From contig NZ_CP040899.1 of assembly GCF_006349365.1 (NCBI RefSeq), forward strand, positions 1,178,001 through 1,242,000: a DNA stretch of 64,000 nucleotides, read 5' to 3'. Shown piece after piece: positions 1-64,000 of the stretch. Under the pieces are notes generated by a model. It was not told the DNA's origin and did no database searches. It worked only from the letters and a program-made list of their open reading frames with translations. Position 1 is the stretch's first letter. Each line of letters begins with the position of its first letter. Origin of the DNA: Georgenia wutianyii (GTDB taxonomy: Bacteria > Actinomycetota > Actinomycetes > Actinomycetales > Actinomycetaceae). The translations under genes were made by a program, and so were the position numbers.

Positions 1-1087
1 GGTCCAGGCCCTTGTCCTCGGCCCAGCGGCGTACGACGGCCTCGAGCACCGCCGTCGCGTAGGTGCGCCGGGCGATGTTGTGCGGCCGGCCGCTGCGCCG
101 GGCGCGCTCCTGCGCGGAGCGCACGTCGTCCGGCTCGAGGAGCACCTGCTCGCCGTCGACGTCGAGGACGACGGGCTCGGCGAGGCGGCGCGGGATGCCC
201 CGCACGGCGCTGCGCAGGACCTGGGCCATGACCGGCCGGCCCTTGAGCGCGGCGACCGCCTCGGGCTCGGTGCCGGTGACCGGGACGTCGGCGAGCAGGT
301 CGCCGAGCGTGGTGGCGACGACGCCGCTCTCACCGAGGGAGGGGAGGACCTGCTCGATGTAGCGCAGGAAGACCCGGCTCGGCCCGACGACGAGCACCCC
401 GGAGCGCTCGAGGCGCTCGCGGTGGGTGTAGAGGAGGTAGGCGGCGCGGTGGAGCGCGACGGCGGTCTTGCCCGTGCCCGGCCCGCCCTCGACGACGAGG
501 ACGCCGTCGACGTCGGAGCGGATGATCTCGTCCTGCTCGGCCTGGATCGTGGCGACGATGTCGTTCATCCGGCCCTCGCGGGCTGCGGACATCGCGGCGA
601 ACAGGGCGCCCTCGCCGGTGAGGCCCTCGACGTCGGCGGCCGTGTCGAGCAGCTCGTCCTCCACGCCGGTGACCTGGCGGCCGCGGGTCATGAGGTGGCG
701 GCGCAGCACGACCTCACCGCGCTGGGCGGCGGTCGCCTGGTAGAAGGGGCGGGCGGCCGGCGCGCGCCAGTCGATGAGGAGCGACTCCTGCTCGTCGTCT
801 GCGATGCCGATGCGCCCGATGTACCGGCGCGACTCGTCCTGCAGGTCGAGGCGGCCGAAGACGAGCCGGTTCTCCACCTGCTCGAGCCGCGCGAGCGTCT
901 CCTCGTAGTGGGTGGCGAACGCGTCGCGCTCGGACCGGTTCTGCGGTGTCCCCGACGCGCCCTGTCGGCGGACGTCGGCCAGGCGGTCGCGGTAGCGGCG
1001 CCGAAGGTCGTCGAGGCGCGCGTACACATGGTCGACGAACTCCTGGTCCGCCTGCCACGGAACCCGCGTCGCGTTCGGCTGCGCCAC
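1..1087 (-). CDS. HelD/HelR-like RNA polymerase-associated UvrD-family ATPase (partial, C-terminus outside window)
   Basis: Seen: a minus-strand reading frame opens with GTG at 1087 behind an AGGGG ribosome binding site and runs off the left edge, giving about 362 N-terminal residues. It starts VAQPNATRVPWQADQEF, has a charged coiled-coil-like N-terminus (DDLRRRYRDRLADVRRQ), an IDWRAPAARPFYQ block and a Walker A motif GGPGTGKTAVALHRAAYLLY. This layout is known from HelD/HelR proteins, superfamily 1 helicase-like ATPases that free stalled or rifampicin-bound RNA polymerase from DNA. Actinobacterial HelR can confer rifamycin tolerance; I see no obvious rifamycin-associated promoter element upstream. 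A generic UvrD/Rep helicase is the alternative, but the WRAP block and N-terminal arm favour HelD/HelR. It is divergent from the signalling genes at 1205. Confidence 0.8.
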   Translation of the reverse strand, partial: MAQPNATRVPWQADQEFVDHVYARLDDLRRRYRDRLADVRRQGASGTPQNRSERDAFATHYEETLARLEQVENRLVFGRLDLQDESRRYIGRIGIADDEQESLLIDWRAPAARPFYQATAAQRGEVVLRRHLMTRGRQVTGVEDELLDTAADVEGLTGEGALFAAMSAAREGRMNDIVATIQAEQDEIIRSDVDGVLVVEGGPGTGKTAVALHRAAYLLYTHRERLERSGVLVVGPSRVFLRYIEQVLPSLGESGVVATTLGDLLADVPVTGTEPEAVAALKGRPVMAQVLRSAVRGIPRRLAEPVVLDVDGEQVLLEPDDVRSAQERARRSGRPHNIARRTYATAVLEAVVRRWAEDKGLD

Positions 1088-1204
1088 GTTCCATCCCCTC
1101 TCGATCGGCTGACCATTATCTACGATCCCGGCGACCGACGTGGCGTGTCCGGGGCGCGACTCCGTCTGCGTACGATGTCCCGACCGACGAGAGGACCCCC
1201 CACA

Positions 1205-2331
1205 GTGACGGACACCGAGGCGCGCGCCGGCACGCTCCACCTGCTCCTCGTCGAGGACGACGACGGGGACGCCGTCCTCGTCGAGGAGCTGCTGAGCGAC
1301 GCCGGCCTGGAGACCGAGGTCACCCGGGCGTGGAGCCTGGAGGCCGCGGTCGACGCCCTCGCCTTCCCGGTCGACTGCATCCTGCTCGACCTCGGGCTGC
1401 CCGACGCCACGGGCTTCGACGCACTCGTGCGGCTGCGTGACGCCTCGGACGCGGCGCTCGTCGTCCTCACCGGCCTCGACGACGCCGAGCGCGGCCTCGA
1501 GGCCGTCGCCGCCGGCGCGCAGGACTACCTCGTCAAGGGCTCGGTGGACGGGGAGGCGCTCGGCCGGGCGGTGCGCTACGCCGTCGAGCGGCGCCGTGGC
1601 GACCGGGACCGGCGCAGCCAGGAGGCGCTGCGCGCCCGCGCCGAGGAGGTCGCCGAGCTCGCGCTGCGGATGCGGCCCGAGCCGCACGTGCCCTCCTCGC
1701 CGGTGCGGGTGCTCGTGCGTGACTCCGACGAGCACGCCCTGAGCACCCAGCTGTGCGACGTCGTCGAGCGTCCCGACGGCAGTGTCCTCGCGGTCATCGG
1801 CACCGTGGAGGGCAGCGGCACGGGCGCCGCGGCCGTCGCGGCCACGGTACGCGCGGCCTTCCGTGGGCTCGCGCTCAGCACGCTGGCCGCCGTCGAGGTC
1901 CTCGACTCCCTCGACCACCTCGTGCGCACCCACGGGGCGGTGGTCCGCGCCGCTCTCGTCGAGCTCGTTCCGGGCACCCGCCACACCGCGGTGTGCCACC
2001 TCGCCGGCCACCACGCCCCGCTCGCGATGAGCCCCGGCGCGGCCGAGCCGCTCGCGACGACCGCCCAGGGAGAGCCGCTGGGTCGCGGACCGTGCCCCCG
2101 GCCCACCCTCACCACCGACGTCGGTGACCAGGAGCGGCTCCTCCTCCTCCACGACGCCGTCCTCGCCCAGAGCGGCGCCCGTTCGGGCCAGGGCTTCGCC
2201 ACCGTCCTGGACGCCGCCAGCAAGGGCTGGGGCGACGACCACGCGATCGCCGGCACCGTCGAGCGGGTCGTGCGGGCCTACGGCCCGAACCGCGCGGCCA
2301 CCCAGTTCGTCCTCCTCGGCTGGTCCCCGGC

Positions 2332-2335
<4 letters not shown>
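1205..2335 (+). CDS. response regulator with C-terminal degenerate PP2C (RsbU/SpoIIE-like) domain
   Basis: 376 residues from GTG 1205, chosen because GAGAGGA lies about 9 nt upstream; an in-frame ATG at 1175 is the alternative. Residues 11-130 form a receiver domain with the acidic pocket LLVEDDDGD, the phospho-acceptor D62 in LLDLGLPD and the conserved Lys in YLVKG. After a helical linker, residues about 160-376 look like a PPM/PP2C phosphatase fold ending in DDHAIAGTVERV. The two metal-binding motifs expected in RsbU-type enzymes (GGDWYD and GDVxGHG) read STQLCD and GTVEGSG here, so catalysis is doubtful. It overlaps the downstream histidine kinase by 4 bp and is probably one output of that kinase. 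Confidence 0.85.
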
Positions 2336-3935
<1,600 letters not shown>

Positions 3936-3939
<4 letters not shown>

Positions 3940-4367
3940 GCGACATGATCGAGGTCCTGCTGGTCGAGGACGACCCGGGCGACGTCCTCATGACCGAGGA
4001 GGCGTTCGCCGAGTACAAGGTCGCCAACCGTCTCACGGTCGTGGCCGACGGCGAGTCCGCCATGCGCTACCTGCGCAAGGAGGGTGAGCACGCCGGCGCC
4101 GCAACACCCGACCTCGTCCTCCTCGACCTCAACCTGCCGCGGATGGACGGGCGTGAGGTCCTCGCCGAGCTCAAGGAGCACCCCGAGCTGCGCCGCATCC
4201 CCGTCGTCGTCCTCACGACCTCGGAGGCGGAGGAGGACATCCTGCGCTCCTACAACCTCCACGCCAACGCCTACGTGACCAAGCCGGTGGACTTCGAGCG
4301 GTTCATCTCGGTGGTCCGCAAGATCGACGAGTTCTTCGTCTCGGTCGTGCGACTGCCCAAGCGCTGA
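3936..4367 (+). CDS. single-domain response regulator (Rcp1-like)
   Basis: 143 residues, GTG 3936 overlapping the kinase stop. A complete receiver domain and nothing else: acidic pair in LLVEDDPGD, phospho-acceptor Asp in [16 protein letters not shown] switch residues and Lys in [11 protein letters not shown]. Stand-alone receivers of this Rcp1 type usually act through protein contacts or as phosphate carriers rather than by binding DNA. Its overlap with the CHASE3 kinase makes it the likely cognate partner; the receiver-PP2C protein at 1205 would be the second. Confidence 0.9.
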
Positions 4368-4438
4368 CCGACCGGCCGGGAATGCCGGCCCCTCGCCCGG
4401 CGTTCCACAACGCAGGACCGACGTGGAGGAGGCAGACG

Positions 4439-5386
4439 GTGGTTGACCTGTACGACGTGCATCCCGAGGCGGGCGACGTGCACGCCCGCGTGCTCGTCAA
4501 CGCGCTCACCGGGGCGATGGACGCGGGGCACGCGGCGGCACTGGTCGCCCACCACCTCACGGAGACGCTCGAGACCCGGCGTGTGCTCACCTTCCACGTC
4601 GACGAGCTCGTCGACTACCGCGCCCACCGGCCCCCGATGACCTTCGAGAGCTGGCGCTGGACGGACTACGAGGAGCCCTACATCGCCCTCGACCTCGTCC
4701 GTGACGACGAGGGCACCGAGCTGCTCCTCCTCCACGGCCGCGAGCCCGACCTGCGGTGGAACGGCTTCGTCGACGCCGTCATCGCCGCCGTGGAGCGCTA
4801 CGGCGTCCAGCGCACGATCAGCATCCACGGCGTGCCGATGGGCGTGCCGCACACGCGGCCCACGACCGTGACGGCGCACGCCACCGAGCACGGGCTGGTC
4901 GACACCCCTGAGATCCTCGGCACTGTCCAGGTGCCCGGGAGCGTGACGGGGCTCATCGAGCTCCGTCTCGGACGGGCCGGCCACCAGGCCGTCGGCTTCT
5001 CCGCGAACGTCCCGCACTACCTCGCGCAGAGCCAGTACCACCAGGCTGCCGCCGAGCTCGTCCGGCAGATCGCCAGGTCCGGCGAGCTCGCCCTCCCGGT
5101 CGGCGACCTCGAGCGCGCGGCGAGCGAGGCCGCCGTCGAGATCGAGCGCCAGGTCTCGGCATCGCCCGAGGTCACCGCGGTGGTCCGGGCACTGGAGCAG
5201 CAGTACGACGCGTTCATGCGCGGGGTGAGCCTGGAGGAGCGCACGACCCTCCTCGCCGAGCCGGTCGACCTGCCGAGCGCCGAGGAGATCGGGGCCGCGG
5301 TCGAGGCGTTCCTCGCCGACCACACGGACCCCGGTGAGTCGCCCGAGGACGGGCCCGGTGACGAGGGCGGAACGACCCTCTCCTGA
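4439..5386 (+). CDS. PAC2-family protein (proteasome assembly chaperone-like)
   Basis: 315 residues from GTG 4439; GGAGGAGG at 4425-4432 is an ideal ribosome binding site and rules out the weaker ATG at 4382. The fold signature is PAC2: LVNALTGAMDAGHAA near the N-terminus, HVDELVDYRAHRP, LLLLHGREPDLRW, SIHGVPMGVPHTRP and NVPHYLAQSQYHQAA. Such proteins are widespread in actinobacteria; the family name comes from a eukaryotic proteasome chaperone and the bacterial role is not established. The C-terminal 30 residues are acidic and low-complexity. It lies 71 bp after the response regulator and may be its own transcription unit. Confidence 0.85.
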   Translation: MVDLYDVHPEAGDVHARVLVNALTGAMDAGHAAALVAHHLTETLETRRVLTFHVDELVDYRAHRPPMTFESWRWTDYEEPYIALDLVRDDEGTELLLLHGREPDLRWNGFVDAVIAAVERYGVQRTISIHGVPMGVPHTRPTTVTAHATEHGLVDTPEILGTVQVPGSVTGLIELRLGRAGHQAVGFSANVPHYLAQSQYHQAAAELVRQIARSGELALPVGDLERAASEAAVEIERQVSASPEVTAVVRALEQQYDAFMRGVSLEERTTLLAEPVDLPSAEEIGAAVEAFLADHTDPGESPEDGPGDEGGTTLS

Positions 5387-5454
5387 CCCTCGGCCGGAGA
5401 CTCGAGAAAAGTATGGGTAGCCACGACCGGCAGGACGTGCCACACTGAGGGTCG

Positions 5455-5482
5455 TTGCAGTTGCAGTTCGCTTACGTATGAC
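5455..5482 (+). promoter_or_regulatory. candidate promoter of the cold-shock gene
   Basis: TTGCAG (5455-5460) and TATGAC (5477-5482) are 16 bp apart. Initiation just downstream would leave a roughly 95-nt leader before the csp start, in keeping with the long regulatory leaders of cold-shock genes. A second TTGCAG follows immediately at 5461. Prediction only. Confidence 0.4.
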
Positions 5483-5584
5483 CCTGGCTTTACCGCCGGG
5501 CTGTGCACGACGTGGGACGAGGCATTGCGGCAAGGCGGGGCTGGCACACGGTCGGCCCCAGAACGTCCCCGGAAGGACAGCACC

Positions 5585-5788
5585 ATGGCACAGGGAACCG
5601 TTAAGTGGTTTAACGCCGAAAAGGGCTACGGCTTCATCGCGCAGGACGGCGGCGGCGCCGACGTCTTCGTGCACTACTCCGCGATCGCGTCCGACGGCTA
5701 CCGCTCCCTCGAGGAGGCGCAGCGCGTCGAGTTCGAGATCACGCAGGGCCCGAAGGGCCCGCAGGCCGAGAGCGTCCACGCTCTCTGA
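5585..5788 (+). CDS. cold-shock protein (CspA family)
   Basis: 67 residues, ATG 5585 after a purine-rich GGAAGGACAG site. One cold-shock OB-fold with both nucleic-acid binding motifs intact: KGYGFIAQ (RNP1) and VFVHYSAI (RNP2). These proteins melt RNA secondary structure and assist transcription antitermination and translation at low temperature or in growth transitions. Full family length with no extension. Monocistronic: a long leader precedes it and a strong hairpin follows 12 bp after the stop. Several paralogues are usual in such genomes, so no specific letter is assigned. Confidence 0.95.
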
Positions 5789-5800
5789 GTCTCCCTTCTC

Positions 5801-5834
5801 GAAAGGGCCCGCACCTCACGGTGCGGGCCCTTTC
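5801..5834. terminator. bidirectional hairpin terminator between csp and the spermidine-synthase-like gene
   Basis: GAAAGGGCCCGCAC (5801-5814) pairs perfectly with GTGCGGGCCCTTTC (5821-5834), and 5815/5820 can close a tetraloop, giving a 15-bp stem. The T/A runs at both ends fit use from both strands; it lies 12 bp after csp and 6 bp after the convergent minus-strand gene. Confidence 0.9.
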
Positions 5835-5840
5835 GGCTGC

Positions 5841-6707
5841 TCAGGCCGGGGCGGGCGCCGTCCCGGCCACGTCGCGGGCCGGGCGGTGGGAGCCGGCGAA
5901 CGTGAGCACGTCCTCCCCGGCGACGAGGCGCACCGGCAGCGGCAGGCGCCGTAGGGCCCGGTCCAGCGACGCGGTGGCGATCGGTGTGGTGGACCCGACG
6001 AGCACGACGTTGCCGTAGCGCTTGCCGCGCAGGATCGCGGGGTCGGCGATGACGGCGACGTGGCCGAAGACCTCCAGCAGCGTGGCGACCTCGGTCCGCG
6101 CCGCCGTGAGCGGCGGCCGGTCGGTGAGGTTGACGAGGTACAGCCCGTCGGGCGCCAGTGCCGCGCGCGCCTCCGCAGCGGCCTCGACCGTGCGCACGTG
6201 GTCAGGCACCACGATGCCGGCGAAGACGTCCCGCACGATGACGTCCCACGCGCCGGGCGCCAGCGTGCCCAGGGCCGCTCGCGCGTCCGCCACCCGGATG
6301 CGCAGCCGCGGCGCGCGCGGGAGGTCGAACCACTCGCGCGACAGCCGGGCGAGCTCGGCGTCGATCTCGACGACGAGCTGGGTGGAGCCGGGCCGCGCCG
6401 CGTCCAGCGCCCGCGCGAGGGCGCACCCGGCGCCGCCCAGGTGCACGACGCGCAACGGCTCGGTCGGCGGGGGGCCGACCTCGTCGAGCACCGCCACCAT
6501 CTGCTGCATGTACTCGAACTCGAGGTGGCTGGGGTCGGCGAGGTCGACGTAGGAGCTCTCGGCGTCGTTGATGAAGACGGTGACCGCCGAGGGACGCCCC
6601 GGGTCGCGCAGCAGCTCGACGACGCCGGTGGAGGTCTGCACCGGCTCGGCGGGGAGGTGGGGGAGGGGCAGGCGCCGGCTGCGCCGGCGGGATGGACGCT
6701 CGGGCAT
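5841..6707 (-). CDS. spermidine synthase-like class I SAM methyltransferase
   Basis: 288 residues from ATG 6707. The frame is open further upstream but would run through the dinB promoter and gene, and the -10 element at 6715-6720 places the transcript start at this ATG. Rossmann core: RVVHLGGAGCALARAL (SAM-binding loop), VVEIDAELARLSREWF (acidic end of the second strand), RVADARAAL and WDVIVRDVFAG. This is the layout of spermidine-synthase-fold proteins that lack the membrane half found in fused versions. The polyamine-specific aspartate pattern is not clear, so the substrate is unknown. Transcribed divergently from dinB. Confidence 0.75.
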   Translation of the reverse strand: MPERPSRRRSRRLPLPHLPAEPVQTSTGVVELLRDPGRPSAVTVFINDAESSYVDLADPSHLEFEYMQQMVAVLDEVGPPPTEPLRVVHLGGAGCALARALDAARPGSTQLVVEIDAELARLSREWFDLPRAPRLRIRVADARAALGTLAPGAWDVIVRDVFAGIVVPDHVRTVEAAAEARAALAPDGLYLVNLTDRPPLTAARTEVATLLEVFGHVAVIADPAILRGKRYGNVVLVGSTTPIATASLDRALRRLPLPVRLVAGEDVLTFAGSHRPARDVAGTAPAPA

Positions 6708-6714
6708 GCGCTCC

Positions 6715-6724
6715 AGGCTAGCCT
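6715..6724. promoter_or_regulatory. palindromic bidirectional -10 element for two divergent leaderless genes
   Basis: AGGCTAGCCT is a perfect 10-bp palindrome. It reads TAGCCT on the plus strand (6719-6724), 8 nt before the dinB ATG, and TAGCCT on the minus strand (6720-6715), 7 nt before the ATG at 6707. Both genes would therefore start transcription at or next to their start codon from overlapping -10 boxes. Confidence 0.65.
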
Positions 6725-6732
6725 TGTGCCGG

Positions 6733-7962
6733 ATGAGCAGGGGTGAGCGCAGTGCGGAGGCCCGGCGTGACTGGGGTACCGACGACGCCGGCTGCTCGAT
6801 CCTGCACGTGGACATGGACGCGTTCTTCGCCGCCGTCGAGCTGCTCGACCGGCCCGACCTCCTCGGGCGTCCGGTCATCGTCGGCGGTGAGCAGCGCGGG
6901 GTTGTCCTCTCGGCCACCTACGAGGCGCGCGAGTTCGGCGTCCACTCGGCGATGCCGATGAGCCGCGCCCGGGCGCTGTGCCCGCAGGCCGTCGTCCTGG
7001 CGCCCCACCACGACAGCTACACGCGGGTCTCCCGGCACGTCATGGAGATCCTCGCCGACGTGACGCCGGTCATGGAGAAGGTGAGCATCGACGAGGCGTT
7101 CCTCGACGTCTCGGGTGCCGTGCGCCGCCTCGGACCGCCCGCGGCCATCGCCCGGCAGCTGCGCGAGCGGATCCGGACCGAGGTCGGCATCCCGGCGTCC
7201 GTCGGGGTCGCCGCGACGAAGTTCGTCGCCAAGCTCGCCTCGAGCCACGCCAAGCCCGACGGACTGCTGCTCGTCCCGCGCGCACAGACCGTGCACTTCC
7301 TCCACGCGCTGCCGGTCGGCGCGCTGTGGGGCGTGGGGGACAAGACCCGCGAGCGGCTGCACCGGTACGGCATCGACACCGTCGCCACCCTGGCCGCCAC
7401 CCCGGTGCGCACCCTCCACCGGATCCTCGGGGTGGCCGCCGGCCAGCGTCTGCACGACCTCGCGAGCGGGCGGGACCCGCGGTCCGTCGAGCCGGAGCGG
7501 GTGGAGAAGTCGGTGGGCACCGAGACGACGTTCTCCGCCGACGTCACGGACCGCGCGACCCTCGAGGCCGTCCTCCTGGACCAGTCGCACCGGGTCGCGG
7601 CGCGGCTGCGCGCGGCCGGACTCGTCGGGAGGACCGTGGCCATCAAGGTGCGCTTCGCCGACTTCCGCACGATCACCCGCTCGCGCGCCACCCCGGCCAC
7701 GGACGTCGGCCACGACGTCCTCGGCGTGGCGCGGTCCCTGCTCGCCGAGGTGGCCGTCCCGGCCGACGGGGTGCGGCTGCTCGGCGTGCGCGTCGAGCAG
7801 CTGGCGCCTGCCGACGGAGGGGTCCAGCTCCGGCTCGACGAGGACGACCAGCGTCGGGACGCCGAGGCGGCGATGGACAGCATCCGTCGGCGTTTCGGAG
7901 CCGCTGCCCTCGGCCCCGCGGCCCTCCTGAGGCGGGGGACCGAGCAGCCCGGGGAGGGCTGA
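6733..7962 (+). CDS. dinB: DNA polymerase IV (Y-family translesion polymerase)
   Basis: 409 residues from ATG 6733, set by the leaderless -10 box. Catalytic carboxylates are visible: D27 in HVDMDAFFAAVE and D120/E121 in KVSIDEAFLDVSG. The nucleotide-binding stretch VIVGGEQRGVVLSATYEAREFGV, the thumb helix-hairpin-helix region LWGVGDKTRERLHRYGI and the little-finger domain (to about residue 385) follow in order. It lacks a clear beta-clamp peptide at the very C-terminus, which ends RRGTEQPGEG. It copies past damaged bases and is usually damage-induced; no LexA box is evident in the short divergent gap. Whether it corresponds to DinB1 or DinB2 of mycobacteria cannot be judged here. Confidence 0.93.
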   Translation: MSRGERSAEARRDWGTDDAGCSILHVDMDAFFAAVELLDRPDLLGRPVIVGGEQRGVVLSATYEAREFGVHSAMPMSRARALCPQAVVLAPHHDSYTRVSRHVMEILADVTPVMEKVSIDEAFLDVSGAVRRLGPPAAIARQLRERIRTEVGIPASVGVAATKFVAKLASSHAKPDGLLLVPRAQTVHFLHALPVGALWGVGDKTRERLHRYGIDTVATLAATPVRTLHRILGVAAGQRLHDLASGRDPRSVEPERVEKSVGTETTFSADVTDRATLEAVLLDQSHRVAARLRAAGLVGRTVAIKVRFADFRTITRSRATPATDVGHDVLGVARSLLAEVAVPADGVRLLGVRVEQLAPADGGVQLRLDEDDQRRDAEAAMDSIRRRFGAAALGPAALLRRGTEQPGEG

Positions 7963-8066
7963 ACGGCGCTGGGTCCCCGTCCGCTTTCGTCCGGCGCTGC
8001 GGCGACCTAAACTTGGACACAGTCGCCCTCGTCGAAGGGCACCCACCCTCGCGGATCGGAGGACCG

Positions 8067-8450
8067 ATGCCTCTCTCTGAGTATGAGCAGCGGGTGCTCA
8101 GCCAGATGGAGCAGCAGCTCCGCTCCGACCCACGGCTGGTGAGCACCTTCACCACCGACCACCGCTACTCCGGTCGGCGGCTCGCCCTGGGGGCGCTGCT
8201 CGTCCTCGCCGGGCTCGGGATGCTCGTCGGCGGGGTCGCCGGCTCCCTCATCTGGCTCGGCGTCCTCGGCTTCCTCGCCATGCTGGGCGGGGTCATGCTC
8301 GCCATCTCCCGGCCGAAGGGTGCCGCGCCGCGCCAGATGGCCCCGGCGCGCAAGGGTGGCGGCTCGCCCGCACCGGCTCGGAAGCACAGCGGCTTCATGC
8401 AGCGTCTCGAGGAGCGCTGGGACAGGCGCCGCGACCAGCGCGGCCGCTGA
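8067..8450 (+). CDS. DUF3040 family small membrane protein
   Basis: 127 residues, ATG 8067 preceded by GGAGGA at 8058-8063. The N-terminus MPLSEYEQRVLSQMEQQL followed by two adjacent hydrophobic helices (about residues 39-57 and 60-80) is the DUF3040 pattern common in actinobacteria near the dcw cluster. The C-terminal 45 residues are basic and low-complexity. Function unknown. It is followed by a 17-bp hairpin, so it is probably a single-gene unit. Confidence 0.85.
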   Translation: MPLSEYEQRVLSQMEQQLRSDPRLVSTFTTDHRYSGRRLALGALLVLAGLGMLVGGVAGSLIWLGVLGFLAMLGGVMLAISRPKGAAPRQMAPARKGGGSPAPARKHSGFMQRLEERWDRRRDQRGR

Positions 8451-8468
8451 CGCACTGACGACACCACC

Positions 8469-8507
8469 GTGTGGGGCCCGGGTCCCTTGAGGACCCGGGC
8501 CCCACAC
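8469..8507. terminator. strong hairpin after the DUF3040 gene
   Basis: GTGTGGGGCCCGGGTCC (8469-8485) pairs perfectly with 8491-8507 around the loop CTTGA. There is no T-run, as is common for GC-rich actinobacterial terminators. It isolates the dcw cluster from upstream transcription. Confidence 0.8.
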
Positions 8508-8982
8508 GTCGTCGTGGGCAGGGGCGAGCCGGGCGCCGTCGCCTGAGCCCGGGCGCTCCCGGCGGGGACGACGCTCCCGGGGCGCGGTCCCTCCACCTCC
8601 CTCCACCGGGTCCCTCCACATCGCCCCACCGGGTCCCTCCACATCGCTCCACCGCCGTCCCGCACCGTCGCGGCCGGGCTCGCCGCGTCCTTTGCCGTCG
8701 GCCCAGGACCGTCCCCGCAGGGCGGGTGACGCCGCTGTCCACCCGCTCCACGCCGCCGCGAGTCAGGCGCAGGATCCCGCGCTTTTTCGGCGCACCGGGT
8801 GCGCGACCCGGCTATCGGTGGGGGAGGGGGAGGGCGCTCGGCGGGGGGCGGGAGAGGGCTGCGGCGGGGGCAGGGAAGGGCGCCGGAACGGGGCGTCGGG
8901 GCGCGAAAGCCCTCCACCTTCCACCACCCGTGCTGACCTGCACATTCGCGGAAAGTTCTCCTGCGGAAGTCGGGTTTCTTCA
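8508..8982. other. 475-bp non-coding stretch upstream of mraZ with tandem repeats and G-runs
   Basis: No convincing gene on either strand. A 22-nt sequence is exactly repeated at 8603-8624 and 8626-8647 (period 23), with a degenerate third copy from 8649. A G-rich run at 8817-8858 contains several blocks of 3-6 G separated by 1-8 nt and could form a quadruplex on the plus strand. The segment could be a long upstream promoter region or simply unconstrained spacer. Confidence 0.6.
8603..8671. repeat. 23-bp-period tandem repeat
   Basis: Two exact copies of a unit beginning CCACCGGGTCCCTCCA (8603 and 8626) and one decayed copy at 8649; related CCCTCCAC pieces precede them from 8588. Non-coding context. 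Confidence 0.7.
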
Positions 8983-9010
8983 TTGACGGGGGAGGGAAGT
9001 GGAGTAATGT
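8983..9010 (+). promoter_or_regulatory. mraZ promoter
   Basis: TTGACG (8983-8988) and TAATGT (9005-9010) with a 16-bp spacer. The predicted start near 9017 lies about 40 nt before the mraZ ATG, and the -10 box lies inside the MraZ repeat array, so MraZ binding would block polymerase. Confidence 0.75.
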
Positions 9011-9034
9011 GGGGGTCACTGGTGGTCAGTGGTT
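9000..9034 (+). promoter_or_regulatory. MraZ operator: four TGGNN direct repeats, 10-bp period
   Basis: TGGAG (9000), TGGGG (9010), TGGTG (9020) and TGGTT (9030) occur with exactly 5-nt spacers. This is the known MraZ recognition pattern, direct repeats one helical turn apart upstream of mraZ. It overlaps the promoter -10 and the transcription start, which implies autorepression of the dcw cluster. Confidence 0.85.
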
Positions 9035-9055
9035 CAGCGAAGGGTGGTGGCCGGC

Positions 9056-9487
9056 ATGTTCCTCGGCACCTACCACCCGCGCCTGGACGACAAGGGTCGG
9101 CTGATCCTCCCGGCCAAGTTCCGCGACCAGCTCGCGGGCGGGCTGGTGCTCACCAAGGGGCAGGAACGCTGCCTCACGCTCTACCCGATGCGGGAGTTCG
9201 AGGAGATCCATGAGCAGCTGCGCAAGGCACCGGTCACCGACCGGCGCGTGCGTGACTACTCGCGCGTCCTGCTCGCCGGCGCCACCGACGAGCAGCCCGA
9301 CAAGCAGGGCCGCATCACCATCCCGCCCCACCTGCGCAGCTACGCCGGTCTGGAGCGCGAGCTCGCGGTGATCGGCACCGGTGCCCGCGTGGAGATCTGG
9401 TCGGCCGACGCGTGGGAGGAGTACCTCGCCGCCTCCGAGGAGGCGTTCTCCCAGACCGCCGAGGAGGTGGTCCCCGGGATCTTCTGA
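9056..9487 (+). CDS. mraZ: transcriptional regulator MraZ
   Basis: 143 residues from ATG 9056 ([16 protein letters not shown]), the usual MraZ start and length; an in-frame GTG at 9029 would fall within the operator. Two SpoVT-AbrB-like halves each carry the DxKGR(L/I)xxP motif: [13 protein letters not shown] and [13 protein letters not shown]. MraZ forms ring oligomers, binds spaced TGG repeats and represses its own cluster. It is the first gene of the dcw block, followed after 152 bp by rsmH. Confidence 0.97.
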
Positions 9488-9639
9488 CCGGCCCGGCCTC
9501 CGCACGACGAGGTCTCTCACCGCGACTCTGACGCACTTCCCCGGCGCCAGAGCACGGCGGCGGGAGTCCTGGTCGGGTGGTGGAGGGCCCCCGACCGCCT
9601 CAGTGGCAAGACCAGCAGGACGACGAGAAGGACGAGGAG

Positions 9640-10653
9640 GTGAGGGCACTGGCCGAGAACGAGCGCAGCGCGGCTGAGCGGCACGTACCCGTGCTCGCGC
9701 AGCGGTGCCTCGACCTCCTCGCCCCCGCGGTCGAGCGCCCCGGTGCGGTGCTCGTCGACGCCACCCTCGGGATGGGTGGCCACAGCGAGCTCGCCCTCCA
9801 GCGCTTCCCGCAGCTTCGGGTCGTCGGCATCGACCGCGACCCCCAGGCCATCGCGCTCGCCGGACAGCGGCTCGCCCCGTTCGGTGACCGGTTCACCGCC
9901 GTGCACGCCGTGTACGACGACGTCGACCGGGTCGTGGCCGAGCACGCGCCCGGCGGCGTCGAGGGCATCCTCATGGACCTCGGCGTCTCCTCCCTGCAGC
10001 TCGACGAGGCCGACCGCGGCTTCGCCTACGCCCAGGACGCCCCGCTCGACATGCGCATGGACCCCACCCGCGGCACGAGCGCCGCCGAGCTGCTCGCCAC
10101 CGCCTCCGCCGAGGAGCTGAGGCGCATCCTGCGCGACTACGGCGAGGAGCGCTTCGCAGGCAGGATCGCCTCCGCCGTCCTGCGCCGGCGCCAGACCCAG
10201 CCGCTCACCCGGACGGGCGAGCTCGTCGACCTCGTCCGCGCCTCGATCCCCGCCGCCACCCGCCGCACCGGGGGCAACCCCGCCAAGCGCACCTTCCAGG
10301 CGCTGCGCATCGCGGTCAACGACGAGCTCGCCGTCCTCGAGGACGCCCTGCCCCGGGCGCTGGAGTCGCTGGTCGTCGGCGGCCGGATCGTCGTCATGGC
10401 CTACCACTCGCTTGAGGACCGGGCCGTCAAGCGGGCCCTGGCCCGCGGCGCGACGTCCTCCGCCCCACCGGACTTCCCGGTCGAGCCGGAGACCCACCGG
10501 CCCTACCTCCGGCTGCTCACCCGCGGCGCGGAGGAGGCCGACGAGGCCGAGCGCGAGGCCAACCCCCGCGCCACCTCCGTCCGGCTGCGCGCCGCCGAAC
10601 GGACCCGCCCCACCCCAGACCACATGCGACCAGGATCAAGGAGTGACGCATGA
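9640..10653 (+). CDS. rsmH: 16S rRNA (cytosine(1402)-N4)-methyltransferase
   Basis: 337 residues from GTG 9640 (GAAGGA 7 nt upstream); an in-frame GTG at 9577 would add 21 polar residues. RsmH features: HVPVL near the N-terminus, SAM loop [29 protein letters not shown], the family hallmark [32 protein letters not shown] and [15 protein letters not shown]. It adds the N4 methyl group to C1402 in the decoding centre of 16S rRNA. The stop overlaps the ftsL start (ATGA). Confidence 0.95.
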
Positions 10654-11033
10654 GTGCGATGCCCGCCCGCACCGCCGTCGTCGAGCCGCGCCGGTCCTGG
10701 CGCCCTCGACTCCAGGTCGTGCGCAGCCCCGCCCCGGCGCGGTCGCTGGTGCCCTATCTCGCCCTGTGCGCGACGATCCTCCTCGGGTCGCTCGTCGCCG
10801 CACTCGTCATCAACACCCACATGGCCGTGGACGCCTACGCGATCTTCGAGTCCCAGAACACCCTCACCCGCCTGGTGGAGACCGAGGCCTCCCTCGTCCA
10901 GCAGGTCGAGGAGGCCGGGTCGCCGGCGTCGCTCAAGCAGCGCGCCGAGGCCCTGGGGATGGTCCCGGCCGAACGGGTCGACTTCATCGTGCTCCGGGAG
11001 GGACGGATCCTCGGCGGGGGTGAGGAGGGGTGA
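10650..11033 (+). CDS. ftsL: FtsL-like divisome membrane protein
   Basis: 127 residues, ATG 10650 overlapping the rsmH stop. A basic cytoplasmic tail of about 35 residues, one membrane helix ([21 protein letters not shown], about 33-53) and an extracytoplasmic coiled coil ([19 protein letters not shown]) ending in a short tail. Sequence identity in this family is low; the assignment rests on topology and on position between rsmH and ftsI. FtsL with FtsB and FtsQ activates FtsWI septal synthesis. Confidence 0.85.
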
Positions 11034-12781
11034 CCTCGCGCACCCTCACGCGTCGTCACAACGCCGTCCTCACCGTCCTGCTCGCGATCGTCATCGTGTT
11101 CGCCGGACGTCTCGTCTACGTCCAGGCCCTCGAGGGACCGCGGCTGGCCGAGGACGCGCTCAACACCCGGCTGCGGCACTCCACCCTCCAGGGCCCGCGC
11201 GGCGACATCCTCGACGCGAACGGCGAGGTCCTCGCCACCTCGGTCCAGCGTTACAACGTCGGCGTCAACCAGATCCGCGTGCGTGACTTCGAGGCGGAGA
11301 TCGACGGCGAGGACAAGGAGGGGGCGGTCGCCGCCGCCGCCCTGCTCGCCCCCATCCTCGGGCGTGACGCCGCCGAGCTGGGCGCGGACATGGTCGGCGA
11401 GTCGACCTTCGCCTACATCGCCCGCGGGCTCACCCCGGCGCAGTGGCGGGAGATCAGCGCCCTGCGCATCCCCGGCATCGAGCCCGAGCTCACCTCCGAG
11501 CGGATCTACCCCAACGGCACGACGGCCGGCAACGTCCTGGGCTACGTCGGACGCGACGGCGAGGGCCTCGCCGGGCTCGAGCTCACCTTCGAGGACGCCC
11601 TGCGCGGCGTCCCCGGCAGCAGCGTCGTCGAGGTGGGCCGCACCGGGCAGTCCATCCCCACCGGCCTGCGCGAGACGACGCCCGCCCAGCCGGGCGACAC
11701 CCTCCACACGTCGATCGACCGCGACATCCAGTTCCGGGCCCAGGAGGTCATCGACGCGACGGTCGACCGGTACGCCGCCCAGTGGGGTGCGCTCGTCGTC
11801 CAGGAGATCGAGACCGGGCGCATCCTCGCGCTCGCCGACTCCGACACCGTCAACCCCAACGACTACCAGGCCACCCCGCCGGAGAACCGCGGCTCGCGCG
11901 CCGTCCAGGCCGCCTACGAGAACGGCTCCACCGGCAAGCTGCCGACCCTCGCCGCCGCCCTCGACGCCGGCGTCGTCACCCCGACGACGACCTTCACCAC
12001 CCCGGACCGGTACACGACGCCCTCCGGGCAGACCTTCTCCGACGCCGACCCGCACGCCACCGAGCAGATGACGGTCGCCGGCATCCTCGCCACGTCCTCC
12101 AACACCGGCACCGTGATGATCGGTGACCGGCTGAGCGACGAGCAGCGCTACGAGTACATGCGCGCCTTCGGGATGGGGGAGCGGACCGGCATCGAGTTGC
12201 CCGGCGAGACCCCCGGCATCCTCGGCTCCCCGGACACGTGGGACGGACGCCAGCGCTACACGACGATGTTCGGCCAGGGCCTGGCCGTCAACCTCGTGCA
12301 GAACACCGCGATCGTCGCCGCCCTCGGCAACGGCGGGGTCTACCTGCCGCCCCGGCTCGTCGACGGCACGACCGACGCCTCCGGGCGCTTCCACGCCGCC
12401 GAGGCCGCCGAGGGGCGGCAGGTCGTCAGCGAGGAGACCGCCGCGCAGATGGTGACGATGATGGAGGGCGTCGTCTCACAGGAGGGCACCGGCGTGCTCG
12501 GCCAGCTCGACGGCTACCGCCTCGCCGGCAAGACCGGTACCGCCCAGGTGCCCGACGATGAGGGGAACCTCACGCGCACCGTCGCGAACTTCGTCGGCGT
12601 GGCCCCCGCGGACGACCCGCAGTTCGCCGTCGGGATCGTCGTCTACCACCCGGGACACCAGGTTCCGTCCTCGATCATCGCGGCTCCGGCCTTCAAGGAG
12701 ATCGCGGGCTTCACCCTCCAGCACCTCGGCATCCCGCCGTCGACGACGCCTGCATCACTCTTCCCGCTGCGGGCGCAGTGA
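11030..12781 (+). CDS. ftsI: septal peptidoglycan transpeptidase FtsI (class B penicillin-binding protein)
   Basis: 583 residues, GTG overlapping ftsL (GTGA). One N-terminal membrane anchor (VLTVLLAIVIVFAGRLVYVQ), the dimerisation/pedestal domain with GPRGDILDANGEVLATS, then the transpeptidase: SxxK as STGK in ENGSTGKLP (about residue 300), SSN in ATSSNTGT and KTG in LAGKTGTAQ. All catalytic motifs are present; the residue before G-S-T is Asn where Pro is usual. It cross-links septal peptidoglycan with FtsW. The normal downstream neighbour murE is absent. Confidence 0.95.
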   Translation: MTSRTLTRRHNAVLTVLLAIVIVFAGRLVYVQALEGPRLAEDALNTRLRHSTLQGPRGDILDANGEVLATSVQRYNVGVNQIRVRDFEAEIDGEDKEGAVAAAALLAPILGRDAAELGADMVGESTFAYIARGLTPAQWREISALRIPGIEPELTSERIYPNGTTAGNVLGYVGRDGEGLAGLELTFEDALRGVPGSSVVEVGRTGQSIPTGLRETTPAQPGDTLHTSIDRDIQFRAQEVIDATVDRYAAQWGALVVQEIETGRILALADSDTVNPNDYQATPPENRGSRAVQAAYENGSTGKLPTLAAALDAGVVTPTTTFTTPDRYTTPSGQTFSDADPHATEQMTVAGILATSSNTGTVMIGDRLSDEQRYEYMRAFGMGERTGIELPGETPGILGSPDTWDGRQRYTTMFGQGLAVNLVQNTAIVAALGNGGVYLPPRLVDGTTDASGRFHAAEAAEGRQVVSEETAAQMVTMMEGVVSQEGTGVLGQLDGYRLAGKTGTAQVPDDEGNLTRTVANFVGVAPADDPQFAVGIVVYHPGHQVPSSIIAAPAFKEIAGFTLQHLGIPPSTTPASLFPLRAQ

Positions 12782-12793
12782 CCGCCCTGCGGC

Positions 12794-12799
12794 TAGATT
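12794..12799 (+). promoter_or_regulatory. -10 element for a leaderless transcript entering murF
   Basis: TAGATT lies 8 nt before GTG 12808, the same spacing seen at other leaderless genes in this window. It would drive the mini-ORF and murF onward as an internal dcw promoter. Confidence 0.55.
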
Positions 12800-12807
12800 G
12801 TCGGAAC

Positions 12808-12846
12808 GTGACCTCAGACCAGCGCGCCCGGTGGGGGCAGCCATGA
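12808..12846 (+). pseudogene. 12-codon mini-ORF at the position of the missing murE (possible deletion scar or coupling ORF)
   Basis: GTG 12808 opens [12 protein letters not shown] and ends in TGA 12844-12846, overlapping the murF ATG as ATGA. It has a leaderless-type -10 box and translational coupling, the two edges expected for a real cistron, but no body. In actinobacterial dcw clusters murE normally fills this place with the same kind of ATGA junction to murF. An internal deletion of murE is an attractive reading; a short coupling ORF that evolved independently is the alternative. Confidence 0.45.
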
Positions 12847-14246
12847 TCCAGCTCACCGTCGCCCAGCTCGCCCAAGCAGTCGGAGGGCGAGCGGTGGGCG
12901 TGGACCCGCAGCAGCTCGTCACTTCCGGTGTCGTCACCGACTCCCGGCTCGCCGAGCCAGGCTCCGTCTTCGTCGCCGTCCGCGGTGAGCGGACCGACGG
13001 TCACGACCACGCCGCCGCCGCGCTCGCGGCGGGCGCCGTCGTCGTCGTGGCCGAGCGGCCCGTCGAGGGTCCGCACGTCCTCGTCACCGACTCCGTCGTG
13101 GCGCTGGGCGAGCTCGCCCGCGAGGTGCTGCGCCGGCTGCGCGCCGAGGGCTCGCTCGAGGTCGTCGGGCTCACCGGCTCGGTCGGCAAGACGACGACGA
13201 AGGACGTCCTCGCCCAGGTGCTCGCGCACGCCGGGCCCACGGTCGCGCCGCGCGAGTCGTTCAACAACGAGATCGGCCTGCCCCTCACCGTGCTCTCGGC
13301 CACCCGTGAGACGCGCTACCTCGTCCTGGAGATGGGAGCGAGCGGCCCGGGCCACATCGACTACCTCACCCGGATCGCGCCGCTGGACGTCGCCGTCGTC
13401 CTCGTCGTCGGGCACGCCCACATGGGCGGGTTCGGCACCATCGACGCCGTCGCGCACGCCAAGGCGGAGATCGTCGCCGGCCTGCGGGACGGGGGCACCG
13501 CGGTGCTCAACGCCGACGACCCGCGTGTGCGGGCGATGGCCGCCGCGGCCCCCGGCCGCGTCATCCTCTTCGGGCGCGGGGAGGACGCCGACGTCCGGGC
13601 CACCGACGTCACCCTCGACGAGCAGGCCCGCCCCTCCTTCGTCCTCCACACCGACTCCTCCGGGGCACGCTCGCGCCACGAGGTGAGCCTCGCCCTGCAC
13701 GGTGAGCACCAGGTGTCCAACGCCCTGGCCGTCGCCGGCGCCGCGCTCGCCCTCGGCCTGGACGCCGGGGCGGTCGCCCGCGGCCTGAGCCGCGCGGACC
13801 GGGTGAGCGCCCACCGCATGGCCGTGACCCACCGGCCCGACGGCGTCGTCGTCCTGGACGACGCCTACAACGCCAACCCCGACTCGATGGCCGCCGCGCT
13901 GCGCGCCGCCGTCGCGATGCCCGCCCAGCGGCGGGTCGCCGTCCTCGGGCGGATGCTCGAGCTGGGGGAGGAGAGCGAGCGCGCCCACGAGGACGTCGGA
14001 CGCCTCGCCGCCGCGCTCGGCATCGACGTCCTCGTCGCCCCCGGCATCACCGGGGAGCAGGTGCGCCGCGGCGCGGGCACCGGCGTCGAGGTCCACACCC
14101 CCGCCGACGTCGGGGCCGCCGCCGAGCTGCTCGACGGGCTGCTGCGCGCCGGTGACCTCGTCCTGCTCAAGGGCTCCAACGGCTCGGGCGTGTGGCGCCT
14201 GGCCGAGCGCCTCGTCGGGGAGCCGGGAGGTGGTGCCCAGTGGTGA
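12843..14246 (+). CDS. murF: UDP-N-acetylmuramoyl-tripeptide--D-alanyl-D-alanine ligase
   Basis: 467 residues, ATG 12843. N-terminal domain with [28 protein letters not shown] loop [13 protein letters not shown], central-domain [12 protein letters not shown] and [11 protein letters not shown], and C-terminal [15 protein letters not shown] and [20 protein letters not shown]. It adds D-Ala-D-Ala to UDP-MurNAc-tripeptide in the cytoplasm. The DAYNANP motif and the GxxGKTTTK loop separate it from MurE, so murF has not simply been mislabelled. Its substrate needs a MurE that is not encoded in this window. Confidence 0.95.
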
Positions 14247-15334
14247 CGATCCTCGTCGCCGGGGCCACGGCCCTCGTCATCGCCCTGTTCGGCACGCCGC
14301 TGTTCATCCGCTTCCTCGTGAAGAAGAACTACGGCCAGTTCATCCGCCAGGACGGCCCCACCGCGCACTACACCAAGCGCGGCACGCCGACCATGGGCGG
14401 GGTCGTCATCATCCTCGCGACCGTCGTCGGCTACGCGGTCGCCAACCTCACCGCGGGCCGTCCGCCGAACGCCTCCGGCCTGCTCCTCCTCTTCCTCATC
14501 GTCGGGCTCGGCGCCATCGGCTTCGCCGACGACTACATCAAGATCAGCCGCCAGCGCTCCCTCGGGCTGCGCGCCCGGTGGAAGATCGTCGGCCAGGCGT
14601 TCGTCGGCGTCACCTTCGCCGTCCTCGCCCTGCAGTTCCCCAACGAGAACTTCCGCACCCCCGCGTCGACGCACGTCTCGGTGGTGCGTGACACCGGCAT
14701 CGACCTCGCCTTCGCCGGGGCCGTGCTCGGGCTCATCCTCTTCATCCTGTGGGCGAACTTCCTCATCACCGCCTGGTCCAACGCCGTCAACCTCACCGAC
14801 GGCCTCGACGGCCTGGCGACCGGCGCCTCGGCGATGGTCTTCGCCGCCTACACGGTCATCGCCATGTGGCAGGCGAACCAGAACTGCCAGTTCCTGGCCG
14901 ACCCGAGCTCGGCCTGGTCCGCGTGCTACGAGGTGCGCGACCCGCGCGACCTCTCGCTCATCGGGGCCGCGCTCATCGGCGCCTGCCTCGGGTTCCTGTG
15001 GTGGAACGCCTCACCGGCCCAGATCTTCATGGGCGACACCGGCTCCCTCGCCCTCGGTGGCGCTATCGCCGGCCTGTCGATCCTCACCCACACCCAGTTC
15101 CTCGCCATCGTCATCGGCGGCCTGTTCGTCATCATCGTCATGAGCGACGTCATCCAGATCGGCTTCTTCAAGGCGACCGGGAGACGGGTGTTCCGCATGG
15201 CCCCGCTCCACCACCACTTCGAGCTCAAGGGCTGGGGCGAGGTGACGATCGTCATCCGCTTCTGGCTCATCGCCGCACTCTGCGTCGCCCTCGGCCTCGG
15301 CCTCTTCTACGCCGAGTGGGTGACCGTGGCATGA
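14243..15334 (+). CDS. mraY: phospho-N-acetylmuramoyl-pentapeptide-transferase
   Basis: 363 residues from GTG 14243 overlapping the murF stop; GTG 14240 is equally possible behind GGGAGGTGG. About ten membrane helices. Family motifs: [12 protein letters not shown] (Mg-binding aspartates), [25 protein letters not shown] and [12 protein letters not shown]. It transfers phospho-MurNAc-pentapeptide to undecaprenyl phosphate to make lipid I at the inner membrane face. Tunicamycin and muraymycin target. Confidence 0.97.
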
Positions 15335-16788
15335 CCACGCTGGCGGGTGCGCGCGTCGTCGTCGTCGGGCTCGGCACGTCCGGCCGGGCGGCCGCGGAGG
15401 TGCTCACCACCCTCGGCGCCCACGTCGAGGGGGTGGACCGCAGCGAGGCGTCCGTCGAGGCCGCCCGCGCCGAGCTCGGCCCGGCCGCCCGGCTCACCGC
15501 CGCGGGGGACGACGAGACGCTCGCCGACCTCGTCCTGGGCCGAGGCGCCGACCTCGCCGTGGTCTCCCCGGGCGTCCCCGCGACCTCCCCGCTCCTCACC
15601 CGGGCCGCCGCGAGCGGCCTGCCGTGCTGGAGCGAGGTCGAGCTCGCCTGGCAGGTGCAGCAGGCCGCGCCGGGTCCCGGTCCCGACTGGCTCACCATCA
15701 CCGGCACCAACGGCAAGACGACCACGGTCGGCATGCTCTCCTCGATCCTCACCGCGGCGGGGCTGCACGCCCCGGCCGTCGGCAACGTCGGCACGCCGGT
15801 CGTGCGGGTCGTCGCCGAGGGCCGGGCCGACGCGCTCGCCGTCGAGCTGTCGAGCTTCCAGCTCCACCTCACCCACAGCGTCGCGCCGCTCGCCTCCGTC
15901 TGCCTCAACCTCGCCCCCGACCACATCGACTGGCACGGGTCCTTCGCCGCCTACCGCGAGGACAAGGCACGGGTCTACGCCCGCACCCGCGTCGCGTGCG
16001 TCTACACCGACGACATGACCCGGGCCATGGTCGAGGAGGCCGACGTCGCCGAGGGGGCGCGGGCCGTGGGCACCCGGCTGGGTGCTCCCGCCGTCGGGGA
16101 GCTCGGCCTCGTCGAGGACGTCCTGTGCGACCGTGCCTTCGACCGGCGCCGCCAGACGCACGCGGTGCCGCTCGCGACGCTCGCCGACCTCGCCCACCTC
16201 GCCCCGGCCGACGGCGGAGAGGTGCCCCGTCACGTCCTCGCCGACGCTCTCGCCGCCGCCGCGCTCGCCCGCGCACGAGGCGTGGAGCCCGCCGCCGTGG
16301 CCGCCGGGCTGCGCTCCTTCACCGGCGGGCGGCACCGGATCGAGACCGTCGCCACGCGCGACGGCGTCACCTGGGTCGACGACTCCAAGGCCACCAACGC
16401 CCACGCCGCCCGCGCCAGCCTCGGCGCGCTGCCGCCCGGGCGCGGGGTGTGGGTGGCCGGGGGCCTGGCCAAGGGTGCGACCTTCGACGAGCTCGTCCGC
16501 GGCGTCGCCGACCGGCTGCGCGCCGTCGTGCTCATCGGCGTGGACCGGGCCCCGCTGCGCGCGGCACTTGCACGACACGCACCGGATGTGCCGGTCACCG
16601 AGGTGGAGGCTGGTGACACTGAGGGCGTGATGCCTCTTGCCGTCGCCGCAGCCGCCCGGCTCGCCCGCCCGGGTGACACCGTGCTGCTCGCCCCGGCGTG
16701 CGCGTCGATGGACCAGTTCACCGACTACGGCGCCCGGGGGGACGCCTTCGCCGCGGCGGTCCGCGCGCTGCCGGGGGAGCCGGGATGA
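15331..16788 (+). CDS. murD: UDP-N-acetylmuramoylalanine--D-glutamate ligase
   Basis: 485 residues, ATG 15331 overlapping mraY (ATGA). N-terminal Rossmann domain [20 protein letters not shown] loop [34 protein letters not shown], and C-terminal [10 protein letters not shown] with [15 protein letters not shown]. It adds D-Glu to UDP-MurNAc-L-Ala. Of usual actinobacterial length and fully intact. Confidence 0.97.
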
Positions 16789-18056
16789 CGGCGGTCCAGC
16801 CGGCACGCGCCGCGCGTGCCCTCGCCCCGGGGGCCGGGCGCGGGGCGATGCGGACCGGCGCCCGTGAGACCTCCGCCGTGCGCGGCCCGGCCGTGCTCAG
16901 CTACTACCTCGTCGGCGGGGCGGTCCTCCTGCTGCTCGCCATCGGCGTCGTCATGGTCCTGTCGGCCTCCTCGATCACCTCGATCCGGGAGACCGGCAGC
17001 CCGTGGGGCCACTTCCTCAACCAGGCGACGTTCGCGCTCATCGGGCTGCCGCTCATGGTCGTCGCCAGCCGCATCCCCGTCGCCTGGTACCGCAAGCTCG
17101 CCTGGCCCGCGCTCGGCGTCGGCCTGCTCCTCCAGGCGCTGATCTTCACCCCGCTCGCGCGCGGCGCGAAGGGCAACACGAACTGGATCCTCATCCCGGG
17201 CACCGGGCAGACCGTCCAGCCCTCGGAGTTCCTCAAGCTCGCCCTCGCCGTGTGGCTCGGCCTCGTCCTGGCCCGCAAGGCCCACCTCCTCCACCGGTGG
17301 CAGCACGTCCTCGTCCCGGGGCTCGTCGTCGCCGCCGTGGCGATCGGCCTCGTCCTCGTCGGGCGTGACCTCGGCACGGCGCTCGTCGTCGCCGCGGTCG
17401 TCGCCGGGGCGATGTTCGTCGCCGGCGTGCCGATGCGCTGGTTCGGGATCGCGGCCGTCGCCGGCGCCGCCGTCGTCTCCTTCCTCGTCATCGCCTCGCC
17501 CAACCGGATCCAGCGCGTCATGGCCGTCTTCGGCGGCGACTGCGACGAGTCGGGCGCGTGCTACCAGACCCTCCACGGTCTCTACGGCCTGGGTACCGGC
17601 GGCATCTCCGGGGTGGGGCTGGGCGCCTCCCGGGAGAAGTGGGCCTACCTGCCCGAGGCGCACAACGACTTCATCTTCGCCATCATCGGCGAGGAGCTCG
17701 GGCTGCTCGGCACCCTCCTCGTCCTCGGCCTGTTCACCGTCCTCGCCCTGGGGCTGCTCCGCATCGTGCGCCGCCACCCCGACCCGTTCGTCAAGATCAC
17801 CACCGGGGCCATCGCCGCGTGGATCCTGGGCCAGGCGCTCATCAACATCGGGGTCGTCATCGGGCTCCTGCCGGTCATCGGTGTGCCGCTGCCACTCGTC
17901 TCCGCCGGCGGCTCCGCGCTCATCGCGACCCTGCTCGCCATGGGCGTCGTCCTCGCCTTCGCCCGCGACGAGCCGGGCGCCGCCGCCGGACTGCGCGCGC
18001 GGCGCGGTGCGGTGCGCCGGTCCCTCGCCGTGGTGGGAGGTCGCGGTCGTGGCTGA
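16785..18056 (+). CDS. ftsW: septal peptidoglycan glycosyltransferase FtsW (SEDS family)
   Basis: 423 residues, ATG 16785 overlapping murD. A basic, Ala-rich cytoplasmic tail (about 35 residues) precedes ten membrane helices. SEDS motifs: VMVLSASSI, QPSEFLKLALAVWL, LVGRDLGTALV, GLYGLGTGGISGVGLGASREKWAYLPEAHNDFIFAIIGEELGLLG (the catalytic-loop region, broken here by motif description only) and PLVSAGGSALIATLLAMG. It polymerises lipid II at the septum together with FtsI. Overlaps murG by 8 bp. Confidence 0.95.
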   Translation: MTAVQPARAARALAPGAGRGAMRTGARETSAVRGPAVLSYYLVGGAVLLLLAIGVVMVLSASSITSIRETGSPWGHFLNQATFALIGLPLMVVASRIPVAWYRKLAWPALGVGLLLQALIFTPLARGAKGNTNWILIPGTGQTVQPSEFLKLALAVWLGLVLARKAHLLHRWQHVLVPGLVVAAVAIGLVLVGRDLGTALVVAAVVAGAMFVAGVPMRWFGIAAVAGAAVVSFLVIASPNRIQRVMAVFGGDCDESGACYQTLHGLYGLGTGGISGVGLGASREKWAYLPEAHNDFIFAIIGEELGLLGTLLVLGLFTVLALGLLRIVRRHPDPFVKITTGAIAAWILGQALINIGVVIGLLPVIGVPLPLVSAGGSALIATLLAMGVVLAFARDEPGAAAGLRARRGAVRRSLAVVGGRGRG

Positions 18057-19164
18057 GCTGCGCGTCCTGCTCGCCGGCGGGGGCACCGCCGGTCACGTCA
18101 ACCCCCTCCTCGCCACCGCCGCCGAGCTCGCGGCCCGTCCCGAGGGTGCCGCGCTCACCGTGCTCGGCACGGCCGAGGGCCTGGAGTCACGTCTCGTGCC
18201 CGCGGCCGGCCTGCCCCTGCGCGTCGTCCCCCGTGCCCCGCTGCCGCGCCGGCCCTCCCCGGACCTCCTGCGCCTTCCCGGGCGCCTGCGTGACGCCGTC
18301 CGCCGCGCCGCCGCGGCCGTCGAGGAGAGCCGCGCCGAGGTCGTCGTCGGCTTCGGCGGGTACGTCGCCACGCCCGCCTACCTCGCCGCCCGCCGGCTCG
18401 GGGTGCCGATCGTCGTCCACGAGCAGAACGCCCGGCCGGGCCTGGCCAACCGGCTCGGCGCCCGCTGGGCGCGCCACGTCGCCGTCACCTTCCCCGGCAC
18501 CCCGTTGCCCCACGCCACGCTCACCGGGCTGCCGCTGCGCGCGCCCATCGCCGAGCTCGTCGCCGAGCGCGCGGCCGACGCCGCCGCCCGCCGCCGGGCG
18601 GGCGCCGCTGCCCTCGGCCTGGACCCCGACGCCACGACGCTGCTCGTCACCGGCGGCTCGCTCGGCGCGCAGCGGATCAACGACGCCGTGTCCGCCGGCG
18701 CCGCCGCGCTCGACGCCGCCGGAGTGCAGGTCCTCCACCTCACCGGCCAGGGCAAGGACGAGCCGGTCCGCGCCGCGACCGCAGGCCTGCACGGCTACCA
18801 CGTGCTGCCCTACCTCGACGACATGGCCAGCGCCTACGCGGCCGCCGACCTCGTCCTCGCCCGCTCGGGCGCGGGCACGGTGAGCGAGCTCGCGGCGCTC
18901 GGGATCGGCGCGGTCTACGTCCCCCTGCCGATTGGCAACGGCGAGCAGCGGCGCAACGCCGCCGACGTCGTCGCCGCGGGCGGGGGCCGGCTCGTCGACG
19001 ACGCGGACCTCACCGCCGGCTACGTCACCGGCCCGCTCCTCGAGCTGCTCGCCGACCGCGACGGGCTCGCCGCGATGGGTCGTGCCGCCGCCGGGGCAGG
19101 TGTCCGCGACGGCGCCGCACGCCTGGCCGACCTCGTGATCTCGGCGGCCCGGGAGGGACGATGA
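18049..19164 (+). CDS. murG: UDP-GlcNAc:lipid I N-acetylglucosaminyltransferase
   Basis: 371 residues from GTG 18049, with GGGAGG 8 nt upstream. GT-B glycosyltransferase: LLAGGGTAGHVNPLLA at the N-terminus, VVGFGGYVATPAYLAA, VVHEQNARPGLANR, LVTGGSLGAQRIN, and the UDP-GlcNAc pocket VLARSGAGTVSELAALG followed by PLPIGNGEQRRNA. It converts lipid I to lipid II on the inner membrane face. Intact. Confidence 0.97.
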   Translation: MAELRVLLAGGGTAGHVNPLLATAAELAARPEGAALTVLGTAEGLESRLVPAAGLPLRVVPRAPLPRRPSPDLLRLPGRLRDAVRRAAAAVEESRAEVVVGFGGYVATPAYLAARRLGVPIVVHEQNARPGLANRLGARWARHVAVTFPGTPLPHATLTGLPLRAPIAELVAERAADAAARRRAGAAALGLDPDATTLLVTGGSLGAQRINDAVSAGAAALDAAGVQVLHLTGQGKDEPVRAATAGLHGYHVLPYLDDMASAYAAADLVLARSGAGTVSELAALGIGAVYVPLPIGNGEQRRNAADVVAAGGGRLVDDADLTAGYVTGPLLELLADRDGLAAMGRAAAGAGVRDGAARLADLVISAAREGR

Positions 19165-20522
19165 CGCGCTACCACCTCATCGGCATCGGCGGGGCGGGCA
19201 TGGCGCCCGTCGCCGAGCTCCTCGCCGCCCGTGGGCTCGAGGTCAGTGGGTCCGACGCCCGCCCGAGCGCGACCCTCGAGCGGCTGCGCGCCGCCGGCAT
19301 CACGGCCTACGTCGGGCACGACGCCGTGCACGTGCCCCCGGACGCGACCGTCGTCGTCTCCACGGCGGTGCGGCCCGACAACCCCGAGCTCGTCCGGGCG
19401 CGTGAGCTCGGCCTGCCGGTGATCCACCGCTCCCAGGCGCTCGTCGTCGCTGCCGAGGGCCAGGACTTCGTCGCGGTCGCGGGAGCCCACGGCAAGACGA
19501 CGACGTCGGCGATGCTCGCCGTCGCGCTCTCCGGGGTCGGCGCCGACCCGAGCTGGGCGATCGGCGGCCAGGTCGCCGGGCTCGGCAGCGGGGCGCACCT
19601 CGGGCGGGGTCGGGCGTTCGTCGCCGAGGCCGACGAGTCCGACGGCTCCTTCCTCAACTACCGTCCCGCCGTCGCCGTCGTCACCAACGTCGAGCCCGAC
19701 CACCTCGACCACTACGGCTCGCGCGAGGCCTTCGAGCAGGCCTTCGTCGACTTCGCCGGGCGCGTGACGAGTGTGCTCGTCGTGTGCGCCGACGACGCCG
19801 GCGCGCTGCGCCTGGCCCGGCGCGCCACCGGGACCCGGGTCCTCACCTACGGCACCGGCGAGGCGCCGGGCGTGGGGGAGGGCCACGTGCGGATCACCGA
19901 CCTCGTCCTCGGCGCGGCCGGGGCGAGCGCGGTGCTGAGCACGCCGCAGGGCCCGGTGCCGCTCGAGCTCGCCGCCACCGGGGAGCACAACGTGCGCAAC
20001 GCGACCGGTGCGTGGTGCGCGGGCGTCGCCCTCGGCGCCGACCCCCACAAGCTCGCCGCCGCCCTCGGCTCCTTCCGCGGCACCGGTCGCCGCTTCGAGG
20101 ACCGGGGGAGCGCCGCCGGCGTGCGGGTCGTCGACGACTACGCCCACCACCCGACGGAGGTCGCCGCCACGCTCACCGCCGCCCGCCTGGCCGCCGGTGA
20201 CGGACGCGTCCTCGTGCTCTTCCAGCCGCACCTGTACTCCCGGACCGTGGCCTTCGCCGCCGAGTTCGCCGACGCGCTCTCGCTCGCGGACGAGGTCGTC
20301 GTCACCGACGTCTACGCCGCCCGCGAGGACCCGGTCGAGGGCGTCGACGGCTCCCTCATCACGCGGCGCACCGCTGCCGGGCGCTACGTGGCCGACCGGG
20401 AGGAGGCCGCGGCCGTCGTCGCCGGTCTCGCCCGCCCCGGAGACCTGCTCCTCACGATGGGCGCCGGGGACGTCACCGAGCTCGGACCGCGCATCCTGCG
20501 CCTGCTGGAGGAGCGGGCGTGA
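19161..20522 (+). CDS. murC: UDP-N-acetylmuramate--L-alanine ligase
   Basis: 453 residues, ATG 19161 overlapping murG. HLIGIGGAGMAPVAELL at the N-terminus, VVSTAVRPDNPEL, ATP loop VAGAHGKTTTSAML, EADESDGSFL, NVEPDHLDHYGS and C-terminal VVDDYAHHPTEVAATL. It starts the stem peptide by adding L-Ala to UDP-MurNAc. Slightly short for the family but complete. Confidence 0.97.
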   Translation: MTRYHLIGIGGAGMAPVAELLAARGLEVSGSDARPSATLERLRAAGITAYVGHDAVHVPPDATVVVSTAVRPDNPELVRARELGLPVIHRSQALVVAAEGQDFVAVAGAHGKTTTSAMLAVALSGVGADPSWAIGGQVAGLGSGAHLGRGRAFVAEADESDGSFLNYRPAVAVVTNVEPDHLDHYGSREAFEQAFVDFAGRVTSVLVVCADDAGALRLARRATGTRVLTYGTGEAPGVGEGHVRITDLVLGAAGASAVLSTPQGPVPLELAATGEHNVRNATGAWCAGVALGADPHKLAAALGSFRGTGRRFEDRGSAAGVRVVDDYAHHPTEVAATLTAARLAAGDGRVLVLFQPHLYSRTVAFAAEFADALSLADEVVVTDVYAAREDPVEGVDGSLITRRTAAGRYVADREEAAAVVAGLARPGDLLLTMGAGDVTELGPRILRLLEERA

Positions 20523-21445
20523 GGCCGCCCGCCCAGCCGCGCCTGCCGCGCCCCGGACCCACCCCGCACGTCCCGGTCCAGGAGGAGCGCGGCCGGACGA
20601 CCGTGACGCCGCCGGCCCCGCGGCAGCAGCCCGCCCGTGAGCCGGTGCCGACCGAGCGCGCGCGGCGCTGGCTGCCGGTGCGCCAGCGCCCCGAGGACAG
20701 CCGGCCCGCCGGGCCGGGGTTCCTCGAGCGCCTCGCCGAGCGCACGCGCGCCCAGCGACGGCTCGCGTGGCGCAAGGTGCTCCTCGCCGTCGGTGTCCTC
20801 GTCACCGTCGGCGCCCTCGCCTGGGCGCTGCTCGCCTCGCCGCTGCTCGCCCTCGACGTCGAGCAGGTCACCGTCTCGGGGGCGGGGGAGGGGACGACCG
20901 TCCCCGTCGAGGCGGTGATGGACGTCGTCATGCGGCACGAGGGCGTCCCGCTCACCCGGCTCGACACCGCCGGCCTCACCGAGCAGGTCGGCGCGATCAC
21001 CACCGTGCGCTCGGTGGACGTCAGCCGCTCCTGGCCGCGCGGACTGTCCGTGCAGGTCACCGCCCGCGTGCCGGTCGCCGCGGCGACGGCCGAGGAAGGG
21101 CTCGTCCTGCTCGACGTCGACGGCGTCGTCGTGGGCTCCGTCGCCGAGCCGCCCGATGGGCTGCCGCGCGTCACCGTGCCGCTGTCCGGCGAGCGGGCAG
21201 GCCAGACCCTCGAGGCCGTGCTCGCGGTCCTCGCCCAGCTGCCCGCGGAGCTGCGGGCGGAGGTCGCGACCGCCGGGGCGACGAACCCCGCGTCGATCAC
21301 CCTCGAGCTCACCGACGGCGCCCGGGTGCTGTGGGGCGACGTGGCCGAGTCCGAGCTCAAGGCCGCCGTCCTCGCCGTCGTGCGGGAGCGCCCGGCCGCG
21401 GTCTACGACGTCACCGTCCCGCGCTCCCCGACCCTCTCCGACTGA
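20519..21445 (+). CDS. ftsQ: cell division protein FtsQ
   Basis: 308 residues, GTG 20519 overlapping murC (GTGA). A long Pro/Arg-rich cytoplasmic tail of about 80 residues, one membrane helix (KVLLAVGVLVTVGALAWALLA), a POTRA domain beginning LDVEQVTVSGAGEGTTVP, and the FtsQ beta domain (VRSVDVSRSWPRGLSVQVTARVPVA). It recruits FtsL/FtsB and links FtsZ to septal synthesis. The long basic tail is typical of actinobacterial FtsQ. Confidence 0.93.
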   Translation: MRPPAQPRLPRPGPTPHVPVQEERGRTTVTPPAPRQQPAREPVPTERARRWLPVRQRPEDSRPAGPGFLERLAERTRAQRRLAWRKVLLAVGVLVTVGALAWALLASPLLALDVEQVTVSGAGEGTTVPVEAVMDVVMRHEGVPLTRLDTAGLTEQVGAITTVRSVDVSRSWPRGLSVQVTARVPVAAATAEEGLVLLDVDGVVVGSVAEPPDGLPRVTVPLSGERAGQTLEAVLAVLAQLPAELRAEVATAGATNPASITLELTDGARVLWGDVAESELKAAVLAVVRERPAAVYDVTVPRSPTLSD

Positions 21446-21542
21446 CCCTGCGCACGATCCGGCGCTCGGCGGGAGGGGGTGCGCCGGAGCAGGGGTGACC
21501 GGGGACACCGCACGGGCGCGTGCGACACACCTGCCGAGGTCG

Positions 21543-21571
21543 TTGCCGGTGCCCTCGTCGGCCCCTAGCGT
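21543..21571 (+). promoter_or_regulatory. ftsZ promoter
   Basis: TTGCCG (21543-21548) and TAGCGT (21566-21571) with an ideal 17-bp spacer in the 220-bp gap before ftsZ. Predicted start near 21578, giving a leader of about 88 nt. Confidence 0.65.
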
Positions 21572-21596
21572 TCGGGTGCCAGAGAATGACATAAGT

Positions 21597-21625
21597 CTAA
21601 CCCTGAGGTAGAGATTGAGGGTTAG
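21597..21625 (+). promoter_or_regulatory. inverted repeat in the ftsZ leader
   Basis: CTAACCCT (21597-21604) and AGGGTTAG (21618-21625) form a perfect 8-bp inverted repeat around a 13-nt purine-rich loop. It falls inside the predicted ftsZ 5' UTR, an unusually A/T-rich island. It could be an operator or an RNA hairpin controlling FtsZ level. Confidence 0.6.
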
Positions 21626-21665
21626 GCCGTGTGGACCAGCAGCAGACTCAAGTGAGGGGGCCGAC

Positions 21666-22880
21666 GTGGCGGCACCGCAGAACTACCTAGCAGTGATCAA
21701 GGTGGTGGGCATCGGAGGTGGCGGTGTCAACGCCGTCAACCGGATGATCGAGGTCGGGTTGAAGGGCGTGGAGTTCATCGCCGTCAACACCGACGCCCAG
21801 GCGCTCCTCATGAGCGACGCCGACGTCAAGCTCGACGTGGGCCGTGAGCTCACGCGCGGGCTCGGGGCCGGCGCGGACCCCGAGGTGGGCAAGAAGGCCG
21901 CCGAGGACCACGCGGAGGAGATCGAGGAGGTCCTGCGCGGGGCCGACATGGTCTTCGTGACCGCCGGCGAGGGCGGCGGCACCGGCACCGGCGGCGCGCC
22001 CGTCGTCGCCCGGATCGCCCGTTCGCTCGGCGCGCTCACCATCGGCGTGGTCACCCGCCCCTTCACCTTCGAGGGCCGGCGCCGCTCCACCCAGGCCGAG
22101 TCCGGCATCGAGGCGCTGCGCGACGAGGTCGACACCCTCATCGTCATCCCCAACGACCGTCTGCTGTCGATCTCCGACCGCAACGTCTCGGTCCTCGACG
22201 CCTTCAAGAGCGCCGACCAGGTGCTCCTGTCGGGTGTCCAGGGGATCACCGACCTCATCACCACCCCCGGTCTCATCAACCTCGACTTCGCCGACGTCAA
22301 GTCCGTCATGCAGGGCGCGGGCAGCGCCCTCATGGGCATCGGCTCGGCCCGCGGTGAGGACCGCGCGGTCCAGGCCGCCGAGCTGGCGATCTCCTCCCCG
22401 CTCCTCGAGGCGAGCATCGACGGCGCCTACGGCGTCCTGCTCTCCATCCAGGGTGGCAGCGACCTCGGCCTCTTCGAGATCCACGAGGCCGCCCGCCTCG
22501 TCCAGGAGGCCGCGCACCCCGAGGCCAACATCATCTTCGGAAACGTCATCGACGACGCCCTCGGCGACGAGGTGCGCGTCACCGTCATCGCCGCCGGGTT
22601 CGACGAGCCCACGGCCAAGCCCGTCGCGATGCCTCCCGCGCGCCGTCGTGCGGCCGAGGCGCCCGTCGCCTTAGACAGCGCCCCGAGCACTCCCGAGCCG
22701 GTCGTCGCGCCGAGCCCCGTCGTGGCTGCCAGCCCCGAGCGGGCCCCGGAGCCCGAGCCGGTCTACGCGGGTCGCGAGGGCGAGCAGCGCCGGCCGCTCG
22801 AGGTGCCGCGGGTCTTCGACGAGGAGCCGGTCCGCGGTCGTCGCGAGGAGGACCTCGACATCCCCGACTTCCTGCGCTGA
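21666..22880 (+). CDS. ftsZ: cell division GTPase FtsZ
   Basis: 404 residues from GTG 21666 behind GAGGGGG. The tubulin-type GTPase is textbook: [15 protein letters not shown], the signature GGGTGTGG at residues 103-110, [22 protein letters not shown], and the T7 loop [14 protein letters not shown] 65-residue Pro/Glu-rich linker follows, then the conserved C-terminal peptide DLDIPDFLR that binds SepF, FtsW and other partners. It polymerises into the Z ring. It has its own promoter and leader, separate from the upstream mur genes. Confidence 0.98.
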
Positions 22881-22892
22881 GCCGGCTGAGCC

Positions 22893-23651
22893 GTGCTCGA
22901 GCTGGTCTCTGGCGATCTGGGCCCCGGCGCGCGTGGTGTCTTCACCACGCGCGCCGGTGGCGTCTCCGGGGGGCGCTACGCCGCCCGGGACGGCGACGGC
23001 GGGCTCAACCTCGGCCCGCACGTCGGTGACGACGACGAGTCCGTCACCGCCAACCGTGCGCTCCTCGACCGCGCGCTCGGGCAGCGCGTCACCTGGATGA
23101 GCCAGGTGCACGGCGCCCGGGTCGTCACGGTCACCGCGCCCCCTGCCGCGGAGGCCGTGACCGCGGGGGAGTGCGACGCGCTCGTCGCCCTCCGCAACGG
23201 CCCCACGACGCCGGCGGTGGCCGTCATGGTCGCCGACTGCGTCCCCCTCCTCCTCGCCACGCCCGACGGCGCGCAGGTCGCCGCCGTCCACGTCGGCCGT
23301 CAGGGCATGGTCGGCGGCGTCGTCGCCGCGGCACTCGCGGAGCTCGGCGCCCGCGGCGCGGTGGTGGAGGACCTCTACGCGAGCCTCGGCCCGAGCATCT
23401 GCGGACGCTGCTACGAGGTGCCCGGCGAGATGCGCGAGGACGTCGCCAGCGCCGTGCCGGAGGCGTGCGCCGAGACCTCCTGGGGCACCCCCGCCCTCGA
23501 CCTGCCCGCCGGCGTGGCCGCGCAGCTTCGCGCCGCCGGCGTGCGCCGCGTGCAGCGGCTGGACCTGTGCACCGCCGAGGACGAGCGGTTCTACTCCTAC
23601 CGGCGCGACGGGCGCACCGGCCGTCTCGCCGGCGTCGTCCACCCCGCCTGA
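22893..23651 (+). CDS. pgeF: peptidoglycan editing factor PgeF (laccase-domain, YfiH/YlmD family)
   Basis: 252 residues from GTG 22893, 12 bp after ftsZ. Family motifs: GVFTTRAGGVSGG, SQVHGARVV, VADCVPLLLATP and AAVHVGRQGMVGGVV, supplying the two His and one Cys metal ligands. The usual HAGWRG segment is changed to HVGRQG. Members were first called polyphenol oxidases; the better-supported role is removal of misincorporated L-Ser from UDP-MurNAc-peptide, which suits a place in this cluster. The usual next gene, yggS, is absent. Confidence 0.88.
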   Translation: MLELVSGDLGPGARGVFTTRAGGVSGGRYAARDGDGGLNLGPHVGDDDESVTANRALLDRALGQRVTWMSQVHGARVVTVTAPPAAEAVTAGECDALVALRNGPTTPAVAVMVADCVPLLLATPDGAQVAAVHVGRQGMVGGVVAAALAELGARGAVVEDLYASLGPSICGRCYEVPGEMREDVASAVPEACAETSWGTPALDLPAGVAAQLRAAGVRRVQRLDLCTAEDERFYSYRRDGRTGRLAGVVHPA

Positions 23652-23761
23652 CACCCGCGCGCGACACGCCGCGACTCGTCCGTGCCGAGGGGACGGCGCT
23701 GGTCTAGCGTCACATCACAGGAGCGGCACGAGGTGTGATCGCAGAGAGGACGGGAGCAGTC

Positions 23762-24241
23762 ATGGCCGGAGCACTGCGCAAGACGATGGCGTACCTCGGA
23801 CTGTCCGAGGACGAGGGTGACTATGTCGACGAGCTCGACGCCCCCCGTCACGAGGAGTCCGCCGTGGCAGAGCCGCGCGCCGAGCGCCACGACCGTCACG
23901 AGCGGCCGGTGCAGGTGACGCCGATGCGGGTCGTGCCCGCGCCCGAGCCGGTCGAGCACGACCTGCGCCGCATCAGCACGGTCCACCCGAGCACCTACAA
24001 CGAGGCCAGGGTCATCGGCGAGGCGTTCCGCGACGGGACCCCCGTGATCATGAACCTCACCGGCATGAGCGAGACCGAGGCCAAGCGCATGGTGGACTTC
24101 TCCGCCGGGCTCGTCTTCGGGCTGCACGGCTCGATCGAGCGGGTGACCAACAGGGTCTTCCTGCTGTCCCCCGCGAGTGTCGAGGTCGCCGGCGCCGGTG
24201 AGCCCGACGGCGGCCCCGGCCGCCTGTTCAACCAGAGCTGA
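23762..24241 (+). CDS. sepF: cell division protein SepF
   Basis: 159 residues from ATG 23762. N-terminal membrane-binding amphipathic helix (AGALRKTMAYLGLSEDE), an acidic/Pro-rich linker of about 45 residues, and a SepF core with STYNEARVIGEAFRDGTPVIMNL and RMVDFSAGLVFGLHGSIERV, followed by VFLLSPASV. SepF is the membrane anchor for FtsZ in bacteria lacking FtsA, which fits the absence of ftsA here. A -10-like TAGCGT at 23705-23710 may give it its own promoter. GTG 23735 is a possible earlier start. Confidence 0.93.
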   Translation: MAGALRKTMAYLGLSEDEGDYVDELDAPRHEESAVAEPRAERHDRHERPVQVTPMRVVPAPEPVEHDLRRISTVHPSTYNEARVIGEAFRDGTPVIMNLTGMSETEAKRMVDFSAGLVFGLHGSIERVTNRVFLLSPASVEVAGAGEPDGGPGRLFNQS

Positions 24242-24242
24242 C

Positions 24243-24536
24243 GTGGACCTGCTCTTCTCGATCGTCTACTTCCTGCTCCTGCTCTACCTTCTCGTCCTCA
24301 TCGGGCGGCTCGTCCTCGACTGGGTGCAGGTCTTCGCCCGGGACTGGCGTCCGCGCGGCGTGCTCCTCGTCGTCGCGGAAGCCGTCTACACGCTCACCGA
24401 CCCGCCGCTCAACTGGCTGCGTCGCTACATCCCCCCGCTCCGGCTCGGGGGGATCGCGCTCGACCTGGGGTTCATCATCCTGTTCCTCGGGGTGAGCATC
24501 GCGATGCGTGTCGCAGCCGCGCTGTCCCTGATGTGA
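24243..24536 (+). CDS. YggT family membrane protein
   Basis: 97 residues from GTG 24243, one base after the sepF stop. Two hydrophobic segments (about 3-22 and 70-92) separated by a loop with VYTLTDPPLNWLRRYIPP, the YggT/Ycf19 hallmark. In Gram-positive bacteria this small protein is regularly found between sepF and divIVA; a role in assembling membrane or division machinery is suspected but not defined. Confidence 0.9.
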   Translation: MDLLFSIVYFLLLLYLLVLIGRLVLDWVQVFARDWRPRGVLLVVAEAVYTLTDPPLNWLRRYIPPLRLGGIALDLGFIILFLGVSIAMRVAAALSLM

Positions 24537-24642
24537 CGGCTCGCGGCGCGTATGCGCTCGCTCTAGTAACGTTCCGCTAACGTGGTCCCGTGAGCCGCGC
24601 GGGCGCTCACGACCGAACGACCGAACTACCGAGGTGACGACT

Positions 24643-25308
24643 ATGGCGCTGCTCACAGCAGACGACGTGCTGAACAAGAAGTTTCAGCCGACGAAGTTCC
24701 GGGAGGGCTACGACCAGGACGAGGTCGACGACTTCCTGGACGAGGTCGTCAACACGCTGAGCTCCCTGAGCAACGAGAACGAGGAGCTCAAGGCGAAGCT
24801 CGCGGCCGCCGAGCGGCGGATCGCCGAGCTCAGCAGCGGCGAGCAGCCGCAGCAGCCCGCGGCCCCTGCTCCCGCCCCCGAGCCGGAGCCCGAGCCCGAG
24901 CCGGAGCCGGCCTTCGCGCCGCAGGCCGCGGCGCCGGTCGCCGAGGCCGCTGCTCCCGTCGAGAGCGGCGACGAGCCGACCTCCGCCACCGGGATGCTCG
25001 CCCTCGCCCAGCGCGTGCACGACGAGTACGTCAACAACGGCAAGCAGGAGGGTGACCGGATCCTCCACGAGGCCCGCACCGAGGCCGAGCGGATCGTCCG
25101 CGAGGCCGAGGACACCCACAACCGCACGCTCGCCCAGCTCGAGCAGGAGCGCTCGCTCCTCGAGCGCAAGATCGACGAGCTGCGCGTCTTCGAGCGGGAC
25201 TACCGGACCCGCCTCAAGAGCTACCTCGAGTCGCTGCTCTCCGACGTCGAGGGCCGGGGCAACATCTCCGGTCGCGGTGGCGACTCCTCGGCGCAGTTCG
25301 GTCGCTGA
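24643..25308 (+). CDS. divIVA: polar growth/division scaffold DivIVA (Wag31-like)
   Basis: 221 residues from ATG 24643 (MALLTADDVLNKKF), with GAGGTGA 5 nt upstream; an in-frame GTG at 24634 is less likely. The N-terminal lipid-binding domain contains KFREGYDQDEVDDFLDEV; a first coiled coil (LSNENEELKAKLAAAERRIAEL), a Pro-Glu repeat linker (runs of PE dipeptides) and a long C-terminal coiled coil follow. It marks curved membrane and drives polar growth in actinobacteria. A perfect hairpin follows the gene. Confidence 0.95.
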   Translation: MALLTADDVLNKKFQPTKFREGYDQDEVDDFLDEVVNTLSSLSNENEELKAKLAAAERRIAELSSGEQPQQPAAPAPAPEPEPEPEPEPAFAPQAAAPVAEAAAPVESGDEPTSATGMLALAQRVHDEYVNNGKQEGDRILHEARTEAERIVREAEDTHNRTLAQLEQERSLLERKIDELRVFERDYRTRLKSYLESLLSDVEGRGNISGRGGDSSAQFGR

Positions 25309-25316
25309 GCTCTGAC

Positions 25317-25347
25317 GACGGCGGCGGTCCACCGGACCGCCGCCGTC
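25317..25347 (+). terminator. hairpin terminator after divIVA
   Basis: GACGGCGGCGGTCC (25317-25330) pairs perfectly with GGACCGCCGCCGTC (25334-25347) across a 3-nt loop. No T-run. It lies 9 bp after the divIVA stop and 17 bp before lspA, closing the dcw block. Confidence 0.8.
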
Positions 25348-25364
25348 GGCATGGAAGGACAGGC

Positions 25365-26249
25365 ATGACGCAGCAGCAGCGGCGCCGGCGCGGGCGGATC
25401 GCCCTCCTCGTCGCACTCGCGGTGGGGATCGCCGTCGCCGACCAGGTGACGAAGTACCTCGCAGAGGCCAACCTCACGCAGGGCGTCATCGTCCCGCTGG
25501 TCGGTGACCTCCTCGGTCTCCAGCTCATCTACAACCCCGGCGCGGCGTTCTCCATCGCCACCGGGATGACGTGGGTCTTCACGGTCATCAGCATCGGCGT
25601 CGTCATCGTCGTCGTGCGGGTGGCCCGGCGCCTGCGCTCGACCGCGTGGGCGGTGGCCCTGGGCCTGCTGCTCGGCGGGGCGATCGGCAACCTCTACGAC
25701 CGGCTGCTGCGCGAGCCCGGCTTCGCGCGCGGCCACGTCGTCGACTTCATCAACTACAACGGCTGGTTCGTCGGCAACGTCGCCGACATCGCCATCGTCG
25801 CCGCCGCCGTGCTCATCGCGATCCTCGCGCTCCTCGGCCTCGAGGTCGACGGCACCCGAGTGTCGGACGGGCAGGAGGACGCCGAGCCCCGTCCCGGCAC
25901 CGAGGACGAGGACCTGAGCGAGGAGCCGCTCGACGCCGAGGACGAGTTCTCCGGCGAGGTCCCGCGCCCCACCGACGACGACGTCGACGTCGCCACCTGG
26001 GTCTCCGGGGCCCCCTCCGCGAGCGAGGTCGCCCCTCCGGGCGCCGTGCCGGTCGCGGAGACCCCGACGCCCGACTGGACGCCCACCGGCGCGAGCGCGC
26101 CCCGGGAGGAGTCCGACCGCCCCGCGGCCCCCGACCAGCCGTCCCCGGCCGCCGAGCAGGACGAGCCCGTCCCGCCCGCGCAGGAGACGCCGCGCCGGCG
26201 TCCCCGCAGCCGGCGCGAGGCCCGACTCGCGGACGACGGCGATGCCTGA
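25365..26249 (+). CDS. lspA: lipoprotein signal peptidase with long acidic C-terminal extension
   Basis: 294 residues from ATG 25365. The first 165 are a standard LspA with four membrane helices: [19 protein letters not shown], and the catalytic aspartates in [11 protein letters not shown] and NVADIAI. It removes the signal peptide of prolipoproteins after diacylglyceryl transfer. The remaining 130 residues are a disordered tail rich in Asp, Glu and Pro, ending in a basic [12 protein letters not shown] stretch. Usual enzymes end near residue 160-200. Overlaps the pseudouridine synthase gene by 8 bp. Confidence 0.93.
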
Positions 26250-27174
26250 GACCCGCTCCCTGCCCGTGCCCGACGGCCTGGCCGGCGAGCGGGTCGACGC
26301 GGCGCTCGCCCGGCTCCTCGGCTTCTCCCGCACCCGCGCGGCCGAGCTCGCCGAAGCGGGCGCGGTGCTGCTCGACGGGCGCGTGCTCGGCAAGTCCGAC
26401 CGACTCGTCGCGGGCGGCTGGCTCGAGGTCACGATCCCCGACCCGCCCGCCGCGGCCGCCGCCCCGCCGGAGCCCGTGCCCGGGCTGCGGGTGGTCTTCG
26501 AGGACGAGGACGTCGTCGTCGTCGACAAGCCCGTCGGGGTGGCCGCCCACCCCAGCCCCGGCTGGGAGGGCCCCACCGTCGTCGGCGGGCTCCAGGCCGC
26601 CGGCTACCGCGTCTCCACCTCGGGGGCGGCCGAGCGGCAGGGCATCGTCCACCGCCTCGACGTCGGCACCTCGGGCCTCATGGTCGTCGCCAAGACAGAG
26701 CTCGCCTACTCCGTGCTCAAGCGCGCCTTCAAGGAGCGCACGGTCGAGAAGGTCTACCACGCGCTCGTCCAGGGCCACATGGACCCGTTCGCCGGGACGA
26801 TCGACGCCCCCGTGGGCCGCGACCCCCGGCACGACTACCGCTTCGCCGTCGTCGCCGGCGGCAAGCCCTCGATCACCCACTACGAGACGCTCGAGGCGAT
26901 GCCCGGCGCCTCGCTGCTCGAGATCCACCTCGAGACCGGCCGCACGCACCAGATCCGCGTGCACACCTCGGCGCTGCGTCACCCGTGCGTGGGTGACACG
27001 ACCTACGGGGCGGACCCGGTGCTCGCCCGCAAGCTCGGGCTCACCCGCCAGTGGCTGCACGCAGTTCGCCTCGGCTTCGCCCACCCGCGCGACGGGCACC
27101 CCGTCGTCGTGGCGAGCGAGTACCCCGAGGACCTCGCCGCAGCACTGGAGGCGGTGCGCGAGGGCGTGCGGTGA
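26242..27174 (+). CDS. RluA/RluD-type ribosomal RNA pseudouridine synthase
   Basis: 310 residues, ATG 26242. N-terminal S4 domain ([22 protein letters not shown]) and the catalytic core with the Asp-containing [19 protein letters not shown], plus [12 protein letters not shown]. It isomerises uridines in 23S rRNA, probably the helix 69 sites. The lspA-rluD pairing is a common bacterial arrangement. The exact target sites cannot be read from sequence, so no symbol is given. Confidence 0.92.
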
Positions 27175-27710
27175 GCGTGCGCACCAGCCTCGTCACCACC
27201 CGCGCCCAGCTCGAGGAGGCGTGGGCGGTGCGCTTCGCCGTCTTCGTCGACGAGCAGCGCGTACCGGCCGAGCTCGAGGTCGACGACCTCGACGAGGCCC
27301 CGACGACGAGCCACGAGCTCGCGCTCGACGGCGACGCCGTCGTCGGCACCGGACGCCTCCTCCTCGACGCGCCGGGCCACGTCCACCTCGGCCGGCTCGC
27401 GGTGCTCCGCGAGCACCGCGGGCGCGGGGTGGGCGCGCTGCTCGTGCGGGCGCTGGAGGACCTCGCCCTCGAGCGCCACGCCGTGGGCGCGCCGGGCGCC
27501 GTCGAGGTCGTGCTCAGCGCGCAGGAGGCGGCGATGGGTTTCTACCGCGCCCTCGGGTACGCGCCGGTGAGCGGCGAGCGGTACCTCGACGCCGGGATCT
27601 GGCACCAGGACATGGCCCGCACGCTCACCGCCGGGAGCCCGTCCGGACGACACGCCGAGCGACCAGGATCTCCCTCGGCCGAGGCCGGGGACGTGGGTGG
27701 TCCGACCTAG
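27171..27710 (+). CDS. GNAT family N-acetyltransferase
   Basis: 179 residues, GTG 27171 overlapping the previous stop. Acetyl-CoA binding motif A reads [21 protein letters not shown], preceded by [24 protein letters not shown], and followed by [28 protein letters not shown]. This is the ElaA/YjcF-like subgroup; the acceptor substrate is unknown. The last 25 residues are low-complexity and overlap the dnaE promoter. Probably the last gene of the lspA operon. Confidence 0.85.
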
Positions 27711-27713
27711 ACT
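27708..27713 (+). promoter_or_regulatory. dnaE -10 element (leaderless)
   Basis: TAGACT ends 7 nt before the dnaE ATG, so transcription should begin at or next to the start codon. It lies inside the 3' end of the GNAT gene. Confidence 0.6.
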
Positions 27714-27720
27714 GACCGGC

Positions 27721-30700
27721 ATGGCTGCTGGAGGATCCGACAACTTCGCCCACCTCCACGTGCACACCGAGTACTCCATGCTCGACGGTGCCTCCAAGGT
27801 CGACGAGCTGCTCGCCGAGGCGGCCCGGCTGGGTCAGCCGGCGCTGGCGATCACCGACCACGGCTACCTCTTCGGGGCCTTCGACTTCTGGTCCGCGGCC
27901 CAGCGGCACGGCGTCAAGCCGATCATCGGCCTGGAGGCCTACGTCACGCCGGGCACCTCACGCTTCGACAAGTCCCGGGTGCGCTGGGGCGAGGAGTACC
28001 AGGCCAAGGACGACGTCTCCGCGCGCGGTGCCTACACCCACATGACGCTGCTCGCGCGCAACAACAAGGGGATGAACAACCTCTTCCGGCTCGGCTCGCG
28101 TGCCTCCCTCGAGGGGCAGATGGGCAAGTGGCCGCGGATGGACCGCGAGCTCATCTCCACCCACGCCGAGGGCCTCCTCGCCACCACCGGCTGCCCCTCG
28201 GGGGAGGTGCAGACCCGCATCCGCCTGGGCCAGTACGACGAGGCGCTGCGGGCCGCCGGGGAGATGCAGGACATCTTCGGCAAGGAGAACTACTACGTCG
28301 AGCTCATGGACCACGGGCTGGACATCGAGCGCCGGGTGACGAGCGACCTCCTGCGCCTGGCCCGGGAGATCGGTGCGCCGCTCATCGCGACGAACGACTC
28401 CCACTACACGCGCCCCGAGGACGCCAAGACCCACGAGGTCATGCTCGCGCTCCAGTCCGGCTCCAAGCTCACCGAGCCCACGTACGACGAGGGCGGCAGC
28501 CGCTTCGCCTTCACCGGCGACACCTACTACCTGCGCTCTGCCGCCGAGATGCGCGGGCTGTTCGCCGAGCTGCCCGAGGCCTGCGACAACACCCTGCTCG
28601 TCGCCGAGCAGTGCGACGTCACCTTCCGCACGGCCGCCGACGGCGCGAACTACATGCCGCGCTTCCCCGTGCCCGAGGGCGAGGACGAGCACTCGTGGTT
28701 CGTCAAGGAGGTGCAGAAGGGCCTGGCCTACCGCTTCCCGGACGGCGTGCCCGACCACGTCGAGAAGCAGGCCCGCTACGAGGTCGACGTCATCACCCAG
28801 ATGGGCTTCCCCGGCTACTTCCTCGTCGTCGCCGACTTCATCAACTGGGCCAAGAGCCGCGGGATCCGCGTCGGCCCGGGTCGTGGCTCGGGCGCCGGGT
28901 CGATGGTCGCCTACGCGATGCGCATCACCGACCTCGACCCCCTCCAGCACGGCCTGATCTTCGAGCGCTTCCTCAACCCCGACCGCGTGTCGATGCCCGA
29001 CTTCGACGTCGACTTCGACGAGCGCCGGCGCGGTGAGGTCATCCGGTACGTCACCGAGAAGTACGGCGACGACCGCGTCGCGCAGGTCGTCACCTACGGC
29101 ACCATCAAGGCCAAGCAGGCGCTCAAGGACTCCGCGCGCGTCCTGGACTACCCCTTCCAGATGGGGGAGAAGCTCACCAAGGCGATGCCGCCGTCGGTCA
29201 TGGGCAAGGACATCACCCTCGCCGGCATCTTCGACCCGCGCGACAAGCGGTACAACGAGGCCGAGGAGTTCCGCCAGCTGCACGCCTCGGACCCCGACGC
29301 CCAGGCCGTCGTCGAGACCGCGCAGGGCCTGGAGGGCATCAAGCGGCAGTGGGGCGTGCACGCCTGCGCCGTCATCATGTCCAGCGAGCCGCTCCAGGAG
29401 GTCATCCCGGTGATGCTGCGCCCGCAGGACGGCGCGATCATCACCCAGTTCGACTACCCGCAGTGCGAGAACCTCGGGCTGCTGAAGATGGACTTCCTCG
29501 GCCTGCGCAACCTCACGGTCATCGACGACGCGCTGGAGAACATCGAGCGCAACGGCAAGGAGGTGCCCGACCTCGAGCGCCTCCCGCTGGACGACCCGCT
29601 GACCTACGCCATGCTCGGCCGCGGCGACACGCTCGGGGTGTTCCAGCTCGACGGCGCCGGCATGCGCACCCTGCTGCGCCTCATGCGCCCCGACAACTTC
29701 GAGGACATCTCCGCCGTCGGCGCGCTCTACCGCCCCGGCCCGATGGGCGCGAACTCCCACACGAACTACGCGCTGCGCAAGAACGGCCAGCAGAAGATCG
29801 AGCCGATCCACCCGGAGCTCGAGGAGGCGCTCGCCGAGATCCTCGGCACCACCTACGGCCTCATCGTGTACCAGGAGCAGGTGATGGCGATCGCGCAGAA
29901 GGTCGCCGGGTACACCCTGGGCCAGGCCGACCTGCTGCGTCGCGCGATGGGCAAGAAGAAGAAGGCCGAGCTGGACAAGCAGTTCGCCAGCTTCGAGGCC
30001 GGCATGCTCGAGCGCGGCTACTCCCCGCAGGCGGTCAAGACGCTGTGGGACATCCTCCTGCCCTTCTCCGACTACGCCTTCAACAAGGCGCACTCGGCGG
30101 CCTACGGGATCATCTCCTACTGGACCGCCTACCTCAAGGCCAACTTCCCCACGGAGTACATGGCCGCCCTGCTCACCTCGACGCAGGGCAACAAGGACCG
30201 CCTGGGGCTGTACCTCGGTGAGGCCCGGCACATGGGCATCAGCGTGCTGTCGCCGGACGTCAACACCTCGGTGGGCTCCTTCGCGGCCGTCGGGGAGGAG
30301 ATCCGCTTCGGTCTCGCGGCGGTGCGCAACGTCGGCGCGAACGTCGTCGAGGCGATCATCGCGGCCCGCGAGGAGAAGGGCGCCTACACCTCCTTCCAGG
30401 ACTTCCTCGACAAGGTGCCCGCCGTCGTGTGCAACAAGCGCACGATCGAGTCGCTCATCAAGGCCGGTGCCTTCGACTCCCTCGGGCACACGCGACGGGC
30501 GCTCCTCGCCCGTCACGAGGAGGCCATCGACATGGTCATCGACGTCAAGCGCAACGAGGCGGTCGGCCAGTTCGACCTCTTCGCCGGGCTCGGCGGCGAC
30601 GACGGGGCGGCCGGCTCCGGCTTCACCATCGACATCCCCGACCTGCCCGAGTGGGACAAGCGGGAGAAGCTGACCTTCGAGCGGCAGATGCTCGGCCTGT

Positions 30701-31287
30701 ACGTCTCGGACCACCCGCTGTTCGGGCTGGAGCACGTGCTCCAGCGGGCGGCGGACGTCTCGGTGGCCACCCTGCTCACCGACGAGACGCGCGCCGACGG
30801 CTCGTCGGTGACGGTCGCCGGTCTCGTCACCTCGCTGCAGCGCAAGATGACGAAGAACGGCAACCCGTGGGCCATCGCGACGGTCGAGGACCTCGAGGGC
30901 GCCATCGAGGTGCTCTTCTTCCCCCAGACCTACTCGACCGTCTCCACCATGCTCGCCGAGGACTCGATCATCACGGTGCGGGGACGGCTCAACCGCCGCG
31001 ACGACATCCCGACGATCTACGCCGCGGAGATGAGCCTGCCCGACGTCTCCCAGGCCACCGACGGGCCGGTGCAGCTCACGCTCGCCGCCAACCGGTGCAC
31101 CGCGCCGCTCGTCGAGCGGCTCAAGGGCATCCTCACCGACCACCCGGGACGCTCGGAGGTGCGCCTGCGGCTCACCAGCCCGGGGCGCTCCACGACGATG
31201 CGGCTGGAGGACTCCTTCCGCGTCGAGCCGTCCACCGCGCTGTTCGGCGACCTCAAGGCGCTCCTCGGGCCCGGCTGCCTCACCTGA
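27721..31287 (+). CDS. dnaE: DNA polymerase III subunit alpha
   Basis: 1188 residues from ATG 27721. Order: PHP domain (HLHVHTEYSMLDGA, TDHGYLFG, ATNDSHY), catalytic palm with D429 and D431 in MPDFDVDFDERRR, GRGSGAGSMVAYA, SLKEF-like finger region with LFQLDGAGM, tandem helix-hairpin-helix (FDKVPAVVCNKR region), beta-clamp binding zone QFDLFAGLG, OB fold from about residue 1025 (VTVAGLVTSLQRKMTKNG) and a short C-terminal domain. Main replicative polymerase type DnaE1. No ribosome binding site, in line with leaderless transcription. Confidence 0.97.
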   Translation: MAAGGSDNFAHLHVHTEYSMLDGASKVDELLAEAARLGQPALAITDHGYLFGAFDFWSAAQRHGVKPIIGLEAYVTPGTSRFDKSRVRWGEEYQAKDDVSARGAYTHMTLLARNNKGMNNLFRLGSRASLEGQMGKWPRMDRELISTHAEGLLATTGCPSGEVQTRIRLGQYDEALRAAGEMQDIFGKENYYVELMDHGLDIERRVTSDLLRLAREIGAPLIATNDSHYTRPEDAKTHEVMLALQSGSKLTEPTYDEGGSRFAFTGDTYYLRSAAEMRGLFAELPEACDNTLLVAEQCDVTFRTAADGANYMPRFPVPEGEDEHSWFVKEVQKGLAYRFPDGVPDHVEKQARYEVDVITQMGFPGYFLVVADFINWAKSRGIRVGPGRGSGAGSMVAYAMRITDLDPLQHGLIFERFLNPDRVSMPDFDVDFDERRRGEVIRYVTEKYGDDRVAQVVTYGTIKAKQALKDSARVLDYPFQMGEKLTKAMPPSVMGKDITLAGIFDPRDKRYNEAEEFRQLHASDPDAQAVVETAQGLEGIKRQWGVHACAVIMSSEPLQEVIPVMLRPQDGAIITQFDYPQCENLGLLKMDFLGLRNLTVIDDALENIERNGKEVPDLERLPLDDPLTYAMLGRGDTLGVFQLDGAGMRTLLRLMRPDNFEDISAVGALYRPGPMGANSHTNYALRKNGQQKIEPIHPELEEALAEILGTTYGLIVYQEQVMAIAQKVAGYTLGQADLLRRAMGKKKKAELDKQFASFEAGMLERGYSPQAVKTLWDILLPFSDYAFNKAHSAAYGIISYWTAYLKANFPTEYMAALLTSTQGNKDRLGLYLGEARHMGISVLSPDVNTSVGSFAAVGEEIRFGLAAVRNVGANVVEAIIAAREEKGAYTSFQDFLDKVPAVVCNKRTIESLIKAGAFDSLGHTRRALLARHEEAIDMVIDVKRNEAVGQFDLFAGLGGDDGAAGSGFTIDIPDLPEWDKREKLTFERQMLGLYVSDHPLFGLEHVLQRAADVSVATLLTDETRADGSSVTVAGLVTSLQRKMTKNGNPWAIATVEDLEGAIEVLFFPQTYSTVSTMLAEDSIITVRGRLNRRDDIPTIYAAEMSLPDVSQATDGPVQLTLAANRCTAPLVERLKGILTDHPGRSEVRLRLTSPGRSTTMRLEDSFRVEPSTALFGDLKALLGPGCLT

Positions 31288-31330
31288 CGCCCGAGGGGCC
31301 TGGCTCGGGACCCGCAACTAGAGTGCTCGC

Positions 31331-32128
31331 GTGGCCCCGGCTCCGACGGTGCCGGGCCTCACCCGGCTGACGACGTGGAACGTGTTCCACGGCCGCGGCC
31401 CCGACGGGCGGGTGGACGCCACCCGGTTCGCACGGGCCGTGGCCTCCCTGCGCGCCGACGTCCTCGCCCTCCAGGAGGTCGACCGCGGCCAGCCGCGCTC
31501 CGGCCGGCTGGACGTCGCGGCTCTCGCGGCGGAGGCGGCGGGCGCGGCGCGCTGGCGGTTCGTCCCGGCGGTGATCGGGGAGCCCGGTTTCGAGTGGCGT
31601 CCCGCCCTGGCGGCGGACGAGGACGCCTCCGACGACGCCTACGGCATCGCGCTGCTCTCCCGCCTGCCGGTGGAGTCCTGGCACGTCCTGCGGCTGGCGC
31701 CGGCGCCCTTCGTCCGGCTGCCGGTGCCCGTGCCCGGCGGGGGAGTGATGCTGCTGCGCGACGAGCCGCGGGTGGTGCTCGCCGCCCGCGTGCACACGCC
31801 GGCCGGCCCGCTCACCGTCGCCTCCACCCACCTGTCCTTCGTGCCCGGCGTCAACGCCGTCCAGCTGCGCCGGACCGCCGCCTGGCTGCGCACACTGCCC
31901 GGCCCGGCGGTGCTCCTCGGCGACCTCAACCTGCCCGGCGGGCTCGCCCGCCGGGCCTCGGGGATGCGGCTCCTCGTACGGGGCGTCACCTACCCCTCAC
32001 CGCGCCCGCGGCTGCAGCTCGACCACGCCCTCGGGCAGGGCACGCTGCCGCCCGTGCGCCGGACGTTCGTGCGACGGCAGGACGTCTCCGACCACCTCGC
32101 ACTGGGCCTGGACCTCGCCACCGAGTAG
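31331..32128 (+). CDS. endonuclease/exonuclease/phosphatase (EEP) family hydrolase
   Basis: 265 residues from GTG 31331, preceded by the -10-like TAGAGT (31319-31324) and no ribosome binding site. EEP-fold motifs: TTWNVFHGRG, DVLALQEVDRG (metal-binding Glu), YGIALLSRLPV, TVASTHLSFVPGVNAVQLRR, LLGDLNLPG and the C-terminal SDHLALGLDL catalytic His. Related proteins act on DNA, RNA, phosphoinositides or sphingomyelin; the substrate cannot be told here. No signal peptide. Confidence 0.88.
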   Translation: MAPAPTVPGLTRLTTWNVFHGRGPDGRVDATRFARAVASLRADVLALQEVDRGQPRSGRLDVAALAAEAAGAARWRFVPAVIGEPGFEWRPALAADEDASDDAYGIALLSRLPVESWHVLRLAPAPFVRLPVPVPGGGVMLLRDEPRVVLAARVHTPAGPLTVASTHLSFVPGVNAVQLRRTAAWLRTLPGPAVLLGDLNLPGGLARRASGMRLLVRGVTYPSPRPRLQLDHALGQGTLPPVRRTFVRRQDVSDHLALGLDLATE

Positions 32129-32162
32129 CGCTCGCCGGATCCGCGGCGCGCGGTCGTCGGCG

Positions 32163-32264
32163 CCAGATCCTGCCATCAAGTCGGCCCCGGTCGGCGTGTC
32201 GGGGCCGGGATCAAGGTCGCAGGCTTGCCTTGACGCCGCGTCGGGGTACGTGGTGGCAGGTTTC
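32163..32264. repeat. palindromic intergenic element, copy A
   Basis: Between two convergent gene ends. Left arm CCTGCCATCAAGT (32169-32181) and right arm ACGTGGTGGCAGG (32248-32260) are inverted, 11 of 13 matching, with GTCGGCGTGTCG (32190-32201) in the centre and an internal 8-bp stem CGGCCCCG/CGGGGCCG (32182-32189/32200-32207). The arms and centre recur in the element at 52693-52785. Likely a REP-like element also serving as a terminator. Confidence 0.7.
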
Positions 32265-32296
32265 GACGCTCCGACGCAGGGTTCGGCCGGGCCGGC

Positions 32297-32863
32297 TCAG
32301 TGTGCGGAGCGGCCGAGCAGGCGCCATGCGGCGGGCAGGAGGCCGGCGGCGGCTGCGGCCTTGAGCGCGTCGCCGAGGAGGAAGGGGAGCACACCGAGGA
32401 CGAGCGCCTCCCCGAGCCCGACCCCGAGGCTCACCATGAGCCACGGCACCCCGCCGGCGTACACCGCGGTCGTCGCGAGCAGGGCGGCGGCGAGCATGGG
32501 GAGCGGGCGGCGGTCCGCGCGGTGGCGGGCGAGCGCGCCGACGAGCCCCGCGGCCAGGACGTAGCCGAGGACGTAGCCGAAGGAGGCGGTGTGCCAGCCG
32601 GCGGTCTGCTCGGCGAACCAGGGCACGCCGCCCATCCCCGCGAGGACGTACAGGGCCAGGCTCAGGGTGCCGCGCAGCGGCCCGAGGGACGCACCGACGA
32701 GGAGCACGGCGAAGGTGCCGAGGGACAGCGGCACGGGGGTGAACGGCAGCGGCACGACGACCTGCGAGAGCACTCCGGTCACCACGGCGCCGCCGACGAC
32801 GAGCGAGGCGTCGCGCACGAGGCCGGCGGGCAGGGAGTCGGCGAGGACGGTCGTGGCGGTCAT
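32297..32863 (-). CDS. bioY: biotin transporter substrate-binding component BioY
   Basis: 188 residues from ATG 32863, with AAAGGTG 6 nt upstream. Six membrane helices with BioY signatures: PLPFTPVPLSLGTFAVLLVGASLGP near the N-terminus, LALYVLAGMGGVPWFA and GYVLGYVLAAGLVG. BioY is the S-component of an ECF-type biotin importer. No bioM/bioN or shared ECF module lies nearby, so it either works alone or uses components encoded elsewhere. A -10-like TAGCGT is on the minus strand at 32897-32892. Confidence 0.93.
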   Translation of the reverse strand: MTATTVLADSLPAGLVRDASLVVGGAVVTGVLSQVVVPLPFTPVPLSLGTFAVLLVGASLGPLRGTLSLALYVLAGMGGVPWFAEQTAGWHTASFGYVLGYVLAAGLVGALARHRADRRPLPMLAAALLATTAVYAGGVPWLMVSLGVGLGEALVLGVLPFLLGDALKAAAAAGLLPAAWRLLGRSAH

Positions 32864-32961
32864 GGCAGCACCTTTCGCGGGGAACACCGTCACGCTAGCC
32901 AGCGGGCGAGCCGCCCCGGTGTGCGGCTCGCGACAGATTCCGGGCGCCCGGTCTGTAGCGC

Positions 32962-33186
32962 TCAGCCCACGACGACGGCGACCGGCCCGGTGGGCAGGTC
33001 CACCTCGACCCGGGCCCCGGCGGCCAGCTGCCGGCCCCGGCGGGTCTCGACCTCACCGTCGACGCTCACCGCGCCGTCGGCGATGAGCTCGCGTGCCTGC
33101 GCGCCGGAGTCGGCGAGCGAGGCGAGCTTGAGGAACTGGCCGAGGCGGATCTCGCCCTCGACCGGAACGACCTGGTCCTGACCCAT
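32962..33186 (-). CDS. small RNA-binding S4 domain protein (YbcJ/YaaA-like)
   Basis: 74 residues from ATG 33186. Almost all of it is one S4 domain: [42 protein letters not shown]. Such stand-alone S4 proteins bind structured RNA, for example in the ribosome. A CATGAT -10-like box lies 6 nt before the ATG and there is no ribosome binding site. Divergent from hisD across 148 bp. Confidence 0.88.
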
Positions 33187-33321
33187 GCACCGATCATGCC
33201 GTGCCCGGCCGCCCGGCGGCGAACCCGTGCACGATCCAGCTCTCGGCGGAAAGGGGTGGGGCGGGCGGCGGGGTGGGGGACACGACGGCGGACGTCCCGG
33301 CGGGGCGGAGGCCGGGCGGAT

Positions 33322-33327
33322 TACGAT
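33322..33327 (+). promoter_or_regulatory. hisD -10 element (leaderless)
   Basis: TACGAT lies 7 nt before ATG 33335, the same arrangement as at dnaE. No ribosome binding site is present between them. Confidence 0.55.
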
Positions 33328-33334
33328 CAGGGCC

Positions 33335-34657
33335 ATGCTCAGGCGAATCGATCTCCGCGGAAGTGACGTCTCCGACCTCGCCGGCGTGCTGCCGCGCGCC
33401 ACCCTCGACGTCGAGGCCGCCCTGGCCCAGGTGCTCCCGATCATCGCGGACGTCCGCGACCGTGGTGCCCTCGCCCTGCGCGACCTCGCCGAGCGCTTCG
33501 ACGGCGTACGGCCCGAGCACCTGCGGGTGCCCGCGGAGGCGCTGCAGCAGGCGCTCGCCGACCTCGACCCGCAGGTCCGCGAGGCCCTCGAGCTGTCCGT
33601 CGTGCACAACCGCGCCGGCCACGAGGCACAGCTCCCGACCGAGCGGGACACCGAGATCCTCCCCGGCGGGCACGTGCGCCAGCGCTGGGTGCCGGTGAGC
33701 CGGGTGGGCCTGTACGTGCCCGGCGGGCTGGCGGTGTACCCCTCGAGCGTCGTCATGAACGTCGTCGCCGCGCAGGTGGCCGGCGTCCCGTCGCTCGCCG
33801 TCGCGAGCCCGCCCCAGCAGGCCTTCGGCGGCCTTCCGCACCCGACGATCCTCGCGGCGTGCGCCCTCCTCGGGGTCGAGGAGGTCTACGCCGTCGGTGG
33901 CGCGCAGGCCGTGGCGATGTTCGCCTACGGGGCGGCCGGTGAGCCGGGCACCGGCGACGGGGAGCGGCTGTGCGCGCCCGTCGACGTCGTCACCGGGCCG
34001 GGCAACATCTTCGTCGCCGCCGCCAAGCGGGCGGTCATGGGCCGCGTGGGCATCGACGCCGAGGCCGGCACGACCGAGATCGCCGTGCTCGCCGACGCCG
34101 GCGCCGACCCGCGGTTCGTCGCCGCCGACCTCATCTCCCAGGCGGAGCACGACCCCGCCGCCGCCTCCGTGCTCGTCACCGACAGCGTCGAGCTCGCCGA
34201 CGCGGTCGACGCCGAGATCGAGCGCCAGGCCGCCGCGACGACGCACGCCGAGCGGGTGCGCACCGCGCTCACCGGCCCGCAGTCCGGCACGGTCCTCGTC
34301 ACCGACATCGAGCAGGGCATCGCCGTGTGCGACGCCTACGGCGCCGAGCACCTGGAGGTGCAGACCGCCGACGCCGCCGCCGTCGCGGACCGGATCCGCA
34401 ACGCCGGCGCGATCTTCGTCGGGCCCTGGAGCCCGGTGCCGCTCGGGGACTACCTCGCCGGGTCCAACCACGTGCTGCCCACGGGCGGCACGGCGCGCTT
34501 CGCCTCCGGGCTCAGCGTCATGGCCTTCCTCAAGCCTGTCCAGGTCGTCGAGTACGACGACGCCGCGCTGCGGAAGGTCGCCGGCCCGCTGCGGGCGCTC
34601 GCCGAGTCCGAGGACCTGCCCGCCCACGCCGACGCCGTCGACCTCCGGGCGGGCTGA
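33335..34657 (+). CDS. hisD: histidinol dehydrogenase
   Basis: 440 residues from ATG 33335. Conserved blocks: [55 protein letters not shown] (zinc ligands Gln and His), GAEHLEVQ and [15 protein letters not shown]. It carries out the last two oxidations of histidine synthesis, histidinol to histidine, with NAD. Usually hisD heads a his operon in actinobacteria; here it is followed by a lipoprotein gene and then convergent genes, so the rest of the pathway is elsewhere or the operon has been split. Confidence 0.96.
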
Positions 34658-34844
34658 GCGGGGCTCCGCTCTGGGCGGAATCGGCGTCGCACCTCGGGGC
34701 GCGGCCGGACGCGCTGAGCGCTGTGCTCACCGCGATCCCTGCCCTGCCTCGCGGCCCCGCGCCGGGGTGTGGGACGGGGACGGGTACTTGCGCCCGGTGG
34801 GGGAGGGCCGCACGCTTGGGGCTCATCTCCCGAGAGGATCACCC

Positions 34845-35594
34845 ATGCGCACCAAGGTTGCCGTGGCGACCGCTGCCGTCCTGCTCGCCCTCGTGGGCTG
34901 CGGATCGGCCGACGACGACGCCGCCACCGACCCGACCGCCGAGGCGCCCAGCGCCGAGGAGACGGCTCCCACGGACGCGATGCCGACCGCGCCGGAGCCC
35001 GACCTCGAAGGGCTGCCGGACGTCGTCGCCGTCGTCGACGGCGTGGAGATCACGCGCGAGGAGTTCGAGCAGGTCTACGCCAGCCAGCTCCAGCAGGCCT
35101 TCATGCAGTCGCAGATGACGGGCCAGGAGGTCGACCAGGACCAGCTCAAGCAGCAGACGGCCGAAGGGCTCGTGGACACCCAGCTCCTCCTCGCCGAGGC
35201 CGAGGCGCGCTCGATCGCGCCGACGGACGAGGAGGTCAACGCCGCCGCCGAGGAGCTCGCCGCGTCCAGCGGTCTGGGCTCGGCCGACGAGCTCTTCAGC
35301 ATGCTCGAGCAGCAGGGCCTGGGCCGTGAGGAGGCCATGGACGAGCTCCGGCTGCAGACCTCGGTCGAGCAGCTCGTCGCCGACGAAGCCGGTGAGTTCA
35401 CGCCGGCCGACGAGGACATCCAGGCGCTCTACGACGAGGCGGCCGGGCAGGCCGGCGAGGGTGGGGAGCTGCCGCCCCTGGAGGAGGTCCGTCCGCAGAT
35501 CGAGGCGCAGCTCCAGCAGCAGCACGAGAGCGAGATCGTCCAGGCGCTGCTCGAGCAGCTGCGCGCGGACGCCGACATCACCTACAACCTGTGA
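34845..35594 (+). CDS. SurA N-domain lipoprotein (putative periplasm-side chaperone)
   Basis: 249 residues, ATG 34845 with GAGAGGA 6 nt upstream. Lipoprotein signal peptide MRTKVAVATAAVLLALVGC with lipobox LVGC, an acidic Ala/Thr/Pro linker, then a SurA_N-like helical domain (VVAVVDGVEITREEFEQVY, LVDTQLLLAEAEARSI) and a C-terminal helical part with VRPQIEAQLQQQHESEIVQALLEQLR. No parvulin prolyl-isomerase domain is evident, so it is a chaperone-like piece only. It would be anchored outside the membrane. Its stop is 4 bp from the convergent sugar kinase. Confidence 0.85.
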   Translation: MRTKVAVATAAVLLALVGCGSADDDAATDPTAEAPSAEETAPTDAMPTAPEPDLEGLPDVVAVVDGVEITREEFEQVYASQLQQAFMQSQMTGQEVDQDQLKQQTAEGLVDTQLLLAEAEARSIAPTDEEVNAAAEELAASSGLGSADELFSMLEQQGLGREEAMDELRLQTSVEQLVADEAGEFTPADEDIQALYDEAAGQAGEGGELPPLEEVRPQIEAQLQQQHESEIVQALLEQLRADADITYNL

Positions 35595-35598
35595 GCCC

Positions 35599-37062
35599 TC
35601 AGGCCACCACCGCGGCGTAGAGCTCCTCGAAGGCCGCGGCCCGCTCGGCGTAGTAGTCGGCGCGTCCCGCCACCGGGTCCAGCGTGGGCCCGGTGGTCGG
35701 GGTCGCCCGCTCGACGCCGGGCGCGAGCGTGTCCAGGGCGAGCAGCGCGGTCCCGTGGAGGGTCGAGCGCTTGATCGTCACCGGCGTCACCGGCAGTCCG
35801 GTGACGTCCGCGACCAGCTGGAGCAGGTGGGGCAGCGCCTGGCTCGCCCGCCCGCTCGCGAGCACCTCCCGTGGCTCGGTGACCTCGCGCAGCTGTGCCA
35901 CGACCCGCCCGTAGGTGAGCGCGACCCCCTCGAGCACGCCCCGGGCCAGGGCCTGCGGCGTGCTCGCCGCCGAGACGTCCGCGAGGACGGCGCGGGCGCC
36001 GGCCGCCCACCCTGTGCTGCGCTCCCCGCTGAGGAAGGGCAGGACGAGCGGGGTGCCCGGCTCGGGGTCGGGGACGAGGAGCTCGTCGAGCCCGCCGTCC
36101 AGGCGCAGGGTGTCGGTGAGCCAGGAGGCGGCGCGGCCGACGTCGTTGAGCGCCCCACCGAGGAGCGCGGTCGCGCCGTCCACCCGGTAGGCCCACAGCC
36201 CCGGCGGGGTGCGCGGAACGGCCGCCGGGACCTGTGCCCGCACGGCGCCGCTCGTCGCGAAGGACGCGACGAGGCCCCCACCCGTGCGCCCGCCGGTGCC
36301 CACGGTGGCCGCGTAGCCGTCGGCGACGACGGCGAACCAGGCGGCGCCGTCGAGCGCGGGGAGGCGGGAGGTGGCGCCGGGCAGGGGCTGGTCGGGATGG
36401 TGGACCGGGGACAGGGTGTGGGGCGCGACGCCGGCGACGGCGAGCATCTGCGGGTCCCAGTGGCCACCGAGGCGGTCGAGCAGCCCCGTCCACGCCGCGG
36501 TGGAGGTGCCGACGCCGGTCGTGCCGGCGAGATGCAGGGTGAGGAGCTCCCCGAGGGACAGCCACCGCGCGACGCGCGCGACGACCTCCGGCCGGGTGGC
36601 CCGCAGCCAGCGCAGCCGTGCGGGCAGGTAGCTCGTGTGCAGCCGGCACCCGGTGCGCTGCTGGACCTCGGCCTCGTCGAGCTCGGCGCGCAGCTCGGCC
36701 ACCTGGGGCGCGCAGCGGGAGTCGGCGTAGGTGAAGCACGGGGTGAGCGGGTCGCCCCCGGAGTCCACGCCGACGAGCGAGGAGGCGAACGTGTCGAGCG
36801 CGACCCCGGCGATCCGTCCGGCGAGGTACGGGCGGGCCACGGCCTGGAGGATCTCGGAGACCTCCGCGAGCACCTGCCGGGGGTCGATGACCGACGTGCC
36901 GTCCGTGGCGGTCGTGAAGGCGTGGCGCACCTTGTGGCGCAGGCCGGCCACCGGCAGGCCGCGTGCGTCGTACAGGCCGCCCCGGCTGGCGGTGGAGCCG
37001 ACGTCGACGGCGAGGACGAGGGGGTCGTGCGCGTCGGCGAGGTCGACGGTGAACGCGGTCAT
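35599..37062 (-). CDS. FGGY-family carbohydrate kinase (gluconokinase-like)
   Basis: 487 residues from ATG 37062, behind GGAGG; a GTG two codons earlier is less likely. Sugar-kinase fold: phosphate-1 loop VLAVDVGSTASRGGLYD, GVALDTFASSLVGVD, TYADSR, the second ATPase half ASFATSGAVRAQVP, FLSGERSTGW, and ALARGVLEGVALTYGRVV with adenosine loop LASGRASQALPHLLQLVADVTGLPV. It phosphorylates a sugar or polyol; gluconate is a guess from overall resemblance. No transporter or sugar catabolic gene is adjacent. A -10-like TAGGAT precedes the RBS. Confidence 0.85.
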   Translation of the reverse strand: MTAFTVDLADAHDPLVLAVDVGSTASRGGLYDARGLPVAGLRHKVRHAFTTATDGTSVIDPRQVLAEVSEILQAVARPYLAGRIAGVALDTFASSLVGVDSGGDPLTPCFTYADSRCAPQVAELRAELDEAEVQQRTGCRLHTSYLPARLRWLRATRPEVVARVARWLSLGELLTLHLAGTTGVGTSTAAWTGLLDRLGGHWDPQMLAVAGVAPHTLSPVHHPDQPLPGATSRLPALDGAAWFAVVADGYAATVGTGGRTGGGLVASFATSGAVRAQVPAAVPRTPPGLWAYRVDGATALLGGALNDVGRAASWLTDTLRLDGGLDELLVPDPEPGTPLVLPFLSGERSTGWAAGARAVLADVSAASTPQALARGVLEGVALTYGRVVAQLREVTEPREVLASGRASQALPHLLQLVADVTGLPVTPVTIKRSTLHGTALLALDTLAPGVERATPTTGPTLDPVAGRADYYAERAAAFEELYAAVVA

Positions 37063-37098
37063 GGGCACCTCCGGGGGGATCCTAGGGGCCGGCCGGGC

Positions 37099-39279
37099 TC
37101 AGCGCTGGCCCAGGACGAACGGGTGCACCGCGGCGGCCCCGGCCCGGCGGAGCAGCCGCGCGGCCACGGTGAGCGTCCAGCCGGTGTCGGTCCAGTCGTC
37201 GACGAGGAGCACCGAGCGGCCCGGCAGCCCGTCGCGTGCGGCGTCGTCCAGGTCGAGACCGAGGCGCCGGTGGACGCCGGCGAGGCGGGTCGCGGAGTTG
37301 ACGTCGTGGCGGCCCGGCGGCAGGTCGGCGGAAGGGCTGACCGCTCCGACGATCGGGACCTGCGCGAGGTGGGCCACGCCCCGGGCGAGGTGGAGCAGCA
37401 GCCGGGGGCGGGTGGCCGAGGCGACGAGGACGACGCCCTCGACGCGTCCGCCCGCGGCGGCCAGGGTGGCGAGCTGGTCCCCGAGCACCCGCTCGACGGC
37501 GCCGCGCAGGGCGACGGGCAGGTCGCCGTCGTGCCCGCCCCGCGCCTCGCGGCCGGCCGGGCGGTCCGGTGCCGGCTCGAACAGCTCACGCAGGGCCGCC
37601 GACCAGCCGAGGCCGTCGAGCCGCGCGACGGCCCGGCCCGGCTCGGCGAGCTCACCCGCGGGGATGCGTCCCTGGAGGTCGATGCCGACGGCCGGCATGC
37701 CGGTGGGCCACTGCTTGCGCGGGGCGACGTCGACGCCCGGACGGTCGAGCGCGGCCTGCGCCTGCGCCAGGTGGGTGGCGTCGACCGTCGCGTCGAGGGT
37801 GAGCCCGCCGCACAGGTCGCAGCGCCCGCACCGCCAGCCGTCGGTGAGGTCGGGGTCGGAGAGCTGGGCGCGCAGGAACGCCATGCGGCACTCCCCGCTC
37901 CCCAGACCGACGTACTCGACCATCGCCTGCTGCTCCCGCTCGCGCGACTCCTCCACGCGTGCGTAGCGCGCGCTGTCGTAGACCCACGGCCGGCCGGTGG
38001 CCCGCCAGCCACCCGCCACGCGCTCGACGGCGCCGTCGACGTCGAGCACCTTGAGCATCGTCTCCAGGCGGGTGCGGCGCAGGTCGACGAGCGGCTCGAG
38101 GCGCACCGTGGACATGGGCTCGTCCCCGAGCTCGGCGAGCACCCGGCGTACCGCGGGCTCCGGCGGGAAGGCGAGGGAGCCGAAGTAGGCCCAGATGTCG
38201 CGGTCCTCCGGCCCCGGCAGGAGGACGACATCGGCGCGGTCGACGCCACGCCCGGCGCGGCCCACCTGCTGGTAGTAGGCGATGGGGGAGGAGGGGGCGC
38301 CGAGGTGGACGACGAAGGCGAGGTCGGGCTTGTCGAAGCCCATGCCCAGTGCCGACGTCGCGACGAGGGCGCGCAGCCGGTTGGCGCGCAGGTCCTGCTC
38401 GAGCTGCTCACGGCGGGCCGGCTCGGTCCGGCCGGTGTAGGACTCGACCTCCAGGCCGGCCGCGCGGAGCTGCTCGGCGACCTGCTCGGCCTGCGCGACG
38501 GTGAGCGTGTAGACGATGCCGGACCCCTGCCAGGCCTCGATGCGCTGGGCGAGCCACCCGACGCGCCGGGCCTGGTCGGGCAGCTGGACGACCCCGAGGT
38601 GGAGGGACTCGCGGTCGAGGGAGCCGCGCAGGACGAGGACGTCGTCGTCCTCCTCGCCCGCGCCGAGCTGCTCGGCCACGTCCGCGCTCACCCGGTCGTT
38701 CGCCGTCGCCGTCGTGGCCAGTACCGGCACCCGCGGCGGCAGGTCCTCCAGGAGGGTGCGGATGCGCCGGTAGTCGGGCCGGAAGTCGTGGCCCCAGTCG
38801 GAGATGCAGTGCGCCTCGTCGACGACGACGAGGCCCGCCTCGGCGGCGAGGGCGGGCAGCACCTCGGCCCGGAAGGCGGGGTTGTTCAGCCGCTCCGGCG
38901 AGCAGAGGACGACGTCGACCTCGTTCGCCCTGATCGCGGCGTGGACGTCCTGCCACTCGGTGACGTTGGCCGAGTTGACCGTCACCGCCCGGATGCCGGC
39001 GCGGGCGGCCGCGCCGATCTGGTCGCGCATGAGCGCGAGGAGCGGGGAGACGATGATCGTCGGCCCGGCGGGCGGGCGGCCCTCGACCCCCTCGCGCAGC
39101 AGGGCCGTCGCGACGAAGTACACCGCCGACTTGCCCCACCCGGTGCGCTGGACGACCAGTGCCCGGCGCCGGTGGACGACGAGCGCCTCGACGGCGCGCC
39201 ACTGGTCCTCGCGCAGCCGTGCCCCCGGGTCGCCCACGAGGGTGCGCAGCACCTCCTGCGCGCGTTGCTCCGTGCTCAC
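37099..39279 (-). CDS. RecQ-family DNA helicase with C-terminal phosphoribosyltransferase-like domain
   Basis: 726 residues from GTG 39279, with GGAGGA upstream on the minus strand. RecA-like core: LREDQWRAVEAL (Q-motif zone), Walker A QRTGWGKSAVYF, VVDEAHCISDWGHDFRPDYRRI, ATTATA, and the RecQ motif VIYTLTVAQ-type region with GMGFDKPDLAFVVH and YYQQVGRAGRG. A zinc-binding module CRMAF...CGRCDLCGG follows. From about residue 590 a separate domain ends with VLLVDDWTDTGWTLTVAARLLRRAG, a PRPP-binding loop of type I phosphoribosyltransferases. The fusion hints at a tie between DNA unwinding and nucleotide or PRPP sensing. Confidence 0.88.
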   Translation of the reverse strand: MSTEQRAQEVLRTLVGDPGARLREDQWRAVEALVVHRRRALVVQRTGWGKSAVYFVATALLREGVEGRPPAGPTIIVSPLLALMRDQIGAAARAGIRAVTVNSANVTEWQDVHAAIRANEVDVVLCSPERLNNPAFRAEVLPALAAEAGLVVVDEAHCISDWGHDFRPDYRRIRTLLEDLPPRVPVLATTATANDRVSADVAEQLGAGEEDDDVLVLRGSLDRESLHLGVVQLPDQARRVGWLAQRIEAWQGSGIVYTLTVAQAEQVAEQLRAAGLEVESYTGRTEPARREQLEQDLRANRLRALVATSALGMGFDKPDLAFVVHLGAPSSPIAYYQQVGRAGRGVDRADVVLLPGPEDRDIWAYFGSLAFPPEPAVRRVLAELGDEPMSTVRLEPLVDLRRTRLETMLKVLDVDGAVERVAGGWRATGRPWVYDSARYARVEESREREQQAMVEYVGLGSGECRMAFLRAQLSDPDLTDGWRCGRCDLCGGLTLDATVDATHLAQAQAALDRPGVDVAPRKQWPTGMPAVGIDLQGRIPAGELAEPGRAVARLDGLGWSAALRELFEPAPDRPAGREARGGHDGDLPVALRGAVERVLGDQLATLAAAGGRVEGVVLVASATRPRLLLHLARGVAHLAQVPIVGAVSPSADLPPGRHDVNSATRLAGVHRRLGLDLDDAARDGLPGRSVLLVDDWTDTGWTLTVAARLLRRAGAAAVHPFVLGQR

Positions 39280-39493
39280 CTGGTCCTCCGTTCGTCGTCG
39301 GTTCCACGGTCCCACGCCCCACCGACACCCCATGACGACGCGACGCGCACCCCGGGGAAGCGTGAGGTGCGTCACGACGTCCGCGATTTCGGGAACGCCG
39401 CCGGGGGCGCGGAACCCGCGGGGCGGCGCGGGTTCGCCGTCGGCGCGGCCATGAATTACGAAACGTGGATGGCGCATAAATGGGTCCAGGGCC

Positions 39494-39524
39494 TTGAAGG
39501 TAAGCCTTACCTAAGCGCTAGATT
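39494..39524 (+). promoter_or_regulatory. siderophore importer promoter
   Basis: TTGAAG (39494-39499) and TAGATT (39519-39524), 19 bp apart, flank the iron box so that repressor binding would block polymerase. Predicted leader about 60 nt. Confidence 0.5.
39496..39514. promoter_or_regulatory. DtxR/IdeR-type iron box
   Basis: GAAGGTAAGCCTTACCTAA matches the 19-bp DtxR/IdeR consensus (TTAGGTTAGGCTAACCTAA) at most positions, with the inner AGGTAAGCCTTACCT perfectly palindromic around its centre. It overlaps the promoter of the four-gene iron importer, so expression should rise when iron is scarce. Confidence 0.85.
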
Positions 39525-39590
39525 GACCGCACGCGGCCAGGCAAGGCGCCACCTGGTCCGGCCCCAGACCACGTCAGACGAAGGACACCC

Positions 39591-40607
39591 ATGAGCATCG
39601 CTTCCCCGCTCCGCCGCCCGGTGCGGCTCGCCGCCGCCGCCGTCGCGGCGACCCTGGCTCTCGCGGCCTGCGGTCAGGCCGACGCCGAGGACGCCGCCCC
39701 CGCGCAGACCGCCGACGCCACGGCCGAGGCCGGCACCGTCGAGGTCGAGGACAACAACGGCCCGCAGACCATCGCGACCCCGCCCCGCTCGGTCGTCGCC
39801 ACGGACAACCGCACCTTCGAGACCCTCGACGCCTGGGGCATCGAGCTGAGCGCCGCCGCGGTCGCACTCATGCCGTCCTCGCTCTCCTACACGCAGGACG
39901 AGTCCGTCATCGACCTGGGGAACCACCGCGAGCCGAACCTCGAGGCCGTCGTCGCCGCCGAGCCCGACCTCATCATCAACGGTCAGCGTTTCGCGCAGTA
40001 CCACGACGACTTCGCCTCCCTCGTGCCGGACGCCGTCGTCCTCGAGCTCGACCCGCGGGAGGGTGAGCCCTTCGCCGAGGAGCTCAAGCGCCAGACCACG
40101 GTGCTCGGGGAGATCTTCGGCAAGCAGTCCGAGGCCGAGCAGCTCGTCGCCGACCTCGACGCCGCCATCGAGCGGGCGCGCGCCGCCTACGACCCGGCCG
40201 ACACCGTCATGGCCGTCATCACCTCCGGCGGGGAGATCGGCTACTCCGCCCCCGGCAACGGCCGCACCCTCGGCCCGGTCTTCGACATCCTCGGCCTCAC
40301 GCCGGCGCTCGAGGTCCCGGAGGCCAGTGAGGACCACCAGGGCGACGACATCTCCGTCGAGGCCATCGCCGACTCGAACCCGGACTGGATCCTCGTCATG
40401 GACCGCGACGCCGCCGTCGGCGCCGACGACCCGGAGTACACCCCGGCCGCCCAGGTCCTGGAGGACTCCGAGGCGCTCGCCGGCGTCACCGCGATCCAGC
40501 AGGACCGCCTCGTGTACATGCCCGCCGACACGTACACCAACGAGGGCATCCAGACCTACACCGAGTTCTTCAACTCCCTGGCCGACGCCTTCGAGGCGAC
40601 GCGCTGA
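39591..40607 (+). CDS. iron-siderophore ABC transporter substrate-binding lipoprotein (FatB/CeuA-like)
   Basis: 338 residues, ATG 39591 after GAAGGA. Signal peptide with lipobox LAAC (Cys about residue 27), acidic linker, then a TroA-type class III binding fold: IATPPRSVVATDNRTFETLDAWGI, EPNLEAVVAAEPDLIING, a long rigid helix (LKRQTTVLGEIFGKQSEAEQLVADLDAAIERA) and VFDILGLTPALEVPE. It captures a ferric siderophore, probably catecholate type as in FatB/CeuA, outside the membrane. First gene of the iron-box operon; a strong hairpin separates it from the permease genes. Confidence 0.9.
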   Translation: MSIASPLRRPVRLAAAAVAATLALAACGQADAEDAAPAQTADATAEAGTVEVEDNNGPQTIATPPRSVVATDNRTFETLDAWGIELSAAAVALMPSSLSYTQDESVIDLGNHREPNLEAVVAAEPDLIINGQRFAQYHDDFASLVPDAVVLELDPREGEPFAEELKRQTTVLGEIFGKQSEAEQLVADLDAAIERARAAYDPADTVMAVITSGGEIGYSAPGNGRTLGPVFDILGLTPALEVPEASEDHQGDDISVEAIADSNPDWILVMDRDAAVGADDPEYTPAAQVLEDSEALAGVTAIQQDRLVYMPADTYTNEGIQTYTEFFNSLADAFEATR

Positions 40608-40616
40608 CCACGCCGC

Positions 40617-40644
40617 GGTGGGGCCGGCGCGCGCCGGCCCCACC
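40617..40644 (+). terminator. intercistronic perfect palindrome after the binding-protein gene
   Basis: GGTGGGGCCGGCGC (40617-40630) is followed directly by its reverse complement (40631-40644), a 28-bp perfect palindrome. Located 10 bp after the binding-protein stop and 15 bp before the permease ATG. It is placed to cause partial termination or to protect the upstream message, giving more binding protein than permease. Confidence 0.75.
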
Positions 40645-40659
40645 ACGCACGCAGAGCGG

Positions 40660-41652
40660 ATGAGCATGACCACCACTGACGCCGGGCCCCGCGCCCGGTC
40701 CGCCGGCCGGCTGCTGGACTGGCGGCTCCTCGTCGGGGCCGCCGTCGTCGGCCTGCTCCTCCTCGCCTCCCTCTTCACCGGCGTCTACGACGTCACGGGT
40801 GCGCCGGACGGGACGCAGATGTTCGCCATCACCCGTGTCCCGCGGACGATCGCCCTCGTCCTCGCCGGCGCGGCGATGGCCATGTCCGGGCTCGTCATGC
40901 AGCTGCTCACGCAGAACCGGTTCGTCGAGCCGACGACGACCGGCACGACCGAGTGGGCGGGCCTCGGCCTCCTCGCCGTCACCCTCCTCGTCCCCGGCGC
41001 GAGCATCGCCGCGCGCATGGGCGGGGCCATCGTCGCGGCGTTCATCGGCACGGTGCTCTTCTTCCTCGTCCTGCGCCGGGTGTCGCTGCGCTCCTCGCTC
41101 ATCGTGCCGATCGTCGGGATCATGCTCGGCGCCGTCGTCGGCTCGGTGTCGACGTTCGTCGCGCTGCAGACCGACATGCTGCAGAACCTCGGCGTGTGGT
41201 TCGCCGGGAGCTTCACCTCGGTGCTGCGCGGGCAGTACGAGCCGCTGTGGATCGTCGCGGTGGTGGTGGTCGTCGTCTTCGTCGTCGCGGACCGGTTCAC
41301 CGTCGCTGGGCTCGGCAAGGAGATCGCGACCAACGTCGGCCTCGACTACAACAAGGTCATCCTCCTCGGCACCGGCCTCATCGCCGTCGCCACCGGCGTC
41401 GTGACCGTCGTCGTCGGGAACCTGCCCTTCCTCGGCCTCATCGTCCCCAACATCGTCTCGCTCATCCGGGGGGACGACCTGCGCAGCAACCTGCCGTGGG
41501 TCTGCCTGCTCGGCATCGGCATCGTCGCGGCCTGCGACCTCGTCGGACGGACCATCATCATGCCCTTCGAAGTTCCGGTGTCCCTCATCCTCGGCGTCGT
41601 CGGCGCAGCCGTCTTCGTCGTCCTCGTCCTGCGGCAGCGACGCCGTGGTTAG
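40660..41652 (+). CDS. iron-siderophore ABC transporter permease (FecCD family, FatD-like)
   Basis: 330 residues from ATG 40660 (a second ATG at 40666 is possible; neither has a strong ribosome binding site). About nine or ten membrane helices with FecCD motifs: RVPRTIALVLAGAAMAMSGLVMQLLTQNRFVEP, TTTGTTEWAGLG, and NLPFLGLIVPNIVSLIRGDDLRSNLP. The cytoplasmic loop LIRGDD is where the ATPase couples. Overlaps the second permease by 8 bp. Confidence 0.9.
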   Translation: MSMTTTDAGPRARSAGRLLDWRLLVGAAVVGLLLLASLFTGVYDVTGAPDGTQMFAITRVPRTIALVLAGAAMAMSGLVMQLLTQNRFVEPTTTGTTEWAGLGLLAVTLLVPGASIAARMGGAIVAAFIGTVLFFLVLRRVSLRSSLIVPIVGIMLGAVVGSVSTFVALQTDMLQNLGVWFAGSFTSVLRGQYEPLWIVAVVVVVVFVVADRFTVAGLGKEIATNVGLDYNKVILLGTGLIAVATGVVTVVVGNLPFLGLIVPNIVSLIRGDDLRSNLPWVCLLGIGIVAACDLVGRTIIMPFEVPVSLILGVVGAAVFVVLVLRQRRRG

Positions 41653-42709
41653 CCTCATGCCCGCTCGGACCACCGCACCCGTCCCGGTCCCGGCCGTCCC
41701 CGCTCGGCGCCGCAGCTCGGGCCCGCTGCCGACCGCCCGCTCCCGGCGCCGGTACTGGCTCGTCGTCGCCGGGCTCGCCGGCCTCGCCCTCACCCTCGCC
41801 GTCGGCCTCGTCTGGTGGGACAACCCGATGCCCGCCGGCTCGGACGGCTTCTGGCGCATCGCCCAGCTACGGATGAAGAACGTCCTCGTCATGGCGATCG
41901 TCGCCTTCAGCCAGGCGATCGCCACGGTGAGCTTCCAGACGGTGACGAACAACCGGATCATCACGCCCTCGATCATGGGCTTCGAGTCCCTGTACATGGC
42001 GGTGCAGACGGCGGCGGTGTACTTCCTCGGCGCCGCGGGCGTCGTCGCCCTCACCGGCGTGCCCCAGTTCCTCCTCCAGGTCGGGCTCATGGTCGGCCTC
42101 GCGGTCGCCCTCTACAGCTGGCTGCTGTCGGGCAAGCACGCCAACCTCCACGTGATGCTCCTCATCGGCATCATCATCGGCGGCGGCCTCGGGTCGGTCT
42201 CGACCTTCATGCAGCGCCTGCTCACCCCGAGCGAGTTCGACGTGCTCACCGCCCGGCTCTTCGGCTCGGTCTCCAACGCCGACGCCGCCTACCTGCCGAT
42301 CGCGGTCCCCGTCGTCCTCACCGCCGGGACCCTGCTGTGGCTGCGCGCCAGGCGGCTCAACGTCCTCGCCCTCGGACGCGACGCGACGACGGGCCTGGGC
42401 CTGAGCCACCGCGCCGAGCTGGTCAAGGTGCTCGTCCTCGTCGCCGTCCTCATGGCCGTGTCCACCGCGCTCGTCGGGCCGATGACGTTCTTCGGGTTCC
42501 TCGTCGCGACTCTCGCCTACCAGTTCGCCGACACCCACGACCACCGCCACGTCTTCCCCGTCGCCGTCCTCATCGGCTTCGTCGTCCTCGCCGGCGCGTA
42601 CTTCGTCATGAACCACGTCTTCTACGCCCAGGGCGTCGTCTCGATCATCATCGAGCTCGTGGGCGGTGTCGTCTTCCTCGTCGTCATCCTGCGAAAGGGC
42701 CGCCTGTGA
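41645..42709 (+). CDS. iron-siderophore ABC transporter permease (FecCD family, FatC-like)
   Basis: 354 residues from GTG 41645; ATG 41657 is an alternative start. A basic cytoplasmic tail precedes about nine membrane helices: MKNVLVMAIVAFSQAIATVSFQTVTNNRIITPSIMGFESLYMAVQT (first conserved block), LLIGIIIGGGLGSVSTFMQRLL, LALGRDATTGLGLSHRAELVKVL and VGPMTFFGFLVATLAYQFADTHDHRHVFP. It forms a heterodimeric channel with the previous gene product. GTGA overlap with the ATPase gene. Confidence 0.9.
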   Translation: MVSLMPARTTAPVPVPAVPARRRSSGPLPTARSRRRYWLVVAGLAGLALTLAVGLVWWDNPMPAGSDGFWRIAQLRMKNVLVMAIVAFSQAIATVSFQTVTNNRIITPSIMGFESLYMAVQTAAVYFLGAAGVVALTGVPQFLLQVGLMVGLAVALYSWLLSGKHANLHVMLLIGIIIGGGLGSVSTFMQRLLTPSEFDVLTARLFGSVSNADAAYLPIAVPVVLTAGTLLWLRARRLNVLALGRDATTGLGLSHRAELVKVLVLVAVLMAVSTALVGPMTFFGFLVATLAYQFADTHDHRHVFPVAVLIGFVVLAGAYFVMNHVFYAQGVVSIIIELVGGVVFLVVILRKGRL

Positions 42710-43461
42710 TCACCCTGTCCGACGTCCGCAAGGACTACAGCAGCGAGGTCGTCATCGGGCCGGTCGACCTCACCATCCCCACCGGTGGCATCACCGCCCT
42801 CATCGGCCCCAACGGCGCCGGGAAGTCGACGCTGCTCACGATGATCGGCCGCCTCCTCGGGCTGGACGCCGGGACCATCGAGATCGCCGGCTACGACATC
42901 ACGAGCACCGCCTCCAAGGACCTCGCCAAGATCGTGTCGGTGCTGCGCCAGGAGAACCACTTCGTCACCCGGCTCACCGTGCGCCAGCTCGTCGCCTTCG
43001 GCCGCTTCCCCTACTCCAAGGGCCGCCTCACCGCCGCCGACGAGGAGCTCGTCAGCCAGGCGATCGACTTCCTCGAGCTCGGCGACCTCGAGGACCGCTA
43101 CCTCGACCAGCTCTCCGGTGGGCAGCGCCAGCGCGCCTACGTCGCCATGGTGCTGTGCCAGGACACCGAGTTCGTCCTCCTCGACGAGCCGCTCAACAAC
43201 CTCGACATGCGCCACTCGGTCCAGATGATGCAGCACCTGCGCCGCGCCGCTGCCGAGCTGGGACGCACGATCGTCGTCGTCCTCCACGACATCAACTTCG
43301 CCAGCCACTACGCCGACCACATCTGCGCCGTCAAGGACGGGAAGATCGCGGAGTTCGGGACGTGCGAGTCGATCATGGACGACGACGTCCTCACCCGGGT
43401 CTTCGACACCCCGGTCCGGGTCATCCCCGGCCCGAACGGCCCGCTCGCCGTCTACTACTGA
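42706..43461 (+). CDS. iron-siderophore ABC transporter ATP-binding protein
   Basis: 251 residues from GTG 42706. Complete ABC ATPase: Walker A GPNGAGKST, Q-loop VLRQENHFVTR, signature LSGGQRQRAYVAMVL, Walker B FVLLDEPLNNLD and switch His in VVLHDINFASHYAD. FecE/FepC-type subunit that powers the two permeases. Last gene of the iron-box operon. Confidence 0.95.
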   Translation: MITLSDVRKDYSSEVVIGPVDLTIPTGGITALIGPNGAGKSTLLTMIGRLLGLDAGTIEIAGYDITSTASKDLAKIVSVLRQENHFVTRLTVRQLVAFGRFPYSKGRLTAADEELVSQAIDFLELGDLEDRYLDQLSGGQRQRAYVAMVLCQDTEFVLLDEPLNNLDMRHSVQMMQHLRRAAAELGRTIVVVLHDINFASHYADHICAVKDGKIAEFGTCESIMDDDVLTRVFDTPVRVIPGPNGPLAVYY

Positions 43462-43470
43462 GGGCTCGCC

Positions 43471-43525
43471 GCGCGGAAGTCGGCTGTTGGAAGTCGGCTC
43501 TCGCGCGCAAGTCGGCTGTCGCGAG
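43471..43525. repeat. three degenerate copies of an 18-bp AAGTCGGCTGTCGCG repeat
   Basis: Units begin at 43475 (GGAAGTCGGCTGTT), 43489 (GGAAGTCGGCTCTCGCGC) and 43507 (GCAAGTCGGCTGTCGCGA), starting 9 bp after the ABC operon. The same sequence with one base change occurs as three exact tandem copies inside the SNF2 helicase gene at 61764-61817. Confidence 0.75.
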
Positions 43526-43754
43526 GTCATCACGGTGCCCGGCGGCGAGCTGGGCCGCGGCCGCGACTGCCTCTGAGCGCCACCGCGCGTGAGACCGCCG
43601 GGCGCGGGCGCGGTGTCACCCGCGCTCGGCCGTCTCACCCGCGGTCGGCCCCGGGGCGTGAGGCCGGAGGCGTCAGGCGCGGCGGCGCGGCGGTGGGCGG
43701 GGAGGACAGGGTGGGGACCCGTCGAGCCGCGTCTTGGGGGGTGAGACGGGGTGG
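43526..43754. other. non-coding GC-rich spacer before the riboswitch promoter
   Basis: No supported gene. GTGAGAC (from 43588) and GTCTCAC (from 43630) form a 7-bp inverted repeat that might contribute to termination after the ABC operon; otherwise nothing recognisable. Confidence 0.5.
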
Positions 43755-43784
43755 TTGACACGCGGAACGTGGCGCGACTAGCGT
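43755..43784 (+). promoter_or_regulatory. promoter of the riboswitch-controlled flavin monooxygenase
   Basis: A perfect TTGACA (43755-43760) and TAGCGT (43779-43784), 18 bp apart. The predicted start, near 43791, coincides with the first base-paired strand of the riboswitch. Confidence 0.8.
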
Positions 43785-43789
43785 CTGCG

Positions 43790-43931
43790 CCAGGTTCAGA
43801 GCACCAGTGCGCGCCTCGAGCGCGCTAAGCCCCGGCTTGCTGGTCGGCAACCCGCCACGTGCGGTGGGTGCCCCGGGTGATGACCTGGCCCCGCGACGAG
43901 CGCGGGGCAACGCGGCGCACCGACAGGTGCC
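43790..43931 (+). promoter_or_regulatory. SAM-IV-type S-adenosylmethionine riboswitch
   Basis: P1 is CCAGGTTCA (43790-43798) with TGACCTGG (43881-43888). Inside are ACCAG/CTGGT (43803-43807/43840-43844), a GC hairpin near 43809-43825, the core AAGCCCCGGCTTGCTGG with CGGCAACCC (from 43827), a hairpin GCCAC...GTGG and GTGCCCCGGGTGATGACC leading back into P1. After P1 come CCCCGCG/CGCGGGG (43889-43895/43901-43907) and GCACC/GGTGC (43917-43930). The SAM-I-like core with hairpins outside P1 is the SAM-IV pattern known from actinobacterial sulfur genes; the related SAM-I/IV variant class is the alternative. It should switch expression off when SAM is plentiful. Confidence 0.85.
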
Positions 43932-43952
43932 GAGCACGAAGGAAGTACGGCG

Positions 43953-44039
43953 ATGACCACGCACCAGAGCCCCCGGCCGATCACCAGCCGAAGCGGCGCC
44001 TCGATGTGCATGTGGGCTCGCCCCTGTATGTCCGCCTGA
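43953..44039 (+). CDS. 28-residue Cys/Met-rich putative leader peptide
   Basis: ATG 43953 has an excellent AAGGAAG site 7 nt upstream, and the frame closes with TGA 44037-44039. The N-terminus is MTTHQSPRPITSRSG and the tail MCMWARPCMSA: two Cys and three Met in the last eleven residues. It sits between the riboswitch and the monooxygenase gene. Short Cys-containing leader peptides are known before sulfur-metabolism genes in actinobacteria, where ribosome stalling at Cys codons reports cysteine supply. A role in sensing Cys and/or Met here is inference; a stand-alone peptide is the alternative. Confidence 0.7.
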   Translation: MTTHQSPRPITSRSGASMCMWARPCMSA

Positions 44040-44152
44040 GACATACCCGCGATGCCTCGGCCCCGAGCCGGCGCATCACCCCTGGGCCAGCCCCGGCCGC
44101 CGGCGAGTGACACGCCGCGCGCCGGACCCGGCGGCCCAGCCCACTTCCTTCG

Positions 44153-44169
44153 GGCGCGTCACACGCGCC
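44153..44169 (+). promoter_or_regulatory. hairpin before the monooxygenase start
   Basis: GGCGCGT (44153-44159) and ACGCGCC (44163-44169) form a 7-bp stem with a CAC loop, 23 nt before the ATG. It could be the second structure of an attenuator coupled to the leader peptide. No full set of alternative pairings could be worked out by eye. Confidence 0.35.
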
Positions 44170-44192
44170 GCGAGCCGAAACGGTGACCCGTC

Positions 44193-45161
44193 ATGTCCAC
44201 TGCCTTCCTCCCCACCCGCACCACCGAGACCACCTCGACCACGGCGACCATCGCCCTCGACCTCTCCGGCCTCGGCGCCCCCGCCCACGACCGCGGCGCG
44301 GCCGCCGGGCTGCCCGCCGAGCAGGCCAACCTCGTGCGCCTCGCCTCCTACGCCCGTGCCGCGCACAAGGGCGGGGTCTCCTTCGTCACGCTCGGTGAGG
44401 ACTTCCGCCTCCGGGCCGACGCCTCGCCGCGCGCCAACGCCTGGCTCGACCCCGTGATCGCCGCCCGCCGCATCAGCCCCAGCGCCGGCGGCACCGGGCT
44501 CGTCCCCAGCGTGCAGCTGGGCCGGGCGGACGCCGCCGTCGCCGCCGAGCTCGCCCAGTTCAACCGCAAGAGCGGCTCCTGGGCCGGCCTGCAGGTCTCC
44601 CGTGGGCGGGACGAGCGCGTCAGCGCGCTGCCGCAGCTCGGTGACCTGCTCGAGGACCTCATCCGCACCGCCGAGGCCCGCTCGAGCCAGCGGCCGACCG
44701 TCGTCCTGCCGCTGGAGCAGGAGGCCGAGCTGCCGGCCGTGGCCGAGCTCGCCGACGTCGTCCGGCTGCGCGAGGCGGACCTCGGGTGGGCGCGCGAGCT
44801 GCGTTTCGCCGTGCGCTCCGCGGCACGGGCCGCAGGGCGCCCGCCCGTCCGCGTCCTCGTCGACCTGCGCACCGTCATCGCAGCCGACTACGAGTCCGCC
44901 CGGGCGCGGGCCGACCTCCTCAGCGACATCGCCGGGGGCACCGGCTCCTGGGAGGGCGCGCTCGAGGCCGTCGGTACCGTCGGCGACGTCGTCACGACGA
45001 TCGAGAAGTGGCTCGAGGCCGGCGCGGCGGACGGGTTCGTCGTCCTGCCCGGCTCGATCCCCGCGGACGTCACCCGCCTCATCCGGGGGATCATCCCGGC
45101 GCTGCAGGCCCGGGGCCTCGTCGCGACGTCCGGCGCCGAGGTCGGGCGCGTCCGGGACTGA
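44193..45161 (+). CDS. luciferase-like (LLM class) flavin-dependent monooxygenase
   Basis: 322 residues from ATG 44193. A Thr-rich start, then a bacterial-luciferase-type barrel: IALDLSGLGAPAHDRG, LVRLASYARAAHKGGVSFVTLGEDF, DPVIAARRISPSAGGTGLVPSV, a shortened SGSWAGLQVSRG in place of the usual GxAGWNxVTS loop, VVLPLEQEAELPAVAELADVVRL, and DVVTTIEKWLEAGAADGFVVLPGSIP near the end. It resembles the NtaA/SnaA/DszA branch, which uses reduced flavin from a partner. The riboswitch and Cys/Met peptide upstream argue for sulfur scavenging from an organosulfur compound. The substrate and the flavin reductase are not identifiable here. Confidence 0.8.
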   Translation: MSTAFLPTRTTETTSTTATIALDLSGLGAPAHDRGAAAGLPAEQANLVRLASYARAAHKGGVSFVTLGEDFRLRADASPRANAWLDPVIAARRISPSAGGTGLVPSVQLGRADAAVAAELAQFNRKSGSWAGLQVSRGRDERVSALPQLGDLLEDLIRTAEARSSQRPTVVLPLEQEAELPAVAELADVVRLREADLGWARELRFAVRSAARAAGRPPVRVLVDLRTVIAADYESARARADLLSDIAGGTGSWEGALEAVGTVGDVVTTIEKWLEAGAADGFVVLPGSIPADVTRLIRGIIPALQARGLVATSGAEVGRVRD

Positions 45162-45265
45162 GACGGCCGCGGGGTCTCGGGCGGCGCGGACCCCGCCTCA
45201 CCCCTCGTGGCAGGATGGGGGCGCGGGCCCGTCCCGCCCGCGCCCGAGCCTGCGTGAGGAGTGCG

Positions 45266-46150
45266 ATGGTCACCGAGGAGCCCCCGACCGGGAGCGTCGT
45301 CGTCGGTACCGACGGGTCGGCGAACGCCGAGCTCGCCGTCGACTGGGCGGCCCGCGAGGCCGCACGCCGCTCCGCCGGCCTCCACATCGTCTACGCCTTC
45401 CCGTGGGTGACCCACGCGCACGCCTGGGACTTCGCGCCTCCGCCCGAGGTGACCGAGACCGGTGAGCGCATCGTGTCGGCCGTCGTGGAGCGGGTGCTCG
45501 AGTCCCACCCCGGGCTCGAGGTCACCCGCGATGTGCTCGTCGAGTCCCCGGCGGAGGCGCTCGTCGAGGCGTCACGACGCGCGGTGGTCGTCGTCGTCGG
45601 CTCCGGCGGGCTGGGGGAGTCCGACGACGCGCTCATGGGGTCCGTCGCCCAGAAGGTCGCGGCCCACGCCGCCTGCGCCGTCGTCGTCGTGCGCGACGTG
45701 CCGCCCGGCGGGGACACGGCGCCCGTCGTCGTGGGCATGGACCCGGAGGAGGGGGCACCCGAGGCGATGGAGTACGCCTTCGAGGAGGCGGCCCGGCGCG
45801 GGACCGACCTCGTCGTCGTCCAGGCGAGCCAGGACGACCACGCCCTCCTCGAGGACATCCCCGTCCTCGGCGACCACTACCGCGAGGTGGCGCGACTGCA
45901 CGCCGAGCACACCGCCGAGCGGCTCCAGACCTGGCGACGGCGCTTCCCCCACGTTCCCGCGGAGCTGCGCCTGGTCCACGAGCGACCGGTACGCGCCCTC
46001 GTCCACGCGGCGGCCGAGGCGAGCATCGTCGTCGTCGGCAGCCGGGGACGCGGTGGGCTCGCCGGCCTCCTCCTCGGCTCGGTGAGCCGGGGCGTGGCGA
46101 ACCGGGCCCCGGTCGTCGCGGTCGTCCGCACCCGCCACGACGCCCACTGA
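45266..46150 (+). CDS. tandem universal stress protein (two Usp domains)
   Basis: 294 residues from ATG 45266 with GTGAGGAG upstream. Two Usp domains: residues 9-140 (SVVVGTDGSANAELAVDWAARE ... VVGSGGLGESDDALMGSVAQKV) and 150-290 (PVVVGMDPEEGAPEAMEYAFEEA ... VVGSRGRGGLAGLLLGSVS). The second has a clean G-2x-G-9x-GS ATP-binding motif; the first is less regular. Tandem Usp proteins are common in actinobacteria and respond to hypoxia, stress or slow growth. Single transcription unit or with the DegV gene 2 bp downstream. Confidence 0.92.
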   Translation: MVTEEPPTGSVVVGTDGSANAELAVDWAAREAARRSAGLHIVYAFPWVTHAHAWDFAPPPEVTETGERIVSAVVERVLESHPGLEVTRDVLVESPAEALVEASRRAVVVVVGSGGLGESDDALMGSVAQKVAAHAACAVVVVRDVPPGGDTAPVVVGMDPEEGAPEAMEYAFEEAARRGTDLVVVQASQDDHALLEDIPVLGDHYREVARLHAEHTAERLQTWRRRFPHVPAELRLVHERPVRALVHAAAEASIVVVGSRGRGGLAGLLLGSVSRGVANRAPVVAVVRTRHDAH

Positions 46151-46152
46151 CC

Positions 46153-47040
46153 GTGGTCGCCGTCCTCACCGACTCCACCGCCTCCCTGCCCGGGAGCACC
46201 GCGGACGCGCTGGGGATCCGGGTCGTGCCGCTGCGCGTGCAGGTCGAGGGTGCCGACCGTCCCGACGACGCCGCGAGCCGGGAGGTGCTGGCCGCCCACC
46301 TGCGCGCCGGCGGGACGGCGACCACCTCCCAGCCCAGCCGCGCCGACCTCGCCGCGGCCATGGACGCCGCCCTCGACGACGGTGCGGGGGCGGTCGTCTG
46401 CCTCCACCTGTCCGCCGAGCTGTCCGGGACCGTCGACGCCGCCAGGGCGGCGGCGCAGGAGGTCACCGCCCGGCGCGGAGCGCCCGTGCACGTCGTCGAC
46501 ACCCGCACCGTGGCCGGGGGCACGGGGCTCGCCGCGGTCGCCGCCGCCGAGCGGGCCGCCGCCGGCGCCGACGCCGCACGCGTCCTCGCCGCCGCCCGCG
46601 AGGTCGCGGCCCGGTCCCACGTCCTGTTCATGGTGCCCGACCTCCACCACCTCGCCCGGGGCGGGCGGATCGGCCCCGCGCGCACCTACCTCGGCTCGGC
46701 GCTCGGGGTGCACCCGATCCTCACCCTGCGCGGCGGGCGCCTGGCAGTGGCCGAGACGGTGCGCGGCGGGGCACGCACCCGGCGTCGCCTCGTCGAGCTC
46801 GCCGTGCGGGCGGCGGGCGGACCCCGCGCGGCCACCCCGCGCGGCGACGGCGGCCCCGTCCGGGTGGCCGTCCACCACTTCGCCGCCGCCGAGGCCGCGG
46901 ACGAGCTCGCCGGGGCGCTCGAGGAGCGCCTGGCGGAGACCGGGGCCGAGGTCGCGGGCGTGCTGCGCAGCGAGGTGACCGCCGTCGTCGGGGCGCACAC
47001 CGGGCCGGGCGTGCTCGGCGTCGCGCTGGCCCCTGGGTAG
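46153..47040 (+). CDS. DegV family fatty-acid-binding protein
   Basis: 295 residues from GTG 46153, 2 bp after the Usp stop. Domain signatures: VAVLTDSTASLPG at the N-terminus, PLRVQVEG, TATTSQPSRADLAAAMD, VVCLHLSAELSGTVDAAR, VVDTRTVAGGTGLAAVAAA, LARGGRIGPARTYLGSALGVHPILTLRGG and VGAHTGPGVLGVA. The TSQPS and GRI motifs line the lipid pocket. DegV (FakB-like) proteins carry fatty acids to a kinase FakA in firmicutes; no fakA gene is nearby, so its partner is unknown. Confidence 0.92.
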   Translation: MVAVLTDSTASLPGSTADALGIRVVPLRVQVEGADRPDDAASREVLAAHLRAGGTATTSQPSRADLAAAMDAALDDGAGAVVCLHLSAELSGTVDAARAAAQEVTARRGAPVHVVDTRTVAGGTGLAAVAAAERAAAGADAARVLAAAREVAARSHVLFMVPDLHHLARGGRIGPARTYLGSALGVHPILTLRGGRLAVAETVRGGARTRRRLVELAVRAAGGPRAATPRGDGGPVRVAVHHFAAAEAADELAGALEERLAETGAEVAGVLRSEVTAVVGAHTGPGVLGVALAPG

Positions 47041-47157
47041 CCGGGGCGACCGGCCGCAGGCGGCGCGGCTGCTCCCCAGCGCGACGTCGCGGCCACCTCC
47101 TCCCCGCTCGTCTCGAGGCGGGACCCGGGGGTGAGCAGGCCCTCCTACCGTCGGCCC

Positions 47158-48027
47158 ATGCGTGCGACGCGGCGGGCCGGACCCGACTCCGCGGCCCGGC
47201 TCAGGGCCCTCACCCGCCGGGCCTACACGGCCACGGCCGGCCATCTCGACCTCGAGGAGGCCGGGCGCGAGTTCGACCGGATCGTCCACCCGCCGGCCGA
47301 CGCCGGCGCCCACCGCGGGCCCCCGCGCCGCCGGTGGGCCGTCTCGGGCCGGGCGGTCCTCGTCGTCCTCCTCACGGTGGCGGTGCTCACCGGGGTCGTC
47401 CTCGCGCGGTCGGTCGTCCTCGGGCCGAGCGACGCCGTCCCGGTGCCGCAGCTGACGGCGACGGCCCCGGCCGGCGACCCGACACCACCGGTCGCGACAC
47501 CACCCACCACCGGTCCACCCGACGCCGCGCCGGCCGCGGCGCCGACCGAGGGTGCCCCGGCGACGCCCGCGCCCGTCGTCGTCCACGTCGCGGGGGCGGT
47601 CGTCGAGGCCGGGCTGCGCACCCTGCCCGCGGGCGCACGGGTGGGGGACGCCGTCACCGCCGCGGGGGGCGCGCTGCCCGACGCCGAGCTCGCGGCCGTC
47701 AACCTCGCCCGCCCGCTCCTCGACGGGGAGCAGGTCTACGTCCCGCGGGTCGGCGAGGCGCCGCCCGGGGCGCCCGACGCGACCGGCGGTCCACCCGGGC
47801 CGGCCGGCACCGCGGAGGGGGTGGCCCCGGCCGAGGCGGTGGTGGACCTCAACACGGCCGACCTCGCCGCGCTCGACACGCTGCCCGGCGTCGGCCCGGC
47901 GATCGCCCAGCGGATCCTCGACTGGCGGGGCGCCAACGGGTCCTTCCACTCGGTCGACGAGCTCCTCGAGGTCCCGGGCATCGGCCCGGCCACCCTCGAG
48001 CGGCTGCGCCCCAAGGTCCGGGTGTGA
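47158..48027 (+). CDS. comEA: ComEA-like helix-hairpin-helix DNA-binding protein
   Basis: 289 residues from ATG 47158, 6 nt after TACCGT (47147-47152), a leaderless-type -10; GTG 47131 would add nine residues. A basic cytoplasmic part (1-60), one membrane helix (AVLVVLLTVAVLTGVVLARSVV), a Pro/Thr/Ala linker, an SLBB domain (VVVHVAGAVVEAGLRTLPAGARVGDAV) and two C-terminal helix-hairpin-helix motifs (DLAALDTLPGVGPAIAQRI and ELLEVPGIGPATLERLRP). It would hold incoming DNA outside the membrane and pass it to ComEC. Confidence 0.9.
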   Translation: MRATRRAGPDSAARLRALTRRAYTATAGHLDLEEAGREFDRIVHPPADAGAHRGPPRRRWAVSGRAVLVVLLTVAVLTGVVLARSVVLGPSDAVPVPQLTATAPAGDPTPPVATPPTTGPPDAAPAAAPTEGAPATPAPVVVHVAGAVVEAGLRTLPAGARVGDAVTAAGGALPDAELAAVNLARPLLDGEQVYVPRVGEAPPGAPDATGGPPGPAGTAEGVAPAEAVVDLNTADLAALDTLPGVGPAIAQRILDWRGANGSFHSVDELLEVPGIGPATLERLRPKVRV

Positions 48028-50447
48028 CGCTCGACCTGCGGCTCCTGCCCGCCGCGCTCGCCGCCTGGGCGGCGGCCTTCACCGGCGTCCTCCTCCCGCC
48101 CCTCGTCTCGGCCGGGGCCGCGGCCGTGCTCCTCGCGGGCGCGGCGCGTGCGGCATGGTCGCTGCGGGGCGGCCGAGGGAAGGGAGGCGCCCGCGCCGGG
48201 AGGGCGCCGTCGCGCGGACGCGCGGGCCGAGGACTGCCGGCCCGCGGACGGCACCGCGACCGTGCCGGTCCCACGCCGCAGGCGACCGCCGCCCTCGCGC
48301 TCGCCGTCGGTGCCCTCGTCCTCCTCTCGGGCGCGGCGCAGGTCCACGCCCGGGCGGGAGAGCTGCTCGACCGGCTGCTCGACGCCGGGGCGGTCGTCAC
48401 CGTGCGCGGGCAGGTCACCGGGGACCCCGACGTCCTGCCGGTCACGCCCGAGCGCGGCGGCGGGGAGCGGGTGCGGGTACCCGTGCGCGCCGACCTCGTC
48501 GAGGGCCGCGGACTCGCCGCCCGCGCCCGGGCACCGCTGCTCGTCCTCGCCCCGCCCGCGTGGAGCGGCGTCGAGCTCGGCAGCCGCGTCCACGCCACCG
48601 GGCGCCTCGTGCGGACCGACGCCGGGGACGACGTCGTCGCGCTCCTCGTCGTCCACGACCCGCCCGAGGTCCTCGCCCCGCAGCCCGCCCACCAGCGGCT
48701 GGCCGGGCGGATGCGGGCCGGGCTCGTCACCGGCGTCGCCGACGCCTCGCCCCAGGCCCGAGGGCTCGTCCCGGGGATCGCCGTCGGCGACGACTCGCGC
48801 CTGCCCGCGGACCTCGACGCCGCGATGCGGACCGTCTCCCTCACCCACGTCACGGCGGTGTCCGGCGCCCACGTCGCCATCGTCCTCGGCGCCGTCCTCG
48901 CGGTGCTCGCCTGGGCACCCCGGTGGGTGCGCGCGGCGGTCGGGGGACTCGTGCTCGTGTGCTTCGTCGTCCTCGTGCGTCCCGAGGCGAGTGTCCTGCG
49001 CTCGGCGACGATGGGCGGCGTCGCGCTCGCCGCGCTCCTGCTCGGGCGGCCCGCCCGCGCGCTGCCCGCGCTGTGCTCGGCCGTCGTCGTCCTCCTCCTG
49101 CTCGACCCCTGGCTCGCCCGCTCCTACGGCTTCGTCCTCTCGGTGCTCGCGACCGCTGGGCTCGTCCTCCTCTCCGGCCCGTGGGCGGCGGCGCTCGCCA
49201 CCCGGATGCCGCGCACCCTCGCGCACGTCCTCGCCGTCCCGGCCGCCGCGCAGGTGTGCTGCGCCCCCGTCGTCATCCTCCTCGAACCGGCCGTCGCCAC
49301 CTACGCCGTGCCCGCCAACGTCCTCGCCGCTCCCGCCGTCCCACCGGCCACGGTGCTCGGCGTGCTCGCCACCGTCGTCTCACCCTGGCTGCCCGGGCTC
49401 ACCGGCCCGCTGGCGACCGCCGCGGGGTGGTCCACCGCGTGGATCGCCCACGTCGCGCTGTGGTGGGCCGCGCTGCCCGGCGCACGCCTGCCGTGGGTCG
49501 CCGGCCCGGCGGGCGCCGCGCTGCTCGCCGCCCTCACCCTCGCCGGCCTCCTCCTCGCGCGGCGCGGGCCGCGCACCAGGGCGGTCGGGGCGGGCGTCGC
49601 CGTCCTGGTCGTCGTCCTCGCTCTCGTGCCCGGACCGCGCCGGGCGGTCGGTGGGCTCCTCGCGGGGGTGCCGGAGGACTGGGTCGCCGCGCAGTGCGAC
49701 GTCGGTCAGGGCAGCGGGTTCGTCCTGCGGACCGGCGCGCGGTCCGCCGTCGTCGTCGACGTCGGGCCGGCCGGGGACGCGGCGGCCGCCTGCCTCGCGG
49801 ACCTCGGGGTGCGCGAGGTGGACCTCCTCGTCCTCACCCACCTGCACGCCGACCACGTCGGTGGCCTGGAGGAGGTGCTGCGCGGCGTCGTCGTCCACGA
49901 GGCGCTCCTCTCCCCGCACGGCGCCCCGGCCGACGCGGAGCGGCGCGTGCTCGCTGCGCTCGCCGAGGAGGGTGCCGACGTCGACCGGCCGGGGGCGGGG
50001 GAGACGGGGGAGGTGGGGCCGGTCGCGTGGCGCGCGCTGTGGCCGACGGCGCGGGCGGTCGACCTCGCCGCACCGGGTGACGACTCGTCGGCCAACGACC
50101 TCTCCCTCGTCCTGCACCTCGAGGCACCGGGGCTCAGCGTCCTCGCCCTCGGCGACCTCGAGCCCGACGGCCAGCGCGGGCTGCTCCGCGAGGCGGCCGG
50201 TGACCTGGGGCAGGTCGACGTCGTCCTCGTCCCGCACCACGGCTCACCCGCCCAGCTGCCGGCGCTCGCCGAGGAGGTCGCCGCCCGCCTCGCGCTGGTG
50301 AGCGTCGGCCGCGACAACACCTTCGGCCACCCCTCGCCGCAGACCCTGGAGCTCTACGGGCGGCGCGGCGCGCTCGTGCTGCGCACCGACGAGTGCGGCG
50401 CGGTCGTCCTCGCGGGGTCGGGTGAGGAGCTGGTGGCCCAGTGCTGA
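48024..50447 (+). CDS. comEC: ComEC/Rec2 DNA uptake channel
   Basis: 807 residues, GTG 48024 overlapping comEA (GTGA). N-terminal helices and an OB-like DUF4131 region (TVRGQVTGDPDVLPV), the competence domain with GIAVGDDSRLPADLDAAMRTVSLTHVTAVSGAHVAIV, about ten membrane helices, and a C-terminal metallo-beta-lactamase domain from about residue 550 (CDVGQGSGFVLRTG, DLLVLTHLHADHVGG, LGDLEPDGQRGLL, VPHHGS). All metal ligands are present. It forms the membrane pore for single-stranded DNA. Other competence genes are not in the window, so natural uptake is possible but unproven. Confidence 0.93.
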   Translation: MTLDLRLLPAALAAWAAAFTGVLLPPLVSAGAAAVLLAGAARAAWSLRGGRGKGGARAGRAPSRGRAGRGLPARGRHRDRAGPTPQATAALALAVGALVLLSGAAQVHARAGELLDRLLDAGAVVTVRGQVTGDPDVLPVTPERGGGERVRVPVRADLVEGRGLAARARAPLLVLAPPAWSGVELGSRVHATGRLVRTDAGDDVVALLVVHDPPEVLAPQPAHQRLAGRMRAGLVTGVADASPQARGLVPGIAVGDDSRLPADLDAAMRTVSLTHVTAVSGAHVAIVLGAVLAVLAWAPRWVRAAVGGLVLVCFVVLVRPEASVLRSATMGGVALAALLLGRPARALPALCSAVVVLLLLDPWLARSYGFVLSVLATAGLVLLSGPWAAALATRMPRTLAHVLAVPAAAQVCCAPVVILLEPAVATYAVPANVLAAPAVPPATVLGVLATVVSPWLPGLTGPLATAAGWSTAWIAHVALWWAALPGARLPWVAGPAGAALLAALTLAGLLLARRGPRTRAVGAGVAVLVVVLALVPGPRRAVGGLLAGVPEDWVAAQCDVGQGSGFVLRTGARSAVVVDVGPAGDAAAACLADLGVREVDLLVLTHLHADHVGGLEEVLRGVVVHEALLSPHGAPADAERRVLAALAEEGADVDRPGAGETGEVGPVAWRALWPTARAVDLAAPGDDSSANDLSLVLHLEAPGLSVLALGDLEPDGQRGLLREAAGDLGQVDVVLVPHHGSPAQLPALAEEVAARLALVSVGRDNTFGHPSPQTLELYGRRGALVLRTDECGAVVLAGSGEELVAQC

Positions 50448-50468
50448 GGAAGAACTGTGCTGAGGACG

Positions 50469-50975
50469 TCAGTGCTGAGGGAAGCCGAACGTCATGACCG
50501 GCGGAACCGGGCCGGCCGCGAGGGCCGCCAGGACGAGCCGCTCGTGGGGGACGACCGGTCCGGGCAGGGAGTCCAGGGCGTCGAGCGGCACCCAGCGCAG
50601 GTCGCTCGCCTTCGTCTCGCGCAGCGCGGGCTCGCCGTCCCAGCGGCGGCAGGCGAGGAAGAAGTCGACCCGCTCGTCGATCGCGCGCCCGGTGCCACCG
50701 GTGCGGTGGAGCGTGGTGAGCGGGAGGAGGTCGGCGGGGGAGACCTCGAGGCCGAGCTCCTCGCGGGCCTCGCGGACCGCGGCCTCCAGGACGCTCTCCC
50801 CGGCCTCGACGTGCCCGGCCGCGCCGCACGCCCAGTGGTCGTCCATGTAGCCGGTGCCGCTGCGGAGCTGGAGGAGGACCTCCTCGCCGCCCGCGCCCTC
50901 CCGCAGCAGCACGAGGTAGGCGGCGGGCACCACCCGGTACCGGTCGACCGGCCCGGTGCCCGACGGGTCGCTCAC
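50469..50975 (-). CDS. NUDIX hydrolase
   Basis: 168 residues from GTG 50975, overlapping the holA stop. The Nudix box is perfect: GHVEAGESVLEAAVREAREELGL matches G-5x-E-7x-RE-U-x-EE-x-G-U. Flanks VPAAYLVLLREGAGGEEVLLQLRSGTGYMDDHWACG and DERVDFFLACRRWDG suggest a nucleotide or MutT-like substrate, undefined. Convergent with comEC and co-transcribed with holA. Confidence 0.92.
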   Translation of the reverse strand: MSDPSGTGPVDRYRVVPAAYLVLLREGAGGEEVLLQLRSGTGYMDDHWACGAAGHVEAGESVLEAAVREAREELGLEVSPADLLPLTTLHRTGGTGRAIDERVDFFLACRRWDGEPALRETKASDLRWVPLDALDSLPGPVVPHERLVLAALAAGPVPPVMTFGFPQH

Positions 50976-51970
50976 CGCCGCCCCCGGCTGGTGACGATGC
51001 GTAGGACGGCGCGCTCGACGGCGAACACCGGGTCGCGGCTCAGGCCCTTGACCTCGGCGTCGGCGGCGGCGACGGCGGTGATCGCCCGCGCCAGGCCCTC
51101 CGGGGTCCAGCCCGCGAGCTCTCGCCGCGCCTGGTCCACCTGCCACGGGGCCAGCCCGAGGCCACCGGCCCCGCCGCGCCCGGACATGGCCTCGACCTTG
51201 GCCATCGTGCGCAGCTTGACGGCGAGGGCGGCGACCAGGACGACCGGGTTGGCGCCGGTCTCCACCGCGTGGCGCAGGAGGGTGATCGCCAGGCCGGCGT
51301 TGCCCGAGATCGCGGCGTCGGCGACCTTGAAGCCCGTCGCCTCGACGCGCCCGCCGTGGTAGCGCTCGACGACCTCGGCGGTGACCCGGCCGGTGGTGTC
51401 GGCGACGAGCTGGGCGCACGCCGCGGCGAGCTCGCGCAGGTCCGAGCCGACGGCCTGGACGAGGGCCTGGACGGCCTGCTGGTCGACCTGCCGCTGCGCC
51501 CGGCGGAACTCCGCCGCGACGAACGCCGTCTTGTCCGCGTCCCGCTTGAGCGGCTCGCACACGACGACGGGGTGCCCGGCCTTGGTCACGGCGTCGAGCA
51601 GGCGCTTGCCGCGCACGCCGCCGCCGTGCTGGAGGACGAGCCAGACGTCCTCCGCCGGCGCGCGGAGGTAGGTGATCGTGTCCTCGACGAGCGCCTCGGT
51701 GCAGCTCTCCACCCCGGAGACGACGATGCAGCGCGCCTCCCCGAACAGGGAGGGGCTGGCGAGCATCTCCAGGCGCCCGGACTCGTACCCCGCGGCGTCG
51801 AGCCGGCTGATCTCGGTGCCCGGGTCGGCCTCCTGGGCCTGGGCCACGATCCGGGCGACGGCCCGGTCGCTCAGCAGCCCCTCCCCACCGCGGACGAGCA
51901 CGACGGGGGCGAGCGGTGCCTCCTCCCAGCTCAGTCCGGAGGGGGCGCTGCGACGGGTCTTCGGGGGCAC
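50972..51970 (-). CDS. holA: DNA polymerase III subunit delta
   Basis: 332 residues from GTG 51970. Delta-type clamp-loader fold: APVVLVRGGEGLLSDRAV at the start, LASPSLFGEARCIVV, WLVLQHGGGVRGKRLLDAV, CEPLKRDADKTAFV, QALVQAVGSDLRELAAACAQL, AEVVERYHGGRVEATGFKVADAAISGN and LRTMAKVEAM. It opens the sliding clamp during loading. holA normally follows comEC on the same strand in actinobacteria and firmicutes; here it is inverted and convergent with it. Confidence 0.93.
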   Translation of the reverse strand: MPPKTRRSAPSGLSWEEAPLAPVVLVRGGEGLLSDRAVARIVAQAQEADPGTEISRLDAAGYESGRLEMLASPSLFGEARCIVVSGVESCTEALVEDTITYLRAPAEDVWLVLQHGGGVRGKRLLDAVTKAGHPVVVCEPLKRDADKTAFVAAEFRRAQRQVDQQAVQALVQAVGSDLRELAAACAQLVADTTGRVTAEVVERYHGGRVEATGFKVADAAISGNAGLAITLLRHAVETGANPVVLVAALAVKLRTMAKVEAMSGRGGAGGLGLAPWQVDQARRELAGWTPEGLARAITAVAAADAEVKGLSRDPVFAVERAVLRIVTSRGRR

Positions 51971-52031
51971 CCCCCAAGCCTGCCACGGACCGCGGACACC
52001 TCCGGCCCGCCGCCCACACCCGCGGGCGAGA

Positions 52032-52664
52032 TCACCCCTCGGCGCGGGTGAGCAGCACCGCCTGGTCGTCGGCCTCGCGGCCCTGCGGACGCCGGACGAG
52101 CCGGCAGGTCTCCCGCAGACCCGCCCCGGCGAGCCAGGCCGCGACGTCGTCGGGGGCGAACAGGTGCCGCTCGAGGACGACGTCGTGCCCCACCCGTCGG
52201 TAGGCGGGGGCGAGGTCCCGTGAGCCGGTGCCCGCCTGGAACGCGACGACGACGCTCCCGCCGGGCCGCAGCACCCGCCTCACCTCGGCGAGGACCTCCG
52301 GCTGGCCGGCGGGCGGGGTGTGGATCGTGGAGTACCAGAGGACGATGCCGCCGAACGTCGCGTCGGCGAACGGCAGGTCGGTGAGGGCGGCGACGTCGAA
52401 CGTGAGGTCGGGGTGGTCGCGGCGCGCCCGCTCCACCATGCCGGGGGACAGGTCCACCCCGTGCACCCGGCAGCCGCGGTCGGCGAGGTAGCGGCTCATC
52501 CGCCCGGCCCCGCACCCGGCGTCGAGGACCGGTCCGGCGACCTCGCGGGCGAAGGCGTCGAGCACGGCGAGGTCGAGGGCGGACTCGGCGCGAGTGTCGG
52601 GCAGCAGCGCGGCGTAGTCCTCGGCCAGTGCGTCGTAGGCCCGGCGGACGGAGTCGAGGGTCAC
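52032..52664 (-). CDS. class I SAM-dependent methyltransferase
   Basis: 210 residues from GTG 52664; CACGAT, a -10-like box, lies 6 nt upstream and there is no ribosome binding site. Motif I VLDAGCGAGRMSRYLADRG, VHGVDLSPGMVERARR, LTDLPFADATFGGIVLWYSTIH and VLRPGGSVVVAFQAG are all present. Substrate unknown; it looks like a small-molecule methyltransferase of the UbiE/Methyltransf_11 type. Confidence 0.88.
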   Translation of the reverse strand: MTLDSVRRAYDALAEDYAALLPDTRAESALDLAVLDAFAREVAGPVLDAGCGAGRMSRYLADRGCRVHGVDLSPGMVERARRDHPDLTFDVAALTDLPFADATFGGIVLWYSTIHTPPAGQPEVLAEVRRVLRPGGSVVVAFQAGTGSRDLAPAYRRVGHDVVLERHLFAPDDVAAWLAGAGLRETCRLVRRPQGREADDQAVLLTRAEG

Positions 52665-52692
52665 GGGGGCATCGTGCCAGCCCTCGGGTGCC

Positions 52693-52785
52693 CAGAACCT
52701 GCCACCAAGTCCTCCGGGCGTGCCCGGGAAGGCGCTCGCCGTCGGCGTGTCGCCGGCGTGTCCGTCACTTGGTGGCAGATTCCGC
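52693..52785. repeat. palindromic intergenic element, copy B
   Basis: Left arm GAACCTGCCACCAAGT (52695-52710) and right arm ACTTGGTGGCAGATTC (52767-52782) are inverted with 15 of 16 bases pairing. GTCGGCGTGTCG at 52741-52752 is shared with copy A (32163-32264). It lies 17 bp after the transporter gene stop, between two minus-strand genes, and may serve as its terminator. Confidence 0.75.
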
Positions 52786-52801
52786 GCGAGGAGGCGCCGG
52801 T

Positions 52802-53767
52802 TCAGGTGCGGAGCCGTCCGCCCCGCAGGGAGACGATGGCGATCGCGACGAGGGCGAGCAGCGTGCCTGCCACCGTGCCCGCCGAGACGCCGGCGTCGGA
52901 GACCGGGGCGAGCACGTCGAGGGCGAGCGAGGCGAGGAGCTGCCCGGCGATCGACCCGAGCCCGAGCACGAGCACACCCGTGTGCGGGACGAGCGCGGCC
53001 GACCCGGCGATGAAGACGATGCCGTAGAGCCCGCCGGTGTACAGCCACCACTCCGAGGGCCACGTGGCGGGCAGGTCGAGCCCGCGGACGAGCGCGGTGA
53101 GGAGCAGCGCGACCGTGCCCGCGACGAAGTTGACCACGGTCGCGGCGAGCGGGGACCCGGCCACCGTCCCGGTCCGGGCGTTGGCTGCGTACTGGAAGCC
53201 GGTGAGGAGCCCGGCGAGCAGGGGGAGCAGCGCCGGGACGAGGAGCTCGAGCCACGGGCGGCCCGCGGTGAGGGAGGAGGACGCGGACAGCCCGACGGCG
53301 ATGAGGACGACGACGGCGCCGACCACGCGCGTGGCTGTCGGGCGGCGGCGCACCGGCTGGCCGAAGCCGATCGCGTCGGTGAGGAGCCCGCCGAGCGTCT
53401 GGCCCGCGACGACGGCGACGGTGAAGACCGCGACCCCGACGACCGCGACCACCGCCGACTGCGACAGCACGAGGAAGGCGCCGATGGTCCCGGCGAGCAG
53501 GTACCCCGGCGGCAGCTCGCGCCGCCGCACGGCCCCGGGCAGACGCGCGACCCCGCGCCGCACCTTGGGCAGGGCGAGCGCGAGGAGCGTCATGACGACG
53601 AGCCCACCGCCGAAGCTCAGGAGCGCACCGAGGACGGCGTCGCCGAGCTGTCCGCCCAGCTCACCGTTGATGCGGGACTGGAGCGGGATGACGGCCCCGA
53701 TGAGCGCGGCGAGCAACGCCGCGAGCCACAGCGGCAGCGGGGCCCGGCGGGGCGTCGAACCGGGCAT
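52802..53767 (-). CDS. DMT-superfamily transporter (DUF606/YdcZ-like tandem repeat)
   Basis: 321 residues from ATG 53767, GAGGAG upstream on the minus strand. Ten predicted helices in two homologous halves of five: each half holds the PLQSRINGELGGQLGDAVLGALLSFGGG type motif (first copy at about residue 28; second with GFQYAANARTGTVAGSPLAATVVNFVAG at about 195). This fused-repeat form of the YdcZ family is common in actinobacteria. The substrate is not known. Confidence 0.87.
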   Translation of the reverse strand: MPGSTPRRAPLPLWLAALLAALIGAVIPLQSRINGELGGQLGDAVLGALLSFGGGLVVMTLLALALPKVRRGVARLPGAVRRRELPPGYLLAGTIGAFLVLSQSAVVAVVGVAVFTVAVVAGQTLGGLLTDAIGFGQPVRRRPTATRVVGAVVVLIAVGLSASSSLTAGRPWLELLVPALLPLLAGLLTGFQYAANARTGTVAGSPLAATVVNFVAGTVALLLTALVRGLDLPATWPSEWWLYTGGLYGIVFIAGSAALVPHTGVLVLGLGSIAGQLLASLALDVLAPVSDAGVSAGTVAGTLLALVAIAIVSLRGGRLRT

Positions 53768-53890
53768 CGAACTCCTCGGGCTGGCAGGGCTGGCGGGGCG
53801 CCGGGGCGGGCGGCGGTATGGCGGCGGCGGGAGGGCGCGCCCGGGACGGCGGGTGCCCTGTGGCCCGACGTCGAGGCCGCACGCTCCGAG

Positions 53891-53942
53891 GTCCGCCGAG
53901 TTGTCCGGCGACCGCTGATCGAAACGTGCGACCTCGGCGGAC
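53891..53942. repeat. inverted repeat with arms resembling the palindromic element family
   Basis: GTCCGCCGAGTTGTC (53891-53905) and GCGACCTCGGCGGAC (53928-53942) are inverted, 12 of 15 pairing, around a 22-nt centre. CCGCCGAGT differs from CCACCAAGT of copies A and B only by two transitions, so it may be a distant member. Located between the transporter start and the rpsT terminator. Confidence 0.5.
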
Positions 53943-53973
53943 GTGAGGGGGCGGCGCCCGCCTTCTGCATGCA

Positions 53974-54012
53974 CGACGGCGCCGCACCCCATGAGGGGGC
54001 GCGGCGCCGTCG
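53974..54012 (-). terminator. rpsT terminator hairpin
   Basis: CGACGGCGCCGC (53974-53985) pairs perfectly with GCGGCGCCGTCG (54001-54012); CCCC and GGGG in the loop can extend the stem. It lies 33 bp after the rpsT stop on the minus strand. Confidence 0.8.
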
Positions 54013-54045
54013 TTCCGGGAGGGCCGGGTCCTAGGGGACCGGGTC

Positions 54046-54306
54046 TCAGAGACCCGCGACCTGCTTGGCCAGCTTCGACTTGCGCTGAGCGGCCTGGTTG
54101 GCGTGGATGACGCCCTTGCTCACGGCCTTGTCGAGCTTGCGGCCGGCGGTCTGGAGCGCAGTCGTCGCGGTCTCCTTGTCGCCGGCGTTGATCGCCTCAC
54201 GCACACGACGCACGTGCGTCTTGAGCTCGGACTTCACGGCCTTGTTGCGCAGACGCGCCTTCTCGTTGGTGAGGATGCGCTTCTTCTGGGACTTGATGTT
54301 CGCCAC
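54046..54306 (-). CDS. rpsT: 30S ribosomal protein S20
   Basis: 86 residues from GTG 54306 ([21 protein letters not shown]), the standard S20 start with Val/Met; AGGAGAAG lies about 10 nt upstream. Basic helical protein with HVRREVREAI-like and [16 protein letters not shown] motifs, full length. It binds 16S rRNA early in 30S assembly. A TAGAGT -10-like box on the minus strand at 54450-54445 suggests a leader of about 130 nt, room for the translational feedback known for S20 in other bacteria. Confidence 0.97.
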
Positions 54307-54494
54307 TGGTGGTACTTCTCCTACGTCTCGCCAAGAACGGATGGGTCGGTGAGGGCTGTGCGTGCTGCCGGGACTGGGGCGTGGGGATACCCGTGGTCGG
54401 CTGCGCGCCGGCCCCCGCACGACCTGGCGGAGGCTCAGCGAAAAACTCTACCAGGCCCGGGCGGGGAGCGTCCGGAGCAGTTGTGTGGCGCCCG

Positions 54495-56251
54495 TCATCC
54501 TCGGGCGCTGCCGGAGCGTTCTCGCGCACCATCGTCCTCCTCGGCGAGCAGCGGGTCCACCGGCACGGGCTCCTGGCCGGGCTCGAGCTCGGGGACCACG
54601 ACGAACTCGTCGTTGTCGTAGGCGTCGTCCTCGGTGCGGCGCGCCGCCTCCTCCGGCGGCAGCACGCGGCGCCAGCGCAGCGCCCGCAGCGGCGGGCTCT
54701 CCCCGGCGTCCTCCCGCAGCGCCGCGAGGATCGTGTAGATCATCACGTAGCCGATGACGAAGAACGGCAGCCCGACGACGATGATCACCTGCTGCAGGGC
54801 GGCGAGCCCGCCCTCGCCGGTCGCGGCGAGCATCGTCGCGGCGACGGCGCCCATGGCCACGGTCCAGAACACCCGCTGTCGGGCGGGCGCCGGCTCCTCG
54901 TAGCCGTTGCTCATCATGTCCATGACGAGGCCGGCGGAGTCGACGGACGTCGTGAAGAAGATGACGACGAGGACGATGGAGAGGATCTGCATCGTCGTCG
55001 TGAACGGGTAGCTCTCGAGGAAGGTGAACAGCGCCGTGGCGACGTCCCCCTGTCCGACGACGGGGTCGACGAGCGTGCCCGGGGCGTCGTTCTCGATGGC
55101 GAAGGACGACCAGCCGAACGCGCCGAACCACACGACGGAGAAGAGGACCGGCGCGGCGAGCACGCCGCTGACGAACTGACGGATCGTGCGGCCCTTGGAG
55201 ATCTTGGCGATGAAGATGCCGGTGAAGGGCGACCAGGAGATCGTCCACGCCCAGTAGAAGACGGTCCACGAGCTCTGCCAGCCGGAGTCGTTGACGGTGT
55301 CGTTCCAGAACGAGAGCTGGGGCAGGGCTGAGGCGTACACGCCGACGGACTCGATGGTGCCCTTGAGGACGAAGAGGGTCGGCCCGGTGGCGATGACGAA
55401 GGCGAGCAGGCCCACGGCCATGACGATGTTGAGGTTGGACAGCCTCTTGATGCCCTTCTCCAGGCCCACGCTCACCGAGATGACGGCGATCACCGAGACC
55501 GCGACGATGATCGCCACCTGGACGAGCCGGCCCTCCTCCAGCCCCCACAGGGAGTTGAGGCCGCTGTTGATCTGCAGGGTGCCCAGGCCGACCGAGACGC
55601 CGACGCCGAAGATCGTCCCGACGATGGCGACGACGTCGATCGCGGCGCCGACCGGCCCGTGGATCCGCTCCCCGAGGATCGGCTGGAAGATCGAGCTCAC
55701 CCGCGGGGGAGGTTGCGGCGGTACATGAAGTAGGCGAAGCCGAGGGCGGGCAGCGCGAAGATCGCCCAGGTGTGCAGGCCGAAGTGGTAGAGCGTGAAGG
55801 CGATCGCCTGCCGGGCGGCGTCGGCCGACTCGCCTGGGACGTCCTGCATGGGCGGGTTGGCGTAGTGGTTGATCGGCTCGGCGACGCCCCAGAACATGAG
55901 GATCGAGCCGATGCCGGCGGCGAAGAGCATGGCGAACCAGGTGGGGCCGGAGTGCTCGGGCCGCGTGTCCCCGAGGCGGACGCGGCCGAAGCGGCTCACC
56001 GCGAGGTAGAGGAGGAAGACGAGGAAGAGCGTGACGCCGAGGACGTAGAACCAGCCGAGGTTCGTCATGATCCAGCCGGAGGCGGCCGCGAAGGCGGCGT
56101 CGACCTGCTCGGTGAACAGGATCGTTCCGACGACGAAGAGGAGCGCGAGCAGCGCTGCTCCGAAGAAGATCCGTGGGCTGGTCCGTAGGCCGAGCGCGTC
56201 GTGGAGCCGGTCGAGCCAGGGCATGTCTGTGTTCTTGTCGGTCCGGGACAT
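54495..56251 (-). pseudogene. BCCT-family betaine/choline/carnitine transporter with a one-base frameshift
   Basis: ATG 56251 (leaderless TACGGT 7 nt upstream) opens an N-terminal half of about 180 residues ending in YFMYRRNLPRG and a stop at 55697. The rest (SSIFQPILGERIHGPVGAAID onward, to stop 54495) continues in another frame. The break is at a 5-G run, 55705-55709 (CCCCC on the coding strand); one more C would restore NLPPRVSSIF and a 585-residue protein of normal BCCT length. BCCT hallmarks are intact on both sides: FAAGIGSILMFWGVAEPINHY and WTISWSPFTGIFIAKISKGRTIRQF. Pseudogene, phase-variable run and sequencing error are all possible. Confidence 0.85.
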
Positions 56252-56336
56252 TCGCCAGACCGTAGCGAGGGGTGAGGGGAGTCGCACCCGCTGGCGGGGT
56301 CACCCGCCGGTGACCGGTGCGCCGTAGGCTTGGAGC

Positions 56337-56903
56337 ATGACGGGCAACAGCGACGCCATGAACCGCACGGTCGCCGACATCGTGCGTCTCGTGCGACGTC
56401 CGGGCCGTCTCCTGCTCACCGGGGCCGCGGTTCCCGTGGGCGTCTTCGCCCTCCTCGCGCTGCTCCTGGGCCTGGAGGCCGAGCGCTGGACGGGCTGGCT
56501 GCCGCTCGTCCTGGCCGGGGTGCTCGCGGTGCCCGTCGTCGTCCTCGCGGTGCGCCGCCGGCGGCTGCAGCGCGTGACCGAGGGCCTGGCCGACCGCCCG
56601 GTGACGATCCCGGGCAGCGGCGTCGTCGTCGTGGTCGAGGGGCACACCCAGGGGCCGGCCGACGAGACCCTCGCCGCGTGGGGCGAGGCCGCGGCGGAGG
56701 GCCGGGTGCGCACCGCCCGCTGGCTCCCCAGGGTGGAGGCCGCCCAGCGCGCGGCGGTCCGGGCCGCGGGCGGCACCGTCAACGCGCCCTACCTCAAGGA
56801 TGACCTGCGGGTGACGCTCGTCGCCTTCCTCGGCACCGTGGCGGCCATCCCGCTCGGCGTGCTCGGGGCGTTCGCCAGCGCCTTCGCCCTCCTCCTGCGC
56901 TGA
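56337..56903 (+). CDS. small membrane protein of unknown function
   Basis: 188 residues from ATG 56337, 6 nt after TAGGCT (56325-56330), so probably leaderless. Two hydrophobic segments near residues 25-45 and 50-68 and another pair at the C-terminus (TLVAFLGTVAAIPLGVLGAFASAFALLL, about 160-187), with a roughly 90-residue soluble middle (RVTEGLADRPVTIPG...). I do not recognise a family. Confidence 0.75.
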   Translation: MTGNSDAMNRTVADIVRLVRRPGRLLLTGAAVPVGVFALLALLLGLEAERWTGWLPLVLAGVLAVPVVVLAVRRRRLQRVTEGLADRPVTIPGSGVVVVVEGHTQGPADETLAAWGEAAAEGRVRTARWLPRVEAAQRAAVRAAGGTVNAPYLKDDLRVTLVAFLGTVAAIPLGVLGAFASAFALLLR

Positions 56904-57018
56904 GCGCCCCGCCGCGGGCCGGGGAGATTCTCGCGCCCCTGCTCGGCGTGGGACGATAGGGAGCAGTGTGTCCTCGCGCGGCCGGTGGCCGTCCGTCGTC
57001 GTCCCTCAAGGAACGTGA

Positions 57019-58893
57019 GTGTCCCCGATCCCCAGCCCCAAGCTGACCGCCGCGATCGCCCCAGGGGCGACCGCCCCCGAGCTGCTGCGCAACTTCTGCA
57101 TCATCGCCCACATCGACCACGGCAAGTCGACGCTGGCCGACCGCATGCTCCAGCTCACCGGTGTCGTCGACGACCGCGCCATGCGGGCCCAGTACCTCGA
57201 CCGCATGGACATCGAGCGCGAGCGCGGGATCACGATCAAGTCCCAGGCCGTGCGCATGCCCTGGCAGGTCGGGGACACGGCCTACGCGCTCAACATGATC
57301 GACACGCCCGGGCACGTCGACTTCACCTACGAGGTCTCCCGCTCCCTCGCGGCCTGTGAGGGCGCGCTGCTCCTCGTCGACGCCGCCCAGGGGATCGAGG
57401 CGCAGACCCTCGCCAACCTCTACCTGGCGATGGAGAACGACCTCACGATCATCCCGGTGCTCAACAAGATCGACCTGCCCGGCGCCCAGCCCGAGCGGTA
57501 CGCGGACGAGCTCGCCGGCCTCATCGGCGGCGACCCGGAGGACTGCCTGCAGGTCTCGGGCAAGACGGGCGTCGGGGTGACCGCCCTGCTCGACCGCATC
57601 GTCAGGGACATCCCGTCCCCGGTCGGTGACCCGGACGCCCCCACGCGGGCGATGATCTTCGACTCGGTCTACGACACCTACCGCGGCGTCGTCACCTACG
57701 TGCGCGTCGTCGACGGCGCGATCAAGCCGCGCGAGAAGCTCACGATGATGTCGACCGGCACGAACGTCGACCTCCTCGAGATCGGCGTCAGCTCCCCGGA
57801 GCCGCGGCCCACCGACGGGCTCGGCGTGGGTGAGGTGGGCTACCTCATCACCGGCGTCAAGGACGTGCGCCAGTCGCGCGTGGGTGACACGGTGACCAAC
57901 GCCGCGCGCCCGGCGACCGAGGCGGCCGGTGAGTACCGCGACCCGCAGCCGATGGTCTACTCCGGCCTGTTCCCCGTGGACGGCTCGGACTACCCGGTGC
58001 TGCGCGACGCGCTGGACAAGCTCAAGCTCAACGACGCCGCCCTCACCTACGAGCCGGAGACCTCCGTGGCCCTCGGCTTCGGCTTCCGCTGCGGCTACCT
58101 CGGGCTGCTCCACCTGGAGATCGTGCGCGAGCGCCTCGAGCGCGAGTTCGACCTCGACCTCATCTCCACCGCCCCGAACGTCGTCTACGGCGTCGTCACC
58201 GAGGACGGCAGGCGGACGGAGGTGACCAACCCGAGCGAGTTCCCCGACGGGAAGATCGCCGAGGTCTACGAGCCGGTGGTGCGGGCGACGATCATCACGC
58301 CGTCGGAGTTCATCGGCACGGTCATGGAGCTGTGCCAGCAGCGCCGTGGCACCCAGGACGGGATGGACTACCTCTCCCCGGAGCGGGTGGAGATGCGCTA
58401 CCACCTGCCGCTGGCCGAGATCGTCTTCGACTTCTTCGACCAGCTGAAGTCCCGCACGCGCGGGTACGCGTCCTTCGACTACGACGCCGACGGCGAGCAG
58501 TCGGCCGACCTCGTCAAGGTCGACATCCTCCTCCACGGTGAGAAGGTCGACGCGTTCAGCGCGATCGTCCACCGCGACAAGGCCTACGCCTACGGCGTGG
58601 AGATGGCCGGCAAGCTGCGCGAGATCATCCCCCGGCAGCAGTTCGAGGTGCCGATCCAGGCGGCCATCGGCGCCCGGATCATCGCCCGCGAGACCATCCG
58701 CGCACTGCGCAAGGACATGCTCGCCAAGTGCTACGGCGGTGACATCTCCCGTAAGCGCAAGCTCCTGGAGAAGCAGAAGGAGGGCAAGAAGCGCATGAAG
58801 TCGATCGGACGGGTCGAGGTCCCGCCGGAGGCCTTCATCGCCGCCCTGTCCTCCGACGCGCCGACGGGCAAGGACGCCAAGGGCAGGAAGTGA
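57019..58893 (+). CDS. lepA: elongation factor 4
   Basis: 624 residues from GTG 57019, AAGGAA 5 nt upstream. GTPase motifs: [13 protein letters not shown] (G1), RERGITI (G2), DTPGHVDF (G3), NKIDLPGA (G4) and SGKTGVG (G5). The EF4-specific C-terminus is present, with [31 protein letters not shown] and the ending [17 protein letters not shown] ribosomal back-translocase and initiation helper, conserved in nearly all bacteria. Overlaps hemW (GTGA). Confidence 0.97.
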
Positions 58894-60128
58894 GCCCGGC
58901 GCTGCCCGCGGGCGACCCCGTCCCCGCGGACGGGGCGCTGCCCGCCTCCGCCGCCGTGGGTTCCGCGCAGCGGGACCTCGGGGTCTACCTGCACGTGCCG
59001 TTCTGCCGGGTGCGCTGCGGGTACTGCGACTTCAACACCTACACGGCCACCGAGCTCGGGGGCGGGGCGAGCCAGGCCGCGTACGCGGACACCGCCCGCC
59101 GCGAGATCGACCTGGCCGCCGGCGTGCTCGAGCGGGCCGGGGTGGCGCGCCGCGAGGTGTCGACCGTGTTCGTCGGCGGCGGCACGCCCACCCTGCTGCC
59201 CGCCGCCGACCTCGCGGCCATGCTCGGGCACGTGCGCGCGACGTGGGGCCTGGCCGACGGCGCGGAGGTGACGACGGAGGCGAACCCCGACTCCGTGACG
59301 GCCGCCTCGCTCGAGCAGCTCGCCGCCGCCGGGTTCACCCGGGTGTCCTTCGGCATGCAGTCCGCGGTGCCGCACGTCCTGGCCACCCTCGACCGCACCC
59401 ACGACCCGGCGCGTCTGCCCGACGTCGTGCGCTGGGCACGGGACGCCGGGCTCGACGTGTCGGTCGACCTCATCTACGGCACGCCGGGGGAGTCGCTCGA
59501 GGACTGGCGCACCAGCCTGGAGGCCGCCGTCGCCCTCGAGCCGGACCACGTGTCCGCCTACGCGCTGGGCATCGAGCCGGGCACGAGGATGGGGGCGCAG
59601 GTGCGCCGCGGCGAGCTGCCCATGCCCGACGACGACGACGCAGCCCTCAAGTACGAGGTCGCCGACGACGTCCTCACCGCCGCCGGGCTGTCCTGGTACG
59701 AGGTCTCGAACTTCGCCCGCACGCCGGAGCGCGCGTGCCGGCACAACCTCGCCTACTGGCGCGGTGCGGACTGGTGGGGCGTCGGTCCCGGCGCGCACAG
59801 CCACGTCGGCGGGGTGCGCTGGTGGAACGTCAAGCACCCGCGGGCCTACGCCCAGCGCCTGGAGCAGGGGACGAGCCCGGGGGCCGGGCGCGAGGTGCTC
59901 GACGACGCCGCCCGCGAGCTCGAGCGGGTGCTGCTCGGCGTGCGCCTGGCCGAGGGGCTGGAGCTGGAGCCCGGGACCGGCCGGGTCCCCGAGCGGCACC
60001 GTGAGGCGGTGGCCGGGCTCATCGCCGAGGGGCTGATCGACATGCCCGCCGCCCGCGCCGGGCGCATCCTGCTCACCCGCCGCGGGCGCCTGCTCGCCGA
60101 CACCGTGGTGCGGGCGCTCACCGACTGA
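58890..60128 (+). CDS. hemW: radical SAM heme chaperone HemW
   Basis: 412 residues, GTG overlapping the lepA stop. Radical SAM cluster ligands C39, C43 and C46 in [13 protein letters not shown]. Further HemW markers: [38 protein letters not shown] and the C-terminal winged-helix-like domain with [23 protein letters not shown]. It carries heme to target proteins; older annotations as coproporphyrinogen III oxidase are generally wrong for this clade. A lepA-hemW pair is standard. Confidence 0.94.
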
Positions 60129-60157
60129 GGGCGTGGTCGCGATTCCTCGCGGCAGAC

Positions 60158-60640
60158 GTGGACGTCGTGCCCGAGCGAGGGCGCCGGTCCGTGCGACCGG
60201 CCGTCGCCGTCGTCCTGGGGGCGGAGGTGTACGCGGCGGAGGTCCGCGAGGAGGTGTGGCCGCTGGCCGAGTCGCTGGGTGTCGTCCGGTGCGTCTCGGA
60301 CATCACGGAGCTGGCCGACCTCGGTCTCGACGTCATCCTCGACTTCGCCGGTTTCGGTACGACGACGGCGGGGGCCGTCGACATCGTCGGTCCCGGCGGA
60401 CGCGTCGTCCAGGTGGGGATGGGGAGGCTCGACGCCGAGATCAACATGAACGACCTCATCGTCAAGGAGGTCGACCTCATCGGCTCCCTGGGCGGTGGCG
60501 TCGAGGACCTCACCGGCGTCCATGACCTCATGGCGTCCGGCCGGCTGACCCCCAAGATCACGAGATCGGGGAAGGGCTGGACCGCCTGCGCAAGGGCCAG
60601 GTCCGGGGCCGGGCGCGTGGGCGCCCGTGCCCTAAGACGG
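60158..60640 (+). pseudogene. remnant of a zinc-type medium-chain alcohol dehydrogenase
   Basis: The first frame reads LGAEVYAAEVREEVWPLAESLG, then VILDFAGFGTTTAGAVDIVGPGGRVVQVGMGRLDAEIN, LIVKEVDLIGSLGGGVEDLTGVHDLMASGRLTPKIT: the C-terminal Rossmann part of an MDR dehydrogenase. It lacks the whole catalytic GroES-like N-terminus. At about 60560 the frame shifts: EIGEGLDRLRKGQVRGRARG, the expected C-terminal ending, is in another frame after a short deletion. Neighbouring hemW ends 30 bp before. A decaying gene fragment, not a working enzyme. Confidence 0.85.
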
Positions 60641-60720
60641 CGGGGGCGATCACGGGACCGGCGGGCCCTCCGGGCGGCTTCCGGGCGATCCCGCCGGAGC
60701 GTACGGGCGCTACCGCGCAC

Positions 60721-62991
60721 TCAACGTGCAGGGCCGGCCGCGTCCTCGAGGTCGTCCCACACCGGCCCGTAGCCGAGCCGGGCCTGCTCGGCGGCGACCA
60801 CCCGGCGCGCGAGCTCGCCCTCGGTGACATCGACGGCGCCGAGCGCGCCCTGCGCGAGGCTCGACTCGCGGGCGTAGGTGTCGAAGACCTGCCGCTTCCC
60901 GGCGAGCAGCTCCTCGATGCGCTCGTCGACGCTGTCCTCGGTGAGCAGACGGTGGACCTGCACCGGCCGCACCTGGCCCATCCGGTGCACCCGCCCGACG
61001 GCCTGGTCCTCGACGGCCGGCACGAGCTGCGGCTCGGTGATGACGACGACGCTCGCCGCCTGCACGTTGAGCCCCACCCCGCCCGCCGCGATCTGGCTGA
61101 CGAGCACGGCGCCGGGCTCGCCCGCGGAGAACGCGTCGACGATTTCCTGCCGCTCGGCCGCCGGCACCGAGCCGGTGATCGGACCGTAGGAGCGCACGCC
61201 GGGCAGCCGCTCCACCTGCTCGGCGACCCGGGTGACGACGTCGCGGAAGAAGGAGAAGACGACGACGCGCTGGCCGCCGTCGCGCGCCTCCTCGACGATC
61301 TCGAGGAGGCGCTCCAGCTTCGCCGAGTCCGCCGGGTCGGGCACGGTGAGGTCGGCACGCCGCATGGCCATGAGGTTCCCGCTCGCCACGGCCTCGCGGT
61401 AGCGGTGCTCGGCGGCCGGGGTCAACTGCTCCCACTCGTCGACCACGAGGCGGGGTGGCAGCTCGACGAGCACGTCCTCGAGGTTGCGCCGCAGGTAGAC
61501 CGGCGCGATGTGCCGGCGGAACGTCTCGGCGTCGAGGAGGCGCAGGTGCGCGGGCAGCGCGGCGACGAGCTCGGGCTGCAGGAGGCCGGTGAGCGAGAGG
61601 AGCTCCTCGACGCGGTTGAGCAGCGCCGTGCCGGTGAGGAGGAGCACGCGCGGGCAGGCCTCCGCCCAGGCGGCGACCTCCTGGCTGCGGCGGGCGTGCG
61701 GGTTCTTCACGTAGTGCGCCTCGTCGACGACGAGGACGGCGGGCGGCGGCGTCTCGGCGGGGCGGAAGTCCGCTGTCGCGGGGAAGTCCGCTGTCGCGCG
61801 GAAGTCCGCTGTCGCGGGGAGGGGGAGGTGGCGGAGGGTCTCGAACGTGGTGACGGCGACGCCGCCCTCGCGGTGCCACGCGGCCAGGGCGGCGTCCCGG
61901 CCCGGGCCGTGGACCCGGTGCACCCGCAGGTCGCTGTGCGCGGTGACCTCCCGGCACCAGTTCACGACGACGCTCGCCGGGCACACGACCAGCGCCCGGT
62001 CCTCACCGCGCGCGGCCAGGTGCGCCATGACGGCGATCGCCTGCACGGTCTTGCCCAGGCCCATCTCGTCGCCGAGGAGCGTCCGCCCCTGGTTGAGCGC
62101 GAACCTCGCCCCGAACGCCTGGTAGCCGCGCAGCCGCACGCGCAGCAGCGAGGTGTCGAGCGGGAAGGCCTCGATCCGCTCGACGAGGTCGGCCGGCAGC
62201 GCCCCGTGGCCCACGGCGTTGACGCCGGGCACCACCTCCCCGAGCAGGGCGTAGTACGTCGCGGCGTCGCGCTCGAACGCCTCCCACACGGCGAGCGGGC
62301 CGGGTCGTGGCGCGGCGAGGTGGGCGGTGAGGCGCGTGACGACGTCGGGCAGGCCGGTCCGGGCGAGCCACGGCTCCCAGCCGGCCAGGGACGCCAGTGC
62401 CCGGCGGGCGCGGTCGCGGGTGCGGGGACGGGACAGGAGCAGGCTCAGGCGGCTGCGCGCGGGTGCGGCCTGGGCCGCCTGGACCGCCACGGTGGAGGCG
62501 AAGTCGGCGAGCTCCGTCCGGTGCGGCGTGAGCAGGAGGTCCAGGCCGTGGAGGCGGTGGAGCAGGGCAGCCAGCCCCCGCCCGAGCGGGCCGTCCTCAC
62601 CCGGCTCCACGCGCACCGGGAAGCCGGCGCGCAGCGCCCCGGCGAGACGGTCGGCGGCGGCCACCGCGGCACGTGCCGTGTGCGGCCCCACGCCGGGCAG
62701 CGCCTCGAGCCGGGCGGGCCCGGCGTCGAGCACGTCGTGCACCGTCCGCACGCCCGCGTCCTGGAGGGCCTGCAGGCGCAGGTTGCGCTCGGTGGTCTCC
62801 CTCAGCCGCTCGACGTCGATCCCGGCGAGCTCGGTCCGCAGCCGTGCGTCGCGGTACGCCTCGACACGCTCCACGACGCCTCGCCGCAGCGCCTCCTCCT
62901 CGGCCAGCACGGCCGCGGCGGCCCCGGCGAGCGCGGTGCGCGTGTCGAGCAGTGCCCGGGCCTCGGCCCCGGGCCGGACGGTGGGCGCCAC
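60721..62991 (-). CDS. SNF2-family DEAD/DEAH helicase with N-terminal helix-hairpin-helix
   Basis: 756 residues from GTG 62991, overlapping the region after DUF3097. A helical N-terminus with an HhH motif (LEALPGVGPHTARAAVAA), then the SNF2 motor: GDEMGLGKTVQAIAV (motif I), VVDEAHYVKN (II), LLLTGTALLNRVEELLSL (III), VVVFSFFRDVV and LNVQAASVVVITEPQLVPAVEDQAVGRVHRMGQVRPVQVHRLL (V-VI). Three copies of an 18-bp repeat encode ATADF(R/P)PATADF-like peptides just before motif II. The target (DNA or nucleoprotein) is unknown. Confidence 0.9.
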   Translation of the reverse strand: MAPTVRPGAEARALLDTRTALAGAAAAVLAEEEALRRGVVERVEAYRDARLRTELAGIDVERLRETTERNLRLQALQDAGVRTVHDVLDAGPARLEALPGVGPHTARAAVAAADRLAGALRAGFPVRVEPGEDGPLGRGLAALLHRLHGLDLLLTPHRTELADFASTVAVQAAQAAPARSRLSLLLSRPRTRDRARRALASLAGWEPWLARTGLPDVVTRLTAHLAAPRPGPLAVWEAFERDAATYYALLGEVVPGVNAVGHGALPADLVERIEAFPLDTSLLRVRLRGYQAFGARFALNQGRTLLGDEMGLGKTVQAIAVMAHLAARGEDRALVVCPASVVVNWCREVTAHSDLRVHRVHGPGRDAALAAWHREGGVAVTTFETLRHLPLPATADFRATADFPATADFRPAETPPPAVLVVDEAHYVKNPHARRSQEVAAWAEACPRVLLLTGTALLNRVEELLSLTGLLQPELVAALPAHLRLLDAETFRRHIAPVYLRRNLEDVLVELPPRLVVDEWEQLTPAAEHRYREAVASGNLMAMRRADLTVPDPADSAKLERLLEIVEEARDGGQRVVVFSFFRDVVTRVAEQVERLPGVRSYGPITGSVPAAERQEIVDAFSAGEPGAVLVSQIAAGGVGLNVQAASVVVITEPQLVPAVEDQAVGRVHRMGQVRPVQVHRLLTEDSVDERIEELLAGKRQVFDTYARESSLAQGALGAVDVTEGELARRVVAAEQARLGYGPVWDDLEDAAGPAR
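61764..61817. repeat. three in-frame tandem copies of an 18-bp repeat inside the SNF2 helicase gene
   Basis: Units at 61764, 61782 and 61800 read GGAAGTCCGCTGTCGCGG, ...GC and ...GG, differing at one base. They add (P/R)ATADF blocks between motifs I and II. The unit matches the intergenic repeat at 43471-43525 except for C to G after AAGTC. Confidence 0.85.
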
Positions 62992-63888
62992 CTACTCGGG
63001 GATCTCGGTGACGAAGTCGATGAGCTCCTCCATGCGACCGAGCAGGGCGGGGGACAGGTCCTTGTAGCTCCGCACGGTGCCCAGGATGCGCTTCCACCCG
63101 CGGGCGACGTCGCCCTGGTCGGCGTGCGGCCAGCCGAGCGCGGCGAGCGTGCCGACCTTGATGTCCGTGCCGCGCGGCACGTCCGGCCACGCCCGCAGCC
63201 CCACCCGCTCGGGCCGCACCGCCTGCCACACGTCGACGTACGGGTGGCCGAGCACCTTGACGTTGGCCGCGGCCCGCGGGCCGAGCGAGCGCAGTGCCTC
63301 GGCGACGAGCCGGGTCTCCTTGGAGCCGGTGACGAGGTGGTCGACCAGCACGCCCGCGCGGCGGGTCGGTCCGGGACGGAAGTCCGCGAGCACCGCGGCG
63401 AGGTTGTCCACGCCCTCGAGCAGCTCGACGACGACCCCCTCGACCCGCAGGTCGTCGCCCCACACCCGCTCGACGAGCTCGGCGTCGTGACGTCCCTCCA
63501 CCCAGATGCGCGACGCGCGCGCCACCCGGGCCCGGTCCTGCTCGACCGCGATCGAGCCCGACGCCGTGAGCCGGCGCCCACCGGCCGTCACCGGCCCGCG
63601 GGGGGCGGCCCGGCGCGCCGGGGGCACGAGCCGTACCGGCTTGCCCTCCACCCAGAAGCCCGCCCCGAGCGGGAACGTGCGGGTGCGGCCCTTGCGGTCC
63701 TCGAGGACGACGACGTGCACCCCACCGGACTTCTCCACCCGGGTCACCGCGCCCACCCAGCCGGTCTCGACGTCCTCGACGACGAGGCCGGTCTCGGCCG
63801 GCTGGTCCTGGGTCGTGCGGCGGTGGGCGTGGGCACCGGTGCGGTGCGGGTCGGAGGCGAGGACGTCCGAGCCGTAGCGATCGATCAC
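62992..63888 (-). CDS. DUF3097 family protein
   Basis: 298 residues from GTG 63888, right after TAACCT (63901-63896) with no ribosome binding site, so leaderless. N-terminus MIDRYGSDVLASDPHRTGAHAHR; middle VVEDVETGWVGAVTRVEKSGG and LEDRKGRTRTFPLGAGFWVEGKPVRL; C-terminus GHPYVDVWQAVRPERVGL and WKRILGTVRSYKDLSPALLGRMEELIDFVTEIPE. DUF3097 is an actinobacterial family regularly found between hemW and hrcA; function unknown. Slightly RNA-binding-like in charge pattern, but I would not assign a role. Confidence 0.88.
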   Translation of the reverse strand: MIDRYGSDVLASDPHRTGAHAHRRTTQDQPAETGLVVEDVETGWVGAVTRVEKSGGVHVVVLEDRKGRTRTFPLGAGFWVEGKPVRLVPPARRAAPRGPVTAGGRRLTASGSIAVEQDRARVARASRIWVEGRHDAELVERVWGDDLRVEGVVVELLEGVDNLAAVLADFRPGPTRRAGVLVDHLVTGSKETRLVAEALRSLGPRAAANVKVLGHPYVDVWQAVRPERVGLRAWPDVPRGTDIKVGTLAALGWPHADQGDVARGWKRILGTVRSYKDLSPALLGRMEELIDFVTEIPE

Positions 63889-63950
63889 CCCCGCAGGTTA
63901 GGCGCGCCGTGGGTGAGGTCACGGGACACGGGGTGGCGTGGCGCGTAGAA

Positions 63951-63977
63951 TTGGCACTCTGGGTCGGTGAGTGCTGA
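63951..63977 (+). promoter_or_regulatory. CIRCE element (HrcA operator)
   Basis: TTGGCACTC (63951-63959), 9 nt, then GAGTGCTGA (63969-63977): the CIRCE consensus TTAGCACTC-N9-GAGTGCTAA with one or two changes per arm. A -10-like TAGAAT (63946-63951) leads into it. In this gene order (lepA, hemW, DUF3097) it almost certainly controls hrcA-dnaJ just beyond the window. Confidence 0.9.
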
Positions 63978-64000
63978 CCGCCGGCCTCACCGTCGTACCC

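Follow-up and report, generated by a model that had tools for sequence, protein, structure and literature searches.

The leader of a short gene with a luciferase-like (LLM) fold, found in a 3.45-Mb Georgenia-like genome, is read here as a two-input sulfur-limitation leader, in which a SAM-IV riboswitch and a small open reading frame (ORF) rich in Cys and Met codons would act in series; judging from the sequence comparisons below we give this reading a probability of about 0.7, and expression of the gene probably rises under a shortage of sulfur amino acids. The window, by which we mean the whole stretch of 64,000 nucleotides that was analysed (G000:C1:1178001-1242000), carries in order promoter-like boxes, the SAM-IV aptamer, an ORF of 28 codons led by a Shine-Dalgarno (SD) site, a spacer of 153 nt and a gene of 322 aa whose nearest named relatives are in Georgenia and Oceanitalea. 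These parts are present, they are conserved among relatives and the spacer covaries. If the reading is true, the locus is a natural two-input gate on a single mRNA, which reads the cofactor SAM by RNA folding and its precursor amino acids by the ribosome.

In the mechanism that we propose, one transcript would hold the SAM-IV aptamer, the SD-led leader ORF and, in the Georgenia, Occultella and Ruania lineages, a folded spacer (hairpins H1-H3, with an AGUGACA loop). Riboswitches of the SAM-IV class are taken to act as repressors at high SAM, and here too the aptamer would sense S-adenosylmethionine and lower expression when it is plentiful. A leader ORF whose sensed codons lie close to its stop is taken to relieve repression when the charged tRNA is scarce; here, ribosome stalling at the Met and Cys codons would report the supply of charged tRNA-Met and tRNA-Cys, and a stall would raise expression. 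The spacer element may then pass the state of the leader on to the LLM-fold gene in that group of lineages, so that the gene would be fully on only when both signals report sulfur amino acids to be short. Rho-dependent termination, mRNA decay and control of translation are the candidate output steps. We infer SAM binding, stalling and the sign of both effects from the arrangement of the parts.

The SAM-IV riboswitch

Upstream of the gene, boxes TTGACA (43755-43760) and TAGCGT (43779-43784) were recognised by eye, separated by 18 nt (all features described here lie on the forward strand); similar boxes are visible by eye in the sequences of relatives, and a scan for consensus promoters, which requires TATAAT, returned no promoter at the locus. 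The aptamer follows at 43793-43918, where an Rfam scan matched RF00634 with 55.4 bits against a gathering score of 38. The match covers model positions 1-116, so that both covariance score and full length place it in this family, and it is the sole Rfam match in the window at gathering scores. A SAM-IV-type riboswitch had been proposed in the first-pass annotation, and the strong match from this covariance-model check bears the proposal out.

Homologues of the gene were sought in 59 genomes including its own (31 with a match at E<=0.001), in 213 genomes of the family (42 at E<=1e-30) and in GTDB species contigs, from which 80 loci were kept. The upstream regions of 60 of the relative loci collected were scanned with Rfam; among those not included were L012 and L097-L105, of which many are duplicates, as well as the full-length LLMs and L177-L184. 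SAM-IV was found in 37 of the 60 (18/20, 5/20 and 14/20 in the three batches) and was not found in the other 23. The aptamer of the window shares with other SAM-IV riboswitches (RF00634) a full covariance match, a sulfur context and an actinobacterial host. In a sample of 60, however, the typical SAM-IV riboswitch stands mostly a short way before a metY-like or aminotransferase-like gene, as judged by eye, with no such ORF between them, whereas in the window the leader ORF and then another folded element come after the aptamer.

A second SAM-IV riboswitch lies elsewhere in the same genome, outside the window, at G000:C1:2191526-2191639 (positions 1501-1614 of L001; also L062), and scores 66.8 bits. 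The gene after it is an ORF of about 135 aa with a TTG start and a Cys-rich N-terminus, TTPAPCTVGACCRSYSPGHLMHHIHTG, which is unrelated to the LLM-fold gene; genome G001 (L053) has a similar arrangement.

The leader ORF and its conservation

The leader ORF, MTTHQSPRPITSRSGASMCMWARPCMSA, occupies 43953-44039 and is preceded by the SD site GAAGGAAG at 43938-43945, about 20 nt past the end of the aptamer. Its tail reads MCMWARPCMSA, and both the strong SD site and the 28 codons are as first described. The ORF starts about 160 nt past the predicted promoter (the transcript start is itself a prediction), behind the aptamer and with its own SD, and it is thus not a leaderless polycysteine sORF, for which the ORF would stand at the start of the transcript. 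Cys and Met make up 5 of its 27 residues. A claim of unusual Cys/Met density had been made from this peptide; the density proved to be conserved across loci, but the leader of the window by itself is only modestly enriched (first-order Markov resampling, p 0.048; binomial, 1.1e-3 at an assumed background of 3%), and the case for a sulfur leader therefore rests on comparison.

Leaders were searched for by a script that accepts SD-led ORFs of 15-60 codons with at least three Cys or Met beyond the start. Such an ORF follows the aptamer at 37 of the 38 SAM-IV loci of the LLM-fold gene (the window and 37 relatives), a count of loci and not of independent events, as several are near-identical (for instance L107/L080; L004/L005/L007); the 23 loci in which SAM-IV was not found were left out of it. 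Ahead of other genes, SAM-IV loci were positive in just 3 of 22 cases, namely a Cys leader of the HIDL type, the doubtful L050, and a locus of G007 with the tail CMCTCECRR. When the script was applied to 60 strong SAM-IV loci of the order, six were flagged, of which four belong to the LLM-fold gene, one is a classic Cys leader, again of the HIDL type, and one is an artefact, an out-of-frame overlap with metY. These controls were hand-picked from among the SAM-IV places listed for 149 genomes of the order and all score at least 95 bits, so that strong aptamers are over-represented. The leaders of L258 and L276 are those of L114 and L152 over again, L234 is truncated by the end of its contig, and no gene could be recognised at L242 and L275. 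Taken together, the counts of 37/38 against 3/22, and of 6/60 in the control, indicate that the leader goes with the LLM-fold gene and not with SAM-IV riboswitches in general.

The leaders of relatives vary in sequence and in length but retain Cys and/or Met near their end, as seen in the tails MCMCGRPCMSV, MCCCPMPAMSA, TCMMCCCSMSA and CMCMCLCVTA and in MCMCMCRSRMSL, MCMSMCCRSRMSA, LCMRMPMCQRMSA, PMCCCPMPAMSAMPVQA and MMCGTPCACMCMR; one tail, RRMRMWHKSMA, has Met without Cys, and that of L115, CPCP...IACCR, has Cys without Met. At 37 of the 38 loci the gene is thus preceded by a short conserved ORF with the presumably sensed codons near its stop, as in a leader-peptide attenuator. The exception, L013, has the SAM-IV match, and after its start codon the ORF there contains a single Met and no Cys. 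Conversely, L011 keeps the leader and the spacer element and has no SAM-IV match. Either sensor can therefore be lost while the other stays, as would be expected of two inputs more than of a single composite RNA. Among the 23 loci without SAM-IV, a Cys/Met-bearing sORF is present in at least L011, L017/L076 and L023, and an sORF with two Met in L018 and L079. The arrangement put forward in the first-pass annotation, a SAM riboswitch and a Cys/Met leader in series before one gene, appears from this comparison to be well founded, and the small ORF, whose conservation was there named as a check, is indeed conserved.

The spacer RNA element

The spacer between leader and gene is a covarying RNA element in the Georgenia, Occultella and Ruania lineages. 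It comprises a hairpin, H1 (GTATGTC/GACATAC, 44026-44046), with the leader stop codon inside its loop; a stem, H2 (GATGC/GCATC, 44051-44077), which is GACGC/GCGTC in some relatives; and H3 (44082-44139), made of an outer stem CTGGGCC/GGCCCAG and an apical stem GGCG/CGCC that closes the loop AGTGACA (44106-44112). Fourteen spacers were aligned, and pairing and covariation were counted on a structure taken from single folds, in which 91.1% of cells are paired. The covariation score of H2 and H3 together was 0.295 compared with 0.145 +/- 0.020 in shuffles, none of 500 being as high, and it fell to 0.046 or less when the partner strand was slid. H2 pairs in 14/14 sequences, with changes on both sides in one of five pairs. 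The outer stem of H3 is paired in 79.6% of cells, its innermost pair being unpaired in 10 of 14 sequences, and has both-side changes in two of seven pairs, while the apical stem is 100% paired with both-side changes in three of four (GGCG/CGCC, GGUG/CACC, CACG/CGUG); the loop is AGUGACA or differs from it by 1-3 letters throughout the 14 spacers. Two of the five measures were weaker, with six pairs with both-side changes against 3.6 in shuffles (16/500 shuffles as high) and 12 further pair types against 11.5 (239/500 shuffles).

A covariance model of the element, R1, was run on 58 sources and returned 28 matches at E<=1e-4, among them loci outside its training set (for example L011, 66.6 bits; L109 of Ruania, 31.9 bits), and the genome of the window has one significant copy; the element is absent from the Rfam matches of the window. 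Among 198 genomes of the order there were 13 matches at E<=0.01; the ten with E<0.002 all precede the LLM-fold gene (L190-L197 and two of the genus), and around the three weakest the script detected neither a SAM-IV core nor a leader nor the LLM-fold gene. At E<=1e-4, R1 found nothing in the loci of Pseudactinotalea, Actinotalea, Miniimonas, Serinibacter, Cellulosimicrobium, Cellulomonas and Flaviflexus, and the element was accordingly rejected as a universal part or general output device. The stop-codon hairpin H1 is similarly restricted: in shuffle tests it gave p 0.004 in the window and p<=0.04 in 15 of 16 Georgenia-clade loci, and it was rejected as a universal part since p lies above 0.05 in all 10 of the loci tested outside that clade.

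Shortly ahead of the gene, ACTTCCTTCG (44143-44152) is complementary over 10 bp to the leader SD region CGAAGGAAGT (43937-43946), a length that none of 400 shuffles reached, and a perfect complement of 9-10 nt is found at this place in six genomes of the genus. Relatives with the leader SD GAAGGACGT carry ACGTCCTTC ahead of the gene. This compensatory case is suggestive only, as a leader of the GAAGGACGT type also finds 9 nt in the spacer of L008 and the mean helix length over 25 loci is 6.56 for cognate and 5.84 for foreign pairs. A universal helix between leader SD and anti-SD was rejected, since 19 loci outside the genus have 5-7 bp, with p<0.05 in two.

Output step and alternative explanations

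No intrinsic terminator was found at the locus of the window. Compared with an attenuator hairpin, the leader has covarying hairpins in part of the lineages, no terminator and no predicted switch. Unmasking of the ribosome-binding site (RBS) of the gene by a stalled ribosome was rejected, as a ribosome footprint on the Met/Cys codons gave no predicted rise in RBS opening in 21 loci (mean 0.39-0.40, against 0.46 when free and 0.40-0.42 in controls). Published actinobacterial Cys leaders have no evident terminator either, and Rho has been suggested for them (PMC1262725).

The Met and Cys codons might instead be a by-product of RNA structure, ATGTGC repeats having been kept for pairing with the RBS of the gene. 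In eight loci of a sister genus (g22) the control-codon strand does pair with the RBS better than with shuffled ones (z -1.4 to -4.2), but the effect is weaker in the genus of the window (z -0.4 to -1.5) and mixed outside, and elsewhere leaders carry Cys and Met in other sequence contexts, so that this explanation seems very unlikely. As a general mechanism, direct pairing of these codons as an anti-RBS strand was rejected, being strong only in the sister genus and with cognate pairs close to foreign ones (-18.4 and -17.8 kcal/mol, 26 loci). There is rather more to be said for SAM acting on translation of the leader, with the leader as a landing-pad uORF that delivers ribosomes to the gene and its Cys and Met residues incidental. 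The aptamer ends near enough to the leader SD, the calculated folding gives no stall effect, and ppe2 of Mycobacterium tuberculosis offers a published precedent (PMC11260477). We nonetheless regard it as unlikely, because Cys/Met content is retained while the rest of the leader drifts and the 104-273 nt from leader stop to gene (26 loci) are ill-suited to termination-reinitiation.

The same drift bears on the idea that a small functional protein, for instance one that binds metals or thiols, is made from the ORF. The leader is Cys-rich and its position is conserved, as such a protein would be; however, 10 of 11 leader pairs have more nonsynonymous than synonymous raw differences (69 to 15 in total, counts that are not corrected for site numbers and come from overlapping pairs), lengths range from 25 to 43 aa and the number of Cys from 0 to 5, and nine leaders compared with NCBIfam matched none of its families, so that no known leader-peptide family was recognised there. 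Drift with Cys and Met kept is expected for a codon sensor and not for a working peptide; the substitution pattern speaks against a bioactive leader peptide, and this is the most improbable of the explanations considered.

The two-input leader is thus the reading that we retain. A more far-reaching version of it holds that the locus represents a new class of hybrid leader, a SAM aptamer and a Cys/Met sensor in series serving as a sulfur-starvation coincidence detector, which would act through the new H1-H3 element in Georgenia, Occultella and Ruania and would have been kept on one gene across several actinobacterial families while the product, once an FMN monooxygenase, decayed into an LLM-fold protein that uses no flavin and has taken on a new function. 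This version is tentative, at somewhat under an even chance, and is made less likely by the absence of the spacer element from several lineages.

The LLM-fold gene product

The gene (44193-45161) encodes a protein with the luciferase-like TIM-barrel fold, the NtaA/DszA fold being kept, and to that extent its description as an LLM protein stands. That it is a working flavin monooxygenase does not follow, as its score against TIGR03860 (NtaA/DmoA) is 55.3 compared with a curated cut-off of 279.7, and its further description as a flavin enzyme that may release sulfur finds no support either. Monooxygenases of the NtaA/DmoA/DszA type (TIGR03860) have about 390-470 aa and the FMN motifs; the protein of the window has 322 aa and lacks them. 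We take YNxPYxLA, GRAGWN and QAGSS to be the FMN-site motifs of the NtaA/DmoA family. Full-length relatives carry them, whereas the protein of the window has GRADAAVA, SGSWAGLQ and VLPLEQEAE at the FMN-site positions, and what had been described as a shortened GxAGWNxVTS loop is better seen as a lost motif (SGSWAGLQVS). A full-length LLM partner within the genus was rejected, none of six genomes having a match over the TIGR03860 cut-off. The family is thereby singled out as one in which the flavin site seems eroded and sulfur control retained.

In Cellulosimicrobium (L115, 2881-5451, and L121), SAM-IV and a Cys leader are followed by two consecutive LLM genes, of which, in L115, the first is barely over the NtaA/DmoA cut-off and the second well over it. 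This may be a pair with an inactive partner, by analogy with LuxA/LuxB.

Comparison with known systems

Leaders that read the supply of an amino acid through a short ORF are known from several bacteria. Cysteine leader peptides of Actinobacteria have reportedly been treated by Canestrari in 2020. Those of an earlier study share with the leader of the window a short ORF with Cys near the stop, the lack of an evident terminator and a place before sulfur genes (Seliverstov 2005, PMC1262725). The leader of the window differs from them in being SD-led behind a riboswitch and not leaderless, in its mixed Cys/Met content and in the covarying spacer of part of the lineages. The metL leader before metNIQ in Streptomyces lividans is similar in its mixed Met/Cys tail, GARCMCRRMCAF, and in having no clear terminator, but in the sections of that paper at hand it is described as leaderless, no riboswitch is named and the gene is a different one (PMC8079986).

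Other leaders combine a ligand-sensing RNA with a further input. In Salmonella mgtA a Mg2+-sensing riboswitch is joined to the proline leader mgtL; as in the window, one 5'UTR has a ligand read by RNA and tRNA read by a leader ORF, but ligand, amino acid and phylum are different and the ORF lies inside the ion-sensing RNA, whereas in the window it comes after the aptamer (PMC6460261). A Xanthomonas SAM-I riboswitch senses uncharged tRNA-fMet, and SAM and methionine supply are integrated in one leader, as in our model; there, the tRNA is bound directly by the RNA, while in our model a translating ribosome would read the codons (PMC7270179). B12 riboswitches with uORFs at ppe2/metE of M. tuberculosis likewise unite an actinobacterial riboswitch with a translated uORF, but that of ppe2 overlaps the gene and works by reinitiation, with no codon sensing claimed in the part of the report that could be seen (PMC11260477). 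A riboswitch with a codon-sensing leader is thus already known. In the open-licence literature searched we recognised no description of a SAM-IV riboswitch followed by a Cys/Met leader. The locus makes testable an old puzzle, namely by what step the Cys leaders of actinobacteria control their genes when no terminator is present. For one group of lineages, the covarying spacer element offers a concrete candidate for this missing output device.

Other loci and flanking regions

In G007 (L185, G007:C1:2523500-2527500, reverse strand), a SAM-IV riboswitch is followed by the Cys leader MQINSAAPRATTASSLMAACMCTCECRR and then by two genes that, judged by eye, encode a YeeE/TsuA-like transporter and a TusA-like protein; this locus, with the tail CMCTCECRR noted above, has the same tandem of aptamer and leader at another sulfur gene. 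L043 and L265 have SAM-IV and then an HIDL-type Cys leader (..RRHIDLQRTDSAVCPR), which in L265 stands before a secreted-looking ORF of 388 aa.

An operon with downstream genes was rejected for the LLM-fold gene, since ORFs of the window at 34-54 kb match the neighbours of 15 loci only within the genus; outside it there are just weak matches of an ABC-ATPase frame. Upstream of the SAM-IV unit, the window has a siderophore-type ABC transporter at 41645-43461, at the site where sister genomes (L087, L095 and L097) have instead an ORF of about 630 aa, flanked by a flavin-reductase-like gene on one side and the SAM-IV locus on the other. Three short direct repeats of AAGTCGGCT are visible by eye at 43478-43518, in the gap that separates the ABC transporter gene of the window from the promoter region of the SAM-IV unit.
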